Assembly (NCBI GenBank): GCA_011392765.1
Contig: WYCW01000005.1
Location: 62,001 to 126,000 of the forward strand
Source of the DNA: Candidatus Thiosymbion ectosymbiont of Catanema sp. Cochon2018
GTDB taxonomy: Bacteria > Pseudomonadota > Gammaproteobacteria > Chromatiales > Chromatiaceae
DNA: 64,000 nt
Direction of reading: 5' to 3'
Position numbers and translations under genes: made by a program. The notes below the pieces were generated by a model. That model worked only from the letters and a program-made list of their open reading frames with translations, was not told the DNA's origin and did not search any database. Shown here piece by piece: positions 1 through 64,000 of this stretch; within the stretch, counting starts at the first letter, position 1, and each line of letters starts with the position of its first letter.

Positions 1-14
1 TTAAAAGATCGACT

Positions 15-169
15 GGTACATCGTTTCGCTCGATATTGCGGGTAGGTTCGTAGTTGGGCAAAGGCGCACCAGGGATGGTGCGCCGTGCCCAACGAACTGT
101 GGATGTTGGGCACACTGCCCCCGGCAAGCTTTGCCCAACCTGCTCGCAATATCAAGCGAAACGAGGTAC
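15..169. repeat. Inverted-repeat element (MITE-like); right end abuts the IS1 copy
   Basis: Left arm ggtacatcgtttcgctcgatattgcgggtaggtt is a near reverse complement of the right arm aacctgctcgcaatatcaagcgaaacgaggtac; related sequence near 43163. Confidence 0.6.
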
Positions 170-1074
170 GGTAGTGTTCTAACTTTGTTGCTTAAGGATT
201 TCAAACGGCGGCGCCGAACTCATAACGATTCACGAATAATCCGATGACAATATCGTGCATTTGATTCAGTTTTGAAAAACAAATCGTCTTACGCGCAAGC
301 CGCTTGATTCGCGTCCGTAGCGTCAAATGTTTGCGTTCTATTTTCTGCGTGTTTTGTTTTCCAACGACATGTTTTTCGGGATCTAAATGGCGCTTATAGG
401 CACCCCAGTCGTCGGTATAAAAACGGGTAATCCCAAATGGCTCTAATAACCCTTTTAATTCAAGAAAAACCTCATCTCGACGTTTCCCGAATACATAAGC
501 CAACACCTTACCCGTGGCCCGATCAATAGCATGCCACAACCATCTTTGATTGGCTTTACTCCCTACATAACTCCACATCTCATCCATTTCAACGGTGGCG
601 CCTTGCTTGCTAACATCATGATAATCCTCTACTTTTAGAATATCTACCACAATCTGCTCAGGCGTGTGGGTCGCTAAAAAATCGTGATTCACGGCATGCA
701 ACTCGGGTTCTTTTTTTTTAATTCATTGATAACGGTCACAGGACTGATACCCAGTACCCGCGCGGTATCACGAATGCCGCTGCCATTCAGTGCCATCTCA
801 ATGATTTGTTGTTTCGTTTCCGGTAACCGCCCTTTCTCGGAATAATCCTGGATAAACGTTTTGCCCTCACAGGCCTGTTCTTTGCAAATAAAACGCTGCT
901 TGCCATTGCTGGTGTTGCCATGTTTAGTAACATCAATACCATTGCAGACAGGGCATTTTACGGGTAGTAATACCATAAGAGTTTCCTCGGTAAAATTTTG
1001 TTCGGTTAATAGCTTAAAGCTCAGGTAATTATATCAAGTGATTTATAATTAAGCAACAAAGTAATAACACTACC
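170..1074 (-). mobile_element. IS1-family insertion sequence, copy 1 (905 bp)
   Basis: Ends ggtagtgtt.../...taacactacc; InsA-like ORF 689-976 and InsB-like ORF 201-701; no obvious target duplication. Confidence 0.9.
201..976 (-). CDS. IS1 transposase InsAB', probably made by -1 frameshifting on an A9 run
   Basis: InsA frame ends ELKKKNPSCMP*; a -1 slip on AAAAAAAAA (about 711-719) gives KKEPELHAVNHDFL, joining InsB. Confidence 0.8.
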
Positions 1075-1215
1075 GATCATTTCATCTAATTTTGTTCGTT
1101 GTCATCTCGAGCGAAGCGAGAAACCTTGTGCGTTGGAGGCCCTTGCCAAGCTGAGAAGATCTCTCCCTTCGGTCGAGATGACAGGAAAGTTCTGATGAAG
1201 CGAGATACTGGCGCC

Positions 1216-3819
<2,604 letters not shown>

Positions 3820-4012
3820 GGGATAAACTCGCTTCGGGGCAATGACGGGGGTAATGCTTTAGAGACTGTCTAAAAAGGCAGTCTCCGAGTACCCCTTTGT
3901 AGCTTTGTGCCTTTGTGTGATGTTCTTCTTTCTCACACAAAGCCACAAAGACACGAAGAATTTTTCATTAAATTATAGAGATTTTATTTGGATTTGTACC
4001 GGAACGAACCAC

Positions 4013-4092
4013 ACCGAAGAACCACAGAGGCAGACACGGATAAACACAGATTGTGATCCATGTTTATCCGTGTCTGCCTCCGTGGTTCTCAT
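4013..4092. repeat. Palindromic repeat (ggcagacacggataaacac / gtttatccgtgtctgcc)
   Basis: Long stem-loop; related copy at 33277-33345. Confidence 0.6.
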
Positions 4093-4235
4093 ACAGTACA
4101 GTAAAAACCCTAATACCACTTGTAGTTTGGACTTATGCCGGCAAGCCCTTGACCACATAATTGTAAGGAAATGGTCTCCGAATTTTTACTATGTTGCGCT
4201 AGGGACAACAAGATTACGGCACCACCAAAAAAATC

Positions 4236-5411
4236 TCATTCGAGCGGTTCCGATGCTTCGGTTTCATAATCCGCAAAGAGCCGGATATAGGGCGCATAGC
4301 GGAAAAGGCGATTCCGGGTTCGGCCGGTGATTTCTTCCAGCAGACCCATTTCTTCGAGGCGTTTCACCAACTGGTTGGCGGCGGCAAAGCTGGTGCCGAT
4401 AACGGCCTCGACATCCTTGACCGATACGATAGGTTTCTCGTACAGGGTTTCGAGTACACGGTGCCCGTTACCTGCTGCGTAACCCAATGTTTCGGTAATG
4501 CCGTTGCGATGGTCCTCGCGCATTTTCAGGATTCGTCGGGCGGTCTCGGTCGCTTGCTCGCTCACCTCGATAATGCCGTGAAGAAAAAACAAAAACCAGT
4601 CTTCCCATGCCCCCAGATCGCGTATGGCCTGCAATCGATCATAATAGGCCTGCTGGTAACGTTTGAAATAATGCGACAGATACAGTACCGGTTTGTGCAA
4701 CACGTCGCTGCTGCACAGCAGAAAAGTGATTAACAGACGTCCGATACGGCCGTTACCGTCCAGGAAGGGATGGATGGTCTCGAATTGGGCGTGGGCCATG
4801 CCGATCTTGACCAGGATAGGGAGGTCGTCTCTTCGGTGGAGGAATCGTTCGAGATCGGAGAGCATCTCCGGTATCCGGTCCGGGGGAGGGGGTACGAAAA
4901 TGGCCTCGTTCAGCGTACATCCGGCGGGGCCGATCCAGTTCTGGCTGGTGCGTAGCTCCCCCGGCGCCAGCCGGCTTCCGCGAACATTTTGTAACAGATG
5001 TTGGTGGATTTCCCGGATCAGACGCACCGAAACAGGCAATGTTTCCAGCCGTTGCAAACCATAGCGCATGGCCTCGATGTAGTTGAGTATTTCGCCCACA
5101 TCGCCGGGATCTCCCCGGTTGAAGATCTTGGCCTCCGCCGCCAGCACATCCTGTAATGAGCTTTGGGTGCCCTCGATCTGGCTGGAGAGTACAGCCTCCT
5201 TGCGGATATACATGAAAACGAACAGATCGGGATTGGGCAGCGTGAGTACGGAGCCGTCGAGTCGTCCGAGCGCGCGATCCGCCTGGGATAACGGCGCCTG
5301 AAGCTCCCGCATCTCCAAAGGCGGTTGCGGCGGCAAGGGTTCGGGGATGAAGGCCCGATAACCCGTGGGTCGAGCGACATATCGTCCGGCTCGGTATTGC
5401 ATGGGTGCCAT
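4236..5411 (-). CDS. Fic/DOC family protein (AMP-transferase type)
   Basis: HPFLDGNGRIGR Fic motif; upstream SSQIEGT resembles the (S/T)xxxE(G/N) inhibitory motif. Confidence 0.9.
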   Translation of the reverse strand: MAPMQYRAGRYVARPTGYRAFIPEPLPPQPPLEMRELQAPLSQADRALGRLDGSVLTLPNPDLFVFMYIRKEAVLSSQIEGTQSSLQDVLAAEAKIFNRGDPGDVGEILNYIEAMRYGLQRLETLPVSVRLIREIHQHLLQNVRGSRLAPGELRTSQNWIGPAGCTLNEAIFVPPPPDRIPEMLSDLERFLHRRDDLPILVKIGMAHAQFETIHPFLDGNGRIGRLLITFLLCSSDVLHKPVLYLSHYFKRYQQAYYDRLQAIRDLGAWEDWFLFFLHGIIEVSEQATETARRILKMREDHRNGITETLGYAAGNGHRVLETLYEKPIVSVKDVEAVIGTSFAAANQLVKRLEEMGLLEEITGRTRNRLFRYAPYIRLFADYETEASEPLE

Positions 5412-5554
5412 GTTACAAGCCGAAGGTCATGCGCGGAAACCATGAATCCATATTATAGGCTGGCTAACATATACAGCGTACAGAGCGCTATATTAAAGCA
5501 AGACTATAATATGGTTGCGTTCCGGGAATTCTGTGGTTCGAACAAGGGTCCGGG

Positions 5555-5854
5555 TCAGAATTCGTCCCTGCCGTCCAGAAAGCCGGCGATCAGCTCCGTG
5601 GGAAACCCCCGATATTCCAGGAACCGGGCCCGTTGCGCGTGCGCCTTGGCATCACAGGCACGCCCGGGGCCGAACCGCTTGTCATGGGCCTTGGATAGCG
5701 CAGCCGACCATTCCCGCGGCGAGCGCTCCAGATAGGACTCGATCAGCGCGTCGGCAAGGCCCCGGTGGCGCAGTTCCTGGCGGATCCGCACGGGTCCGAA
5801 CCCCTTGCGGACCCGCTCGGCGACATAGGACTCGACCATCCGCCGATCGCTCAC
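5555..5854 (-). CDS. recX: Regulatory protein RecX (ATG-bounded part; frame continues to about 6001)
   Basis: RecX-like RIRQELRHRGLADALIESYL, directly downstream of recA; in-frame upstream ESDIERAALKFLASREHSRRELERKL would need a CTG or other non-ATG start overlapping the recA stop. Confidence 0.85.
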   Translation of the reverse strand: MSDRRMVESYVAERVRKGFGPVRIRQELRHRGLADALIESYLERSPREWSAALSKAHDKRFGPGRACDAKAHAQRARFLEYRGFPTELIAGFLDGRDEF

Positions 5855-6003
5855 CAGGCCGCGCTCGGCCAGGTCCTCAATAAGTCGCTCGACCGCCGCT
5901 GTGGCGTAACCGCAGGCACCCAGCTTGCGCTCGAGCTCCCGGCGGCTGTGCTCCCGCGACGCCAGAAACTTGAGCGCGGCACGTTCGATGTCCGATTCCA
6001 GGA

Positions 6004-7038
6004 TCAGGCCTCCTGAGGCTGTGGGTCAGCCGTTTCGGCATTGCCGGTCTGGGGCAGCAGCAGATCGCGGATCTTGGTTTCGATCCCTCGGGCCAGCTCG
6101 GCATTCTCCTTGAGAAAGCCGCGCACATTGTCCTTGCCCTGTCCGATCCGGTTGCCGTCGTAGCTGTACCAGGCCCCGGATTTTTCGACGATGCCTTGTT
6201 GCACGCCGAGATCGATGATCTCGCCTTCTCGGGAAATCCCCTCCCCATAGAGAATATCGAAATTGACCTGCTTGAAGGGCGGCGCCACCTTGTTCTTGAC
6301 CACCTTGACCTTGGTCTCGTTGCCGATGACCTCTTCTCCCTTCTTGATGGCCCCGGTGCGCCGGATATCGAGTCGGACCGAGGCGTAGAACTTGAGCGCA
6401 TTGCCGCCGGTCGTGGTCTCCGGATTACCGAACATGACCCCGATCTTCATCCGGATCTGGTTGATGAAGACGACCGCGCAATTGGAACGCTTGATATTCG
6501 CCGTGAGCTTGCGCAGGGCCTGAGACATGAGTCGCGCCTGCAGACCCACGTGGGAGTCGCCCATCTCGCCCTCGATCTCCGCCTTCGGGGTCAGGGCCGC
6601 GACCGAATCTACGACTACTACGTCCACGGCCCCCGAGCGCACCAACATATCGGTGATCTCCAGCGCCTGCTCGCCGGTGTCCGGCTGCGAGACCAGGAGC
6701 TCGTCCATGTTCACCCCCAGGCGCTCCGCGTAGCTCGGGTCGAGGGCATGCTCGGCGTCCACGAAGGCCGCGGTCCCGCCCAGCTTCTGGGCCTCGGCGA
6801 CTATGTGGAGGGTCAGGGTCGTCTTGCCGGAGGACTCCGGGCCATACACCTCGATCACCCGGCCCTTGGGCACCCCGCCGATCCCCAAGGCCACATCCAG
6901 CCCCAGGGAACCGGTGGAGATGGCCTCCAGGTTGCGCACCGCCCCCACATCGCCCATACGCATGACCGAGCCCTTGCCGAACTGCTTCTCGATCTGACCC
7001 AGGGCGGCTGCCAACGCCCGCTTGCGGTTATCGTCCAT
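6004..7038 (-). CDS. recA: Recombinase RecA
   Basis: 344 aa; [19 protein letters not shown] and other RecA signatures. Confidence 0.98.
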
Positions 7039-7221
7039 CTAATCTCCGGGCCCGGCCCCCTGGCGAGGGACGGGCTGCACCTGCGGCGCCTGATTGATAG
7101 CTGGAAGTGGAACGGCAACGCGACCAAGCACGCCGCCATTGACGCTTACATTATTCCATAGGATGAGGATGCCGTCAGGGTAAGCACCCATAAATTTCAG
7201 GGCGAATGCCTGTAAATTTCC

Positions 7222-7732
7222 TAGCGAGGCTTCGCCTCAGACCGACGAGACATGAGGCCCCGAAAGCCCCCTTCCCGTAAGGCCCCATCTCGTACACCTG
7301 ACCAACCGTTAGAGAGCTTGGGTAGGTCGAAATCGAAATCGAAATCGGGATCGCAATCGGAATTTCGATCCCGATCCCGATTTGTGCACTGCATAAACTT
7401 GACTCATTGGTAAAGATTCGGGTCCCTCAAGGATCCCAGCGAGGCGTTGCCTCAGACCGACGAGGCGTGATCATCGCTCTCTCGCGATCGAAAACGGAAC
7501 CGTGATCGTAATCGGAGACGCAAGGCAAAGCGGGCATGGAAAACCTGATGGCTACGGGTTTCGACCCGGCACCTGGCCGGGACCTCCGGATGCCACGATC
7601 GGCGAAAGTATTCTGTCTCTCCTACGGCGGCTTCGATCACGATTACGATTACGATTACGACTACGAGAGAGGTTAGACGTTGGCGAAATTTGACTCATTT
7701 GCACAAAATCTGGTCATTCAAGGAATCCTAGC
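7222..7732. repeat. Hexanucleotide-periodic repeat element, two adjacent divergent copies
   Basis: Runs of cgaaat/cgggat/cgatta units flanked by gcgaggcttcgcctcagaccgacgag; relatives at 18.2, 32.9 and 44.6 kb. Confidence 0.55.
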
Positions 7733-7754
7733 CTCAAGACGAAATCGATACGGC

Positions 7755-8015
7755 TCACAGCGCGGCGCCTAGCTTGTCCAATTGGTCCCGGAAGTGTCTC
7801 TGCAGGCCGTCGATCGACTCGTACTCGGTGTAGAAATGCCCGAGTTCTCCGAGCTTCTGCTGGAAATCCCATAGTGATGTCAGATCATCGCGGTTGCTCG
7901 CACTGGTTGAGACCCTGGCCTTCCGGAAATAGGTGTAGATCCTCGGCTTGCCGGTGTCCCGGAACCTCTGGTGGACGACGCTGAATTCTCCGGCCGTGCA
8001 TTTACCTGCCGGCAT
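7755..8015 (-). pseudogene. C-terminal remnant of a TIR-like/DUF4062-like domain protein
   Basis: FRDTGKPRIYTYFRKA...SLWDFQQKLGELGHFYTEYESIDGLQRHFRDQLDKL resembles the end of such domains; N-terminal half absent. Confidence 0.4.
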
Positions 8016-8042
8016 ATTGAACTAAGTGAGGAATGTCGACAT

Positions 8043-10841
8043 TCACCGAGTCGGATGGCGTTGTCGGTACGCCTCCAGGATCAGGTCTGCGATCTCTGCT
8101 GCGGATCGGCCCTTCGGCTTGATTCCAAAGCTCACGGCCGGCCAGCCCGGGATCTCGGTGTCGTCGAGGTGAACAGGGATGACAGCGTCGTCTGCGCGGC
8201 GGTCGAGCAGGATACCGCGGATCGTTTCCCACTCCAGCAAGGGCCAGGATTTGGTGTAGTGCTCGGAAAAGAATGGAATGACCAGTTCGGCCTGCTGGTA
8301 GAAGCCCTGGAGCTTCAGGTCGCCGCTGTTGCCGAGTAACCGGGCTTCGTACCACTCGTCGTAAAACACGCGGTCGCGTCCAAGGGCTTTTGCGAGACGC
8401 TCGACGATTTTGAGAACAAACGGCCGATCCTCGCCGGGAAACGAAACGGCGATCGCAAACGATTCGTCAAGGTCAGTCGGTTCTTGGGCCCACTCCGGCC
8501 ACCGCTCCAGCTTCAGCCCGTCGAGCAGTTCCAGCACACTGACGTCGGCGTAGTCGGGCGGCTTGGGGCACTCGATCGTCGGCTTGCGTCGATGCTTGCG
8601 GTCGATCAATTCCTTCTGCTCGAATATCGCTGGCTCTTTCAGGTTGGCACAGGTGTCGCAGATGCACGGCACCCACTTGCCGACTTTGTCCTTGAGTCCC
8701 TGGAAGCTGTCGTTCAGGGCGTCCAGGTCGCCGGCGATGACACTCAGCAGCGCCTGCTGTTCCGGGCCACGGCTGCGGAGCGCGATTTCGTTGCCCCGCG
8801 CGGTCGTCTCCACCAGCACTTGTGTGCCATCGTGCTCGAACAGCGCCCCGGACGACCAGCACAGGTCCGGCTGCTCCACGAAACGGTGCATCCGCACAAT
8901 CAGCCGGCTCACCAGGCCCTTGGGCAGGAACTCGTAGCGGTAGGTCAGCACCAGGTCACCGGGCCTGGCCCAGTCGCTCAGTGCCGGCGGCTTCGACGGC
9001 GAGAGGTGTTGGGGAACCAACCAGGTCTCCTTATCCGTATCCGGCAGCCGATAACAGAGCTCGAACCGGACCATCAGGGCACGCAGTTCTATGTCCTTGT
9101 CCACAAAACCCCGGTCGGACCACAGGTAGTCGCAGTCGGCCAGCGTGAACCGGCCTTTTCGCGCCTTCACCCCTTCATCGTCCAGGATGCGGAACACCGC
9201 GTCCGTCACCCACTGGTTCTGCAGAAACACCGTGCGACGCAGCTCCGGCGGATGCTGGAAGTGTAGGAACACGCCCAAGTCGTGCAGATATTGGCTCAAG
9301 TGCAGCGCCTTGTCGCGGTCCGGTTCGAGATGACGCTCGTAGACCGCGAAGTACTGGTCCAGCGGGATGTGTGGCCGGGTCCGCGCCAAGTCTTCCAAAT
9401 CCCTGCGAATCGCGACCCACTTGGCCGGCACGTCCTCGCCGATGTGCGGCAACCGCTGGGCGAAGTGTTCCACCGCCTGGCGCAGGCTGTCTGCGGCGCC
9501 CGGATGTTCCAGGTTGCCCCGATGGAACACCTGCACATTGGGAAACCGTCCTTTAATGCCCGCCTCGTCGATCGGCTTGCTCCGTCCTCCTTTCTCGTTC
9601 TGAAAGATCAGCAGCGGGCTGCGTTCGCTGAGCGTCTCGACCACCTCCAGCCAGAACTTAAAACCCTCGTCATGGATGGATTTGTGATCGCTGCGGGTGT
9701 CGTCGACCAGCACGTACAGGGAACGTTTTGTGAGAAAGAACTGGTGGGTGGCGTGATAGATCTGCTGGCCGCCGAAATCCCAGCTATTGAGCCGGAAGCT
9801 GCGTCCACCGGAGATCGGGAAGTCATATCGGTGGATGTGGATGCCGCGGGTGGTCTCGTCTTCGGTGGGCAGGTCCAGTTCGGGCCGAAACATACGGCGC
9901 AGCAGGCTGGTCTTTCCGGATCCGCCCTCGCCGACGATCAGCAGTTTGGCTTCAAACAGCCGATCCACGCCCTGGGCTTCGATTTCCCGGAAGTAGTTGC
10001 GCACCGCCTCCGGCCCTTGCTGAACCACTTCCGGGGACGGATGCGTCAGCGGACAGTCCTCCACATAGATGCCCGGTCCTGACGAGTACTTCCATTCGAC
10101 CGGCAGGCCGGCCAGGACCAATGACTTCAAGGGCGACAGATCCGTCACCCCGGTCTCCGCGATGTCCAGCGTCGAAAGCGGCAGCTGCGCCAGCGGAGCG
10201 ACCGTCGTGACCCGCTTGTTGGATCTAAGATAAAGAGTGACTAGCCCCGTCAGGTGTTGGCCGATGGCCGCGACGGCTTCGTCGCCCACCTCGTTGTAGC
10301 CCAGATAGAGCGAGGTGAGCTGGCCGAGATGCTCGGCGACAGCCCGGGCGCCGGCATCGCCCACTCCGTTGAGGTCCAGATGGAGCGAGGTGAGCTGGCC
10401 GAGATACTCGGCGATTGCCCGGGCACCGACATCGCCCACTTGGTTCCCCCACAGATAAAGCGTTGTGAGCTGGCTAAGGTGCTCCGCGATCGCCCGGGTG
10501 CCGGCATCGCCTACCCCGTTGTTCCTCAGATGGAGCGAGGTGAGCTGGCCGAGATACTCGGCGATGGCGGCGGCGTCCTCGTCCCGCAGGTCGAGCGACC
10601 GGAGTGTGAGGGTTTGCAGCCGGTCGAGTCGCAACAACTCGCGGGGCAGCCCGGACAGTTCGCCCGTCAGTCGATACACGACCCGGTCCTGAAGTTTCTT
10701 CGGCCAGTCGTCCGGCGATACGGACAGCAGGACCTTTGATCCGATCAGAGCCAGGTCGGTCGTCCGGCCGTCGTCGAGCCGTGTCAGCAGGTCCGGCAAC
10801 TCGTCCGGAGCAATGCGCCGCAACGTCGTTTCCTTCGTCAT
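8043..10841 (-). CDS. ROCO-family protein: LRR - Roc GTPase - COR - TIR
   Basis: 932 aa; LRR repeats LGQLTSLHLxxNGVGDAG; P-loop GEGGSGKTS and DFGGQ; COR region; C-terminal TIR FAIAVSFPGEDRPFV...VFYDEWYE...SWPLLEWE. Confidence 0.9.
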   Translation of the reverse strand: MTKETTLRRIAPDELPDLLTRLDDGRTTDLALIGSKVLLSVSPDDWPKKLQDRVVYRLTGELSGLPRELLRLDRLQTLTLRSLDLRDEDAAAIAEYLGQLTSLHLRNNGVGDAGTRAIAEHLSQLTTLYLWGNQVGDVGARAIAEYLGQLTSLHLDLNGVGDAGARAVAEHLGQLTSLYLGYNEVGDEAVAAIGQHLTGLVTLYLRSNKRVTTVAPLAQLPLSTLDIAETGVTDLSPLKSLVLAGLPVEWKYSSGPGIYVEDCPLTHPSPEVVQQGPEAVRNYFREIEAQGVDRLFEAKLLIVGEGGSGKTSLLRRMFRPELDLPTEDETTRGIHIHRYDFPISGGRSFRLNSWDFGGQQIYHATHQFFLTKRSLYVLVDDTRSDHKSIHDEGFKFWLEVVETLSERSPLLIFQNEKGGRSKPIDEAGIKGRFPNVQVFHRGNLEHPGAADSLRQAVEHFAQRLPHIGEDVPAKWVAIRRDLEDLARTRPHIPLDQYFAVYERHLEPDRDKALHLSQYLHDLGVFLHFQHPPELRRTVFLQNQWVTDAVFRILDDEGVKARKGRFTLADCDYLWSDRGFVDKDIELRALMVRFELCYRLPDTDKETWLVPQHLSPSKPPALSDWARPGDLVLTYRYEFLPKGLVSRLIVRMHRFVEQPDLCWSSGALFEHDGTQVLVETTARGNEIALRSRGPEQQALLSVIAGDLDALNDSFQGLKDKVGKWVPCICDTCANLKEPAIFEQKELIDRKHRRKPTIECPKPPDYADVSVLELLDGLKLERWPEWAQEPTDLDESFAIAVSFPGEDRPFVLKIVERLAKALGRDRVFYDEWYEARLLGNSGDLKLQGFYQQAELVIPFFSEHYTKSWPLLEWETIRGILLDRRADDAVIPVHLDDTEIPGWPAVSFGIKPKGRSAAEIADLILEAYRQRHPTR

Positions 10842-10876
10842 GTCACGATGTTTACTCTGCCGCGCTAGCCAATCGT

Positions 10877-10962
10877 ACAGGATTAACAGGATTTTCAGGA
10901 TTAACAGGATTTTTTGTCGAGACAGAATACAAAAATCCTGTAAATCCTGTGTAATCCTGTCC
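10877..10962. repeat. Palindromic caggatt-type repeat
   Basis: caggattaacaggatttt...aaaatcctgtaaatcctgtgtaatcctg; related to 40255-40405. Confidence 0.6.
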
Positions 10963-11040
10963 TATTGGGGGTTCGCGACGAAGCTCGAGTTGGGCAAAGG
11001 CTAAGATAAATAGTCCCAATTGCGTTTCCATGCCGGAGCG

Positions 11041-11195
11041 TCAATGCCATTAAGTTAGTCGCTGGTTGCTTACCGGTGCGGAAGAGAAAACTACGAATCA
11101 CGCGAATCGGCGCGAATCCGATTCGCGGGGATTCGCGTGATTCGTAGTTTTTCCTCTGGTTTGCCGACTGGCAACGCTTAACTTAATGGCATTGA
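11041..11195. repeat. MITE-like element with tcaatgccattaagtta termini and an internal hairpin
   Basis: Termini tcaatgccattaagtta / taacttaatggcattga; partial copy at 28489-28615. Confidence 0.6.
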
Positions 11196-11227
11196 CGCTG
11201 GAGCGTGGGAACGAGCCAGCCAAGTTC

Positions 11228-11629
11228 CTAATGCATCGAATGCAGCCCGATCACATTGCCTTCCGTATCTTCGACGATGGCAATGAAGCCATGTTCGCCG
11301 ATGGGCATTTTTTCGTGGGAGACGCTGCCGCCGCTCTCGGCGGCGCGAGCGGCCTCGACTGCGCAGTCTTCGCAACTGAAATAGACCATCGTGCCGCCCG
11401 TACCCGAGGGCACACCTTCCATTCGGATCAGTGCGCCGGGCGCACCGTAACCTTGTTCGGACATCGGGAATGTCCACATTTCCATGTCACCCCCGCAGGA
11501 CTGGCCTTCGGGCATGGGCGGGGGAGGCAGTTGTTCGAGTGTCGCCTGAAACACGGTTTCGTAAAAGGTCTTGGCGCGAGCCATGTCCTGCACATAGATT
11601 TCGAACCAGCCGACGGGATTGGATTTCAT
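11228..11629 (-). CDS. VOC/glyoxalase-family protein
   Basis: VGWFEIYVQDMARAKTFYETVFQ...GFIAIVEDTEGNVIGLHS. Confidence 0.85.
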   Translation of the reverse strand: MKSNPVGWFEIYVQDMARAKTFYETVFQATLEQLPPPPMPEGQSCGGDMEMWTFPMSEQGYGAPGALIRMEGVPSGTGGTMVYFSCEDCAVEAARAAESGGSVSHEKMPIGEHGFIAIVEDTEGNVIGLHSMH

Positions 11630-12117
11630 GCCGTTTCTCCTATGGTGTCTTGGGGTGGTTGTTGAGGAGATAGATTTAGGTTATTGCTGGGTTTTGGCCG
11701 TCCCTGGCCGCAACCCAGCCTACGGCCTACGGTCCCTTTTTAGACAGTCTCTAAGCGTTCAGCCCCCGCTGTTTTTGCCATCCATGGCACGGCAGATTCC
11801 GGCACTCCCTGCCAAAATGATGCGGTGGGGACTGAACGGTCACAGAGTTCAGAGCGATAAATATACCCGTTGCACGTGAATATTTCGCCGCGATGCACGC
11901 CCCTCACACCCGATAACAGCGTTGCGACTCGTCGCAAGCGGACACCCTACCGGCCTTCCCGGAGCTATTGCGCGGGCGTGCCTCCTTCATGCACCTGTCG
12001 GCCATCAGCAGCGTGGATCGGTCGGAAGACCCTACCGCGCGATCCCCTGCGTTCCTTGACGCGCTTAAACCTCGATGGTAGAGGTATAGCTGTTATTTCT
12101 GCCATTGAAGAAACAGT

Positions 12118-12369
12118 ATGTCACTGAACATAAAGAGTGCGGAGGCCGACCGCCTTGTGGAGGCCTTGTCCAACCTTACCGGTGAAAGCAAGACAAAAGC
12201 GGTTATCGAGGCTGTGCGCGAGCGTCTCGTGCGCACAAGCAGGGAGCGGAATCGGAACATGCTCGCGGCTGACTTGCTCGCGATCGGGAAGAGATGTGCC
12301 GCATATGGCCGACGGGATAACACCGAGCACGGCGAGCTGCTCTATGACGAGCGTGGTCTCCCCCGATGA
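12118..12369 (+). CDS. VapB/PSK-type antitoxin; cognate vapC reduced to its first codons
   Basis: MSLNIKSAEADRLVEALSNLTGESKTKAVIEAVRERL; overlapping ATGATCATCGACACC (MIIDT) then loses toxin similarity. Confidence 0.7.
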   Translation: MSLNIKSAEADRLVEALSNLTGESKTKAVIEAVRERLVRTSRERNRNMLAADLLAIGKRCAAYGRRDNTEHGELLYDERGLPR

Positions 12370-12421
12370 TCATCGACACCTTTTGCCTTCCCCACAATGG
12401 CCGCAAACCCGATCGCTTTCT

Positions 12422-12716
12422 CTACTCCGTATATGGATCGACTACTTCGTCAAGCAAGCGTCGCCGAAGACCCGCGTCCATCCTTGGTGAAATACCTCTT
12501 CCCTCCCGCCTGGAGGCGTATGCAAGACAGGCGTTGATGTCTGCTGGTCCAGCCCCGATATCGTCGAGGATCGACTCGCAGGACTCGCCTTGCGCCAAGA
12601 GGCTCAATACCAATTCCGACCGAAATACGCAGATCGCGACCATTTCGGCTTGCCGCCGAATACGCTCGGCGGCCGGTGATGCGTTTCAACAAATCGTCTT
12701 GGTTCATGATCATCAA
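12422..12716 (-). pseudogene. Frameshifted DUF433-like antitoxin remnant
   Basis: DDLLKRIT...RDLRISV in one frame continues as ELVLSLLAQGESCESILDD...INACLAYAS in another. Confidence 0.5.
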
Positions 12717-13263
12717 AGGGCACCTTGAAAATACAGTTTTCGTAAGTTAGATGCTTGAATAATCAATGGGTTAGAGTCGTCAAGTGGCGAAAAACTATTT
12801 TTCAAAGTGCCCTAAACCCGTTGGCCGGTTTCTGTCTCGCCCAGGTTGCTCCGATGATACGCTAGCCGCATCTCGAAGGGAGCTCGCAGCCATGGTCTGC
12901 TCCCTAACTTTCAACGACTAAGTTCACAGGCGTCCTCGTGCCTCACTGCCGCTATCTGAATTCCGACTGACCGGGTGCGCGAGAACGACGATCCAATATT
13001 CGCCGAATGGCCTCATGACGCCGTTTTCGGTACTGGCGTCACTGCCTCCCGGATCAGGTCGGTGATGATCGTGTTCTTGTCCTGTTCGGCAAACGTGGCA
13101 TTGGGACAGCGCCTTACCTCATCGGGGACGGTAAAATGGACGGCGGACAGCAGCTCCTAGCATAATTGCGCACTGGGGACGGTTGACGCGCCGGAGGTTC
13201 GTTTGCCCCCGCTTTTCATGGTTTTCCGGTTCCGACAATCCCTGTCAAACTGCGGGCATTGTC

Positions 13264-14451
13264 CTAACTTAATGGCATTGGTGTGAGGGTCGGGAGCTTT
13301 CGTAACGGCAGCACGGACAGCCGTTCATCCAGCTCGTAAGCGTCGCTTCCGGGGTAGAGCACCCAAAGGTGCTCCAACCGAAGATCCTGCAAAGCGATGC
13401 GCATCGAGCGATTGGGGCCCGGCGCATCGGCCGTCTTGAATTCGAAACCGTAACGTTTTCCCCGGATGGTAATCATCAAGTCCAGTTCGGCGCCGCCGTG
13501 GGTCGCCCAGAAGCAAGCCTCGCGTCGTTGAAAGGTGGTCAGCACCTGTTCAAGGGCAAATCCCTCCCAAGAGGACCCGAGCTTCGGATGTGACAGAAGG
13601 TCATCGCCGCTCTCCAGCTCCAGCAGAGCGTGCAAAACACCCGAATCGCGCACATAGACCTTCGGCGCTTTGACCTGTCGTTTGGAAAGATTCTCGAACC
13701 AGGGCGGAAGGACCCGGACCAGGTAGGCCCCCGAGAGGATGTCCAGATAGCGACGGGTGGTGGTCTCACCGGTACCCAACGACCGGGCAAGCTCGGCTGC
13801 GTTCCAGATCTGCCCGTGATAATGGGCGATCATGGTCCAGCAGCGGCGCAGGGTCTCAGCGGGGATCGAGATACCCAGTTGCGGAATGTCGCGCTCCAGC
13901 AGGGTCCGCAGGAAATCCCGACGCCAACCGAAGGAGGCCGCGTCGTCAGGGGCCAGAAAGGACCGTGGGAATCCGCCTCTGAGCCAGAGTCTGTCCTGGC
14001 TCCCCGCGCCGGTTTCGCGTAGATCGAATCCTCCCAGGTCCAGGAAGCCGACCCGACCTGCCAGGGATTCGGAAACCCCCTTGACGAGGCCGGGCGAGGC
14101 GCTGCCGAGGATCAGGAAACGGGTGGTGGCTTCGGGGCGGTCGATCAGAACCCGCAGTATTTCGAACAGCTCCGGGCGACGCTGGATCTCGTCGATGACC
14201 ACAAGACCCGAGAGTGCTCCCAGGTTGCGCATAGGGGCGGACAACCGGCGTACGTCGACAGGGGACTCCAGGTCGAAGATGGTGCAGGCAGGCTCTTCGG
14301 ACGCGATTACGCGCGCCAACGTGGTCTTCCCGCACTGGCGCGGACCCAGGATCGCCACGCAGGGGTGAGTGCGAAAAAGGTCTCGAACACGCTCGACGGC
14401 CTGGGGACGATCAATCATGAGGACACTATAATCCTTGTAAATCCTCCTCAC
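13264..14451 (-). CDS. ATP-binding protein of the DUF4143/AAA_14 type
   Basis: GPRQCGKTTLARVIA, LSGLVVIDEIQRRPELFEILR, and C-terminal nuclease-like GAELDLMITIRGKRYGFEFKTADAP. Confidence 0.85.
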   Translation of the reverse strand: MRRIYKDYSVLMIDRPQAVERVRDLFRTHPCVAILGPRQCGKTTLARVIASEEPACTIFDLESPVDVRRLSAPMRNLGALSGLVVIDEIQRRPELFEILRVLIDRPEATTRFLILGSASPGLVKGVSESLAGRVGFLDLGGFDLRETGAGSQDRLWLRGGFPRSFLAPDDAASFGWRRDFLRTLLERDIPQLGISIPAETLRRCWTMIAHYHGQIWNAAELARSLGTGETTTRRYLDILSGAYLVRVLPPWFENLSKRQVKAPKVYVRDSGVLHALLELESGDDLLSHPKLGSSWEGFALEQVLTTFQRREACFWATHGGAELDLMITIRGKRYGFEFKTADAPGPNRSMRIALQDLRLEHLWVLYPGSDAYELDERLSVLPLRKLPTLTPMPLS

Positions 14452-14726
14452 AATGATGGATTTTCAAGGTTTATGCGAACCCGGCTTCGAGTCGGCCTCC
14501 GAAGAGTCTTGATCGCACCGTCGCAGGCGCGGAGCGAGAAACCTAAGCCGATCCAATCCCAATATTTCCAGCGGAACCGGAAGACGCTGTCAGCCGACCT
14601 GCTCGCGATCGGGAAGAGATGCACCGCACATGGCCGTCGGGATGACACCGAGCACGGCGAGCTGCTCTATGACGAGCGTGGTCTCCCCCGATAATCATCG
14701 ACACCTTTGTTCGTGAAAACCCGGAA

Positions 14727-15896
14727 CTACACCACCCCCCCTTCGCCAAGCACCTCTTCGATAATTTCGTTCTCATCCAGAAACTCGATGGAGACAGGGC
14801 CTTCTGCCGGGTCGTGCCCAACGAGACGGGCCTCTTCGATTACCTGCTGCATGGTTGTCACGATCTTGCGCGGCGTGATTTCCGTGAGTTGCGAGGCAAT
14901 GGCCTCGATAGCGGCTTCCTCGAACGGGAAGAAATCGACCTCCCCCTCGGGATCGGCTCGATTGCTGTTCAGAATCTCCCGCACGAAACTCACTGTGTCA
15001 TCCTTGTCGAAGCCGACCAGCTCGATTTGGCGATGAATGTGGCTGAGGACATAGTCGAAAAATAGCACTGCCAGCTGCGAAATCTCCGCTGACAACGCAA
15101 TCACCATGCAGAAGCAATTCGGGCAGTTGTCGTAGATGTGCCGAAGGATGTCGTTGACTTCTCGCGCTTCCTTTACGCTGGCTCGCTCCAGATCGTCCAG
15201 TTCGTCGATGAAGAGATATGCTCCCTTTCTGAAACGCCGCGTGTCAGTCGCAGAAACCTGAAGCTCGTACACGAACAGGTTCACAAGCCGGGTAAAGATC
15301 ATCATCGCTTGATAATCTGTCAGCCCCTTCGGCGCGAGTAGCTTACGGAAATCATCATCTTGTTGGCAGCGATTGATCTCCTTGGCAAAGTTGTTCAGTT
15401 CCACCGGCGGGATGAGTTCCTCGATAATCTTCTCAGGCGGAATATCATGACCATATCCGTTCGCTTCGCGGAAAGCTGATATGCATTCCACCAGGAAATT
15501 GTGGAAGGCTTGTACATCAGCCAGCAAGTTCGATTTGGCGACGATGTCGTCGCGAAATGCGCCCGCGAAGGTTAGTGCGCCCTTGTCCTTACGCAGCGTC
15601 GGGATGAAGTAACATACCGCATTGAAGGTATCTTTTTCTTCATACAGAATCCTGTTCTGTGCCCAGAGAAGCGCATGCGATTTCCCTGTCCCATAGTTAC
15701 CGTAGAACATGAGAAAGTTCGCGTTGCCTACTTGATCGGCTAGAGAGCGATTCAGATACTTATTCAGCTGGTTCTTTTGCTTCTCATATCCGGCCCATAT
15801 GCTCGCGCGTGGATCAGCGGCAAAGTTCGGGTTTGACCGGAACGGATTATCCCGCAGGTTGGCCCTTCTGTAGTACTCTTTCGGCTCCATCACCAT
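14727..15896 (-). CDS. AAA/ORC-like P-loop ATPase
   Basis: Walker A FYGNYGTGKSHALLWA; Walker B YLFIDELDDLE; overlaps the end of the upstream PLD gene by a few nt. Confidence 0.75.
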   Translation of the reverse strand: MVMEPKEYYRRANLRDNPFRSNPNFAADPRASIWAGYEKQKNQLNKYLNRSLADQVGNANFLMFYGNYGTGKSHALLWAQNRILYEEKDTFNAVCYFIPTLRKDKGALTFAGAFRDDIVAKSNLLADVQAFHNFLVECISAFREANGYGHDIPPEKIIEELIPPVELNNFAKEINRCQQDDDFRKLLAPKGLTDYQAMMIFTRLVNLFVYELQVSATDTRRFRKGAYLFIDELDDLERASVKEAREVNDILRHIYDNCPNCFCMVIALSAEISQLAVLFFDYVLSHIHRQIELVGFDKDDTVSFVREILNSNRADPEGEVDFFPFEEAAIEAIASQLTEITPRKIVTTMQQVIEEARLVGHDPAEGPVSIEFLDENEIIEEVLGEGGVV

Positions 15897-16837
15897 TTTT
15901 CATTCTCCAGTTGTTGCCATCGCCCACGCGCAAGAAATCTGCGTACATCGGGCAGCTCATAGCCACGCAGCATCAACTCGGTTATGTAGCTTTCGACGTA
16001 GCCGATCTCATCTTCCGGAAGTGCGTAGCAAAGCTCTTCGTTATAGCGCTCTGTCTCCAGAGCCATTCCCGCGGATATGAGATTCGCCGAACCTATAAGG
16101 ATCAACGACGAATACCGATCTCCGCCGCGCAATCCCGGCTCATAGCGACGGGCTTCATCGAAGATAAAGCAGTACAGCTTAGTATGTAGCCGCGGGTAGA
16201 CGAAGATACCTACCTTTCGCTCTGCAAGCCTTTCCATCCATTCGATCTCCGCATTTTTCGGAGGCGCAGTAATTATCACAACACTTGCCCCGTCTTCGAC
16301 TTGATCGAGCAGTAGCTTTCCAAAGGCCGCCGTAGGGGCGAATAGATCGCCATTGATGAACGGTGCAACCAGCCAAATATCCTTGTGGGGCAGATTTCGC
16401 CGCGAGAAGATTTCACGCCTGATCTGGGGACTCGGCACATTGCGTTTGAACCGGTTTACCGGCCGCGCAGACCGGTCTTCACGTGCGGACATCGCGGCGA
16501 CCGCTGCCGCTACTTCTGATCCTGTTTCCGAAATAGGGATAGCCGCTTCCACGGTTCCGGGGGCCGGATCGACGAGCCGATCCTCCACGCTGTGCTCTCC
16601 AGCGCGGAAGAGATAAATATTCTCACCGGAGCGCAAATAGATCACGCGATAGGCGGTACGCTTTCGGCTCACATAGCGTATCCAAGCGCCTCGGATCCCC
16701 TCGTAGCGATGGTCATCACTGTCGGCCCGGAAGCTTCCATCCGGGTGCAGCGTCTTCTGGAGGGCGCGGCGCGCGAAGTGCGCGTCTGCGTGGTCCTGAA
16801 GATCGGCGATGAAGTCAGGGAGCAAGAAGACCGGCAT
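15890..16837 (-). CDS. RelE-like domain fused to a phospholipase-D-like domain
   Basis: N-terminal RKRTAYRVIYLRSGENIYLFRAGEHSVEDRL resembles RelE/ParE folds; C-terminal RLHTKLYCFIFDE + LILIGSANLISAGM (HxKx4D, GSAN). Confidence 0.75.
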   Translation of the reverse strand: MPVFLLPDFIADLQDHADAHFARRALQKTLHPDGSFRADSDDHRYEGIRGAWIRYVSRKRTAYRVIYLRSGENIYLFRAGEHSVEDRLVDPAPGTVEAAIPISETGSEVAAAVAAMSAREDRSARPVNRFKRNVPSPQIRREIFSRRNLPHKDIWLVAPFINGDLFAPTAAFGKLLLDQVEDGASVVIITAPPKNAEIEWMERLAERKVGIFVYPRLHTKLYCFIFDEARRYEPGLRGGDRYSSLILIGSANLISAGMALETERYNEELCYALPEDEIGYVESYITELMLRGYELPDVRRFLARGRWQQLENEKW

Positions 16838-16838
16838 T

Positions 16839-17365
16839 TTATCTCTTCACGCTGAGGGCGCCGCTGGTGTTCCTAGACCACCGGAATGCAAGCCTACGCT
16901 TCTCACCTTTCTGCTCTTCTGCGATGGCTGCAGGCAGCTTGAGCACCGGTTTATCCGTAGCGCAGGCGCACGCAACTGCAGCCGGGTAGGCAACCGTGAT
17001 GGGCAACTCACGGCGAAGCATGGCTTTGCGCACATGCAGTCCGCGAAAAACCACCATCATCTCGCTAATGAGGGCGATTGCTGCGTCCGTGTCCGCGTCG
17101 TCCTTGACCCTGATTCCAGCATAAGCACCGCCAAAATCAATCAGGCATTCCCAGAAACCTTTCGTTTTGTCACCCAGTAAGTCTGGCCGGAATCCGGATC
17201 GCACCAGCTCGTAGTCCATAGGCCAAAACGTAAAAAGCCCTTTCGTATTGATGTATCCCGTTTCGGTGAGCGCATCAATGAAGTCCCTGCCGCGCTGCGT
17301 CAGGCCGGTGTCATCATCCGGGACCTGACATATTTCTGTCTCGCCCAGGTTGCTCCGATGATACG
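16839..17365 (-). CDS. First gene of the PLD/ATPase operon, unknown function; 5' end split by a MITE
   Basis: ORF 16839-17219 extends in frame upstream as ...LAYHRSNLGETEICQVPDDDTGLTQRGRDFIDALTETGYINTKGLFTFWPMDYELV to the MITE boundary. Confidence 0.55.
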
Positions 17366-17541
17366 CTAGGGGGCGTTCTCAATTAATAAATCATCTAAGT
17401 GTTGTAGGCTGGGTGGCAAGGAACGAAACCCAGCTTTTCCGATCCGCAATACCCTGTGCCGGGTTTGGCCGTCCCTGGCCGTAACCCAGCCTACGGGCTT
17501 GATTTTTATGATGATTTGGCTCAATTGAGAACGCCCCCTAG
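17366..17541. repeat. MITE family B, ctagggggcgttctcaatt...gagaacgccccctag
   Basis: Related copies at 42422-42720 and 57107-57280; MITE-free paralogous site at 12831-12916. Confidence 0.85.
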
Positions 17542-17687
17542 GCCGCATCCGCGCGGGAGCTCGCAGCTATGGTCCGCTCCCTAGCTTTCAAGTCATACCG
17601 GATCGAAATCGGAAAACGCGCTCCCCGTTTCCGGATCGAGTAAAATGTCGGAGTTTTAAGCTTCGGCAAAGAGGAGATACCTGTCCC

Positions 17688-18155
17688 ATGCAAGTTCACG
17701 AAGTCATGAGTCGCGCCATACGTTCGGTCAGTGCGGACGCCAAGGTCATGGAGGTAGCCTCCATCATGTGCCTGTACCGGATTCCGGGTATCCCGGTCGT
17801 AGCGGACGACGGGAAGCTGGTGGGTATCGTCACGGAGAAGGATGTGCTGCACAGCCTGTTTCCGAAGCTCGAGAACCTGATGGAGGAGGGCATGGGTAAC
17901 GTGGATCTAGACAAGCAGATCGCCAAGTACAAGGATGTGCTGGCGTTGTCGGTAAGCGATCTCATGACCCGCAATCCCATCACGGTGTCCCCGGATATGC
18001 ATGTGTTGCGGGCCGCGTCCGTCATGGTGCGTCATCGCTTCCGCCGCATCCCGGTGGCGCACGACGGAATGTTGGTGGGTATGTTGAGCCTCGGTGATCT
18101 GCACAAGGCCATTTTTCACCTCAATGTCGCTACGAAGAAGCCGGATAAGGGCTGA
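17688..18155 (+). CDS. CBS-domain protein
   Basis: Two CBS-type repeats: VHEVMSRAIRSVSADAKVMEVASIM... and VSDLMTRNPITVSPDMHVLRAASVMV. Confidence 0.9.
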   Translation: MQVHEVMSRAIRSVSADAKVMEVASIMCLYRIPGIPVVADDGKLVGIVTEKDVLHSLFPKLENLMEEGMGNVDLDKQIAKYKDVLALSVSDLMTRNPITVSPDMHVLRAASVMVRHRFRRIPVAHDGMLVGMLSLGDLHKAIFHLNVATKKPDKG

Positions 18156-18318
18156 CCGAGAATGGCGCCCATCCGCCAGGATTCCTTGACGGACCCGCAT
18201 CTTTAACAAATGAGTCGAGTTTTACGGGTACGGGGAACAGTAACCACGAAAGACACGAAATCGAAATCGGGATCGCAATCGGAATTTCGATTGCGATCCC
18301 GATCTGGGCTTTTACGAT

Positions 18319-18660
18319 GGCTCTTTATGGATTCCGGACTGCTGACGATCATGGAAGGGCACCACCGGACACTTTGGCGTGCGGCGGCGACTTTACCCCG
18401 ACACCGGAAGGAACCCGCGGTGCTTGGTGTAACCAAGGTATCGGTCAGGTAGTACAAGCCTGCCGCCGCTTTGGATTGGGCACGGCATCTATTCCCGGCA
18501 CCGGCGTTACGACCAGGGGAAAGCGCCGTCGCCGCGGCGTGTGGTGAACCCGGCGCTCGGATTTCCGGCACCGGCTGCCGGGAACCCTCGTCGCTCAGGT
18601 TCGATGTGCCGCGCCGCTTTGCCGGCGCACTCCAAAACAATCCGGAATCCATAAAGAGCC
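18319..18660. repeat. MITE family A (342 bp) with 8-bp target duplication TTTACGAT
   Basis: Termini ggctctttatggattccggactg / aatccggaatccataaagagcc; TTTACGAT at 18311-18318 and 18661-18668. Confidence 0.9.
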
Positions 18661-18733
18661 TTTACGATACCCTCGTAGGGTAGAGGGGGCACCCACAAAG
18701 GTGCCCCTGCAAAAAATCGGCTCTCTTACGGAT

Positions 18734-18978
18734 TGTGTGGGTAGATGGAAAAGGAAACCATCCTTGACAGGCTGGACGGGCGCCGGGGAGTGGTTTGCAT
18801 GAAGGGATCGGGGTGCTTTGGCAACGGGGCTGCGCCTCAGGGCGCACTCAGCAACGGTGGGACATTCGGCTCAATTCGCCAGGTGCCCCGATCCCTTCTT
18901 GCTCGCATTCTGTTGCGCCCGTCCGGCCTGTCAAGGACGCAGCCGCTACGCGGTGGTTTCCTTTTCCACCCACACAAA
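18734..18978. repeat. About 245-bp imperfect inverted repeat upstream of comEC
   Basis: ggaaaaggaaacca...ccttgacaggctggacgggcg...gggatcggggtgc repeated inverted at the right side. Confidence 0.6.
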
Positions 18979-19094
18979 ACGAAACAGAACCAAAAAACCT
19001 TCGCGCCCTTTGCAGTTCAAAATCTACCACTCCCTGCTTTTGACGACTGACGACCGGTAATCGGCGACCGGAAGCCGGCAGTCGGAGAAAATCT

Positions 19095-21437
19095 TTGCGC
19101 CCTTGCGGTTCAAAACCGGGGCTGATCGCCAACGGTTTGGGCTTTGCATCCGGTGTCGGCGTCCTGTTTCTGCTGCCGTCGCTGCCACCCTTGTGGCCTC
19201 TGCTCCTGTTCGCCGTATCGTCGGTGGTAGCGGCCTGGCGCCGGCCGTTGCTGTGGCCGTTCGCCTGTGCCCTAGTCGGCCTTCTGTGGGCCTGGATCCA
19301 GGTCTGCCAGGTCCTCTGTGCGCCCTTTCCCGAGACCCTGCTGCGCCAGGATCTGGAGCTGACCGGCAGGATTGCCGGCCTGCCGGGAAAAACAGGCAAC
19401 GGCGGTGCACAGTTTCTGTTCCAGGTCGAGCGCGCGCATGCGCAGGGACAGGCTATCAGCTTCGAAGGGCTGGTGCGCCTGAGTTGGTACCGGGATGCAC
19501 CGGCACTCAGGGCCGGTGAATACTGGCACCTGACCGCTCGCCTCAAGCTACCCCACGGCTTTGCCAATCCCGGCGGATTCGATTATGAACGCTGGCTGTT
19601 CCAGCAGGGAATCAAGGCCACGGGCTACGTCCGCGGCACGGGCGAAAACCTACGTTTAGACGCCGGTCCCGGAATCTATATCATCGCTCGTTGGCGCCAA
19701 CGGCTGCGGGAGCGTATCCGGGAGATCCTACCGGGCTCTACCGGGGGAACTCTGGTACAGGCCCTGGTTCTGGGGGACCGTTCCGGGCTGGGTCCCGAGC
19801 AATGGGAAGTCCTGACCCGTACCGGCACCAATCATCTGATTGCCATCTCCGGTCTGCACGTGGGGATGGTGGCCACCTTCCTGTTCTTTCTGTCCCGCCG
19901 GGTCTGGTCGCGCAGCGCCCGGCTGACCCTGCTGCTCGCCGCCCCGCGGGCCGGCGCGATCGCCGCCCTGGCAGGGGCGGTCGCCTACAGCGCCCTGGCC
20001 GGATTCGCCGTCTCCACCCAGCGCGCGCTGGTCATGCTGGCAGTGGTCCTGGGGGCGGTGCTGTTTTCGCGCACGGTGCGTCCGGCGAGCGGCATTGTCC
20101 TGGCCCTGGTGGGGGTCCTGATCCTGGACCCGCAGGCAATGCTTGCCTACGGCTTCTGGCTCTCCTTCGGCGCCGTGGCCGTGCTGCTCGCTGCCTTTGG
20201 ACAGCGGCTCGGGAGGGGCCGGTCCTGGGGTAACTGGGGACGGGCGCAGTGGGTCGTTGCCCTGGGGCTATTGCCGCTGTTGCTGCTCCTGTTCGGCCGG
20301 GCCTCCGTGATCGCGCCGTTGGTAAATCTGGTGGCCGTGCCCCTGTTCAGCTCGGTGTTGTTGCCGGTTGTACTGGTGGCGAGTCTGCTCGGCCTGGTGC
20401 CCGGCCTGGAGCCGCCCTTGGTCCTGACGGCGCAGGTATTGGAAGACGGATTCGGGCTGCTGGAGGCGGTCTCCGGCTGGGACTGGGCGGCGGTGACCCT
20501 GTCCTGGCGTCCGGCCTGGGTATGGGCCGGTGCCTTTGCCGGTGCGTTCCTGCTGCTGGCCCCCCGCGGGCTGCCGGGGACCTGGCTCGGATTCCTGTTC
20601 CTGCTGCCGTTGGCGCTGATCCGCCCGCCGGCGCCGAGTCCGGGTACCGCCGAGTTCACCCTGCTCGATGTGGGCCAGGGACTTGCGGCCCTGGTCCGGA
20701 CCAGTCGCCACGTCCTCGTCTATGACACGGGCCCAAAGTTTCCCAGCGGCTTCAACACCGGCGCCGCGGTCATACTCCCTTATCTCCACCATCGGGGCGT
20801 GCGGCGCATCGATACCCTCGTCATCAGCCATGCCGACCGGGATCACGCAGGGGGATTCACCGGCCTGAACGGCAAGATCTCCATCGGCCGCATCTTGAGC
20901 GGGGAGCCGGGGGAAATTCCGGGAGGACGCGCGCGTCCCTGCCTTGCCGGTGATGACTGGACCTGGGATGGAGTGGATTTCGATCTCCTCTACCCGTTTA
21001 CTGCCGGGCGCCAAGGCAACCCGAGCTCCTGCGTCCTGCGGGTGAGCATACCCGGCACCGGTTCCAGCGTCTTGCTGACCGGGGATATCGACACCAAGAT
21101 AGAGGACAGGCTGGCAGCGGCGCAGCCCGAGCGACTCGCAAGCACCATTCTGGTGGCGGGTCACCATGGCAGCAACACTTCCACGGGGACCGCCTTCTTA
21201 AAAAGGGTTGCACCAGGGTTCGTACTCTATGCCGCCGGTTATGCGAACCGCTTCGGCCTCCCCGCCATGGCAGTACGCGAGCGGGTGGCGGAACAGGGCG
21301 CCACGCAGCTCGACACCACGAGCGCGGGTGCCATTGCCTTTCGACTCGGACCCACCGGCATCAAGGGACCCTGGTCATTCCGCCAAGAGCATAGGCGCCT
21401 GTGGAGCCATCGGGTCCGGTCGATTTCGAGCCGCTAG
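19095..21437 (+). CDS. comEC: DNA internalization competence protein ComEC/Rec2
   Basis: 780 aa; LVLGDRSGLGPEQWEVLTRTGTNHLIAISGLHVGM and C-terminal metallo-beta-lactamase-like domain HADRDHAGG. Confidence 0.93.
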   Translation: MRPCGSKPGLIANGLGFASGVGVLFLLPSLPPLWPLLLFAVSSVVAAWRRPLLWPFACALVGLLWAWIQVCQVLCAPFPETLLRQDLELTGRIAGLPGKTGNGGAQFLFQVERAHAQGQAISFEGLVRLSWYRDAPALRAGEYWHLTARLKLPHGFANPGGFDYERWLFQQGIKATGYVRGTGENLRLDAGPGIYIIARWRQRLRERIREILPGSTGGTLVQALVLGDRSGLGPEQWEVLTRTGTNHLIAISGLHVGMVATFLFFLSRRVWSRSARLTLLLAAPRAGAIAALAGAVAYSALAGFAVSTQRALVMLAVVLGAVLFSRTVRPASGIVLALVGVLILDPQAMLAYGFWLSFGAVAVLLAAFGQRLGRGRSWGNWGRAQWVVALGLLPLLLLLFGRASVIAPLVNLVAVPLFSSVLLPVVLVASLLGLVPGLEPPLVLTAQVLEDGFGLLEAVSGWDWAAVTLSWRPAWVWAGAFAGAFLLLAPRGLPGTWLGFLFLLPLALIRPPAPSPGTAEFTLLDVGQGLAALVRTSRHVLVYDTGPKFPSGFNTGAAVILPYLHHRGVRRIDTLVISHADRDHAGGFTGLNGKISIGRILSGEPGEIPGGRARPCLAGDDWTWDGVDFDLLYPFTAGRQGNPSSCVLRVSIPGTGSSVLLTGDIDTKIEDRLAAAQPERLASTILVAGHHGSNTSTGTAFLKRVAPGFVLYAAGYANRFGLPAMAVRERVAEQGATQLDTTSAGAIAFRLGPTGIKGPWSFRQEHRRLWSHRVRSISSR

Positions 21438-22738
21438 CCAGACAGCTTCTCAAGTCCCGCGTCCGCGGGAAAGCGGCACGTGAAGGTGCTTCCCTGCCCC
21501 GGTTTGCTCTCGACGGTCAGCCGTGCATCGTGGCGATTCAGCACGTGCTTGACGATCGCCAGGCCCAACCCGGTTCCCCCCGAGGTCCGGGAGCGTGCCT
21601 TGTCGATGCGGTAGAAGCGTTCGGTCAGGCGCGGAACGTGTTCCTGCGCAATACCTTCACCGTTGTCCCTGACGGAGAACAGCGGCCCGCTCTCGTCCTC
21701 TCGCCAGGTGATCCGGATCCGGCTCGCCGCCGGTGTGTGTCTGACGGCATTGAGCACCAGGTTGGAGAAGGCACTGCGCAACTCGTTCCGGTTTCCCTTC
21801 AACAGCAGGTTCGGGGCGATGTCCGCAATCAGCTCATGTCCACCCTGGTCCAGCAGCCGGGCCTCGTCGAGAATCAGCTGCAGCACTTCCGGCACCTCTA
21901 CCGGCTGCAGCTGCGGTGCGGAGTCCTCCATCTCCAGCCGCGAGAGGGTGAGCAGGTCTTCGACGATGGAGCGCATGCGCTCGGCCTGACTGCTCATCAG
22001 GCGCAGCGGACGGTAGTGCTGCTCGGGCGTGAGCGGGGAATCCACCAGGTTCTCCAGAAATCCGGAGATCACTGTCAGCGGTGTCCGCAGTTCGTGCGAG
22101 GCATCGGCCACGAAGTCACGGCGGATCAGATTGAGGTGAAAGACCTCAGTAATATCACGGCCGACGACCAACCGCTGCCGTTTGCGTTCGCCGAAGGGCG
22201 TGATGCGCACGGAGAGCATGAGGGCGCGGTTGTGTTCCGGTGCCAGCTCGAGGGGCCGTACATACTCATCGGCGGCGATGAACTCCCCGAGTGGAGCCTG
22301 AGAGAGGAGTTCCGTCAGGGGTTTGCCGTCGTCTTGCGGCCAATGCACATTCATCAGCTCGGCGGCCATCGGATTCGCCCACTCGATACATCGGCGCTTG
22401 TCGAGGATAACCAGGGCGTCCGGGACCGAGATCGCCGCCTCGCGAAAGCGCCGGATGAAACGGATCTGACGCCGGCGACGTTTGCGCTCGCGCTGCTGGT
22501 GCCGGGCGGCGGAGCGGTAGATCTCCCCCCAGAGACCCTGGGGAAAAGGTGGCACCATTCGGTGGCGGCGGTGAATGAGCAATGTCAGGCGACCCAGGTA
22601 ATAGAGGTTACGCCCGAGGTAGGGTAAGAGGGTCAGGAGTACCGCCGACGTCGGGGCAAGGCCCAGCCAGGTCAAGAGCAAGGCCAGGGTCAGGGCGACC
22701 AGGAGCAACGCGACCTCGAACAGAAGGGATTCGAGCAT
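21434..22738 (-). CDS. phoR: Phosphate regulon sensor histidine kinase
   Basis: VADASHELRTPLTVISGFLENL and ATPase motifs; adjacent to phoB. Confidence 0.92.
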   Translation of the reverse strand: MLESLLFEVALLLVALTLALLLTWLGLAPTSAVLLTLLPYLGRNLYYLGRLTLLIHRRHRMVPPFPQGLWGEIYRSAARHQQRERKRRRRQIRFIRRFREAAISVPDALVILDKRRCIEWANPMAAELMNVHWPQDDGKPLTELLSQAPLGEFIAADEYVRPLELAPEHNRALMLSVRITPFGERKRQRLVVGRDITEVFHLNLIRRDFVADASHELRTPLTVISGFLENLVDSPLTPEQHYRPLRLMSSQAERMRSIVEDLLTLSRLEMEDSAPQLQPVEVPEVLQLILDEARLLDQGGHELIADIAPNLLLKGNRNELRSAFSNLVLNAVRHTPAASRIRITWREDESGPLFSVRDNGEGIAQEHVPRLTERFYRIDKARSRTSGGTGLGLAIVKHVLNRHDARLTVESKPGQGSTFTCRFPADAGLEKLSG

Positions 22739-22869
22739 AGGTGGTCTTACGTCTGTCCCGCGGGTGCAGGAGACGAGTGGACAACATGGACCGTCTGCCC
22801 CCGCGGGTACGGGAAATACTCATCATTCATCACTCATCACTCATCATTCAATCCATCTCCCCCGCGGGC

Positions 22870-23556
22870 TCACGTCTTGTCGGAAAAGCGGTACCCCACA
22901 CCGCGGACGGTCTGCAACATGTAGTCGTGGTTGGTCGCCTCCAGGGCCCTGCGCAGGCGGCGAACATGGACATCCACCGTCCGCTCCTCCACATAGACCT
23001 GATCGCCCCAAACCTGATCGAGGAGCTGCGGGCGGCTGAATGCCCGGTCCGCGTGGGTCATGAAGAAATGCAGGAGCCGATACTCCGTGGGAGCGATATC
23101 GAGCCGCCTGCCGTCGGCACTGACCCGATGGCTGACGTTATCGATGCGCAGGCCGGAGATCTCGATCCGGTCGGCCGCCCCTTCGGGCTTGGCCCGCCGC
23201 AGCACGGCCTTGACCCGTGCGACCATCTCGCGCGGGGAGAACGGCTTGGTGATGTAATCGTCCGCCCCCGTGTCCAGCCCCTTGACGCGATCCTCCTCTT
23301 CACCCTTCGCGCTCACCATGATGATGGGCGTGGCGCGCGTGGCGGCGCTTTGTTTGAACTGCCGCGCCAGCTCCAGCCCGGAACGCCCCGGCAGCATCCA
23401 GTCGAGCAGCAGCAGGTCGGGGTTTTCGGACCCCAGAAGCTTGCGCGCCTCGTCGGCGTGACCGGCCTCGTACACACGAAAATCCGCTTCTTCGAGGGCA
23501 AATCGAATCACTTCCCGGATAGCGGGCTCATCATCGACAACCAGGACACTCGCCAT
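22870..23556 (-). CDS. phoB: Phosphate regulon response regulator
   Basis: VLVVDDEPAIREVIRFALEEADF; LLLDWMLPGRSG; RRALEATNHDYMLQTVRGVGYRFS. Confidence 0.95.
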   Translation of the reverse strand: MASVLVVDDEPAIREVIRFALEEADFRVYEAGHADEARKLLGSENPDLLLLDWMLPGRSGLELARQFKQSAATRATPIIMVSAKGEEEDRVKGLDTGADDYITKPFSPREMVARVKAVLRRAKPEGAADRIEISGLRIDNVSHRVSADGRRLDIAPTEYRLLHFFMTHADRAFSRPQLLDQVWGDQVYVEERTVDVHVRRLRRALEATNHDYMLQTVRGVGYRFSDKT

Positions 23557-23696
23557 AGCTGAAAATCCCCAGGTGAGGGAAAAATAAGAAACCGAGCATA
23601 GTTTATTTCCGGGAAGTTAACGAAAGATTACCGCAGCCCTTGCTCGCATCCCGCTGCAAGTCCGGCGCGTGGCGCGGGATCGGTCAGGGATGCGAT

Positions 23697-23900
23697 CCAG
23701 GGCGAGCGCATATAAATCCTTCCGAAAACATGATCTTGTAGGGTGGGCAAAGCTCGTAGGATGCGGTGAGCGTGTGTTGTCCTTTTCGGACTGCACCATC
23801 GCCAGGCGCGAACCGCATCTTTGGACGGTGCGCCGTGCCCAACGAAATGCTGATGTTGGGCACGCCGGATCGTCCCTGATCCGGCTTTGCCCAACTACGC
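23697..23900. repeat. ttgggcaaag-type intergenic repeat
   Basis: cgaaaacatgatcttgtagggtgggcaaagctcgtaggatgcggtgagcg... shared with 36345-36490. Confidence 0.6.
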
Positions 23901-23952
23901 GCTCCGCGCCGGCGCTTGGGAGCTGGTAGCAATTTGTTGATCGATAAGAAAT

Positions 23953-25389
23953 TTATACGCGCTCACCCTGGGATGCGATCCAAATCGCCGCCAGGGAGAG
24001 CAGAAAACCGGGTACGATCTCGTAGCAGTCGAACAGGCCGCCTTCGAGCTGCTTCCACACCACCACCGTGACGCCGCCTGTGACGATGCCCGCCACTGCA
24101 CCCCGGCGGGTCATGCGCGGCCAGTAGAGGGAGAGGAGAACCACCGGGCCGAAGGCGGCGCCGAAGCCGGCCCAGGCGTAGCCCACCAGGTCCAGGATCA
24201 TAGTCCGGGGGTCCAGGGCCATGATAAAGGCCAAACCCGCAAGCACCACGACCGATCCGCGTCCCATCGCCACCAGCTCCCGCGGCCCCGCTTCTCGCCG
24301 CAACAGCGTGCGGTACAGATCCTCGGTGAAGGCAGCGGACGAGACCAGGAGCTGCGAGTCCGCCGTACTCATGATCGCCGCCAGGATAGCGGCGAGGCAA
24401 ATGCCGGCGATCACCGGGTGGAACAACAGATTCACCAGCTCGAGGAAGACCCGCTCGCGGTCGTCCGCAGCCAGCGGCGGATCCAGTACCAGGATCCCGG
24501 ATAGTCCGGCGAGCACGGCGCCGGTGAGGGTAACGGCGACCCAGGAGACGGCGATGAGGCGGGCCCGCCCGACGGCGGTGACGGACCCTATGGCCTGAAA
24601 GCGCGCCAAAATGTGGGGCTGACCGAAATAGCCGAGACCCCAGGCGGCGAGTGACAGGATTCCGACCAGGCCCAAGGCCGACCCATCCGCTTCGGTAAAG
24701 ATTCCGAACAGGTTCGGATTGACCGCCTCGATGCGCGCCAGGCCGGGCCCCAGGCCTCCGAGGTTGCCGAAGGCCATCAGCGGTACGGCCACCAGGGCCA
24801 CAGCCATGAGCAGCCCCTGCACGACATCGGTCCAGGAAACGGCGAGAAATCCGCCCACGGCGGTGTAAAGCAGGATGGTCAAGGTCCCGACCCCTACCGC
24901 CCAGAGGTAGGGCAGGCCGAACACGGACTCGAACAGCTTACCGCCCGCCACCAACCCGGAGCCCGTATAGATAAGGAAGAACAACAGGATAAAGAAGGCA
25001 CTGATGCCGCGTAACCAGCCGCTGTCGTCGCCGAAGCGGTTGGCCAGGAACTCCGGCAGAGTAATGGCATTGCCGTATGCCTCGCTACAGGCACGCAGCC
25101 GTTTTGCCACCAGCAGCCAGTTGAGCCAGGTGCCCAGCAACAGGCCCCCTGCCAGCCACAGGGATTGCAGTCCTGCGACATAGGCAAAGCCCGGCAGGCC
25201 GAGCAGCAGCCAACCGCTCATGTCGGAGGCGCCGGCGCTCAGGGCTGCGGTACCGCTGCCCAACCGTCGCCCGCCGAGGATGAAATCCGTCAGGTTCGCA
25301 GTACGCCGGAAGGCATACCAGCCGATTACCAGGACCAACGCAAAGTAGGCGACAAAGGTGAGGGCGATAATGACTGTATTTGGCTTCAT
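23953..25389 (-). CDS. putP: Sodium/proline symporter
   Basis: 478 aa SSS-family: LGGRRLGSGTAALSAGASDMSGWLLLGLPG. Confidence 0.9.
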   Translation of the reverse strand: MKPNTVIIALTFVAYFALVLVIGWYAFRRTANLTDFILGGRRLGSGTAALSAGASDMSGWLLLGLPGFAYVAGLQSLWLAGGLLLGTWLNWLLVAKRLRACSEAYGNAITLPEFLANRFGDDSGWLRGISAFFILLFFLIYTGSGLVAGGKLFESVFGLPYLWAVGVGTLTILLYTAVGGFLAVSWTDVVQGLLMAVALVAVPLMAFGNLGGLGPGLARIEAVNPNLFGIFTEADGSALGLVGILSLAAWGLGYFGQPHILARFQAIGSVTAVGRARLIAVSWVAVTLTGAVLAGLSGILVLDPPLAADDRERVFLELVNLLFHPVIAGICLAAILAAIMSTADSQLLVSSAAFTEDLYRTLLRREAGPRELVAMGRGSVVVLAGLAFIMALDPRTMILDLVGYAWAGFGAAFGPVVLLSLYWPRMTRRGAVAGIVTGGVTVVVWKQLEGGLFDCYEIVPGFLLSLAAIWIASQGERV

Positions 25390-25573
25390 TCCTTTTCTTC
25401 CTTTTTAACTAAAATATCACGTTCCGCAGCGCGCAAATCCGTTGCCGCCATTTCACTAAGTATCGGTTCAAAAGACAGATTGCACGTCTTAGCGATGATT
25501 GATATGCGTTACAGCCAGCGGTGAGGGATATTTGTTCACGTTATTTTTGAACCGATATTAACCAATTCCGCGA

Positions 25574-25913
25574 GGCTCTTTATGGATTCCGGACTGTTTT
25601 GGAGTGCGCCGGCAAAGCGGCGCGGTCAAATCGAACCTCCGCAACGGGGGCTTCCGGCAGCGTTTGCCGGAAACCTGGGCATCGGGTTCCACACCCGTCG
25701 CGGCGACGGCGCTTTCCCCTGGCCGCAATGCCCTGGGTTGCAACGAATACTTCGCCAAATCCAAAGCGGCGGCGGGCCGGTAGCCCATAGCAGCACCTTG
25801 GTTACACGGATCCCGCGGACTTCCGTCGATGCGGGAGTCAAGGCTGCCGCCGCACTCCAAAATGTCCGGTGTATCCTGCCTGATCGTGAGCAGTCCGGAA
25901 TCCATAAAGGGCC
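25574..25913. repeat. MITE family A, opposite orientation; no matching target duplication
   Basis: ggctctttatggattccggactg...cagtccggaatccataaagggcc. Confidence 0.85.
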
Positions 25914-25917
25914 TTGG

Positions 25918-26637
25918 TTATAGACACGTTTTTTGAAAGAGTCTGAAAAATCCGATTCTGAGTCCGGTAGACAGATACGTTGGGACTGATTTCATAATCG
26001 ACATCTTCGAGCGTCCATACTTTCGATCCGACCAAACCACGGGGATTGTCGTATACTTGTACTTCTCGAGAATACCTTTCAAGGCCATCTCCATTCCAAT
26101 ATCGTATCCGTCGGCGGTTGGGTCGATCTCTTCCAACACCATCCTTCTATAAGCCTTGAATGAGTTAGTGATGTCACTACAGTTGGTGCGGAAAACTATT
26201 TGAAGAAACGCGTTACCCACCCGCGATACAAAGCTTTTCACCGCTGTGGAGTCAGTCGTCACTTTTGCTCCGGCCATGAACCGCGATCCAAAGACCATTT
26301 CATACCCGTCCTCTATCAGCCGGATATATGAGATCACGTCGTCGAGTGAATCACTGAAGTCGCCATTGAACGGAATAAGAATGTCCCCGGCGGCAACACT
26401 GAACCCTTTTCGTAATGCCTTCCCATACCCCGGAGGTTCCCCTCCTCTCACTGCGACCACGTTTTGGTGCGAATCCTCGAAGGATTGAAGAATCTCCCAG
26501 GTTCCGTCAGAACTGTCGTCGACTGCAACAAGTTCAAAGTCGATTTCACGTGCGGACAAATAGGCATATGCAGCACTCATAGTCGTTTCCGCATATTCCA
26601 TCTCGTTCTTGAACGGAATGATAAGCGATGTTTTCAT
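25918..26637 (-). CDS. Family 2 glycosyltransferase
   Basis: MKTSLIIPFKNEMEYAETT...VAVDDSSDGTWEIL...FGSRF (start inside ORF 25918-26673). Confidence 0.85.
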   Translation of the reverse strand: MKTSLIIPFKNEMEYAETTMSAAYAYLSAREIDFELVAVDDSSDGTWEILQSFEDSHQNVVAVRGGEPPGYGKALRKGFSVAAGDILIPFNGDFSDSLDDVISYIRLIEDGYEMVFGSRFMAGAKVTTDSTAVKSFVSRVGNAFLQIVFRTNCSDITNSFKAYRRMVLEEIDPTADGYDIGMEMALKGILEKYKYTTIPVVWSDRKYGRSKMSIMKSVPTYLSTGLRIGFFRLFQKTCL

Positions 26638-26669
26638 AATCGCTCTGCGGCAATGGCCTGATGAAAAGC

Positions 26670-28434
26670 TCAATGGAAGAGACTTCTATAAATTACGTGA
26701 AACCACTGTCCTAATTTCAGTTTTACCGGAGCGATCCTTTTGCTCAAAGCGTATCCTTTCCATAAAAAATATATACTTTTAAATACATTTTTTAACGGTA
26801 AGCGTATTAATTTTCCCAACAACCGGGGATTAATCCGATATTCTACGCAAAAAGAAAAGATATATTGGAGGTTTTCCAGTTCACGCCTGTGCTTTATATT
26901 CAAACCGCTCGCACTATAAAAGCCCTTTATATCGGAATAGTTTCCTGAAAATTCACCCGTTTCTTTTGCGCGTTGAGCTAAAGCGGTGCCCGGGAAAGGC
27001 TGATAAATCGATGGGTTTGCATACCCCGGCCTCAAGGTTCTATTCAGTTCCAGGGTTTTGAAATCGTCGTCAATCGATGTTTCGGGGAGGCCCAGAATGT
27101 TTTCCGTCGCTACAAATATTCCGGCATTTTGCAGCAACCTGACACTGTTGATTGTAACGCTGTCCGTATTATTGCGTTTGAGAAGTTCTTTTCTGATTAC
27201 TTCATCCCCGGATTCCACTCCCATCCATACCGAAACACATCCGGCTTCTTTCAGAAGTGAAACCGCTTTTTCCGTAATCAATTCCGCCCTTACATTACAA
27301 GTGAATGGTAACCCTATCCTCGTTCTGTATTTCAGCGAAAACTCCTGCAGCCACTTGCTCTGCATCACAAAGATGTCATCCTCGAATTGAATAAACTGAA
27401 AAGGATGTCCGTTTTGTTCCTCTTCTATTTCCGCTATAACGTTATCGACACTGCGTCTTCTGACGCGTTTGCCGAACCCCTTGTAAATTTCATTATACGC
27501 ATGATTGAAGCAATAGGTACAATCGTACGGACATCCCCTCGAGGTAATAAAGTTTCTGATAGGGAGATCTCTTACCATGGGATAATCATCTAACAGAGCT
27601 CTGTCAGGGAATAAAATAGTGTCTATATCTTCAATCAATTTTCTGACCGGATTCTGGTAAACATTTCCTTCTCTTCTAACCCGGAAGTTAGGGGTTAAAT
27701 GGTAATCACCTCTGTCTTCGAAACGTTTCATAAAGTCAACGATTGCTTCTTCACCCTCGCCTATGCAAACCGCATCAATTACTTTATCATTATATATCAA
27801 TTGAGGGTAGAATGTGGTATGAGGGCCGCCAAAAATCGAAAACAGGTCGGGATAGATTTTTTTTATTGTCCCAATACGTTAGTAAAAACTATGCACTTTA
27901 GTGCAAGACTTTTAGTATACTCTCATTCATGAGGTCTTACAGGAAATCATCGCATACGGTACATGACTTAAGGGTGCACCTTTGTACATTTCTTATCCTC
28001 CCGAGTTATCGGTTAGCGAGATTGTGAGATCCCTCAAAGGAAGAATTCCCCCATTTGAGGAAGCAGTATTGGGGTCGTCACTTGAGGGTGACTTTGAGTC
28101 ATTTTGGGCTGACTTTCAGTCTGAGGCGTTCAGTCGGCTTTAGCCGAAATAGCGACTTTCAGTCGCACCCCATACTATGGACTTTCAGTCCATAGTGGTT
28201 GATTTTTCGGTTTAATTCGATATACATGTCCTGATAGGTTGTGCGTACGGAAAAGAGAATTACATCCGGACAAAAATCATCGATCTTTCTCGTTATGCCT
28301 GAAAAGCGTTTCGTGTCAACCAAGTCAACTGTATGGCCGGAATACTTTAAAGCGGCAGAAAGATAGAGTACCCCTAAGGGTACTCTTCCTATGGCGCCCT
28401 TGCCTAACAGATCATTAATAAACAGAACCTTCAT
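26670..28434 (-). pseudogene. B12-binding-domain radical SAM protein, interrupted by an IS200-derived element
   Basis: N-terminal MKVLFINDLLGKGAIGRVPLGVLYLSAALKYSGH...ELNRKI joins YPDLFSIFGGPHTTFYPQLIYNDKV... across the insertion; RGCPYDCTYCFNH CxxxCxxC motif. Confidence 0.85.
27861..28206 (+). mobile_element. IS200/IS605 tnpA-deletion derivative (346 bp), copy 1
   Basis: Encodes MRSYRKSSHTVHDLRVHL then, in another frame, YISYPPELSVSEIVRSLKGR; right-end hairpins gactttcagtc/gcgactttcagtcgc/actatggactttcagtccatagt. Confidence 0.8.
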
Positions 28435-28534
28435 TTGCGGTACCCTCCTATTATGGGGCAATGTTTTTTATAACGTGGGCTGTAATCCAATGCCATTAAG
28501 TTAGTCGCTGGTTGCTTACCGGTGCGGAAGAGAG

Positions 28535-28600
28535 AAAACTACGAATCACGCGAATCGGCGCGAATCCGAGTTCGCGGGGATTCGCGTGATTCGTAGTTTT
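28535..28600. repeat. Palindromic aaaactacgaatcacgcgaatcg repeat
   Basis: Arms aaaactacgaatcacgcgaat / attcgcgtgattcgtagtttt; also 11087-11152 and 31075-31142. Confidence 0.7.
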
Positions 28601-28726
28601 TCCTCTGGTTTGCCGACAGTCAGCATACAGCTTTAGACCGGAAAAGTTCGGATGGGGATCATGAGGTCGCAAATCAATTATCTCAGGTACTTCATATTTA
28701 TCTATGTCTTTGAATAAAAAAATAAC

Positions 28727-30124
28727 TTACATAGTGATTGATTGCCTGTCTTTTCCGATAACCTGGACGGTTGGATGTGGAATAATGAGCTTACCTCCGG
28801 CGTCGAGATAGTCTGCATATTTTTCAATAAAGAAATCGAGAAAATTCCAGGACAGAAGCAAGTAATAATCCGGCTGCTCATCAATTGCATTCTCGTGCAT
28901 AATTGGAATATGAGTTCCGGGGCTGTAGCGACCAATTTTATACGGATTGATTTCAGTGAGACATTCGACGAGAGCAGGCCCGATACCATGGTATTTGAGT
29001 AGGGCGCTTCCTTTCAGAGGGGCGCCAATTCCAAACACACGCTTTCCTGCACTTCTGATTTGCCTCAGAAATGACATAAGCTCCTGTTTGTTGTGTTCCA
29101 CACGTTTAGAAAAGTCGAGATACGTTTGTAGTCGATCAAGCCCGGCGCGTTTCTCCTCGGCAATCGTATCATCGATTTTTCTTGTCGTAGGAAAACGTGA
29201 CTCTTCTCTGCCGACATACAATACAAAAGACCCTCCATGAACAGGATAGAAGTCCACATCCAACAATCGTAGACCATATTCGGAAAAAAGATTTCGTAGC
29301 GGGCCAATCGCATGAATCATCGTGTGTTCGTGATAGAAATGATCGAATTGAAGCTTGTCGATCAGGTCTTTCAGATACACACATTGGGTACAAAAGATCG
29401 TATTCTCCCTCATAATAATCTCCAAGCCCTGGACAAAGGCTTCGGCTATTTCACACGCATATTGGTATCGAGACATGGCTTCCGATCCTACGCAATGAAA
29501 AATACCCTGACTATCGTGATTTATGATTTTATTTACCATGGGGAATAGGTCGCAAATCCACGTGGGGCAGTTGACAAGGTTTGCGAAGGCGATGAACTCT
29601 CGATGAGAGGTCAGTGTCTCACGGACTAAACTCACAAAGTCCCCGGCGAAACCATAGAGTTGGGCAGTCCGCACGATTGCGTAGTCGGAAAGTCGTTCTC
29701 GGATAAGTAGCTCGGAAGCAGCTTTGTCTTTACCATATTGGGTCGTCGGGCAAGGAGGATCGTCCTCTTGCCAGAGGTGATCATATTTCCCGAAGACATA
29801 ATCCGAGGAAAAGAATATCATGCGAGTTCCGAATTCCGAGCATGCTCCGGTTAGAATCTCTGTAATGCCATAGTTCGTTGCACGAGCTGTTTCTTTGTTT
29901 TGCTCACAGAAGTGTAGGTTCTTGATAGCCGCCAGATGCAGTATCAGGTCAAGAGCGTACTCTTTTACCAGACGAAATACAGTGGCTTCGTCTCGCAGGT
30001 CAACAGAAATCACCCCATCACGCGGCACAAGATCCACAGGTATGATCCGATGATCAGTCTGGCAGAGATATTCACTGAGTTTCTTTCCTATCACTCCCGC
30101 AGCGCCGGTTATAAGTATTCGCAC
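28727..30124 (-). CDS. Chimeric ORF: N-terminal NAD-dependent sugar reductase/epimerase + C-terminal part of a C-methyltransferase
   Basis: MRILITGAAGVIGKKLSEYL...YGKDKAASE (SDR) then CVYLKDLIDKLQFDHFYHEHTMI...VHGGSFVLYVG. Confidence 0.75.
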   Translation of the reverse strand: MRILITGAAGVIGKKLSEYLCQTDHRIIPVDLVPRDGVISVDLRDEATVFRLVKEYALDLILHLAAIKNLHFCEQNKETARATNYGITEILTGACSEFGTRMIFFSSDYVFGKYDHLWQEDDPPCPTTQYGKDKAASELLIRERLSDYAIVRTAQLYGFAGDFVSLVRETLTSHREFIAFANLVNCPTWICDLFPMVNKIINHDSQGIFHCVGSEAMSRYQYACEIAEAFVQGLEIIMRENTIFCTQCVYLKDLIDKLQFDHFYHEHTMIHAIGPLRNLFSEYGLRLLDVDFYPVHGGSFVLYVGREESRFPTTRKIDDTIAEEKRAGLDRLQTYLDFSKRVEHNKQELMSFLRQIRSAGKRVFGIGAPLKGSALLKYHGIGPALVECLTEINPYKIGRYSPGTHIPIMHENAIDEQPDYYLLLSWNFLDFFIEKYADYLDAGGKLIIPHPTVQVIGKDRQSITM

Positions 30125-30166
30125 GAATTGTCTCTCTATTACCTGAGTTCAGGGCACTTTGAAAAA

Positions 30167-30189
30167 GGCTCTTTATGGATTCCGGACTG
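30167..30189. repeat. Solo terminus of MITE family A
   Basis: ggctctttatggattccggactg, then unrelated sequence. Confidence 0.75.
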
Positions 30190-30440
30190 TTACTGTCCTC
30201 CACCTCTGGCACGACCGTAGAACATACAAGGGTGGACTGTGCCCACCGACCGGGTCTCCAGTCACCAGTCGCCGGCTGCCCGCTCATCGATGCGGTTCGC
30301 GATCGGGATTGGTGTAATCCTGCTACGGTATACCACGCTCACCGCATCCTACACGCCCGGCAAGACCGCAGTATCATAAAGAGTCAAAATTTTTCGTCTA
30401 AAGTCGCGGGAACGGGCTTCCATGCGGGAGGGGAAAAAGA

Positions 30441-30977
30441 GTGACGGAAGACAGAGACGTGTGGCGCCGGCCGATCTATCGGGGCAAGATCGTCGACCTG
30501 GGCCTGGAAACCGTGGAATTGCCCAACGGGGAGTCGGCGGAGCTGGAGATCGTCGGACACCCCGGCGGAGCGGCCGCCGTGGCCATAGAAAACCAGGGCC
30601 GAGTCTGCCTGTTGCGCCAGTATCGGCACGCGGCCGGCGGTTGGCTGTGGGAACTGCCGGCGGGGAAACTGGAGCCGGGCGAGACGCCCTTCGGCACCGC
30701 CCGGCGCGAGCTCGCCGAGGAGGCCGGGGTGGAGGCGGACCGATGGACCGATCTGGGTATTTTGCACAGCTCGCCCGGGATCTTGACGGAGGTTATCCAC
30801 CTCTACCTGGCCGAGGACCCGCGGCGGGCCACGCACGACCACGAGACCCACGAGGTCATCGAGATCCACTGGCTGCCCTTTAAGCAAGCACTGGATTGGT
30901 GCCGCGACGGTACCATCACCGACGCCAAGACCCTGATCGGGCTGTTCCGCGCCCAGGCTGTTCTTAACTACCGATAA
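30441..30977 (+). CDS. NUDIX hydrolase, ADP-ribose pyrophosphatase type
   Basis: Nudix box GKLEPGETPFGTARRELAEEAGV. Confidence 0.9.
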   Translation: MTEDRDVWRRPIYRGKIVDLGLETVELPNGESAELEIVGHPGGAAAVAIENQGRVCLLRQYRHAAGGWLWELPAGKLEPGETPFGTARRELAEEAGVEADRWTDLGILHSSPGILTEVIHLYLAEDPRRATHDHETHEVIEIHWLPFKQALDWCRDGTITDAKTLIGLFRAQAVLNYR

Positions 30978-31074
30978 CATCGGGTCGGCAGGATCTTCAC
31001 GGAAAAGTCAGCCGCCAATGAACGCCAATCGTAACTGTTCAGGCTCCCTCTTGCGCGGTGAAAGCACAATCGGA

Positions 31075-31142
31075 AAAAACTACGAATCCCGCGAATCGGC
31101 GCGAATCGGTTTTCGCGTGAATTCGCGTGATTCGTAGTTTTT
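31075..31142. repeat. Palindromic aaaactacgaatcccgcgaatcg repeat
   Basis: Same family as 11087-11152 and 28535-28600. Confidence 0.65.
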
Positions 31143-31181
31143 CCATCTCAAGGTTGGGTAGCTGAATAGTTACCGCCAATC

Positions 31182-32086
31182 GGTAGTGTTCTAACTTTGT
31201 TGCTTAAGGATTTCAAACGGCGGCGCCGAACTCATAACGATTCACGAATAATCCGATGACAATATCGTGCATTTGATTCAGTTTTGAAAAACAAATCGTC
31301 TTACGCGCAAGCCGCTTGATTCGCGTCCGTAGCGTCAAATGTTTGCGTTCTATTTTCTGCGTGTTTTGTTTTCCAACGACATGTTTTTCGGGATCTAAAT
31401 GGCGCTTATAGGCACCCCAGTCGTCGGTATAAAAACGGGTAATCCCAAATGGCTCTAATAACCCTTTTAATTCAAGAAAAACCTCATCTCGACGTTTCCC
31501 GAATACATAAGCCAACACCTTACCCGTGGCCCGATCAATAGCATGCCACAACCATCTTTGATTGGCTTTACTCCCTACATAACTCCACATCTCATCCATT
31601 TCAACGGTGGCGCCTTGCTTGCTAACATCATGATAATCCTCTACTTTTAGAATATCTACCACAATCTGCTCAGGCGTGTGGGTCGCTAAAAAATCGTGAT
31701 TCACGGCATGCAACTCGGGTTCTTTTTTTTTAATTCATTGATAACGGTCACAGGACTGATACCCAGTACCCGCGCGGTATCACGAATGCCGCTGCCATTC
31801 AGTGCCATCTCAATGATTTGTTGTTTCGTTTCCGGTAACCGCCCTTTCTCGGAATAATCCTGGATAAACGTTTTGCCCTCACAGGCCTGTTCTTTGCAAA
31901 TAAAACGCTGCTTGCCATTGCTGGTGTTGCCATGTTTAGTAACATCAATACCATTGCAGACAGGGCATTTTACGGGTAGTAATACCATAAGAGTTTCCTC
32001 GGTAAAATTTTGTTCGGTTAATAGCTTAAAGCTCAGGTAATTATATCAAGTGATTTATAATTAAGCAACAAAGTAATAACACTACC
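31182..32086 (-). mobile_element. IS1-family insertion sequence, copy 2 (905 bp), with 8-bp target duplication CGCCAATC
   Basis: ORFs identical to copy 1; CGCCAATC directly before ggtagtgtt and after aacactacc. Confidence 0.95.
31213..31988 (-). CDS. IS1 transposase InsAB' (frameshift)
   Basis: Same proteins as 201-976. Confidence 0.8.
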
Positions 32087-32133
32087 CGCCAATCAACGCA
32101 AATGGATCAAGAACCCACGATGATGGCGAACCA

Positions 32134-32915
<782 letters not shown>

Positions 32916-32943
32916 GCGGAATGATGCCGTGGCGTAGGTGTCT

Positions 32944-33183
32944 GCGCTACTAGGATTCCTTGAGGGACCCGAATCTTTACAAATGAGTCAAGTTTATGCA
33001 GTGTACAAATCGGGATCGGGATCGGGATCGAAATTCCGATTGCGATCCCGATTTCGATCTCGATTTCGATCTCGACCTACCTTGGCTCTTCAACGGCTGG
33101 TTGGGTGTAGGAGATGGGGTCTTACGGGAGAGGGGCTTTTGGGGCATCATGCCTCGTCGGTCTGAGGCGAAACCTCGCTAGGA
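32944..33183. repeat. Hexanucleotide-periodic repeat element, best-preserved copy
   Basis: aatcgggatcgggatcgggatcgaaattccgattgcgatcccgatttcgatc flanked by ttgagggacccgaatctttacaaatgag and gcctcgtcggtctgaggcgaaacctcgctagg. Confidence 0.6.
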
Positions 33184-33427
33184 TCCTTGACGAACCCACA
33201 TCTTTGATGAATGAGACAAGTTTGTGCACGGTACAAAAACATTTCTGCCTCTTGCTTGGGCCGGAATCGCAAATCCTTTGAACCACGGAGGCAGACACGG
33301 ATAAACATGGATCACATCCGTGTCCGTCCGTGGTTCTTCGGTGCGGTTCGTTACCCGACCTGACCGAGATCAGCCAGCGAAGTTGGGAACGCCGGAGCCC
33401 TTCTTCCCTTGGGAGGGTGTCGTAAAA

Positions 33428-33455
33428 GTAGCGCAGGCGTCCCCGCCTGCGCTAC
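33428..33455. terminator. Perfect 12-bp stem hairpin gtagcgcaggcg-tccc-cgcctgcgctac
   Basis: Direct reading; function (repeat or terminator) unresolved. Confidence 0.4.
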
Positions 33456-33502
33456 TGAGATCCGCGGTATATAATGGATCACCCTAGGATTATCCCAGCG
33501 CC

Positions 33503-35044
33503 TTGATGCGCCAAAGCCTTCAGCCAGCCAAACTCATCCGCGTCGGGCTCGCCCTGGCGGTGGCGCTGTTGACCCTGCTCCTGTTGTGGGTGCTGCTGGT
33601 CCTGACGGATACCGCGTTCGATGTCTGGACGCGCCTGCGCGAGGGTCCCGGCTGGTTCTTCTATTTCTACGCCGGGGGCTTTCTCGCCATCAGCGCGGTG
33701 GGCGGGTTTGCCCTGTGGCGCCTGTTGCGACCCCGGCGTGGACGCAAGGTGCGGGCAACACGAGCCCAGGCGCCGCAGCGGGTGGATCGAAAGGAGCTGG
33801 AGCAACGCCTGGAGCGGGGAGAAGCGGCGGGCATGGACATCGCGGCGGTGCGCCGCGAGTTGGCGCTGTTCCGGAAGCGCAAGGACGCCGGCAGGATTCA
33901 CGTTGCTTTCTTCGGTGAGATCAGCAGCGGCAAGTCCTCGCTGATCAAGGCCCTGTTGCCGGAGGCAAAGCCGGCGGTCAGGGTCACCGGCGGCACTACC
34001 CGGGAGATCGCAACCTACAATTGGCGCAGCAGCGGGGGTGACGAGCTGGTACTCACCGACATGCCGGGTACCAACGAGGTCGGTGCGGGGCTGGATGAGA
34101 CCGCGCGGGCGGAGGCCATGCGCGCTCACCTGGTGGTCTACGTCTGCGACGGGGATCTGAGTCGCACCCAGTTCACGGATCTGAGCGCCCTCCTGGCCCT
34201 GGGCAAGCCGGTGATCGTCGCCTTGAACAAGACCGATCGCTATCAGCGGTCGGAGCGCGAGCTGCTCCTTGAGCGCCTGCGCGAGCGGTTGCAGGAACAC
34301 CGGGGCGAGGGTAAGGGTGCGCCGGCCCGGGTGGACTTGGTGGCCGTGCAGGCCGGAGGGAAGCGCGAGGTCCTGCGGGTACTGCCGAACGGGAGCGAGG
34401 AACGGGTAGTGCGCGAGATGCCGCCGCGAGTGGATGAGCTGCGCGCGGCCCTGCAGCGGCACCTGGACGAGGACCCGGAAGTCCTCGAAAAGCTGCGCGA
34501 TACCAGCGTCTTCGTACTCGTGGCCGAGCGTCTCGACGAAGCGGAGCTGTCATACCGCCGCGGGCGCGCCGAGGAACTCACCCGCAGCTATTCCAGAAAG
34601 GCCATGGTCGGGGCCATGGCCGCCATCACCCCGGGCTCCGACCTGGTGATCCAGGGTTATCTCGGGGTGAGCATGGTCAAGGAGCTGGCCAATCTGTACG
34701 AGGTCCCGGTACGTCGCATGGACACCGACCTGTTGCTGGAGCTGGTGCAGAAACGGGTCGCCCGCAGCACGACCATCATGCTCGCCGTGGCCGGAAATGC
34801 CTTGAAAGCCTTCCCCGGTCTCGGCACCCTGGCCGGCGGTATCACCCACGCCGCGGCTTATGGCATGATCTTCGATGCCCTCGGGAAGGCGGTGGCCCTT
34901 TCCCTGGAATCTCGCGGTGCCCTGCGGCCGGCCCAGGCGGCACAAGTATTCGAGGAGGGCTTGAGTGAAGATCTCGAAGCGCGTGCAAGGCGTTTTGCCA
35001 GACTGGCCCTGGACATCCGCAAAGAGCCGAACCCGGAGCGGTAA
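33503..35044 (+). CDS. Era-like/DUF697-type membrane-associated GTPase
   Basis: TM-rich N-terminus; G1 FFGEISSGKSS, G3 DMPGTNE, G4 NKTD. Confidence 0.8.
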   Translation: MMRQSLQPAKLIRVGLALAVALLTLLLLWVLLVLTDTAFDVWTRLREGPGWFFYFYAGGFLAISAVGGFALWRLLRPRRGRKVRATRAQAPQRVDRKELEQRLERGEAAGMDIAAVRRELALFRKRKDAGRIHVAFFGEISSGKSSLIKALLPEAKPAVRVTGGTTREIATYNWRSSGGDELVLTDMPGTNEVGAGLDETARAEAMRAHLVVYVCDGDLSRTQFTDLSALLALGKPVIVALNKTDRYQRSERELLLERLRERLQEHRGEGKGAPARVDLVAVQAGGKREVLRVLPNGSEERVVREMPPRVDELRAALQRHLDEDPEVLEKLRDTSVFVLVAERLDEAELSYRRGRAEELTRSYSRKAMVGAMAAITPGSDLVIQGYLGVSMVKELANLYEVPVRRMDTDLLLELVQKRVARSTTIMLAVAGNALKAFPGLGTLAGGITHAAAYGMIFDALGKAVALSLESRGALRPAQAAQVFEEGLSEDLEARARRFARLALDIRKEPNPER

Positions 35045-35051
35045 CGGGCAG

Positions 35052-36332
35052 ATGGCCGACCGGAGCCACCTGGACTCGGCGCGGGAGAGCCTGCGCGAAC
35101 TGGTAGGGGATCAGCGCATCCCGCCGCAGGTGCGTGAGTCCCTGGTCGACGACTACCGCCAGGTCGAGGCCATGCTCGAAAAGCTGGACCAAGGCCATAT
35201 CCACATCGCCGCCTTCGGCCGCGTGAGCGTAGGCAAATCCGCGATCTTGAATACCCTGCTCGGCGAGGACCGTTTCAGCACCAGTCCCCTGCACGGCGAG
35301 ACCAAGGCCAGCGCGATGGGTAAATGGGAGGCCTACCATACCGGCGGCGTCTATCTGATCGACACGCCGGGTCTGAACGAGGTCCAGGGAGATGAACGCG
35401 AGCGTCTCGCCCATGAAGTAGCCGCCCGCTCGGACCTGGTGCTCTTCGTGGTGGACGGCGATCTCACGGAGACCGAGATTCGGGCCCTGCGCGTCCTGGT
35501 GGGGGACCAGCGCCCCATTATTCTGGTATTCAACAAGATCGATCGCTATACCACGGACGAACGGGAGCAGCTCCTGGCATCCCTGACACTGCACACCCAC
35601 GGCTACATCGACGCCGACAACATCGTCTGCGTCAGCGCCCGGCCCACGGAGCGGCTGGTCGTCCTCGTGGATGCGGCCGGCAACGAGACCGAGACCCTGC
35701 GCCGGAGGGAGCCGGACATGGAGGCCCTGAAACAGCGCCTGTGGGAGCTTCTCGAAGCGGAAGGAGAGACCCTGGCGGCGCTCAACGCCTCACTCTTCGC
35801 CGGCGACCTGACCGACAAGGTGGGAAAGCGCATCCTGGAGGTCAAGCACGAGTTGGGGGCCCGGTTGATTCGGACCTACTGCATCACCAAGGGCATCTCG
35901 GTGGCGCTCAATCCCATTCCGATCGTAGACCTCCTGGCCGCCGCCGCCGTCGACGTGGGTATGGTGGTACACCTGTCCAGGCTCTACGGACTGGCGCTCT
36001 CGAAGACCGAGGCCGGGACCCTGGTCAAGACCATCGCTACCCAGCTGGCATTGTTGATGGGGACCGTGTGGGGCATCAACCTCCTGTCCTCCGCCCTCAA
36101 GCTGGGTACCGGCGGCCTATCCACCTTCGTGACCGGCACCGCCCAGGGCGCCGTCGCCTATTACGCTACCTATGTGGTAGGGCAGGCGGCGGAGGCCTAT
36201 CTGGCCCACGGCAAATCCTGGGGAGAGGCGGGACCCAAGGTCGTCATCCGCGATATTCTCGACGGCATCGATCGCGATTCCATCCTGGCCCAGGCCAAGA
36301 CGGATATCGCAGGCAGGTTGAAATCCGCGTGA
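35052..36332 (+). CDS. Second Era-like/DUF697-type GTPase
   Basis: G1 FGRVSVGKSAILN, G3 DTPGLNE, G4 NKID; hydrophobic C-terminus. Confidence 0.8.
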   Translation: MADRSHLDSARESLRELVGDQRIPPQVRESLVDDYRQVEAMLEKLDQGHIHIAAFGRVSVGKSAILNTLLGEDRFSTSPLHGETKASAMGKWEAYHTGGVYLIDTPGLNEVQGDERERLAHEVAARSDLVLFVVDGDLTETEIRALRVLVGDQRPIILVFNKIDRYTTDEREQLLASLTLHTHGYIDADNIVCVSARPTERLVVLVDAAGNETETLRRREPDMEALKQRLWELLEAEGETLAALNASLFAGDLTDKVGKRILEVKHELGARLIRTYCITKGISVALNPIPIVDLLAAAAVDVGMVVHLSRLYGLALSKTEAGTLVKTIATQLALLMGTVWGINLLSSALKLGTGGLSTFVTGTAQGAVAYYATYVVGQAAEAYLAHGKSWGEAGPKVVIRDILDGIDRDSILAQAKTDIAGRLKSA

Positions 36333-36720
36333 ATTGCTCTCCGAAAACATGATCTTGTTAGGTTGGGCAAAGCTCGTAGGATGCGGTGAGCGTGTGTTGT
36401 CCTTTCCGGACTGCACCACCGCCAGGCGCGAACCGCATCTTTGGACGGTGGGCCGTGTCCAACGAACTGTGGATGTCGGGCACACCGCCGTGGACCATAT
36501 GGATGGCATGAGGGTAGCCCAATAGACAACATGGACAATATGGACGGCATGGACTCGGGGGCACCCAGCGACCCCCGGTCCACGTGGTCCACTCAAGTCC
36601 ATGGAGTCCACGGCGGTTGCCACTGAACGGCAAGCTGCCTGATGAAACGCATCGGCGCGTTCCCGATATTTCAGGTATCGGATTGGATATCCGATGGTGC
36701 GCAATAGTAAGGCATCGTTG

Positions 36721-36867
36721 AGAGACTGTCTAAGAAAGGACCGTAGGCCGTAGGCTGGGTTGCGGCCAGGGACGGCCAAAACCCAGCAATACCCAAAGCT
36801 GGGTTTCGTTCCTCAACCCAGCCTACCGATTTAAAATCAATGTGTTAGTTTTCAGACAGACTCTTAG
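36721..36867. repeat. MITE-like element with agagactgtctaa termini
   Basis: Left agagactgtctaagaaagg; right ttttcagacagactctta; related ends near 3860, 11745 and 47700. Confidence 0.5.
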
Positions 36868-36870
36868 ATC

Positions 36871-37149
36871 ATGTCCAAACAAGCCGTTTTCACGATGAAG
36901 CTGGAGCCCGAACTGCACGCCGAGTTCATGGCCGAGGCCAAGGCCGCCCATCGGCCAGCGTCGCAGATACTCCGTGAGCTGATGCGCGAGTTCATGCAAC
37001 GCCAGCGCGAAGCGCGGGAATATGACGAGTTCCTGCGTCGCAAGGTCGAAGCCGGTCTGGTCTCGATGCAAGCCGGTCTGGGTCGGTCGAATGATGAGGT
37101 CGAAGCCGAATTCGTCGCACGGCGTGCCCGTGCGACGAGCCGATCGTGA
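36871..37149 (+). CDS. RHH/ParD-like antitoxin
   Basis: MSKQAVFTMKLEPELHAEFMAEAKAAHRPASQILRELMREFM; overlaps ParE-like ORF by 4 nt. Confidence 0.75.
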   Translation: MSKQAVFTMKLEPELHAEFMAEAKAAHRPASQILRELMREFMQRQREAREYDEFLRRKVEAGLVSMQAGLGRSNDEVEAEFVARRARATSRS

Positions 37150-37385
37150 GGGTTGTTTGGACGCCGGAGGCGCAGCAAGACCGTATTGATGTGTGGGACT
37201 ACATTGTGGCTGACAACCCGCTCGCGGCCGCCCGGATGGATGAGATTTTCAGCGATGCGGCGGCGAGACTAGCCGAGCACCCGATGCTGGGCCGGTCGGG
37301 AAAGATTCCAGGTACCCGCGAACTGATTCCACATGAAAGCTATCGCCGGCAGTGTTTTAATTTTGTTGTTATTGGCTTTAAATAG
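37146..37385 (+). CDS. ParE/RelE-like toxin, apparently truncated at the C-terminus
   Basis: RVVWTPEAQQDRIDVWDYIVADNPLAAARMDEIFSDAAARLAEHPMLGRSGKIPGTRELIPHESYR then atypical ending. Confidence 0.75.
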   Translation: MRVVWTPEAQQDRIDVWDYIVADNPLAAARMDEIFSDAAARLAEHPMLGRSGKIPGTRELIPHESYRRQCFNFVVIGFK

Positions 37386-37388
37386 AAA

Positions 37389-37729
37389 GGCTCTTTATGG
37401 ATTCCGGACTGCTCACGATCATGGAAGGCACCACCGGACGTTTTGGAGTGCGGCGGCAACCTTGACTCCCGCAGCGACGGAAACCCGCGGTATCTGTGTA
37501 ACCAAGGTGCCGCCATGGGCTACCTGCCCGCCGCCGCTTTGGATTTGGCGATGGATCCGTTCCCAACCAAGGTCTTGCGGCCAGGGAAAAGCGCCGTCGC
37601 CGCGGCGCGTAGGGAACCCGACACCCAGGTTTCCGGCAAACGCCGCTGGGCTTCCCCGTTACTGAGGTTCGATGTGGCCGCGCCGCTTTGCCGGCGCACT
37701 CCAAAACAGTTCGGAATCCATAAAGAGCC
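37389..37729. repeat. MITE family A (341 bp) with 8-bp target duplication AATAGAAA
   Basis: AATAGAAA at 37381-37388 and 37730-37737; termini ggctctttatggattccgg / cggaatccataaagagcc. Confidence 0.9.
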
Positions 37730-37737
37730 AATAGAAA

Positions 37738-39300
37738 TACCAAATTCATAACGATTCACAAATAATCCAATCACAATATCGTGCATTTGATTTAGTTCTG
37801 AAAAACAAATCGTCTTCCGTGCAAGCCGCTTGATCCGCGTTCGTAATGTTAAATGTTTGCGTTCTATTTTCTGCGTATTTTGTTTCCCAACAACAGGTTG
37901 CTCGGGATCTAAATGGCGCTTATAAGCACCCCACCCATCGGTGTAAAAGCGGGTAATTCCAAATGGCTCTAACAAACCTTTTAATTCAAGAAAAACCTCA
38001 TCGCGGCGTTTCCCGAAGACGGTAGTGGCAAATACCGGAGTGATGTAGTAAAATATCAATTCTTAGTCATTCAAGGCAATGCGATTTTTAGCATCTATTT
38101 GGTACTAAATTTCGGCGGCCCTCTCCAGAATGATTCAGTGGGGTTTGAATAACTACCTTCAGGCATCAATTCAAGCACAGGGTTTGTCGCTATGATTCTT
38201 GAAAAGAAAGTCCACGTTTGCCGCAAATGTCAAAGTGAAGAGATTGTCAAGAATGGCACAAATGGGAGTGGCAGTCCACAATATCATTGTAAAACCTGTG
38301 GTGCTTATGGCGTACTTGAACCTCGACAGGATTATACGGAAGAAGAAAAAGAGATCATTATAAAAGCTTATCAAGAACGCTCCAGTATGCGCGGGATCGA
38401 ACGGACTTTTGGGGTTTGTCGACAAACCTTGAGTGCCTGGTTAAAAAAAAGGCAGAACAGCTCCCACCTCTTGAGAGCACGCTGAAACCAGTTGATCCTG
38501 GGCAAACACCAGTGTTGGAAATGGATGAGTTATGGTCTTTTGTCTTCTGCACAGACACCAAAGTTTGGATCTGGATTGCGTTGAATAGAGAGACCCGAGA
38601 AGTCATTGCTTATGCCTGCGGTAATCGCGGTGAAGAAACGTGCCGACTACTCTGGGACCGTATCCCATCCGCTTATAAAAAGGCTATTGTTTTCACCGAC
38701 TATTGGAAAGCGTATCAGGCCGTTATTCCCAATGAGCAACATCATCCTGTCGGTAAAGAAACGGGTGAGACGGCTCATGTCGAGCGTTGGAATAATACCT
38801 TGCGGCAGCATTTAGCCCGCTTCGTACGTAAAACATTATCTTTTTCTAAATGCCTCCCTATGCATGAGATTTGTTTGAAACTCTTCCTGCATCGCTATAA
38901 TACCGAATTATTACCATCTGTTGGCTAAGATTCCACTTACATATTAGCCACTACCCTTTTTTTAATTCATTGATGACGGTCACAGGGCTGATACCCAGAA
39001 CCCGTGCGGTATCACGAATGCCGCTGCCATTCAGTGTCATCTCAATGTTTTGGTGTTTCGTTTCTGGTAACCACCCTTTGTCAGAATAATCCTGGATAAA
39101 GGTTTTGCCCTCACAGGTCTGACCTTTACCTATAAAACGCTGCTTGCCGTTGCTAGTGTTGCCATGTTTCGTCACGTCAGTACCATTGCAGACAGGGCAT
39201 TTTATGGGGAGTAATACCATGGGAGTTTCCTCGGCTAAAGTTCTGTTCGGTTTAACAGACAATTATATCATATGATTTATAATAAAAAAACAAAATAATA
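37738..39300 (-). mobile_element. Degenerate IS1-family copy 3, interrupted by a second IS1-type element
   Basis: InsB C-terminal part 37738-38020 and InsA 38956-39262 match copies 1/2 with divergence. Confidence 0.85.
38021..38955 (+). mobile_element. IS1-family element of a different subgroup (935 bp)
   Basis: Ends ggtagtggcaaat / attagccactacc; InsA-like 38192-38485 and InsB-like 38416-38928 joined by an A8 slippery run. Confidence 0.85.
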
Positions 39301-39589
39301 ATACCACCCCGCTCACCAACGTCCGGCGCGATTGAACATAAACCCTGCACCGCGGTCGGCGCCTGACGCCGCCTGCTGCAGGCCCATTGAAATCGCGTTG
39401 CTGACTTGGCAGCGATGGATCACGGCGAGGTCGAGTTCGGGAAGGACAAGCCGCGGCTGGAAGGTCAACAGCACTCAACTGCGCGCCCTGTCCGACCGTA
39501 TATGCTCACCCTAGGCGGGGAAAAAACTACCTTGTGTTCAGGCGCAAAAAGTATATACTCAAGGTATATATACTGATAGGACCCAGGAT

Positions 39590-39820
39590 ATGGAAACGGC
39601 AAGGCTTTTCGTAAACGGCAGCAGTCAGGCTGTTCGCCTGCCCAAGAAGTACCGCTTCCGGGGTGACGAGGTGGTCATCAGGCACTTGGGCAACGCCGTG
39701 GTGCTGTTGCCCAAGGACGACCCGTGGCAGGTCATGTTCGATGCCCTCGCCGAGTCTCCGGAAGATTTTGCCATCTCCCGTGAGCAACCGGAGTTGCAGG
39801 AGCGGGAGCCTATCGGGTGA
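39590..39820 (+). CDS. vapB: VapB-type (AbrB fold) antitoxin
   Basis: METARLFVNGSSQAVRLPKKYRFRGDEVVIRHLGNAVVLLP. Confidence 0.88.
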   Translation: METARLFVNGSSQAVRLPKKYRFRGDEVVIRHLGNAVVLLPKDDPWQVMFDALAESPEDFAISREQPELQEREPIG

Positions 39821-40215
39821 AGATCCTCCTGGATACGGATATTTGCATCTATGCGATCAATCGGAAACGGCCCGCGGTCCTGGCGCGGGTCAGGGACTAC
39901 CGGATCGGAGAAGTCGGTATCTCGTCCATCACCTATGCGGAATTGCGCTTCGGCGTGGAAAACAGTGGCCGGGTCGAGGAGAACCTGGACCGGTTGGAAC
40001 GCTTCCTGTTGCCGCTGGAGATCGTCCCTTTCGATGCCGAGGCCGGCCGCCAATACGGTCGGCTGCGGACCGAACTCAAACGCGCCGGTTGCCCTATCGG
40101 CTCGAACGACCTTCTGATCGCCGTCCATGCCCTGAGCCTGAACGCTGCGCTCGTGACCAACAACATCCGGGAATTTACCCGGATCAGCGGTTTGCGCGTC
40201 GAGCAATGGGGTTGA
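39817..40215 (+). CDS. vapC: VapC PIN-domain toxin
   Basis: MKILLDTDICIYAINRK...SSITYAELRFGVE...GSNDLLIAVHALSLNAALVTNN. Confidence 0.9.
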   Translation: MKILLDTDICIYAINRKRPAVLARVRDYRIGEVGISSITYAELRFGVENSGRVEENLDRLERFLLPLEIVPFDAEAGRQYGRLRTELKRAGCPIGSNDLLIAVHALSLNAALVTNNIREFTRISGLRVEQWG

Positions 40216-40254
40216 TGCGGGTGTTCAACTCGAGCTTCATCGCAAAACTCCAAT

Positions 40255-40405
40255 AGGACAGGATTTACAGGATTACACAGGATTTACAAGATTCTTGTAT
40301 TTCCTGAATTTCCTACGTCCGATCACGCGCTTACCAAACCGGCAAGTGCTCTTCACAACAAAAAATCCTGTTAATCCTGAACATCCTGTTAATCCTGTAC
40401 TATTC
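40255..40405. repeat. Palindromic caggattnacaggat repeat between convergent vapBC pairs
   Basis: gacaggatttacaggattacacaggatttac...aaaatcctgttaatcctgaacatcctgttaatcctg. Confidence 0.6.
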
Positions 40406-40808
40406 CGAGCCAGTTTTCCACGGACAGACCCGGCACACGGGAGAATTCTCGTTCATTTGCAGTGACCAGGATCAGACCGAGGGCCAGGGATTGAGCGGCG
40501 ATGAGCATATCATTGCCGCCAATGGGTGTACCCGCGCGCTCCAGGGTCAATCGCAACCCTGCGTAGTGCTCGTCGACGGGCGCTTCCAATGGAAGAATGT
40601 CCAGTGCCGACAGGACCGTTTCGACCTGTGACGAGAGACGTTTCGATCCTTTCTTGCACGCGCCGAAGCGCAGCTCCGCGCTGACGACGAGACTGGTGCA
40701 GACGGTCTCCTCGCCGACCGCCTCGATCCGTTGCGCAATCGGCCCCTTGGGGTTGCGAACGAGATCGGACAGAATGTTGGTATCGAGGAGATACCGTTTT
40801 CCTTTCAT
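40389..40808 (-). CDS. vapC: VapC PIN-domain toxin (second pair)
   Basis: KRYLLDTNILSDLVRNPKG...SAELRFGACKKGS...GGNDMLIAAQSLALGLILVTANEREFSRVPGLSVENW. Confidence 0.9.
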   Translation of the reverse strand: MKGKRYLLDTNILSDLVRNPKGPIAQRIEAVGEETVCTSLVVSAELRFGACKKGSKRLSSQVETVLSALDILPLEAPVDEHYAGLRLTLERAGTPIGGNDMLIAAQSLALGLILVTANEREFSRVPGLSVENWLGIVQD

Positions 40809-40817
40809 GACCAGAGC

Positions 40818-41051
40818 TCACAATGCAACCTCCGCGGGGGGCGGGTCCTGGATTTCCGGGAAATCTTCGTTCAAGGGTTCGAGGGTGGCGAGTACCGCAA
40901 GCAGGGATGGACGGGCAAGGGGTTCCACGACAAGTCGATCCCCTTCCTTACTGATAACGGCCTCATCTCCCGGCAACTCGAAGTCACGCGGAATCCGTAA
41001 CGCTTGGTTGCGACCGTTCTTGAATAATCGGACATGGCGTTCGGTGTGCAT
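40818..41051 (-). CDS. vapB: VapB-type antitoxin (second pair)
   Basis: MHTERHVRLFKNGRNQALRIPRDFELPGDEAVI. Confidence 0.85.
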   Translation of the reverse strand: MHTERHVRLFKNGRNQALRIPRDFELPGDEAVISKEGDRLVVEPLARPSLLAVLATLEPLNEDFPEIQDPPPAEVAL

Positions 41052-41098
41052 CGTACAGTCTCCCTCTTGTTTTGGCCTATGCCTTAGCATATGTTAGC

Positions 41099-42325
41099 AT
41101 GCTTATACGACATATCAAATTGAAAGGCCTGCTCTCGTTCGGGCCGGACACCCAAGCCCTGGACCTGGGGCCGCTGAATGTCCTGATCGGTCCCAACGGC
41201 TCCGGCAAATCCAACCTCATCGAGGCGATCGGCCTGCTTCAGGCCGCCCCCAGGGACCTCACCGCGCCGATCCGGGAGGAAGGAGGGGTCCGCGCTTGGA
41301 TCTGGCAGGGTGAGGCCGCAAGCGGGGCTTTCTATTTCAATGATAGTTTTTTCGGTGATGGTTTTTGGGTTGAGAATAAGGCATCGTCCCCCCGAATTGA
41401 GGTGGTCTTGGAATACTCGAAGGGGTCACAGGTACTGCGATACCATCTGGGGTTCGCGGAGCGGGGGCAACGATTCGAGCTGACCGAGGAGCGGATAGAG
41501 AGCGAGCAACCGGATTCGGGTCACCATAAACCCTATATCTACTTTCATACGCGCGGTGGCCGTGCGGTACTGACCGACAAAAACGCGAGGCAACACGAGT
41601 TGCGCCCGGAGGAGATCGATCCGGGGCAATCCATCCTGGCCCAGCGTAAGGACCCCGATCACTACCCGGCGCTGACCTACCTGGGTGAAGTCTTCGGCCG
41701 CATCCGGCTGTACCGCGAGTGGTCCTTTGGCCGTAATACAGCGCCGCGCCGACCCCAACCGGCCGACCTGCCCAACAATTTCCTTAGCGAAGACGGTAAG
41801 AATCTGGGGCTGGTCCTGAATCGGCTGCAACGGGAGCCGCAGGCCAAGGGCCGGATACTGGAGGCCCTGCGCCGGCTCTATGCGGAGGTAACCGACTTCG
41901 CCGTAATCATCGAGGGCGGAACGGTCCAGGTCTTCCTCCAGGAAGGACCGATCATGGTCCCGGCGACCCGCCTGTCGGACGGCACCCTGCGTTATTTGTG
42001 CCTGCTTGCGATCCTGTGCCACCCGGCCCCGCCGCCCCTGGTCTGCATCGAAGAACCGGAGCTGGGTCTGCACCCCGATATCCTGCCCGCGCTCGGCGAT
42101 CTACTGCACGAGGCATCGGAACGCTGCCAGCTCGTAGTTACGACCCACTCGGATGTCCTGGTGGATGCCTTGACCGATACACCGGATACGGTGGTGGTCT
42201 GTGAAAAGTATGGAGGCCAAACCCATATGCGCCGCTTGGACAAGGCCGATCTTGCTGCCTGGTTGGAGCGTTACAGCCTTGGGGAGTTGTGGCGTAAAGG
42301 TGAGCTGGGAGGCAACCGCTGGTGA
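41099..42325 (+). CDS. AAA_21/OLD-like ATPase
   Basis: NVLIGPNGSGKSNLIEAI ... CIEEPELGLHPDILPALGDLL ... VVTTHSDVLVDAL. Confidence 0.88.
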   Translation: MLIRHIKLKGLLSFGPDTQALDLGPLNVLIGPNGSGKSNLIEAIGLLQAAPRDLTAPIREEGGVRAWIWQGEAASGAFYFNDSFFGDGFWVENKASSPRIEVVLEYSKGSQVLRYHLGFAERGQRFELTEERIESEQPDSGHHKPYIYFHTRGGRAVLTDKNARQHELRPEEIDPGQSILAQRKDPDHYPALTYLGEVFGRIRLYREWSFGRNTAPRRPQPADLPNNFLSEDGKNLGLVLNRLQREPQAKGRILEALRRLYAEVTDFAVIIEGGTVQVFLQEGPIMVPATRLSDGTLRYLCLLAILCHPAPPPLVCIEEPELGLHPDILPALGDLLHEASERCQLVVTTHSDVLVDALTDTPDTVVVCEKYGGQTHMRRLDKADLAAWLERYSLGELWRKGELGGNRW

Positions 42326-42425
42326 GTATAAAAGTGTACGTGGAGGGGGGCGGGGATACCAATGCCTTAAAAACCCGGTGCTGCCAGGGGTTCAGCGAAT
42401 TCTGAGGCAAAAGGCGGAGGGCTAG
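42322..42425 (+). pseudogene. 5' remnant of a DUF4276-like gene, frameshifted and cut by a MITE
   Basis: GTG start: VSIKVYVEGGGDTNALKTRCCQGFSEF*; restoring one nt gives ...FSEFLRQKAEG up to the MITE. Confidence 0.55.
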
Positions 42426-42720
42426 GGGGCGTTCTCAATTGAGCCAAATTATCATAAAAATCAAGCCCGTAGGCTGGGTTACGGCCAGGGACGGCCAAAC
42501 CCGGCACACGGTATTGCGGATCGGAAAAGCTGGGTTTCGTTCCTTGCCACCCAGCCTACAACACTTAGATGATTGGTAGTGGTTGAATCCTAAGTGGTGC
42601 GGTTATGCGACTGTTGTTTTCAATTCCAAATCATAGCGGTGGAGGAAAAGAGCCAAGCAGATTTCACCACTTAGGATTTAGCCACTACCAGATGATTTAT
42701 TAATTGAGAACGCCCCCTAG
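42422..42720. repeat. MITE family B, interrupted by MITE C
   Basis: ctagggggcgttctcaattgagcc...taattgagaacgccccctag. Confidence 0.85.
42575..42689. repeat. MITE C (115 bp) with IS1-like ends and 8-bp target duplication AGATGATT
   Basis: ggtagtggttgaatcctaagtggtg...caccacttaggatttagccactacc; AGATGATT at 42567-42574 and 42690-42697. Confidence 0.9.
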
Positions 42721-42758
42721 TACATCGTTTCATCCTATCTTGCATGTTAACAATCTGA

Positions 42759-43104
42759 TTTTATTGTCCCAATACGTTAGTAAAAACTATGCACTTTAGT
42801 GCAAGACTTTTAGTATACTCTCATTCATGAGGTCTTACAGGAAATCATCGCATACGGTACATGACTTAAGGGTGCACCTTTGTACATTTCTTATCCTCCC
42901 GAGTTATCGGTTAGTGAGATTGTGAGATCCCTCAAAGGAAGAATTCCCCCATTTGAGGAAGCAGTATTGGGGTCGTCACTTGAGGGTGACTTTGAGTCAT
43001 TTTGGGCTGACTTTCAGTCTGAGGCGTTCAGTCGGCTTTAGCCGAAATAGCGACTTTCAGTCGCACCCCATACTATGGACTTTCAGTCCATAGTGGTTGA
43101 TTTT
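42759..43104 (+). mobile_element. IS200/IS605 tnpA-deletion derivative (346 bp), copy 2
   Basis: Matches copy 1 apart from one noticed substitution (ggttagtgag vs ggttagcgag). Confidence 0.8.
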
Positions 43105-43299
43105 ATTTTATAAATCATTATGTTATATGCTTTCAAACATGCAAAATATGCTGAAATGGGGTACTAGTACCTTGTTTCGCTTAATATTGCGGGTAGGTTC
43201 GTAGCCCAACATCGAATGTTGGGCACGCCGGATCGTCCCTGATCCGGCTTTGCCCACCCTTGTATGTCCTGTTTCTAAGGGAAAGCCAAGGATCAGGTA

Positions 43300-43497
43300 T
43301 AAAGGGATTTGATGGAGAGTACCTGGGGAAGCCGTCCCACCCGGAGGCCCCGAGCCTGTGCGTAGATTGGCTCCCCGCCCTCTTCGCCCATACCGAAGAG
43401 TATCCGAGGCCGTGAGCGATGCTCGTGAGCCTGCATACACAAGGTCGGTAGGCGAGGGTTCAGGGTCGGGGAACCAAGTCTTGATCCTAGCGCCTTT
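43300..43497 (+). ncRNA. Candidate IS110 bridge RNA/left-end leader
   Basis: About 200-nt ORF-less leader upstream of an IS110 recombinase with self-complementary stretches; position only, no model run. Confidence 0.35.
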
Positions 43498-43518
43498 TTG
43501 ACTGACGAGGAACCACCC

Positions 43519-44511
43519 ATGAACGTTGCCGGAATTGATGTCAGCGCCAAAACCGTTACCTTGGTCATCAGCCGCGATGAGCGCACCGGAAAACCCCGCG
43601 AGTTCAAGAATACCCCAGCCGGTCATGCGACCTTGCGCAACCGCTTGCGTAAGGCACACGTGAGCCGCGTCTGCCTGGAGGCCACCGGCCTCTATCACCT
43701 CGACCTAGCCCTGGCCCTGGAGGACGCCGGGCTACCCCTCATGGTAATCAACCCCAAGGCCGCCAAACGCTTCGCGGAGGCCTTCCAGACCCGCACCAAG
43801 ACCGATGCCGTCGATGCCGCAGTCCTGGCCCAGTTCGCCCTGCGCATGCCCTTCACACCCTGGCAGCGCCCCGATGACTTGGCCCTGGCTATCCGCGCCT
43901 GCGCACGCCGCATCGCCGCCCTCGACAAGCTCCGGACCCAAACCAAGAACCAGCTCCATGCGGCCCAACTGACCGCCATGACGCCGGATTTCCTCATCGC
44001 TAGCCTGCAGCAGACCGTTGCCTTCCTGGATGACCACATCGAACACCTGCGCCAACAGGCCCGCGACCTCATCGCCACGAATGAGGCGCGCCGGCACGCC
44101 TTCGACCTGCTGATCACCGTCACCGGCATTGCCGATGCCAGTGCCATCCAACTCCTCGGCGAGCTGTTGGTCTTGCCCGATGACATGCAGGCCAAACAAT
44201 GGGTTGCCATGGCCGGCCTCGATCCCCGACAACACCAGTCCGGCTCCAGCATCGACAAGAAGCCACGCATCTCCAATGCCGGCAACCGCTACCTGCGCCT
44301 GGCCCTTTACATGCCCGCTCTCAGCGCCGCACGCCATGATCCCAACGTCAGGGCCTATTACCGCCACCTCATCGAGGATCGCGGCCTCAAAAAGCTCCAG
44401 GCCCTCTGTGCCGTCATGCGTAAGCTCCTGCTCGCCATCCATGCCATGCTCAAGACTCAGAACCCCTTCGACAGCAGCCGCTTCTATACCCCCACCGAAA
44501 CGGCTGCCTGA
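43519..44511 (+). CDS. IS110-family transposase (DEDD N-terminal domain, transposase_20 C-terminus)
   Basis: MNVAGIDVSAKTVTLVI...KTDAVDAAVLAQFA...VTGIADASAIQLLGEL...QHQSGSSIDKKPRISNAGNRYLRLALYMPALSA. Confidence 0.93.
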   Translation: MNVAGIDVSAKTVTLVISRDERTGKPREFKNTPAGHATLRNRLRKAHVSRVCLEATGLYHLDLALALEDAGLPLMVINPKAAKRFAEAFQTRTKTDAVDAAVLAQFALRMPFTPWQRPDDLALAIRACARRIAALDKLRTQTKNQLHAAQLTAMTPDFLIASLQQTVAFLDDHIEHLRQQARDLIATNEARRHAFDLLITVTGIADASAIQLLGELLVLPDDMQAKQWVAMAGLDPRQHQSGSSIDKKPRISNAGNRYLRLALYMPALSAARHDPNVRAYYRHLIEDRGLKKLQALCAVMRKLLLAIHAMLKTQNPFDSSRFYTPTETAA

Positions 44512-44604
44512 TAAATCTGATTTATGTGCATAAGGTGAATCTTTGGGAATCAGGAGCTAAATTGGACTTGCATCGGAACAGAGTATCTACGCGGGCTGAT
44601 TTGC

Positions 44605-44775
44605 GGAGATACTTCAGAGATCGGGATCGAAATTCCGATTGCGATCCCGATCCCGATTTCGATTTCGACCTACCCAAGCTCTCCAACGGTTGGTTGGGCG
44701 CAGGAGATGGGGCCTTACGGGAGAGGGGCTGTTGGGGTCTTCATGCCTCGTCGGTCTGAGGCGAAGCCTCGCTAG
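44605..44775. repeat. Hexanucleotide-periodic repeat element, partial copy
   Basis: gatcgggatcgaaattccgattgcgatcccgatcccgatttcgatttcgacctaccc...gcctcgtcggtctgaggcgaagcctcgctag. Confidence 0.6.
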
Positions 44776-47564
44776 TGCTAGCGCTGTTGCTGTTGCTGGT
44801 GCCGTTGCTGGTGCTGGTGCTGTTGCTGTCGCTGTTGGTGGCGCTATCGGTGGCATTGTCGCTGGTACTTTCGTTAAGGTTTTCGCCGTTGTCGCTCTCG
44901 CCGGCATACTCGTTCTCTTTGTCGTTGACACTGGCACGCTAGGCATCGCCTTCGGTGTTGCGTTGGGTACTGGGATCATTGTTGGCTTTTTTTTCGACAA
45001 TAAAAGTGGTATCGCGGCAAGACGGTCCAAAGGGGATTTGCGTATCGGTGCCCAGGCCCAGGCTACTTGGCTATGGTTGAGCTGGGGGCTCTTTCTACCC
45101 CTGGCCGTCGCGGCTTATCTCCGGGGTCCCCCGATGGCAGGGATCAATGCAAAGCTGGATCCCCTGATCCTCTTTCTGAGTCTTGTGCCCCTGTTTCTGA
45201 CGGGTCTCCCGGCCTGGCCCCTGACGGCCGCATTGGCCCTTCGGCAGTATCGGTTACTTGCGGGCCAAGACCCGGCACCGGAGCGGCTGGCGCGGACCAT
45301 TGCCTTCCGCTGGCAGAGCTTCGCCTATCCCCTGCCCGGCCTGACTGCCTACCTGATCCGCCTGGGACAAGACGCGGGTCCGGCAGCAGCACTGGGTGCC
45401 ATCCAAGCGGTGCAGTTCAATACCCTTCAGTATGCCGCGGCGCGCCGGGCGGCCCGCGAACTGGCGTCCGATCCGGCGACTGCACTCCCCTTCTGTGGAA
45501 CCGTGGCGGTGAAAACCAATGGTGTAACCCTGGCGAGCTTGGGGCGGGTTGGTGCTGCGGGACACGCGGTCGCCGCACTGGCTCCGAAGCGGGATCAGGA
45601 GGATGAAGAACCTTTGCTGCTTGATTCGGGCGGCCGACCAAGTCAAGCAGAGGATTCGAGACCGGATCTGGCACGGATTCGGGAGCGGTTGCTTTCAGAA
45701 CGGGTCGATTATGCCAAGCAATGGCTGGAGGAGCTGGGAGAAGCCCCGTTGGTTCCCGGCCCTCCTGAATGCCGTCCGGGATCTCGCTAGCCTGTCGGAT
45801 CTCAGGCAGCTTGGCCGGCTGCTTCCCCGGTCGGGGCCTACTCCGAGCGACAATCTCTGGCTCAATAGCGGCTGGGTGATGATCCAGGTCGTCCGGACTG
45901 TGCTGAGCGACCTGGCGCGCTATGGCGATCTGACCACGGATGTTACCCGGCGCCGCCTGCTGGAGGCCAGCATCGGTCGCTTGCAGGTGGTGAACTGGGA
46001 AGATACGCCCGATTATTGGTGGAGCATTGCCGAAGAACTGGTCGCACACTGGATCGAGGTCCTGGAGGCCGAGGCCCGCCAGGCCCGGGAGTGGCTGCGC
46101 CTGGAGGTGGCCCCCCTGGCTGGAGGTTTCGTCCCCGGCGACCAGACCCTAGGGCTCCTGGTCCGCAACCCCACCGGCGAACCCGCCGCGGGGGGCGAGA
46201 TCCGGATGGTACCGACCGAGGGCCTGATCTGGGTCCATCCGCAGGCGCGGTTCGGTCCGCTGGAAGGAGGCAAGGAGACCCAGGTCCGGCTGGATTTCCG
46301 GGCCGAATCGGAGGGGGGCCTGCGCATTCAAGGCCGGCTCGAGGCCAGGGATCTGGGCGGTAACCCCTTTTCTCTGGACTTCGCCTTCCAAATCCAGGTA
46401 GCCAGGGCAGGACGTCCCTACGAATGTCCATCCTACCAGCCCTATGTAGTGGGGGAGGGGCTCCCCAACGACCGTGCCTTCGTGGGCCGGGAGGACATGT
46501 TGGACTGGCTGCGGGGCCTGTGGCTCCAGCCGGAGGGCAAACCGGCGGTGGTCCTGGTGGGTCAGCGGCGGATCGGCAAGACCAGTCTGTTGAACAAGAT
46601 CGAGCGTGTCGGCCTGCCGGGAACGGATCTGTTGGGACTGACCATCAATATCCAGGGGGTGGGCAGCGAGTACGATTTCTTCGATGAGGCCGCTCGGCGC
46701 ATATCGGAGCGGTTGGACCTGCCCCCAAACCCGCTGGACCGGAACGAGCCCTATGCGGCGTTCAAGACCTTTCTACAGGGTGTCCGGGGACGGCTCGGGG
46801 CCAGGCGCTTTCTGCTGATGCTCGACGAGGCGGATCTGCTCCCCGAGCGCCGCCTGGGCGAACGGCTGCCGGGCTTCCTGCGTGCCCTGATGCAGGAGCC
46901 CCAATACCCGACCCTGCTGCTCTTCTGCGGCACGATCCGATTGCGAACTATGGCGCGGGACTATTTCTCCATCCTGTTCAACACCGCCCGCTTCCGCACC
47001 CTGAGCTATATGACCCCGGAGGAGTCTACCCAGGTCTTGCAGAAACCGGCACAGGGGATCCTGGATTATGATCCGGCGGTGCTGGCCGATGCCTACCGCC
47101 TGACCCGGGGGCAACCTCTGTTGTTGCAGATGCTCGGGGCCGAGCTGGTGAATCGCTTCAACGAGCAGGCGCGCCGGGGTGAGGAACGCAGCGATTATGT
47201 GGATACCAACGACTTCGCCGCGGCCGTGGAACACGTGGTCCGGGCGGGGACCAACGCCGCTTTTGAAAACCACTGGGAGGATAGCGACGCGGCTGTTCAC
47301 CGGGTCCTCGCGGCGCTCGCCTGGGCCACGGACGAAGCGGCCCGGAAGCAGTCGGATATCGGCGGCCTCGAATCGGCCATGCACGAGACCCGCTTGTCCC
47401 TCCCCCGCGAGCGGACCTTTCCGATCCTGGAACGGCTGGCGGACGATGAGGTCCTGGAGCGGGACGGTCCCACCTACCGCTTCTGGGTCCCCCTCTACCG
47501 CCGCTGGGTCGCCTGGCGCTGGCCGCCGGAGCGGGTGCGGGAGGAGGGCATCGAGGTGAGCTGA
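44763..47564 (+). pseudogene. Membrane-anchored STAND/AAA_16 ATPase split by a +1 frameshift
   Basis: ORF 44639-45790 (TM segments, ...YAKQWLEELGEAPLV) continues as PALLNAVRDLASLSDL... in ORF 45549-47564 (VLVGQRRIGKTSLLNKI); extra C near 45755-45757. Confidence 0.7.
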
Positions 47565-47797
47565 TCGGGCACGGCCGGCCCTGAGGCATCCCCACGAAAT
47601 CCGCTGAACCACTTTCAGGCGTGCCATGAGTCAGAGCCGGCGGAACTCTTTGTGGGCTTGATCGTCATCCCAGTCCATGATTCTGACCCAAGACCCTAAG
47701 AAGCTGTCTAAAAACTAAGCCATTGATTTTTATCGACGCGAATCGAATGCTTCAAAGAGGCTACAGCTATTGTTGTGGGTACTTCGGCACTGCTGTA

Positions 47798-48574
47798 CTA
47801 GGCAAACGAGATCACTCCCCTGCGGCTGGATTCGATAAAGCGTACGATCTGGTGTGTCTGCGGGGAAGGATAGTCCCGCTCGGCCTGGGCGAGGGCCTCG
47901 GCCCGGCGCAGTCCCGAACGAAAGATGATGCGGTAGACGGCCTTGATGGTATTACGCTGCTCCCGGGTGTAGCCGTTGCGGCGGAGTCCGACGACGTTCA
48001 GGCCGATGATCCTGGCCCGGTGGCCATCGGCGATCACGAAGGGGGGCACGTCCTGGGGTACGCCGGTTACGCCTGCGATCATGGAGACGGCGCCGATCCG
48101 GCAAAATTGATGGATGGCCGTTTGACCGGACAAAAATACTTGGTCCTCCACCTCGACGTGGCCGGCCAGGGTGGCGGTATTCGCGAAGATGTTGTGGTCG
48201 CCGACAGTGCAATCGTGCCCTACATGGGCATAGGCCATCAAGAAGTTGTGGTCTCCGATACGGGTGCCTCGGTCTGTCTTGATGCCGCGGCTGATGTTTA
48301 CGCCTTCCTTGAAGTGATTGAAATCCCCGATGGTGAGGGGTGTACCCGCTCCCGGCCTGTATCCGAGATCCTGAGGTTCCGCGCCGATGGTGGCGCCGTG
48401 ACAGACGCGGTTGTCGCGACCCATGCGGGTGGCACCGTAGATGCGCACACAGCTCTCGATGACACAGCCCGGTCCGATGCTGGCCCCGCTCTCGACGATG
48501 GAGTAGGCCCCCACCTGGACGGACGGGTGGAGTTGGGCGCCGCTTTCGATGATAGCCGTGGCATGGATGCTCAT
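47798..48574 (-). CDS. lpxA: UDP-N-acetylglucosamine acyltransferase (LpxA)
   Basis: Hexapeptide repeats; [25 protein letters not shown]...[12 protein letters not shown]...[13 protein letters not shown]. Confidence 0.88.
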
Positions 48575-48652
48575 GGCTGATCCGCTTGCCACCTGCCCGC
48601 AGGTCGCCGTGAGCAGTTGGCTGCCGATTTGCGGCGGGCGTTCCGGCCACCC

Positions 48653-50215
<1,563 letters not shown>

Positions 50216-50236
50216 GATGAATGTCGGCAGCCCCGC

Positions 50237-50548
50237 TCATGTGTGCCGACGGATCTCGTAATGCGCCATTTTCTTGCGCAAGGTACTGCGGCTCAAGCCA
50301 AGCAACCGTGCGGCCCGGGTTTGGTTGCCATGGGTGTAATCGAGCAAGGTTTCCAGCAGAGGAGGTTCGACCTCGCCCATGACCACTTGGTACAGATCAT
50401 TGACCTCGTAGCCATCGAGGTCCCGGAGGTAGTGCTCCACGGTACTACTCACGCACTCCCGCAGGGTCCTTGCGTGGCTTGCCGGTGGCGCGGTGAGCTG
50501 TTCCGGCAGGTCTTCGCTTTGTTGTGAGTCGGTTCTCTGTGCCGCCAT
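50237..50548 (-). CDS. fis: DNA-binding protein Fis
   Basis: LLETLLDYTHGNQTRAARLLGLSRSTLRKKM. Confidence 0.92.
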   Translation of the reverse strand: MAAQRTDSQQSEDLPEQLTAPPASHARTLRECVSSTVEHYLRDLDGYEVNDLYQVVMGEVEPPLLETLLDYTHGNQTRAARLLGLSRSTLRKKMAHYEIRRHT

Positions 50549-52168
50549 CCCGATATGACCCCTCGTGCCTCATTTCGTCATATTCTGCATGTTGAGAATC
50601 GGTAAGGGCGACTGCAAACTGTCTACTGACTCATAATAGCATCCATGGCCCCATAGTCTACTCAAATCGGTCTGCATACCGGGTGAACGCGGATAAATTG
50701 CTTCTCGATCAACAAGTTGCTTCCGGCAGTGTAGATCCTATGAAGGATGCAGCGGGTAACCGTAGAGGTAACCAACCGACGCGAACCCAAATGGTGCGGA
50801 CCTTCAGAGCAAGGACGCATCAATGGAGGCTGGAGCGGCAACGCAGTGGCGGTTGGCGTCTTGACGGCACGGCGGCAACGTGAGGAAGGGCCAGAATGGT
50901 GTTGCGAGACGGCTTAATTGAGAAGCCGGTCGGCGGCCGCTCACCGCCATCTGGCCGGGGATTGCGAACCGGTGGTGGATGCGGCCTGGTCGAGGTGCCG
51001 CGGCGTGCGCGGCGCGCAAGGCCGACCGGCTGGATGCGCGGGCGCTGTTGGCGCAGATCCGGCATGGGGGCGAGCAGGGGTCGGCGTGTTGCTCCGCAGG
51101 TTGGGTGTCAGGCCTGCGGGCCGACCGCGAGCGCGGGCTGCTGAGCCGCACGGCGACGAACCGGAGCAGCTAGTTGATGGCGCAAGATCTCGGCCGCGCG
51201 AAAAGGGCGGGTGGGGTGAGGTTTCGACGGGATGAGCCGAACCGCCGCATCGGAGTGGACGTCTGCGGGGGTGCAGCGCAACTACGGGCGGTGGTACCGA
51301 GATGAGGGCGGGATCGAAAGCCACCGTCCCAGGCGGTCGGGCAGGATGGTGCACCGGCAAGGGGGTGGTGCCGGGTGCGGCTCGAACTGCGGTTGGCGGG
51401 GTTACCAAGTCGGTATTCTGGCGGCTTGGAGCGGTACATACGACGGTCACATGGACGTGTCCAGTATCAGCAACGGGTACCGCGGGCAGACCAGGCCTTG
51501 TGGCCCATCCACACAAACCACCGTTGAAGAGTTAAGCCGGCGATCGATCGTGCCCGCCGGCACGCTACGACCTTGGGTTGGACGCCGGCGTGTGCTGCGG
51601 AGACGGCGTAAAGGACGCCAGTGATCCGCCGCTGCCGTAGCTTACGTTTCATCCCTTCTGAGCAACCGGGAGATAATCGAAAAAGGCCCGATCACAGGGA
51701 TGTTACGGGTTTTGCGGGGACAGTCCGTTGTCCGCCGAGTGAGAACCGACCCATTTAGTAGATGAGGCGTAATCACTGTGGTCACCCGTAAGGCGCATCT
51801 ACGTGAGGTGCCCGCTTTGACCGCACGGATAGAAGGTGGCGCCCTGTCTTTACCGCTAAAGATACCCGACGCAGACCGGTTCCTGCACCGGTAACCGAAC
51901 GCAGTGGATGGCCCTGTGGCCTTCCGTCCCAATCAGGGAGGAAATGCGGCCACACGAAGCACTCCGCGCCCTTCGGAAGCCGGCGTCGGGTGACAAGGGG
52001 GCATCGTAGGAGGGCCGGGCGAAGGCCGGCTTGTCCCACGAAAGAGAGGGAACTGGCCCGTGCCCAACACCGTTTCGGGCCGATTCGCGCGATTCGTAGT
52101 TTTCCCTAACCTCTCGGTTGTCGAGTTATCTGTCTGCCGACAGGTAGGCGCATGGGCTGGCGGCGAAA

Positions 52169-52456
52169 TTATTCGATTACCTTCGGGACCAGGTACAGTC
52201 CCTCTTCGGTCGCCGGTGCGATGCGCTGAAACAGGTCCCGTTGGTCGGGTTCGGAGGGCTCATCCGGTCGCAGCCGTTGCATCATGTCCAGGGGGTGGGC
52301 CAGGGGGGTGACCTGGTCGGTATCCACCGCGTTCATCTGCTCCACGAGGTTTAGGATTTTGGACAAGTCGACGGCGTAGCGGTCCTTCTCCGCATCGGAA
52401 ACGGCGAGCCGCGCCAGCCGGGCGATTTTCTCGACGTCGGTACGATCAAGTGACAT
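52169..52456 (-). CDS. gatC: Asp/Glu-tRNA amidotransferase subunit C
   Basis: [50 protein letters not shown]. Confidence 0.92.
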
Positions 52457-52751
52457 TGGGATCTTCCGGAGGTGATGCGGATGCGTGCCCGCAACGCGAC
52501 AGCGCCCCGCCTACCATACGGAACAGGAGAAACGATCCAGGCAGTACGGGACAGGAGAAACGATCCGAGCAGTTACGAAAATAACATAGGCGCATGTGCG
52601 ATCGGAAATCTAAATCTTGCCCATCCGGTACTCTATTGCTAGATTATCCAGATTCAAGGCCGGTCGTAATCCGAACGGCACGCCAAGTCGATCTTCGGAC
52701 TTCAGGGGAAGTCCAAGGCGATTCCCAATTTTTTCTCCCACAGGTGATTAG

Positions 52752-53798
<1,047 letters not shown>

Positions 53799-53912
53799 CC
53801 GACCGAGCGTCGCTGCGATGCGGCGCTTGCCTCGGCCCTAACCGCTCCTCACTGGGAGCCGACCATCACCCCCCTATTCGTACAGGGTTCCTCGCCCTCT
53901 TTCCGCATTCTG

Positions 53913-54737
53913 TTGGCGGTGGTGTTCGCGATCGGGCTGATTGTGGCGGATCACCGCTACCAGCAGCTCGAGCAGCTGCGCTCCGCGCTTTCCGTCCTTG
54001 TCTATCCGGTATATTACTTGGCCAGTCTCCCGGACACCCTGATCCGGAAAGTGCGGGGCCAACTCGCCACGGAAGAAGAACTGCGCCGACACAACCGATC
54101 CCTGTACCGAGAAAATCTGGCGCTCAAGGGGCGGTTGCAGCAGCTCGAAACCCTGGAGGCGGAGAACATGCGCCTGAGGGATCTTCTGGGATCTCCGTTA
54201 AAGATCGGCGATCGGATGCTCATCGCCGAGCTGATGGCAGTCGATCTGGATCCCTACCGACAGCAGGTAATGATCGACCGGGGGGCTGCTTCCGGGGTGT
54301 TCGTCGGCCAGCCCGTCCTCGGCGCCAACGCCGTCATGGGACAGGTGACGCGGGTCGCCCCCCTATCCGCCACCGTATTGCTGATTACCGATGCCAGCCA
54401 CGGGCTGCCGGTACGGATCAACCGCAATGGGTTGCGTACCGTGGCCCGGGGTACGGGAACCGTCGACCGGCTGGAGTTGTCCCATTTGCCGCAGAACGCC
54501 GACGTGCGGGCCGGGGACCTGTTGGTGACCTCGGGGCTGGGCGGCCATTTTCCACCCGGCTATCCGGTGGCCCGGATCGCCGAGGTGCGCCTGGAACTGG
54601 GCAAGCCGTTCGCTACCGTCATCGCCGAGCCCACCGCACACCTGGACCGCAGCCGCGAGGTGCTGTTGGTCTGGACCCTGTCCCCGGATGAGTCCGCACC
54701 GCAAGGTACCGGCGAGGCCGTCCGGAAATCACCATGA
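53913..54737 (+). CDS. mreC: Rod-shape determining protein MreC (real start may be upstream)
   Basis: Coiled-coil LRRHNRSLYRENLALKGRLQQLETLEAENMRLRDLL; in-frame ITPLFVQGSSPSFRILL lies upstream of the listed start. Confidence 0.92.
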   Translation: MAVVFAIGLIVADHRYQQLEQLRSALSVLVYPVYYLASLPDTLIRKVRGQLATEEELRRHNRSLYRENLALKGRLQQLETLEAENMRLRDLLGSPLKIGDRMLIAELMAVDLDPYRQQVMIDRGAASGVFVGQPVLGANAVMGQVTRVAPLSATVLLITDASHGLPVRINRNGLRTVARGTGTVDRLELSHLPQNADVRAGDLLVTSGLGGHFPPGYPVARIAEVRLELGKPFATVIAEPTAHLDRSREVLLVWTLSPDESAPQGTGEAVRKSP

Positions 54738-55222
54738 GCGACTCCCCCGCCGACCGGTTCGGCGTGATTCTCGTTACCCTGGGTACGGCCCTGGTCCTGA
54801 CGGTCCTGCCCATGCCCCAATGGGCAGCTGAATTCCGCCCTCAGTGGATGGCGCTGACGTTGATCTACTGGGCCCTGGTTCTGCCGGCACGGGTGGGAGT
54901 ATTCTGGGCCTGGGGGGCAGGTCTGGTGATGGACGTCACCACGGGGACCGTGCTCGGTCAGTATGCACTGAGTCTGTCCGTACCCGTGTATCTGGTGGTA
55001 GAGCTGCACCGGCGAATCCGTCTATTTCCCCCCCGGCAGCAGGCCATATCCGTATGGGTACTGTTGCTGGTGGAACGCCTGCTTGCCCTCTGGGTGCTGG
55101 GGGCTATCGGTCAGCCTACGCCGCCCCTCGAGTATTGGATACCCACGTTCGTGGGTATGTTGCTGTGGCCTTTGCTGTTCATCCTGTTGCAGAACTTGAG
55201 CCGGCGTTTCGCCATAATCTGA
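54734..55222 (+). CDS. mreD: Rod-shape determining protein MreD
   Basis: Position in mre operon, hydrophobic; WGAGLVMDVTTGTVLGQYALSLSV. Confidence 0.9.
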   Translation: MSDSPADRFGVILVTLGTALVLTVLPMPQWAAEFRPQWMALTLIYWALVLPARVGVFWAWGAGLVMDVTTGTVLGQYALSLSVPVYLVVELHRRIRLFPPRQQAISVWVLLLVERLLALWVLGAIGQPTPPLEYWIPTFVGMLLWPLLFILLQNLSRRFAII

Positions 55223-55241
55223 GATCGAGGATTCGGACGGG

Positions 55242-57110
55242 GTGGAGTCGATCCTCAAGGATCATTCCCGGGAAAGCCGGCTTTTTGCCAAGCGAGCTAT
55301 CCTTGCCGGGGTCTTGGTGCTTGCGGCCATGCTTATGGTGACGGCAAGGCTGGTCCAGCTGCAGATCGGCAACTACACACACTTATCCACCCTGTCCCGG
55401 GACAACCAGGTCAAACTCGAGCCCCTTCCCCCCACGCGGGGATTGATTTATGACGCCGCCGGGGTCCTGCTGGCGGACAATCGCCCATCCCTCTCGCTCG
55501 AAATCACCCTCGAGGAGGTCGAGGACCTGGATACCACCATCGACGAGCTCGGGGCTCTCATCGACATCGGGGACAAGGATCTGAAACACTTCGCCCGCAT
55601 GCGCAAGCTGCGGCACCGTTTCGAGGAAATTCCCATCCGTACTGACCTGAATCCGGAAGAGGTGGCCCGGTTTGCCGTCAACCGTCATCGCTTTCCGGGA
55701 GTCGCCGTCCGTGCCCGGCTACTGCGCGCCTATCCGCTCGGTGAGCACACGGCGCATGTGTTGAGCTACGTCGGCAGGATCAACGAGCAGGAGCTCAAGC
55801 GTATCGATGCCTTGAACTACGCCGGAACCAATTACATCGGCAAGGGGGGAGTAGAGAAGGCCCACGAAGACCTGCTGCACGGTACCGTGGGGCACCGACA
55901 GGTAGAAGTGAATGCCAAGGGACATGTGCTGGGGGTGCTGAAGCGGCACCAGCCGCAATCCGGGAAGAGCTTGGAGTTGTACCTGGACATCCGACTGCAG
56001 CAAGACGCATACGCCGCCCTGGGCGACCGCCGCGGCGCCGTGGTGGCAATCGATCCGCGCACCGGCGGCGTACTCGCCCTGGTCAGTCGCCCCAGCTTCG
56101 ATCCCAATCTCTTCGTGGACGGCATCGACGCGGCGGACTACCGAGCCCTGCGCCGCTCGCCCGATAAGCCCCTGTTCAACCGCGCCATCCGCGGTCAATA
56201 CTCGCCGGGATCCACGATCAAACCCTTTATCAGCCTGGGTGGACTGGAGACCGGGACGATACGCGCGACCGACGCCAAGTGGTGTCCTGGTTACTATCGG
56301 CTCCCCGGACATACCCACAAGTACCGATGCTGGAACCGTGGGGGACACGGGACCACCGCCTTGGAGAAGGCCATCGTCCAGTCCTGCGACGTTTATTTTT
56401 ATAAGCTGGCCCAGGGTATGGGGATCGACCGGCTGCACGATTTCCTGGCCGGGTTCGGTTTCGGCAAGCGCACCGGCATCGATGTTACCGGCGAACGCAG
56501 AGGTTTGCTGCCATCCAAAACCTGGAAAAGGAGGGCATACAATCAACCCTGGTTTCCCGGAGAAACCCTTATTGTGGGTATCGGGCAAGGCCCTTTTTTA
56601 ACTACACCGCTACAGCTTGCCGTCGCGACGGCGACTTTGGCGGCGCGCGGCCGTTTCATACGACCTCGTATCGTCCGCGCGACCAAGGCGCAGGGCCCGG
56701 AGGCGAAACATGAATTCCCGGCGCAAATCCGGCAGCTTCCTCTTTCCTCCCGCTACCTCGATAAGGTGATCGAATCCATGGTGAAGGTGGTGAGGAGCAA
56801 CCGCGGTACGGCCAAACGCATCCGCACCAACGCCTACAGTATTGCGGGGAAGACGGGCACCGTCCAGGTCTTCAGCGTGAAGCAGAAGGAACGCTATCGT
56901 GAATCCGAGGTCGCCGAACATATGCGCGACCATGCCCTGTTCGTGGCCTTCGCACCCGTGGAGGACCCCCGCATCGCCGTAGCGGTTATCGTAGAGAATG
57001 GTGGTCACGGGGGCGCGGTGGCGGCACCGGTCGCCCGGCGGGTAATGGACAGCTATTTGTTGCGCACGCCACCTCCCGCGGCGGCGGGGGAAGCGGCAGG
57101 TGGTCACTAG
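55242..57110 (+). CDS. mrdA: Penicillin-binding protein 2
   Basis: 622 aa; RGLIYDAAGVLLADNRPSLSL, SPGSTIKPF, SCDVYFYKLA, AGKTGTVQVFS. Confidence 0.96.
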   Translation: MESILKDHSRESRLFAKRAILAGVLVLAAMLMVTARLVQLQIGNYTHLSTLSRDNQVKLEPLPPTRGLIYDAAGVLLADNRPSLSLEITLEEVEDLDTTIDELGALIDIGDKDLKHFARMRKLRHRFEEIPIRTDLNPEEVARFAVNRHRFPGVAVRARLLRAYPLGEHTAHVLSYVGRINEQELKRIDALNYAGTNYIGKGGVEKAHEDLLHGTVGHRQVEVNAKGHVLGVLKRHQPQSGKSLELYLDIRLQQDAYAALGDRRGAVVAIDPRTGGVLALVSRPSFDPNLFVDGIDAADYRALRRSPDKPLFNRAIRGQYSPGSTIKPFISLGGLETGTIRATDAKWCPGYYRLPGHTHKYRCWNRGGHGTTALEKAIVQSCDVYFYKLAQGMGIDRLHDFLAGFGFGKRTGIDVTGERRGLLPSKTWKRRAYNQPWFPGETLIVGIGQGPFLTTPLQLAVATATLAARGRFIRPRIVRATKAQGPEAKHEFPAQIRQLPLSSRYLDKVIESMVKVVRSNRGTAKRIRTNAYSIAGKTGTVQVFSVKQKERYRESEVAEHMRDHALFVAFAPVEDPRIAVAVIVENGGHGGAVAAPVARRVMDSYLLRTPPPAAAGEAAGGH

Positions 57111-57280
57111 GGGGCGTTCTCAATCAATAAATCATCTAAGTGTTGTAGGCTGGGTTGAGGAACGAAACCCAACTTTTCCGATCCGCAATACCCTGTGCTG
57201 GGTTTCGCCGTCCCTGGCCGTAACCCAGCCTACGGGCTTGATTTTTATGATGATTTGGCTCAGTTGAGAACGCCCCCTAG
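57107..57280. repeat. MITE family B downstream of mrdA
   Basis: ctagggggcgttctcaatcaataaatcatctaagtg...gctcagttgagaacgccccctag; overlaps the mrdA TAG stop. Confidence 0.85.
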
Positions 57281-57386
57281 GGCGTGTTGATATTCGAGTC
57301 CAACTGACTGCATTTTAGAAACAGGGAAAAATGCTTAGCCGCCTTATAATGGCAGGGATATACCAAGTCATAGGAACTCGACCCAA

Positions 57387-58229
57387 ATGTCAAGTAAACC
57401 GCAATATCACACTACAGGTCCCTTCCGCGCGGAACAGCTGCGTTGCGGCGATCCTTACGAGCTCGACGACGGCCATCTCATCGAGTGTCTGCCCAGCGGC
57501 GGGCGGCACGCCAAGGCCAATCTGAGCGGGGGGTTTGCGCTGGAGAGCGATCCGGCCGTGGAGTCAGCCGGCTTCGATCCCGGATTTACGCCGGACGAGG
57601 AGAACCTGCGCGCCCCCGATATCGCCGTGGGCAATGTCCCGGACGCTCCGGGTTGGATATCCGGGGCGCCGCCGTTGGCGGTGGAGTATGCCGACATCGG
57701 TCAAAACGAGCAGAACCTGCAAAAAAAGATTCGCACCCTGCTCGGGGCCGGGACACGCTACGTCTGGGTCGTGCGCCTGACCGGACCGCGCCGGGTCGAG
57801 GTGTACGAGCCGCACGGTTCCCCCTCGTTGGCGTATCCCGGCCAGCAACTGGAGGCCCCCGGCATCCTCGCCAACCCGGTGCCGGTGGAGGCCCTGTACG
57901 ACCCGGACGCGGCCCACAGGACCGCGCTGCGAAACCTGCTGCAACGGCGCGGCTACGCGGACCTGGACGCCGTGCGGGAAGAGGGCCGGGAGGAAGGCCG
58001 GGAAGAGGGCTGGGAAAAGGGCCAAGAGGAGGGCCGGGAAAGGGGTCGGGAAGAGGGTGAGCTGGCGTTGGTTCTGCGCCAGCTCCGACGTGCGGTTGGG
58101 CAAATCCCGGAAAGCGAGAGCCAACGGATTCGCCAGCTCGGTCGTGACGGATTGGCCGCGCTGGCCGAGGCCCTGTTGGATTTCCGCGCAACCAGCGACT
58201 TGACCGCTTGGCTGGAGCGCCATGTTTAA
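57387..58229 (+). CDS. Uma2-family (DUF820) putative endonuclease
   Basis: DPYELDDGHLIECLPSGGRHAKAN...LRAPDIAVGNVPDAPGWISGAPPLAVEYADIGQNEQNLQKKIRTLLGAGTRYVWVV; Glu/Arg-rich repeats near C-terminus. Confidence 0.8.
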   Translation: MSSKPQYHTTGPFRAEQLRCGDPYELDDGHLIECLPSGGRHAKANLSGGFALESDPAVESAGFDPGFTPDEENLRAPDIAVGNVPDAPGWISGAPPLAVEYADIGQNEQNLQKKIRTLLGAGTRYVWVVRLTGPRRVEVYEPHGSPSLAYPGQQLEAPGILANPVPVEALYDPDAAHRTALRNLLQRRGYADLDAVREEGREEGREEGWEKGQEEGRERGREEGELALVLRQLRRAVGQIPESESQRIRQLGRDGLAALAEALLDFRATSDLTAWLERHV

Positions 58230-58374
58230 GGTTTGCCGACGCAATCTCCCCGCCGATTCGCGCCGCATGTCTCGACGAGCCCGTATGTGAAGATGGCGTC
58301 TGGCACATAGTTTCAGCACATCCTGCATTTACGGAACCGATGGGCACATTGGGTTCCCCCGTCATAACCGATTC

Positions 58375-59535
58375 TTGAAAATGCGAAACATGCTGAAATG
58401 GGGTACCAACACCTTTTCCACGAGCGTCGACAGTGTTCCGCGAGCCGTCCGGGTGGGTCTGCTGGGCCGGGTGCACTTGGATCTGCCCTTACTGATCGCC
58501 TTGCTGCTCCTGTGCGCCTATGGGCTGCTGGTGCTCTTCAGCGCCACCGGTCAGGATCCGCACAAGCTCCACCAACAGCTGATCCGGCTCGGGATCGCCT
58601 TCGCGGTCATGGTCGTCACCGCCCAGATACCACCCTGGAAGCTGCGACGCTGGTCTTTACCCCTGTTCGGCATCGGGCTGACGATGCTGCTGGGCGTCCT
58701 GGCACTGGGAGAGATCGGCAAAGGCGCCCAGCGCTGGTTGGACTTAGGAGTAGTACGCTTTCAGCCTTCGGAGTTGCTCAAGGTTGCGGTTCCCATGACG
58801 CTCGCCTGGTACCTCGCCGAGAGGCCCCTGCCCCCCAGTGGGTCGCGGACCCTGTGGGCGGTTATTCTGACCGCCGTTCCGGTACTCCTGATCGCGCGCC
58901 AGCCGGACCTCGGCACCGCGTTGCTGGTGGCCGGTACCGGCATTGTCGTGTTGTTCCTGGCGGGGTTGCGGTGGCAACCGATCGCCTTGCTGGGGGCAAG
59001 CGCGGTGGCCCTCGCCCCCCTGCTCTGGTATTTCATGCACCCTTACCAGCAGCAGCGGGTGCTTACCTTCCTCAACCCGGAGAGCGACCCCCTCGGCACC
59101 GGCTACCACATCATCCAAGCCAAGATCGCCATCGGCTCCGGCGGTATCTACGGTAAGGGTTGGCTCAACGGAACCCAATCCCGTTTGGAGTTTCTGCCCG
59201 AACGCTCGACGGACTTCGTCTTCGCGATTCTCGGCGAGGAGTTCGGGCTGATCGGCATCCTGGCGATGCTGGCTATCTACCTGTTCATCATCGTCCGCGG
59301 GCTCTACATTGCCACCCAGGCCCAGGACACCTATGGCCGGTTGCTCGCCGGCGGGCTCACCATGACATTCTTCATCTATCTGTTCGTCAACACCGGCATG
59401 ACCACCGGACTCCTGCCGGTAGTGGGTATACCCCTGCCCCTGGTGAGCTACGGAGGCACGTCCCTGGTGACCATCCTGGCCGGTTTCGGTATCCTGATGT
59501 CCATCCACACCCACAGAAAATTGCTTCTTCCCTAA
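58375..59535 (+). CDS. rodA: Rod-shape determining protein RodA
   Basis: LHLDLPLLIALLLLCAYGLLVLFSATGQ ... GKGWLNGTQSRLEFLPERSTDFVFAILGEEFG. Confidence 0.95.
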   Translation: MKMRNMLKWGTNTFSTSVDSVPRAVRVGLLGRVHLDLPLLIALLLLCAYGLLVLFSATGQDPHKLHQQLIRLGIAFAVMVVTAQIPPWKLRRWSLPLFGIGLTMLLGVLALGEIGKGAQRWLDLGVVRFQPSELLKVAVPMTLAWYLAERPLPPSGSRTLWAVILTAVPVLLIARQPDLGTALLVAGTGIVVLFLAGLRWQPIALLGASAVALAPLLWYFMHPYQQQRVLTFLNPESDPLGTGYHIIQAKIAIGSGGIYGKGWLNGTQSRLEFLPERSTDFVFAILGEEFGLIGILAMLAIYLFIIVRGLYIATQAQDTYGRLLAGGLTMTFFIYLFVNTGMTTGLLPVVGIPLPLVSYGGTSLVTILAGFGILMSIHTHRKLLLP

Positions 59536-59659
59536 AAGGTTTCGTACTATTTACCAAGTTGAACATGAAGCGCGGTGCGGATTCCGATTGGAGTTTCGCG
59601 ACGAAGCTCAAGTTGGGCACTCGTCGGCCTGGGGCGAGGTCTCGCTGGGAATTTAAGCA

Positions 59660-60667
59660 ATGCGATCGATTCGTTGGTGGTATGGGATGCTTGCGGCCTT
59701 GGTGTTCCTGACCGCGGCGGCGGAGGAACCGGCGAGTTATCGCGCGGGCAGGGAACGTTTCGTCCTCGACATGGCCCGTAAGCACGGCTTCGATAAGAGC
59801 CAGCTCACGAGCCTCATGGGACAGGTCCGCTATAGCCGGGAGGTCATAGAAGCCATTCGCCGTCCCTTCGAGGCCAAGCCCTGGTACAAGTACCGCCCGA
59901 TCTTTCTCACCGACAAGCGGATCCGAGGTGGGATCGCGTTTTGGCGTAAGAACCGCGAGTCCCTCGAGCGCGCCCAAGCGGCCTATGGTGTGCCGCCGCA
60001 GATCATCACCGCCATTATCGGCGTCGAGACCAACTACGGTGATAACCTGGGCCGGTACCGGGTAATCGACGCCCTGAGCACCCTGGGTTTCTCCTATCCC
60101 AAGCGTGCGGACTTCTTCCGGAAGGAGCTCGAGGAGCTGCTACTCCTGGCCCGGGAGGAATCCATCGACGTATCGGGGCTGAGGGGCTCCTACGCCGGTG
60201 CCATTGGTCTGCCCCAATTTATCCCATCCAGCTATCGTGCCTACGCCGTGGATTTCGACGGTGATGGCCGGCGGAACCTCCGGCAGAGCGAGGCGGATGC
60301 GATCGGGAGCGTAGGCAACTACCTCGATCGACATGGTTGGAAGACCGGAGAACCGGTGACCTTCCCCGCCAGGGTCGCGGGTGGGACACCGCAAGGCATT
60401 ACACCTGCGGGGAAACGACCCGTAAAACCCGCAACCAGCCTGGACCGGCTCAAGGCGGCGGGCATCGTTGCGGAAAAACACCTACCCGGATCGACCCGAG
60501 CGACCCTGATCCGTCTCGATGCACCGGGGCCCGAGTATTGGCTGGGACTCGACAACTTCTATGTAATCACCCGTTACAACCACAGTAATCTCTATGCCAT
60601 GGCTGTGTACCAGCTCAACCGCGAGATTCGGACGGCATACAAGCCAGAAAGGTTTATCCGCAAATGA
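59660..60667 (+). CDS. mltB: Lytic murein transglycosylase B
   Basis: AYGVPPQIITAIIGVETNYG...LRGSYAGAIGLPQFIPSSYRAYAVDFDGDG. Confidence 0.93.
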   Translation: MRSIRWWYGMLAALVFLTAAAEEPASYRAGRERFVLDMARKHGFDKSQLTSLMGQVRYSREVIEAIRRPFEAKPWYKYRPIFLTDKRIRGGIAFWRKNRESLERAQAAYGVPPQIITAIIGVETNYGDNLGRYRVIDALSTLGFSYPKRADFFRKELEELLLLAREESIDVSGLRGSYAGAIGLPQFIPSSYRAYAVDFDGDGRRNLRQSEADAIGSVGNYLDRHGWKTGEPVTFPARVAGGTPQGITPAGKRPVKPATSLDRLKAAGIVAEKHLPGSTRATLIRLDAPGPEYWLGLDNFYVITRYNHSNLYAMAVYQLNREIRTAYKPERFIRK

Positions 60668-60689
60668 TCCGGTCGCTTCGGTCTATCCG

Positions 60690-60762
60690 CAGATTACACA
60701 GATTTTCACAGATTAAAAACGAAACAATCTGTGAGAATCTGCGTAATCTGCGGATAGAAGAG
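60690..60762. repeat. Palindromic gattacacagatt repeat
   Basis: cgcagattacacagattttcacagatt...aatctgtgagaatctgcgtaatctgcg. Confidence 0.65.
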
Positions 60763-60775
60763 ATCATGTAATCTT

Positions 60776-61705
60776 TTGCGACCGATTGGCGTTCATTTGC
60801 GGACAAAAATAATTCCCATGTTATCGAAACTTCGAGACTGTTGTAGTGGAAGCAGCGTCGGTCTGCTTTTACTACTGGGGCTGCCGGGGCTGCTGGGCGG
60901 TTGCTCCGGCACCGGGGACAAGGCGTCGGAGCCGGTCGAGATTGCGGATGCCAAGCCCAAAATCGAGCCCAAGAGCAAGTACGGGAATCCAAAATCCTAT
61001 GTCGTCTTCGGTAAGCGTTATTACCCCAAGGCCAGCAGCAAGGGGCACGTAGAGCGGGGGTTGGCCTCCTGGTACGGCAAAAAGTTCCACGGCCGCAAGA
61101 CCAGCAACGGCGAGCGCTACAACATGTACGCCATGACCGCGGCCCACAAGACCTTGCCGCTGCCGACCTATGCCCGGGTGACCAATCTGACGAACGGGCG
61201 CAGCACGGTAGTAAGGATCAATGACCGCGGCCCCTTCCACGGCAACCGCATTATCGACCTGTCCTACTCGGCTGCCCGCAAGCTGGGAATGGCGGCCAAG
61301 GGGGTTGCGGTGGTGGAGGTCAGGGCCATTGATCCCGGCCGTCCGAAATCCGCCCGGCGGGGTGGTTTCCCCGCTTCCGCGAGCAAGATACTCAAAGCTA
61401 AGGCCAAGGCACGCAAGAAGCTTATTGCCCGACAGACACCGGCGGTGAAAGGGAAGCCCAGGGCAACCGGTCGGCCTTTGCTGTACCTACAGGTGGGGGC
61501 CTTTAGTAGCCGTGTGAATGCCGAACACCTGCAGCGCCGGTTGGCGAACTATATCGCCGAGCAGGTCCGGGTTCGCACGCGAGAGGATAGCAAGGCACCC
61601 TACAAGGTTCATATAGGGCCACTCGGCTCCCGAAAGCGCGCAAATAATCTGTCCCGGAAACTTGCATCCTTGGGCCTGAGCAGGTCTCTCATTGTTGTGG
61701 AGTAG
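60776..61705 (+). CDS. rlpA: Septal ring lytic transglycosylase RlpA with SPOR domain
   Basis: GLASWYGKKFHGRKTSNGERYNMYAMTAAHKTLPLPTYARVTNL...C-terminal YLQVGAFSSRVNAEHLQRRL. Confidence 0.93.
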   Translation: MRPIGVHLRTKIIPMLSKLRDCCSGSSVGLLLLLGLPGLLGGCSGTGDKASEPVEIADAKPKIEPKSKYGNPKSYVVFGKRYYPKASSKGHVERGLASWYGKKFHGRKTSNGERYNMYAMTAAHKTLPLPTYARVTNLTNGRSTVVRINDRGPFHGNRIIDLSYSAARKLGMAAKGVAVVEVRAIDPGRPKSARRGGFPASASKILKAKAKARKKLIARQTPAVKGKPRATGRPLLYLQVGAFSSRVNAEHLQRRLANYIAEQVRVRTREDSKAPYKVHIGPLGSRKRANNLSRKLASLGLSRSLIVVE

Positions 61706-61955
61706 GCCTGCCCGGGAGCGCCGTGAATTGTTTGAACCACAAAGGGCACAAAGGGCGCAAAGATTTTGTTGTAGGGGTACCCCTTGCGAGTGTCCTGCCG
61801 AGGGTGAACATGAACCAGCAATATTTGTCGGAACGGGGTACTAGACAGTTGGTGCGGAAAATTTCATCGTCGGGATGACGAGGGATCACTACCTCAGCGA
61901 GTTTCGCCTGATTGACTGGAATTGTTTACGATTCAATTAGTTGAGGGGATCAGCT

Positions 61956-62282
61956 ATGTTGCGTATTCCAAAGGCCCAATATGATGCACTCGACAAAATC
62001 CATAAAGACAAATTTTATGGGGATCTCGAAAAATATCTCACTGAGGAATTTTCCAATACAGGAGCTGCCGAGCGGAATCGCTTGATGGCTGCTTGTCGTG
62101 ATGCCTGTGAGTCATTGAAGATACGAAACATGGATGGGATATTCGCATTTTATGTACTCTCATTCATTCACGGATCTTCGGTTGATCGCACGGTAGAGTA
62201 TCGAGTTGCTCATAAGCGTTATATATTGCTTGGTTATAGTCCGGAGCAGTTACCTGTCGATACGTTGGAAGCGATGTACTGA
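61956..62282 (+). CDS. Small protein resembling companions of secreted polymorphic toxins
   Basis: MLRIPKAQYDALDKIHKDKFYGDLEKYLTEEF; first of three consecutive AT-richer ORFs. Confidence 0.45.
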   Translation: MLRIPKAQYDALDKIHKDKFYGDLEKYLTEEFSNTGAAERNRLMAACRDACESLKIRNMDGIFAFYVLSFIHGSSVDRTVEYRVAHKRYILLGYSPEQLPVDTLEAMY

Positions 62283-62796
62283 TGAGAAAAAACTACTCGA
62301 ACTGATCAAAAAACTTATCGAGCGGATCTGGCGGGGAGGGAAACGAAAGCCGCTGAAGAAGCCAAAAAGCCAACCAAAGAATCAAACGCCTGGCTGCACC
62401 ATAAAATGTAAGTCGAAAGTCACAGCGAAACGTCCGGTTAGGCGTCACAACCCATGTAAAACTAAAAAGAATGATCCTACAAAACCACAGAATACGGTTA
62501 TTGATCCTGGCGCGGATATTTCTGCCGATATCGATGCGTTGAATTCAGGTAATTTTACTCGCAAGGGGGAGGATTATATCGTCGGCGAACGGGTCTATGG
62601 TATGTATCCTGATACCGGTCAAGTTTTTCCAAAATCCGGCCCTGGTTTTATTGAGGTTGACCGCGCCCAGCATCAACTCCTTAAGAGACTCAATTCGGGT
62701 TCATATGAAGATGCAATGAAATTCGCAAAAAACAAACCGGGATTGACTCAAGATAAGATCGATGCTGTTCTGAAGATTTGGGAGAAATGCAAGTGA
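62206..62796 (+). CDS. Candidate polymorphic-toxin C-terminal domain (start uncertain)
   Basis: Basic N-terminal region then YIVGERVYGMYPDTGQVFPKSGPGFIEVDRAQHQLLKRLNSGSYEDAM. Confidence 0.45.
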   Translation: MLISVIYCLVIVRSSYLSIRWKRCTDEKKLLELIKKLIERIWRGGKRKPLKKPKSQPKNQTPGCTIKCKSKVTAKRPVRRHNPCKTKKNDPTKPQNTVIDPGADISADIDALNSGNFTRKGEDYIVGERVYGMYPDTGQVFPKSGPGFIEVDRAQHQLLKRLNSGSYEDAMKFAKNKPGLTQDKIDAVLKIWEKCK

Positions 62797-63194
62797 TCTC
62801 ACGGTCGATATACATTTGCTCAAGAAAAGAGTCATTGGAAAGTGTTCTCGGAGAATTGGGTATTACTCCAACTAATATCTTAAGCTACGAAGAAAATGTA
62901 TCGTATCTCGAAACCAAAGAGAACGGTGCTCTCGTGGAACAGGTTCGGGGTGATTTTACCCACGCCGTCGATTTTGACCTATTCGATCGAGGATTGCGCG
63001 CGGTGATATCGGTATTCAGGATACTCTCAAAACGTGGTGTCGAAGTCGCCATGCCGGTTGAAGAAGAAGATGACCCGTTTGTATTTCACCTGTGGCGTGA
63101 TGGAAGGAGGTTACTCGTTCGCGTCGAGGAAGATGAAGACAACGAAGATACGATTCTGATCTTGGACCCGCTAAGCGATGCAGGTCTACAATGA
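62778..63194 (+). CDS. Candidate immunity protein
   Basis: Acidic 138 aa, overlaps the end of the toxin-like ORF. Confidence 0.4.
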   Translation: MGEMQVISRSIYICSRKESLESVLGELGITPTNILSYEENVSYLETKENGALVEQVRGDFTHAVDFDLFDRGLRAVISVFRILSKRGVEVAMPVEEEDDPFVFHLWRDGRRLLVRVEEDEDNEDTILILDPLSDAGLQ

Positions 63195-63360
63195 AATTTA
63201 GCGCGGAAGTTCGCCATATACGCACTTAACCTGGGTCCCGAAAGTTCCGATTAGGCTGTGGCCCGAGTAACATGACAACTGGTCGGAACACGGCAATGTT
63301 TTTCCTCCATTGCGTCCGCGTCCCCTCTCTCTGGCCCAATCCACTGACCGATTTTAGCCG

Positions 63361-64000
63361 ATGAAACCACTTTTCCACGTCTCGGTCCTGCTTATCCTCT
63401 TTTTCTCCGCCGGCATCCAGTCCGTTGACATGCCCACGCCGGACAACCCTACCCCGGTCCGGGCGGCGGACGAAATACCCATCCCCGATCCACCGCAGTT
63501 GGCCGCCAGGGCCTATCTGCTAATGGATCACAACAGCGGCAGGGTGCTGGCACAATCCAATGCGGACGAGCGCTTGGGGCCGGCCAGTCTGACCAAGATC
63601 ATGAGTGCCTACGTGGTGTTTCGCGAGCTGGCCGGGGGCAATCTGTCGCTCCGGGAGCGGGCGTCCATCAGCGAGAAGGCGTGGCGTGCCGGCGGCTCCA
63701 AGATGTTCATCGAGATCGGCAAGCGGGTATCTGTGGAGGATCTCCTTAAGGGCATGATTATTCAATCCGGGAACGATGCCAGCGTGGCCCTGGCCGAGCA
63801 CATCGCGGGCAGTGAAGAGACCTTCGCCGACCTGATGAACACCCATGCCGAGCGTATGGGTATGCAAGGCAGTAACTTCACCAATGCCACCGGACTGCCG
63901 CAAAGGGATCACTATACCACCGCCCGGGACATGGCCTTGGTGACTGCAGCGACCATCCGTGAATTTCCGGAGTACTATGCCTGGTATGCCGTAAAGGAGT
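63361..64000 (+). CDS. dacA: D-alanyl-D-alanine carboxypeptidase (PBP5/6 type), partial at window edge
   Basis: AYLLMDHNSGRVLAQSNADERLGPASLTKIMSAYVVF ... SGNDASVALAEHIAGS. Confidence 0.93.
   Translation, partial: MKPLFHVSVLLILFFSAGIQSVDMPTPDNPTPVRAADEIPIPDPPQLAARAYLLMDHNSGRVLAQSNADERLGPASLTKIMSAYVVFRELAGGNLSLRERASISEKAWRAGGSKMFIEIGKRVSVEDLLKGMIIQSGNDASVALAEHIAGSEETFADLMNTHAERMGMQGSNFTNATGLPQRDHYTTARDMALVTAATIREFPEYYAWYAVKE

Follow-up and report, generated by a model that had tools for sequence, protein, structure and literature searches.

Three tightly packed minus-strand genes in the genome of the Candidatus Thiosymbion ectosymbiont of Catanema sp. raise the question of whether they form a complete defence system of their own, as a preliminary description suggested, or part of a larger unit. 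They lie at 14727-17324 of the 64,000-nucleotide stretch of DNA that was analysed (the window) and are named here C, D and E after their places in the operon described below:

16839..17324, minus strand: remnant of gene C, the last ~157 of ~397-403 residues, 5′ part lost
15890..16837, minus strand: gene D, 315 aa, predicted RelE-like N-terminal domain and PLD nuclease domain
14727..15896, minus strand: gene E, 389 aa, predicted ORC/Cdc6-like AAA+ ATPase

The reading frames bear out the described packing of abutting and overlapping genes: the TAA stop of C is followed by 1 base and then by the ATG of D, and the TGA stop of D overlaps the start of E. These frames are not chance, since homologues in three other genera share 74-82% identity with D and E at saturated synonymous divergence. 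The first gene had been suspected of being damaged and is indeed a 5′-truncated fragment. Its first in-frame ATG lies at 17219 and its stop at 16839 on the minus strand, and it aligns with residues ~240-397 of intact homologues, the first ~240 residues being gone.

A single-protein pattern scan of a genome collection with E as the query returned three close homologues, from Acidithiobacillus sulfuriphilus CJ-2, Stappia sp. TSB10P1A and Rhodovulum kholense DSM 19783, at 80-82% identity over the full length. In all three genomes (3/3) E closes a tightly packed run of five genes, and the proteins of the intact operons are:

Protein A, 626-627 aa: GNAT motif and C-terminal ABC ATPase
Protein B, 465 aa: HerA/DUF87 translocase
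Protein C, 397-403 aa: no recognised domain
Protein D, 317 aa: RelE-like domain and PLD nuclease
Protein E, 389 aa: ORC/Cdc6-like ATPase

A profile of A uncovered a fourth, highly divergent operon (L008), which has these five genes in unchanged order and adjoins a tyrosine integrase. BLAST identities between L008 and the L003 operon are 29% for A, 37% for B, 26% for E and 32% over the PLD stretch of D; the C genes agree in place and length but show little sequence likeness (22% identity, BLAST E 0.06), and the overall divergence of L008 from the close operons amounts to 22-37% identity. In L008, D has no part besides the PLD domain, which makes the RelE-like fusion optional and not a universal feature. 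Gene order kept through such deep divergence argues for a joint function, on the basis of only four intact operons, three of them closely related. Homologues of the three window genes co-occur in 4/4 operons read, in line with the proposal that they belong together. The idea of a complete three-gene system was nevertheless rejected: five genes recur in the four operons, and the two largest, encoding the GNAT-ABC and HerA proteins, are missing here. Downstream of the L008 operon lies a second, stand-alone HerA/DUF87 gene (L008:16347-17795, minus strand), possibly another defence gene of the same island.

The operon is rare and moves horizontally. Beyond the carriers on which the searches were centred, only one further carrier (G1033) was found among ~1,400 genomes sampled from the class and phylum of the window and from the orders or class to which Rhodovulum and Stappia belong; E, A or B served in turn as the query. 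No copy was found in viral contigs, phages or plasmids, with phages scanned for protein A only.

In the window, DNA homology to the intact operons spans only about 14721 to 17319. A genome search of the 5.0-Mb assembly (99.8% complete) found neither A nor B, and profiles of A and B do detect both proteins in genomes carrying homologous operons. The window copy is a truncated remnant, the 3′ end of the operon, from which A, B and all but the last ~40% of C have been lost. Without A, B and a whole C, the remaining D and E probably do nothing here as a system. The following elements mark the edges of the remnant:

14570..14708, plus strand: partial VapB-like (PSK_trans_fac) copy at the left edge, 90% identical to 12245-12383
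12118-12369, plus strand: VapB-like PSK_trans_fac antitoxin gene, the longer twin of this partial copy
17333..17369, minus strand: 37-bp sequence at the broken 5′ end of C, with an identical twin at 12829-12865 in the window self-comparison
17366..17541, no strand assigned: MITE-like element of 176 bp beside the break, with perfect 19-bp terminal inverted repeats

As both edges match one nearby stretch, about 12245-12914, the operon fragment seems to be set inside a second copy of that toxin-antitoxin neighbourhood. The MITE-like element is present in three copies (17366-17541, 57107-57284 and 42419-42574; 95-98% identity), and an apparently empty site for it lies at about 12865. D and E have changed in amino acids no faster than the intact copies, with dS saturated; the gene loss therefore looks recent, or D and E are still constrained. 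Other observations from the window include a ~340-bp dispersed repeat (18320-18661, 37389-37729 and 25573-25913; copies 78-79% identical), an AAA_14-DUF4143 ATPase gene (13264-14451, minus strand) with a strong match to the PADLOC candidate family PDC-S01 (6.5e-79), and a gene for a 932-aa protein (8043-10841, minus strand) in which leucine-rich repeats, a ROC-type GTPase and a C-terminal TIR-like region were called by eye, in agreement with the ROCO-TIR call of the preliminary description.

The assignment of the last gene to an ORC-like ATPase stands, with intact Walker A (GNYGTGKSH, 15678-15701) and Walker B (YLFIDELDDLE, 15186-15218) motifs. E gives weak profile matches to AAA_16, BrxC/BrxD and TniB-type proteins, is conserved across operons and is classed, by motif and profile, as an ORC/Cdc6-like AAA+ ATPase. 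Its nearest plasmid relatives, in haloarchaea, adjoin tRNA-guanine transglycosylase genes. There (L016-L018) three genes recur together, for a tRNA-guanine transglycosylase, for a hypothetical protein of ~295 aa and for an ORC ATPase resembling E; an HNH endonuclease gene sometimes adjoins them. This conserved trio is possibly a small 7-deazaguanine modification-restriction system. Elsewhere, a distant E-like ATPase gene (TniB E 1e-5) is preceded by a PIN-like ORF and followed by a DUF4007 gene (5e-78), a neighbourhood that appears Ssp- or capture-like (L002:811-2920).

B belongs to the HerA translocases: it matches Pfam DUF87 at 9e-9, its L008 homologue matches HerA_C, and solved HerA proteins are its only strong PDB profile matches. 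The nearest plasmid relative of B, in Haloplanus, lies in a locus of BRC-like appearance that also holds a GNAT gene and one for a large BREX-type ATPase. C is fast-evolving, profile searches found no domain in it, and our guess, by analogy, is that it could be a DNA-reading or adaptor protein.

The relatives of A point to phages. BLAST pairs its ABC half with an ABC protein of 212 aa from phages SSU5 and nickie (E ~1e-22). Profile comparison pairs its GNAT half with a phage protein of ~295 aa (E 2.3e-7), whose gene sits close downstream of that for the 212-aa ABC protein. A and its phage counterparts have the motifs [FL]HYK, R.VV...RG.G and EI.S.M...F in common; the Pfam GNAT match in A is weak (E 0.005), and the GNAT call rests on motif and phage homology. 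A thus looks like a fusion of two neighbouring phage-type genes, its linked GNAT and ABC ATPase both being phage-type. A passage of PMC7824862, citing Iyer 2013, predicts that a GNAT coupled to an ABC ATPase acylates a DNA nucleobase. We infer that this predicted DNA-acylating system is the SSU5/nickie pair, and A may by analogy acylate DNA as a putative marker. The phage modules (GNAT-ABC(-ParB)) differ from A in that their genes are separate and accompanied by ParB-like genes and a helicase, and the phage stretches read are without HerA-PLD-ORC genes. A match in genome G1391 (L010/L012) proved to be a prophage GNAT-ABC-ParB cassette and is usable as an outgroup. Members of phrog_886 (L011:4880-5770 and L013:4697-5578), labelled ‘ABC transporter ATP-binding subunit’, resemble GNAT acyltransferases, and the label seems wrong.

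Protein D of the window comprises two regions:

16574..16837, minus strand: RelE/YoeB/HigB-like domain, residues ~1-88 (AlphaFold and Foldseek)
15968..16420, minus strand: PLD domain, residues ~140-290 (Pfam PLDc_2 and RE_NgoFVII)

The first ~85 residues take a RelE/YoeB/HigB fold in the model, all top 11 Foldseek hits being such toxins (best probability 0.96, E 0.02); only the N-terminal match was used, from an AlphaFold model of moderate confidence in this region (pLDDT about 60-78). The RelE-like N-terminus of the preliminary description is thus retained as a fold, although Pfam and PDB sequence searches returned no match for it and L008 lacks it, and any ribosome-dependent RNase activity of it is putative. 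Likewise, the single PLD domain was called correctly, but it is not of the textbook HKD kind and has instead the form H-x-K ... GSxN ... E, with H218, K220, S250, N252 and E267 invariant in five homologues. PLDc_2 is matched at 4e-4 here and at 2e-9 in the divergent homologue. The RE_NgoFVII match is weak in the window (E 0.01), and we accept the likeness because it reaches 7e-8 in L008; resemblance to the defence PLDs ZacB, DrmC and DpdK is weaker. These matches suggest a PLD of the restriction-enzyme type that would target and cut DNA.

The defence flavour and operon organisation first ascribed to the locus hold up on follow-up, and the components allow a tentative scheme for the intact operon. 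We propose, with a little less than even confidence, that it is a modification-restriction defence in which A marks self DNA and B, C, D and E find and cut unmarked DNA. The GNAT-ABC protein A would place an acyl mark on host DNA bases, E together with C would recognise unmarked incoming DNA, B would reel it in as a HerA-type hexameric translocase, and the PLD nuclease D would cut it; where present, the RelE-like domain of D could act as a back-up RNase. It is possible, though more doubtful, that the operon represents a new class of restriction-modification in which an acyl self mark, set on DNA by a GNAT-ABC enzyme that phages also carry, is joined to restriction by a HerA-ORC-PLD machine.

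The strongest competing explanation, which we consider unlikely, also has the operon defend the cell by targeting DNA, but casts A as a sensor or protein acyltransferase that leaves DNA unmarked. The ABC ATPase would detect DNA structures, the GNAT would acylate a partner or host protein, and invaders would be told apart by the intermediates of their replication, transfer or packaging, in the way suggested for HerA capture. PMC10853773 proposes that HerA/Orc capture systems need no dedicated mark, GNAT domains also act as protein-directed co-effectors in DndF, and the operon has no methyltransferase or other proven marker, nor any known DNA-modifying enzyme besides A. Against such a sensor, both halves of A have homologues in a linked pair of phage proteins for which DNA modification has been predicted, and relatives of B and E adjoin modification genes.

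We regard it as improbable that the operon chiefly serves mobile elements or acts against competitors, through plasmid or transposon maintenance or the exclusion of rival elements, with translocase and nuclease working in element transfer and not in cell defence. Its patchy spread over distant classes, the integrase adjoining L008, the phage origin of the GNAT-ABC pair and the distantly TniB-like E relative in L002 would suit such a device, but no integrase or transposase was recognised among the ORFs listed within ~6 kb of the three remaining operons, there is no relaxase or replication gene, and the plasmid, phage and viral collections hold no copies. Least probable of all, and very improbable, is that D and E still work here as a reduced two-gene system of RelE-PLD nuclease and ATPase: both are full length with intact motifs and unaccelerated amino-acid divergence, yet A, B and C are kept with them in 4/4 operons read, C is without its first ~240 residues, the upstream promoter context has been replaced by rearranged sequence, and the genome search detected neither A nor B.

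The correction of the unit matters, as cloning the three window genes alone would mean testing a fragment. With the intact operons, experiments can ask directly how the phage GNAT-ABC pair affects DNA and whether a chemical mark of self is recognised by HerA-type capture machines. If the proposal is true, phages with the same GNAT-ABC pair may wear a host-like mark for protection.

The preliminary description did not recognise this exact architecture; among PADLOC and NCBIfam system models none matches the trio or spans the five genes. The PLD/GNAT-ABC version is undescribed in the relevant portions of two recent surveys of related systems, and older literature may already mention the operon. 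MADS, BREX, BRC, Dpd, Dnd/Ssp and Sir2-HerA were considered for the operon and none matches. For BREX, E scores 11 bits on the BrxD model NF033438, for which the cut-off is 350. Two ATPases are common to the operon and MADS (PADLOC mad1-mad8), one ABC-type (mad3) and one HerA-like (mad8, scoring 61-64 bits with B); the mad3 match is limited to the ABC region of A, and the other mad models match none of the five proteins. BRC, as outlined in part of PMC12839542, likewise combines HerA, an ORC-type ATPase and a GNAT, but that outline defines it by PglZ, DUF6079, a STAND NTPase and DUF4007, none of which has a Pfam match in the five proteins of L003 or L008, and the PLD is not part of BRC there. 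The Dpd 7-deazaguanine systems couple a DNA modification other than methylation to ATPases and a PLD nuclease (DpdK), as proposed here; the operon differs in being without a DpdA/TGT gene, and the match of D to DpdK is marginal (E 0.003-0.03).

The HerA/FtsK capture recipe set out in a section of PMC10853773 (Rakesh, Aravind & Krishnan 2024) offers a further comparison: HerA, Orc/Cdc6, a nuclease and a fast-evolving DNA-binding protein. The operon likewise combines a HerA/FtsK translocase (B, absent from the window copy), an Orc/Cdc6-family AAA+ partner (E), a nuclease and a fast-evolving protein in a mobile arrangement. The capture nuclease is an REase whereas that of the operon is a PLD; no REase profile matched any of the five proteins, and no inactive REase insert was recognised in E. 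The place of the multi-wHTH protein of the capture systems would be taken by C, which is fast-evolving (22%) and without a recognised domain, and the GNAT-ABC protein, constant in 4/4 operons, is extra. Together, A as a putative marker and E, B, C and D in their proposed roles would fit a modification-restriction version of the HerA/FtsK capture model, as that section presents it.
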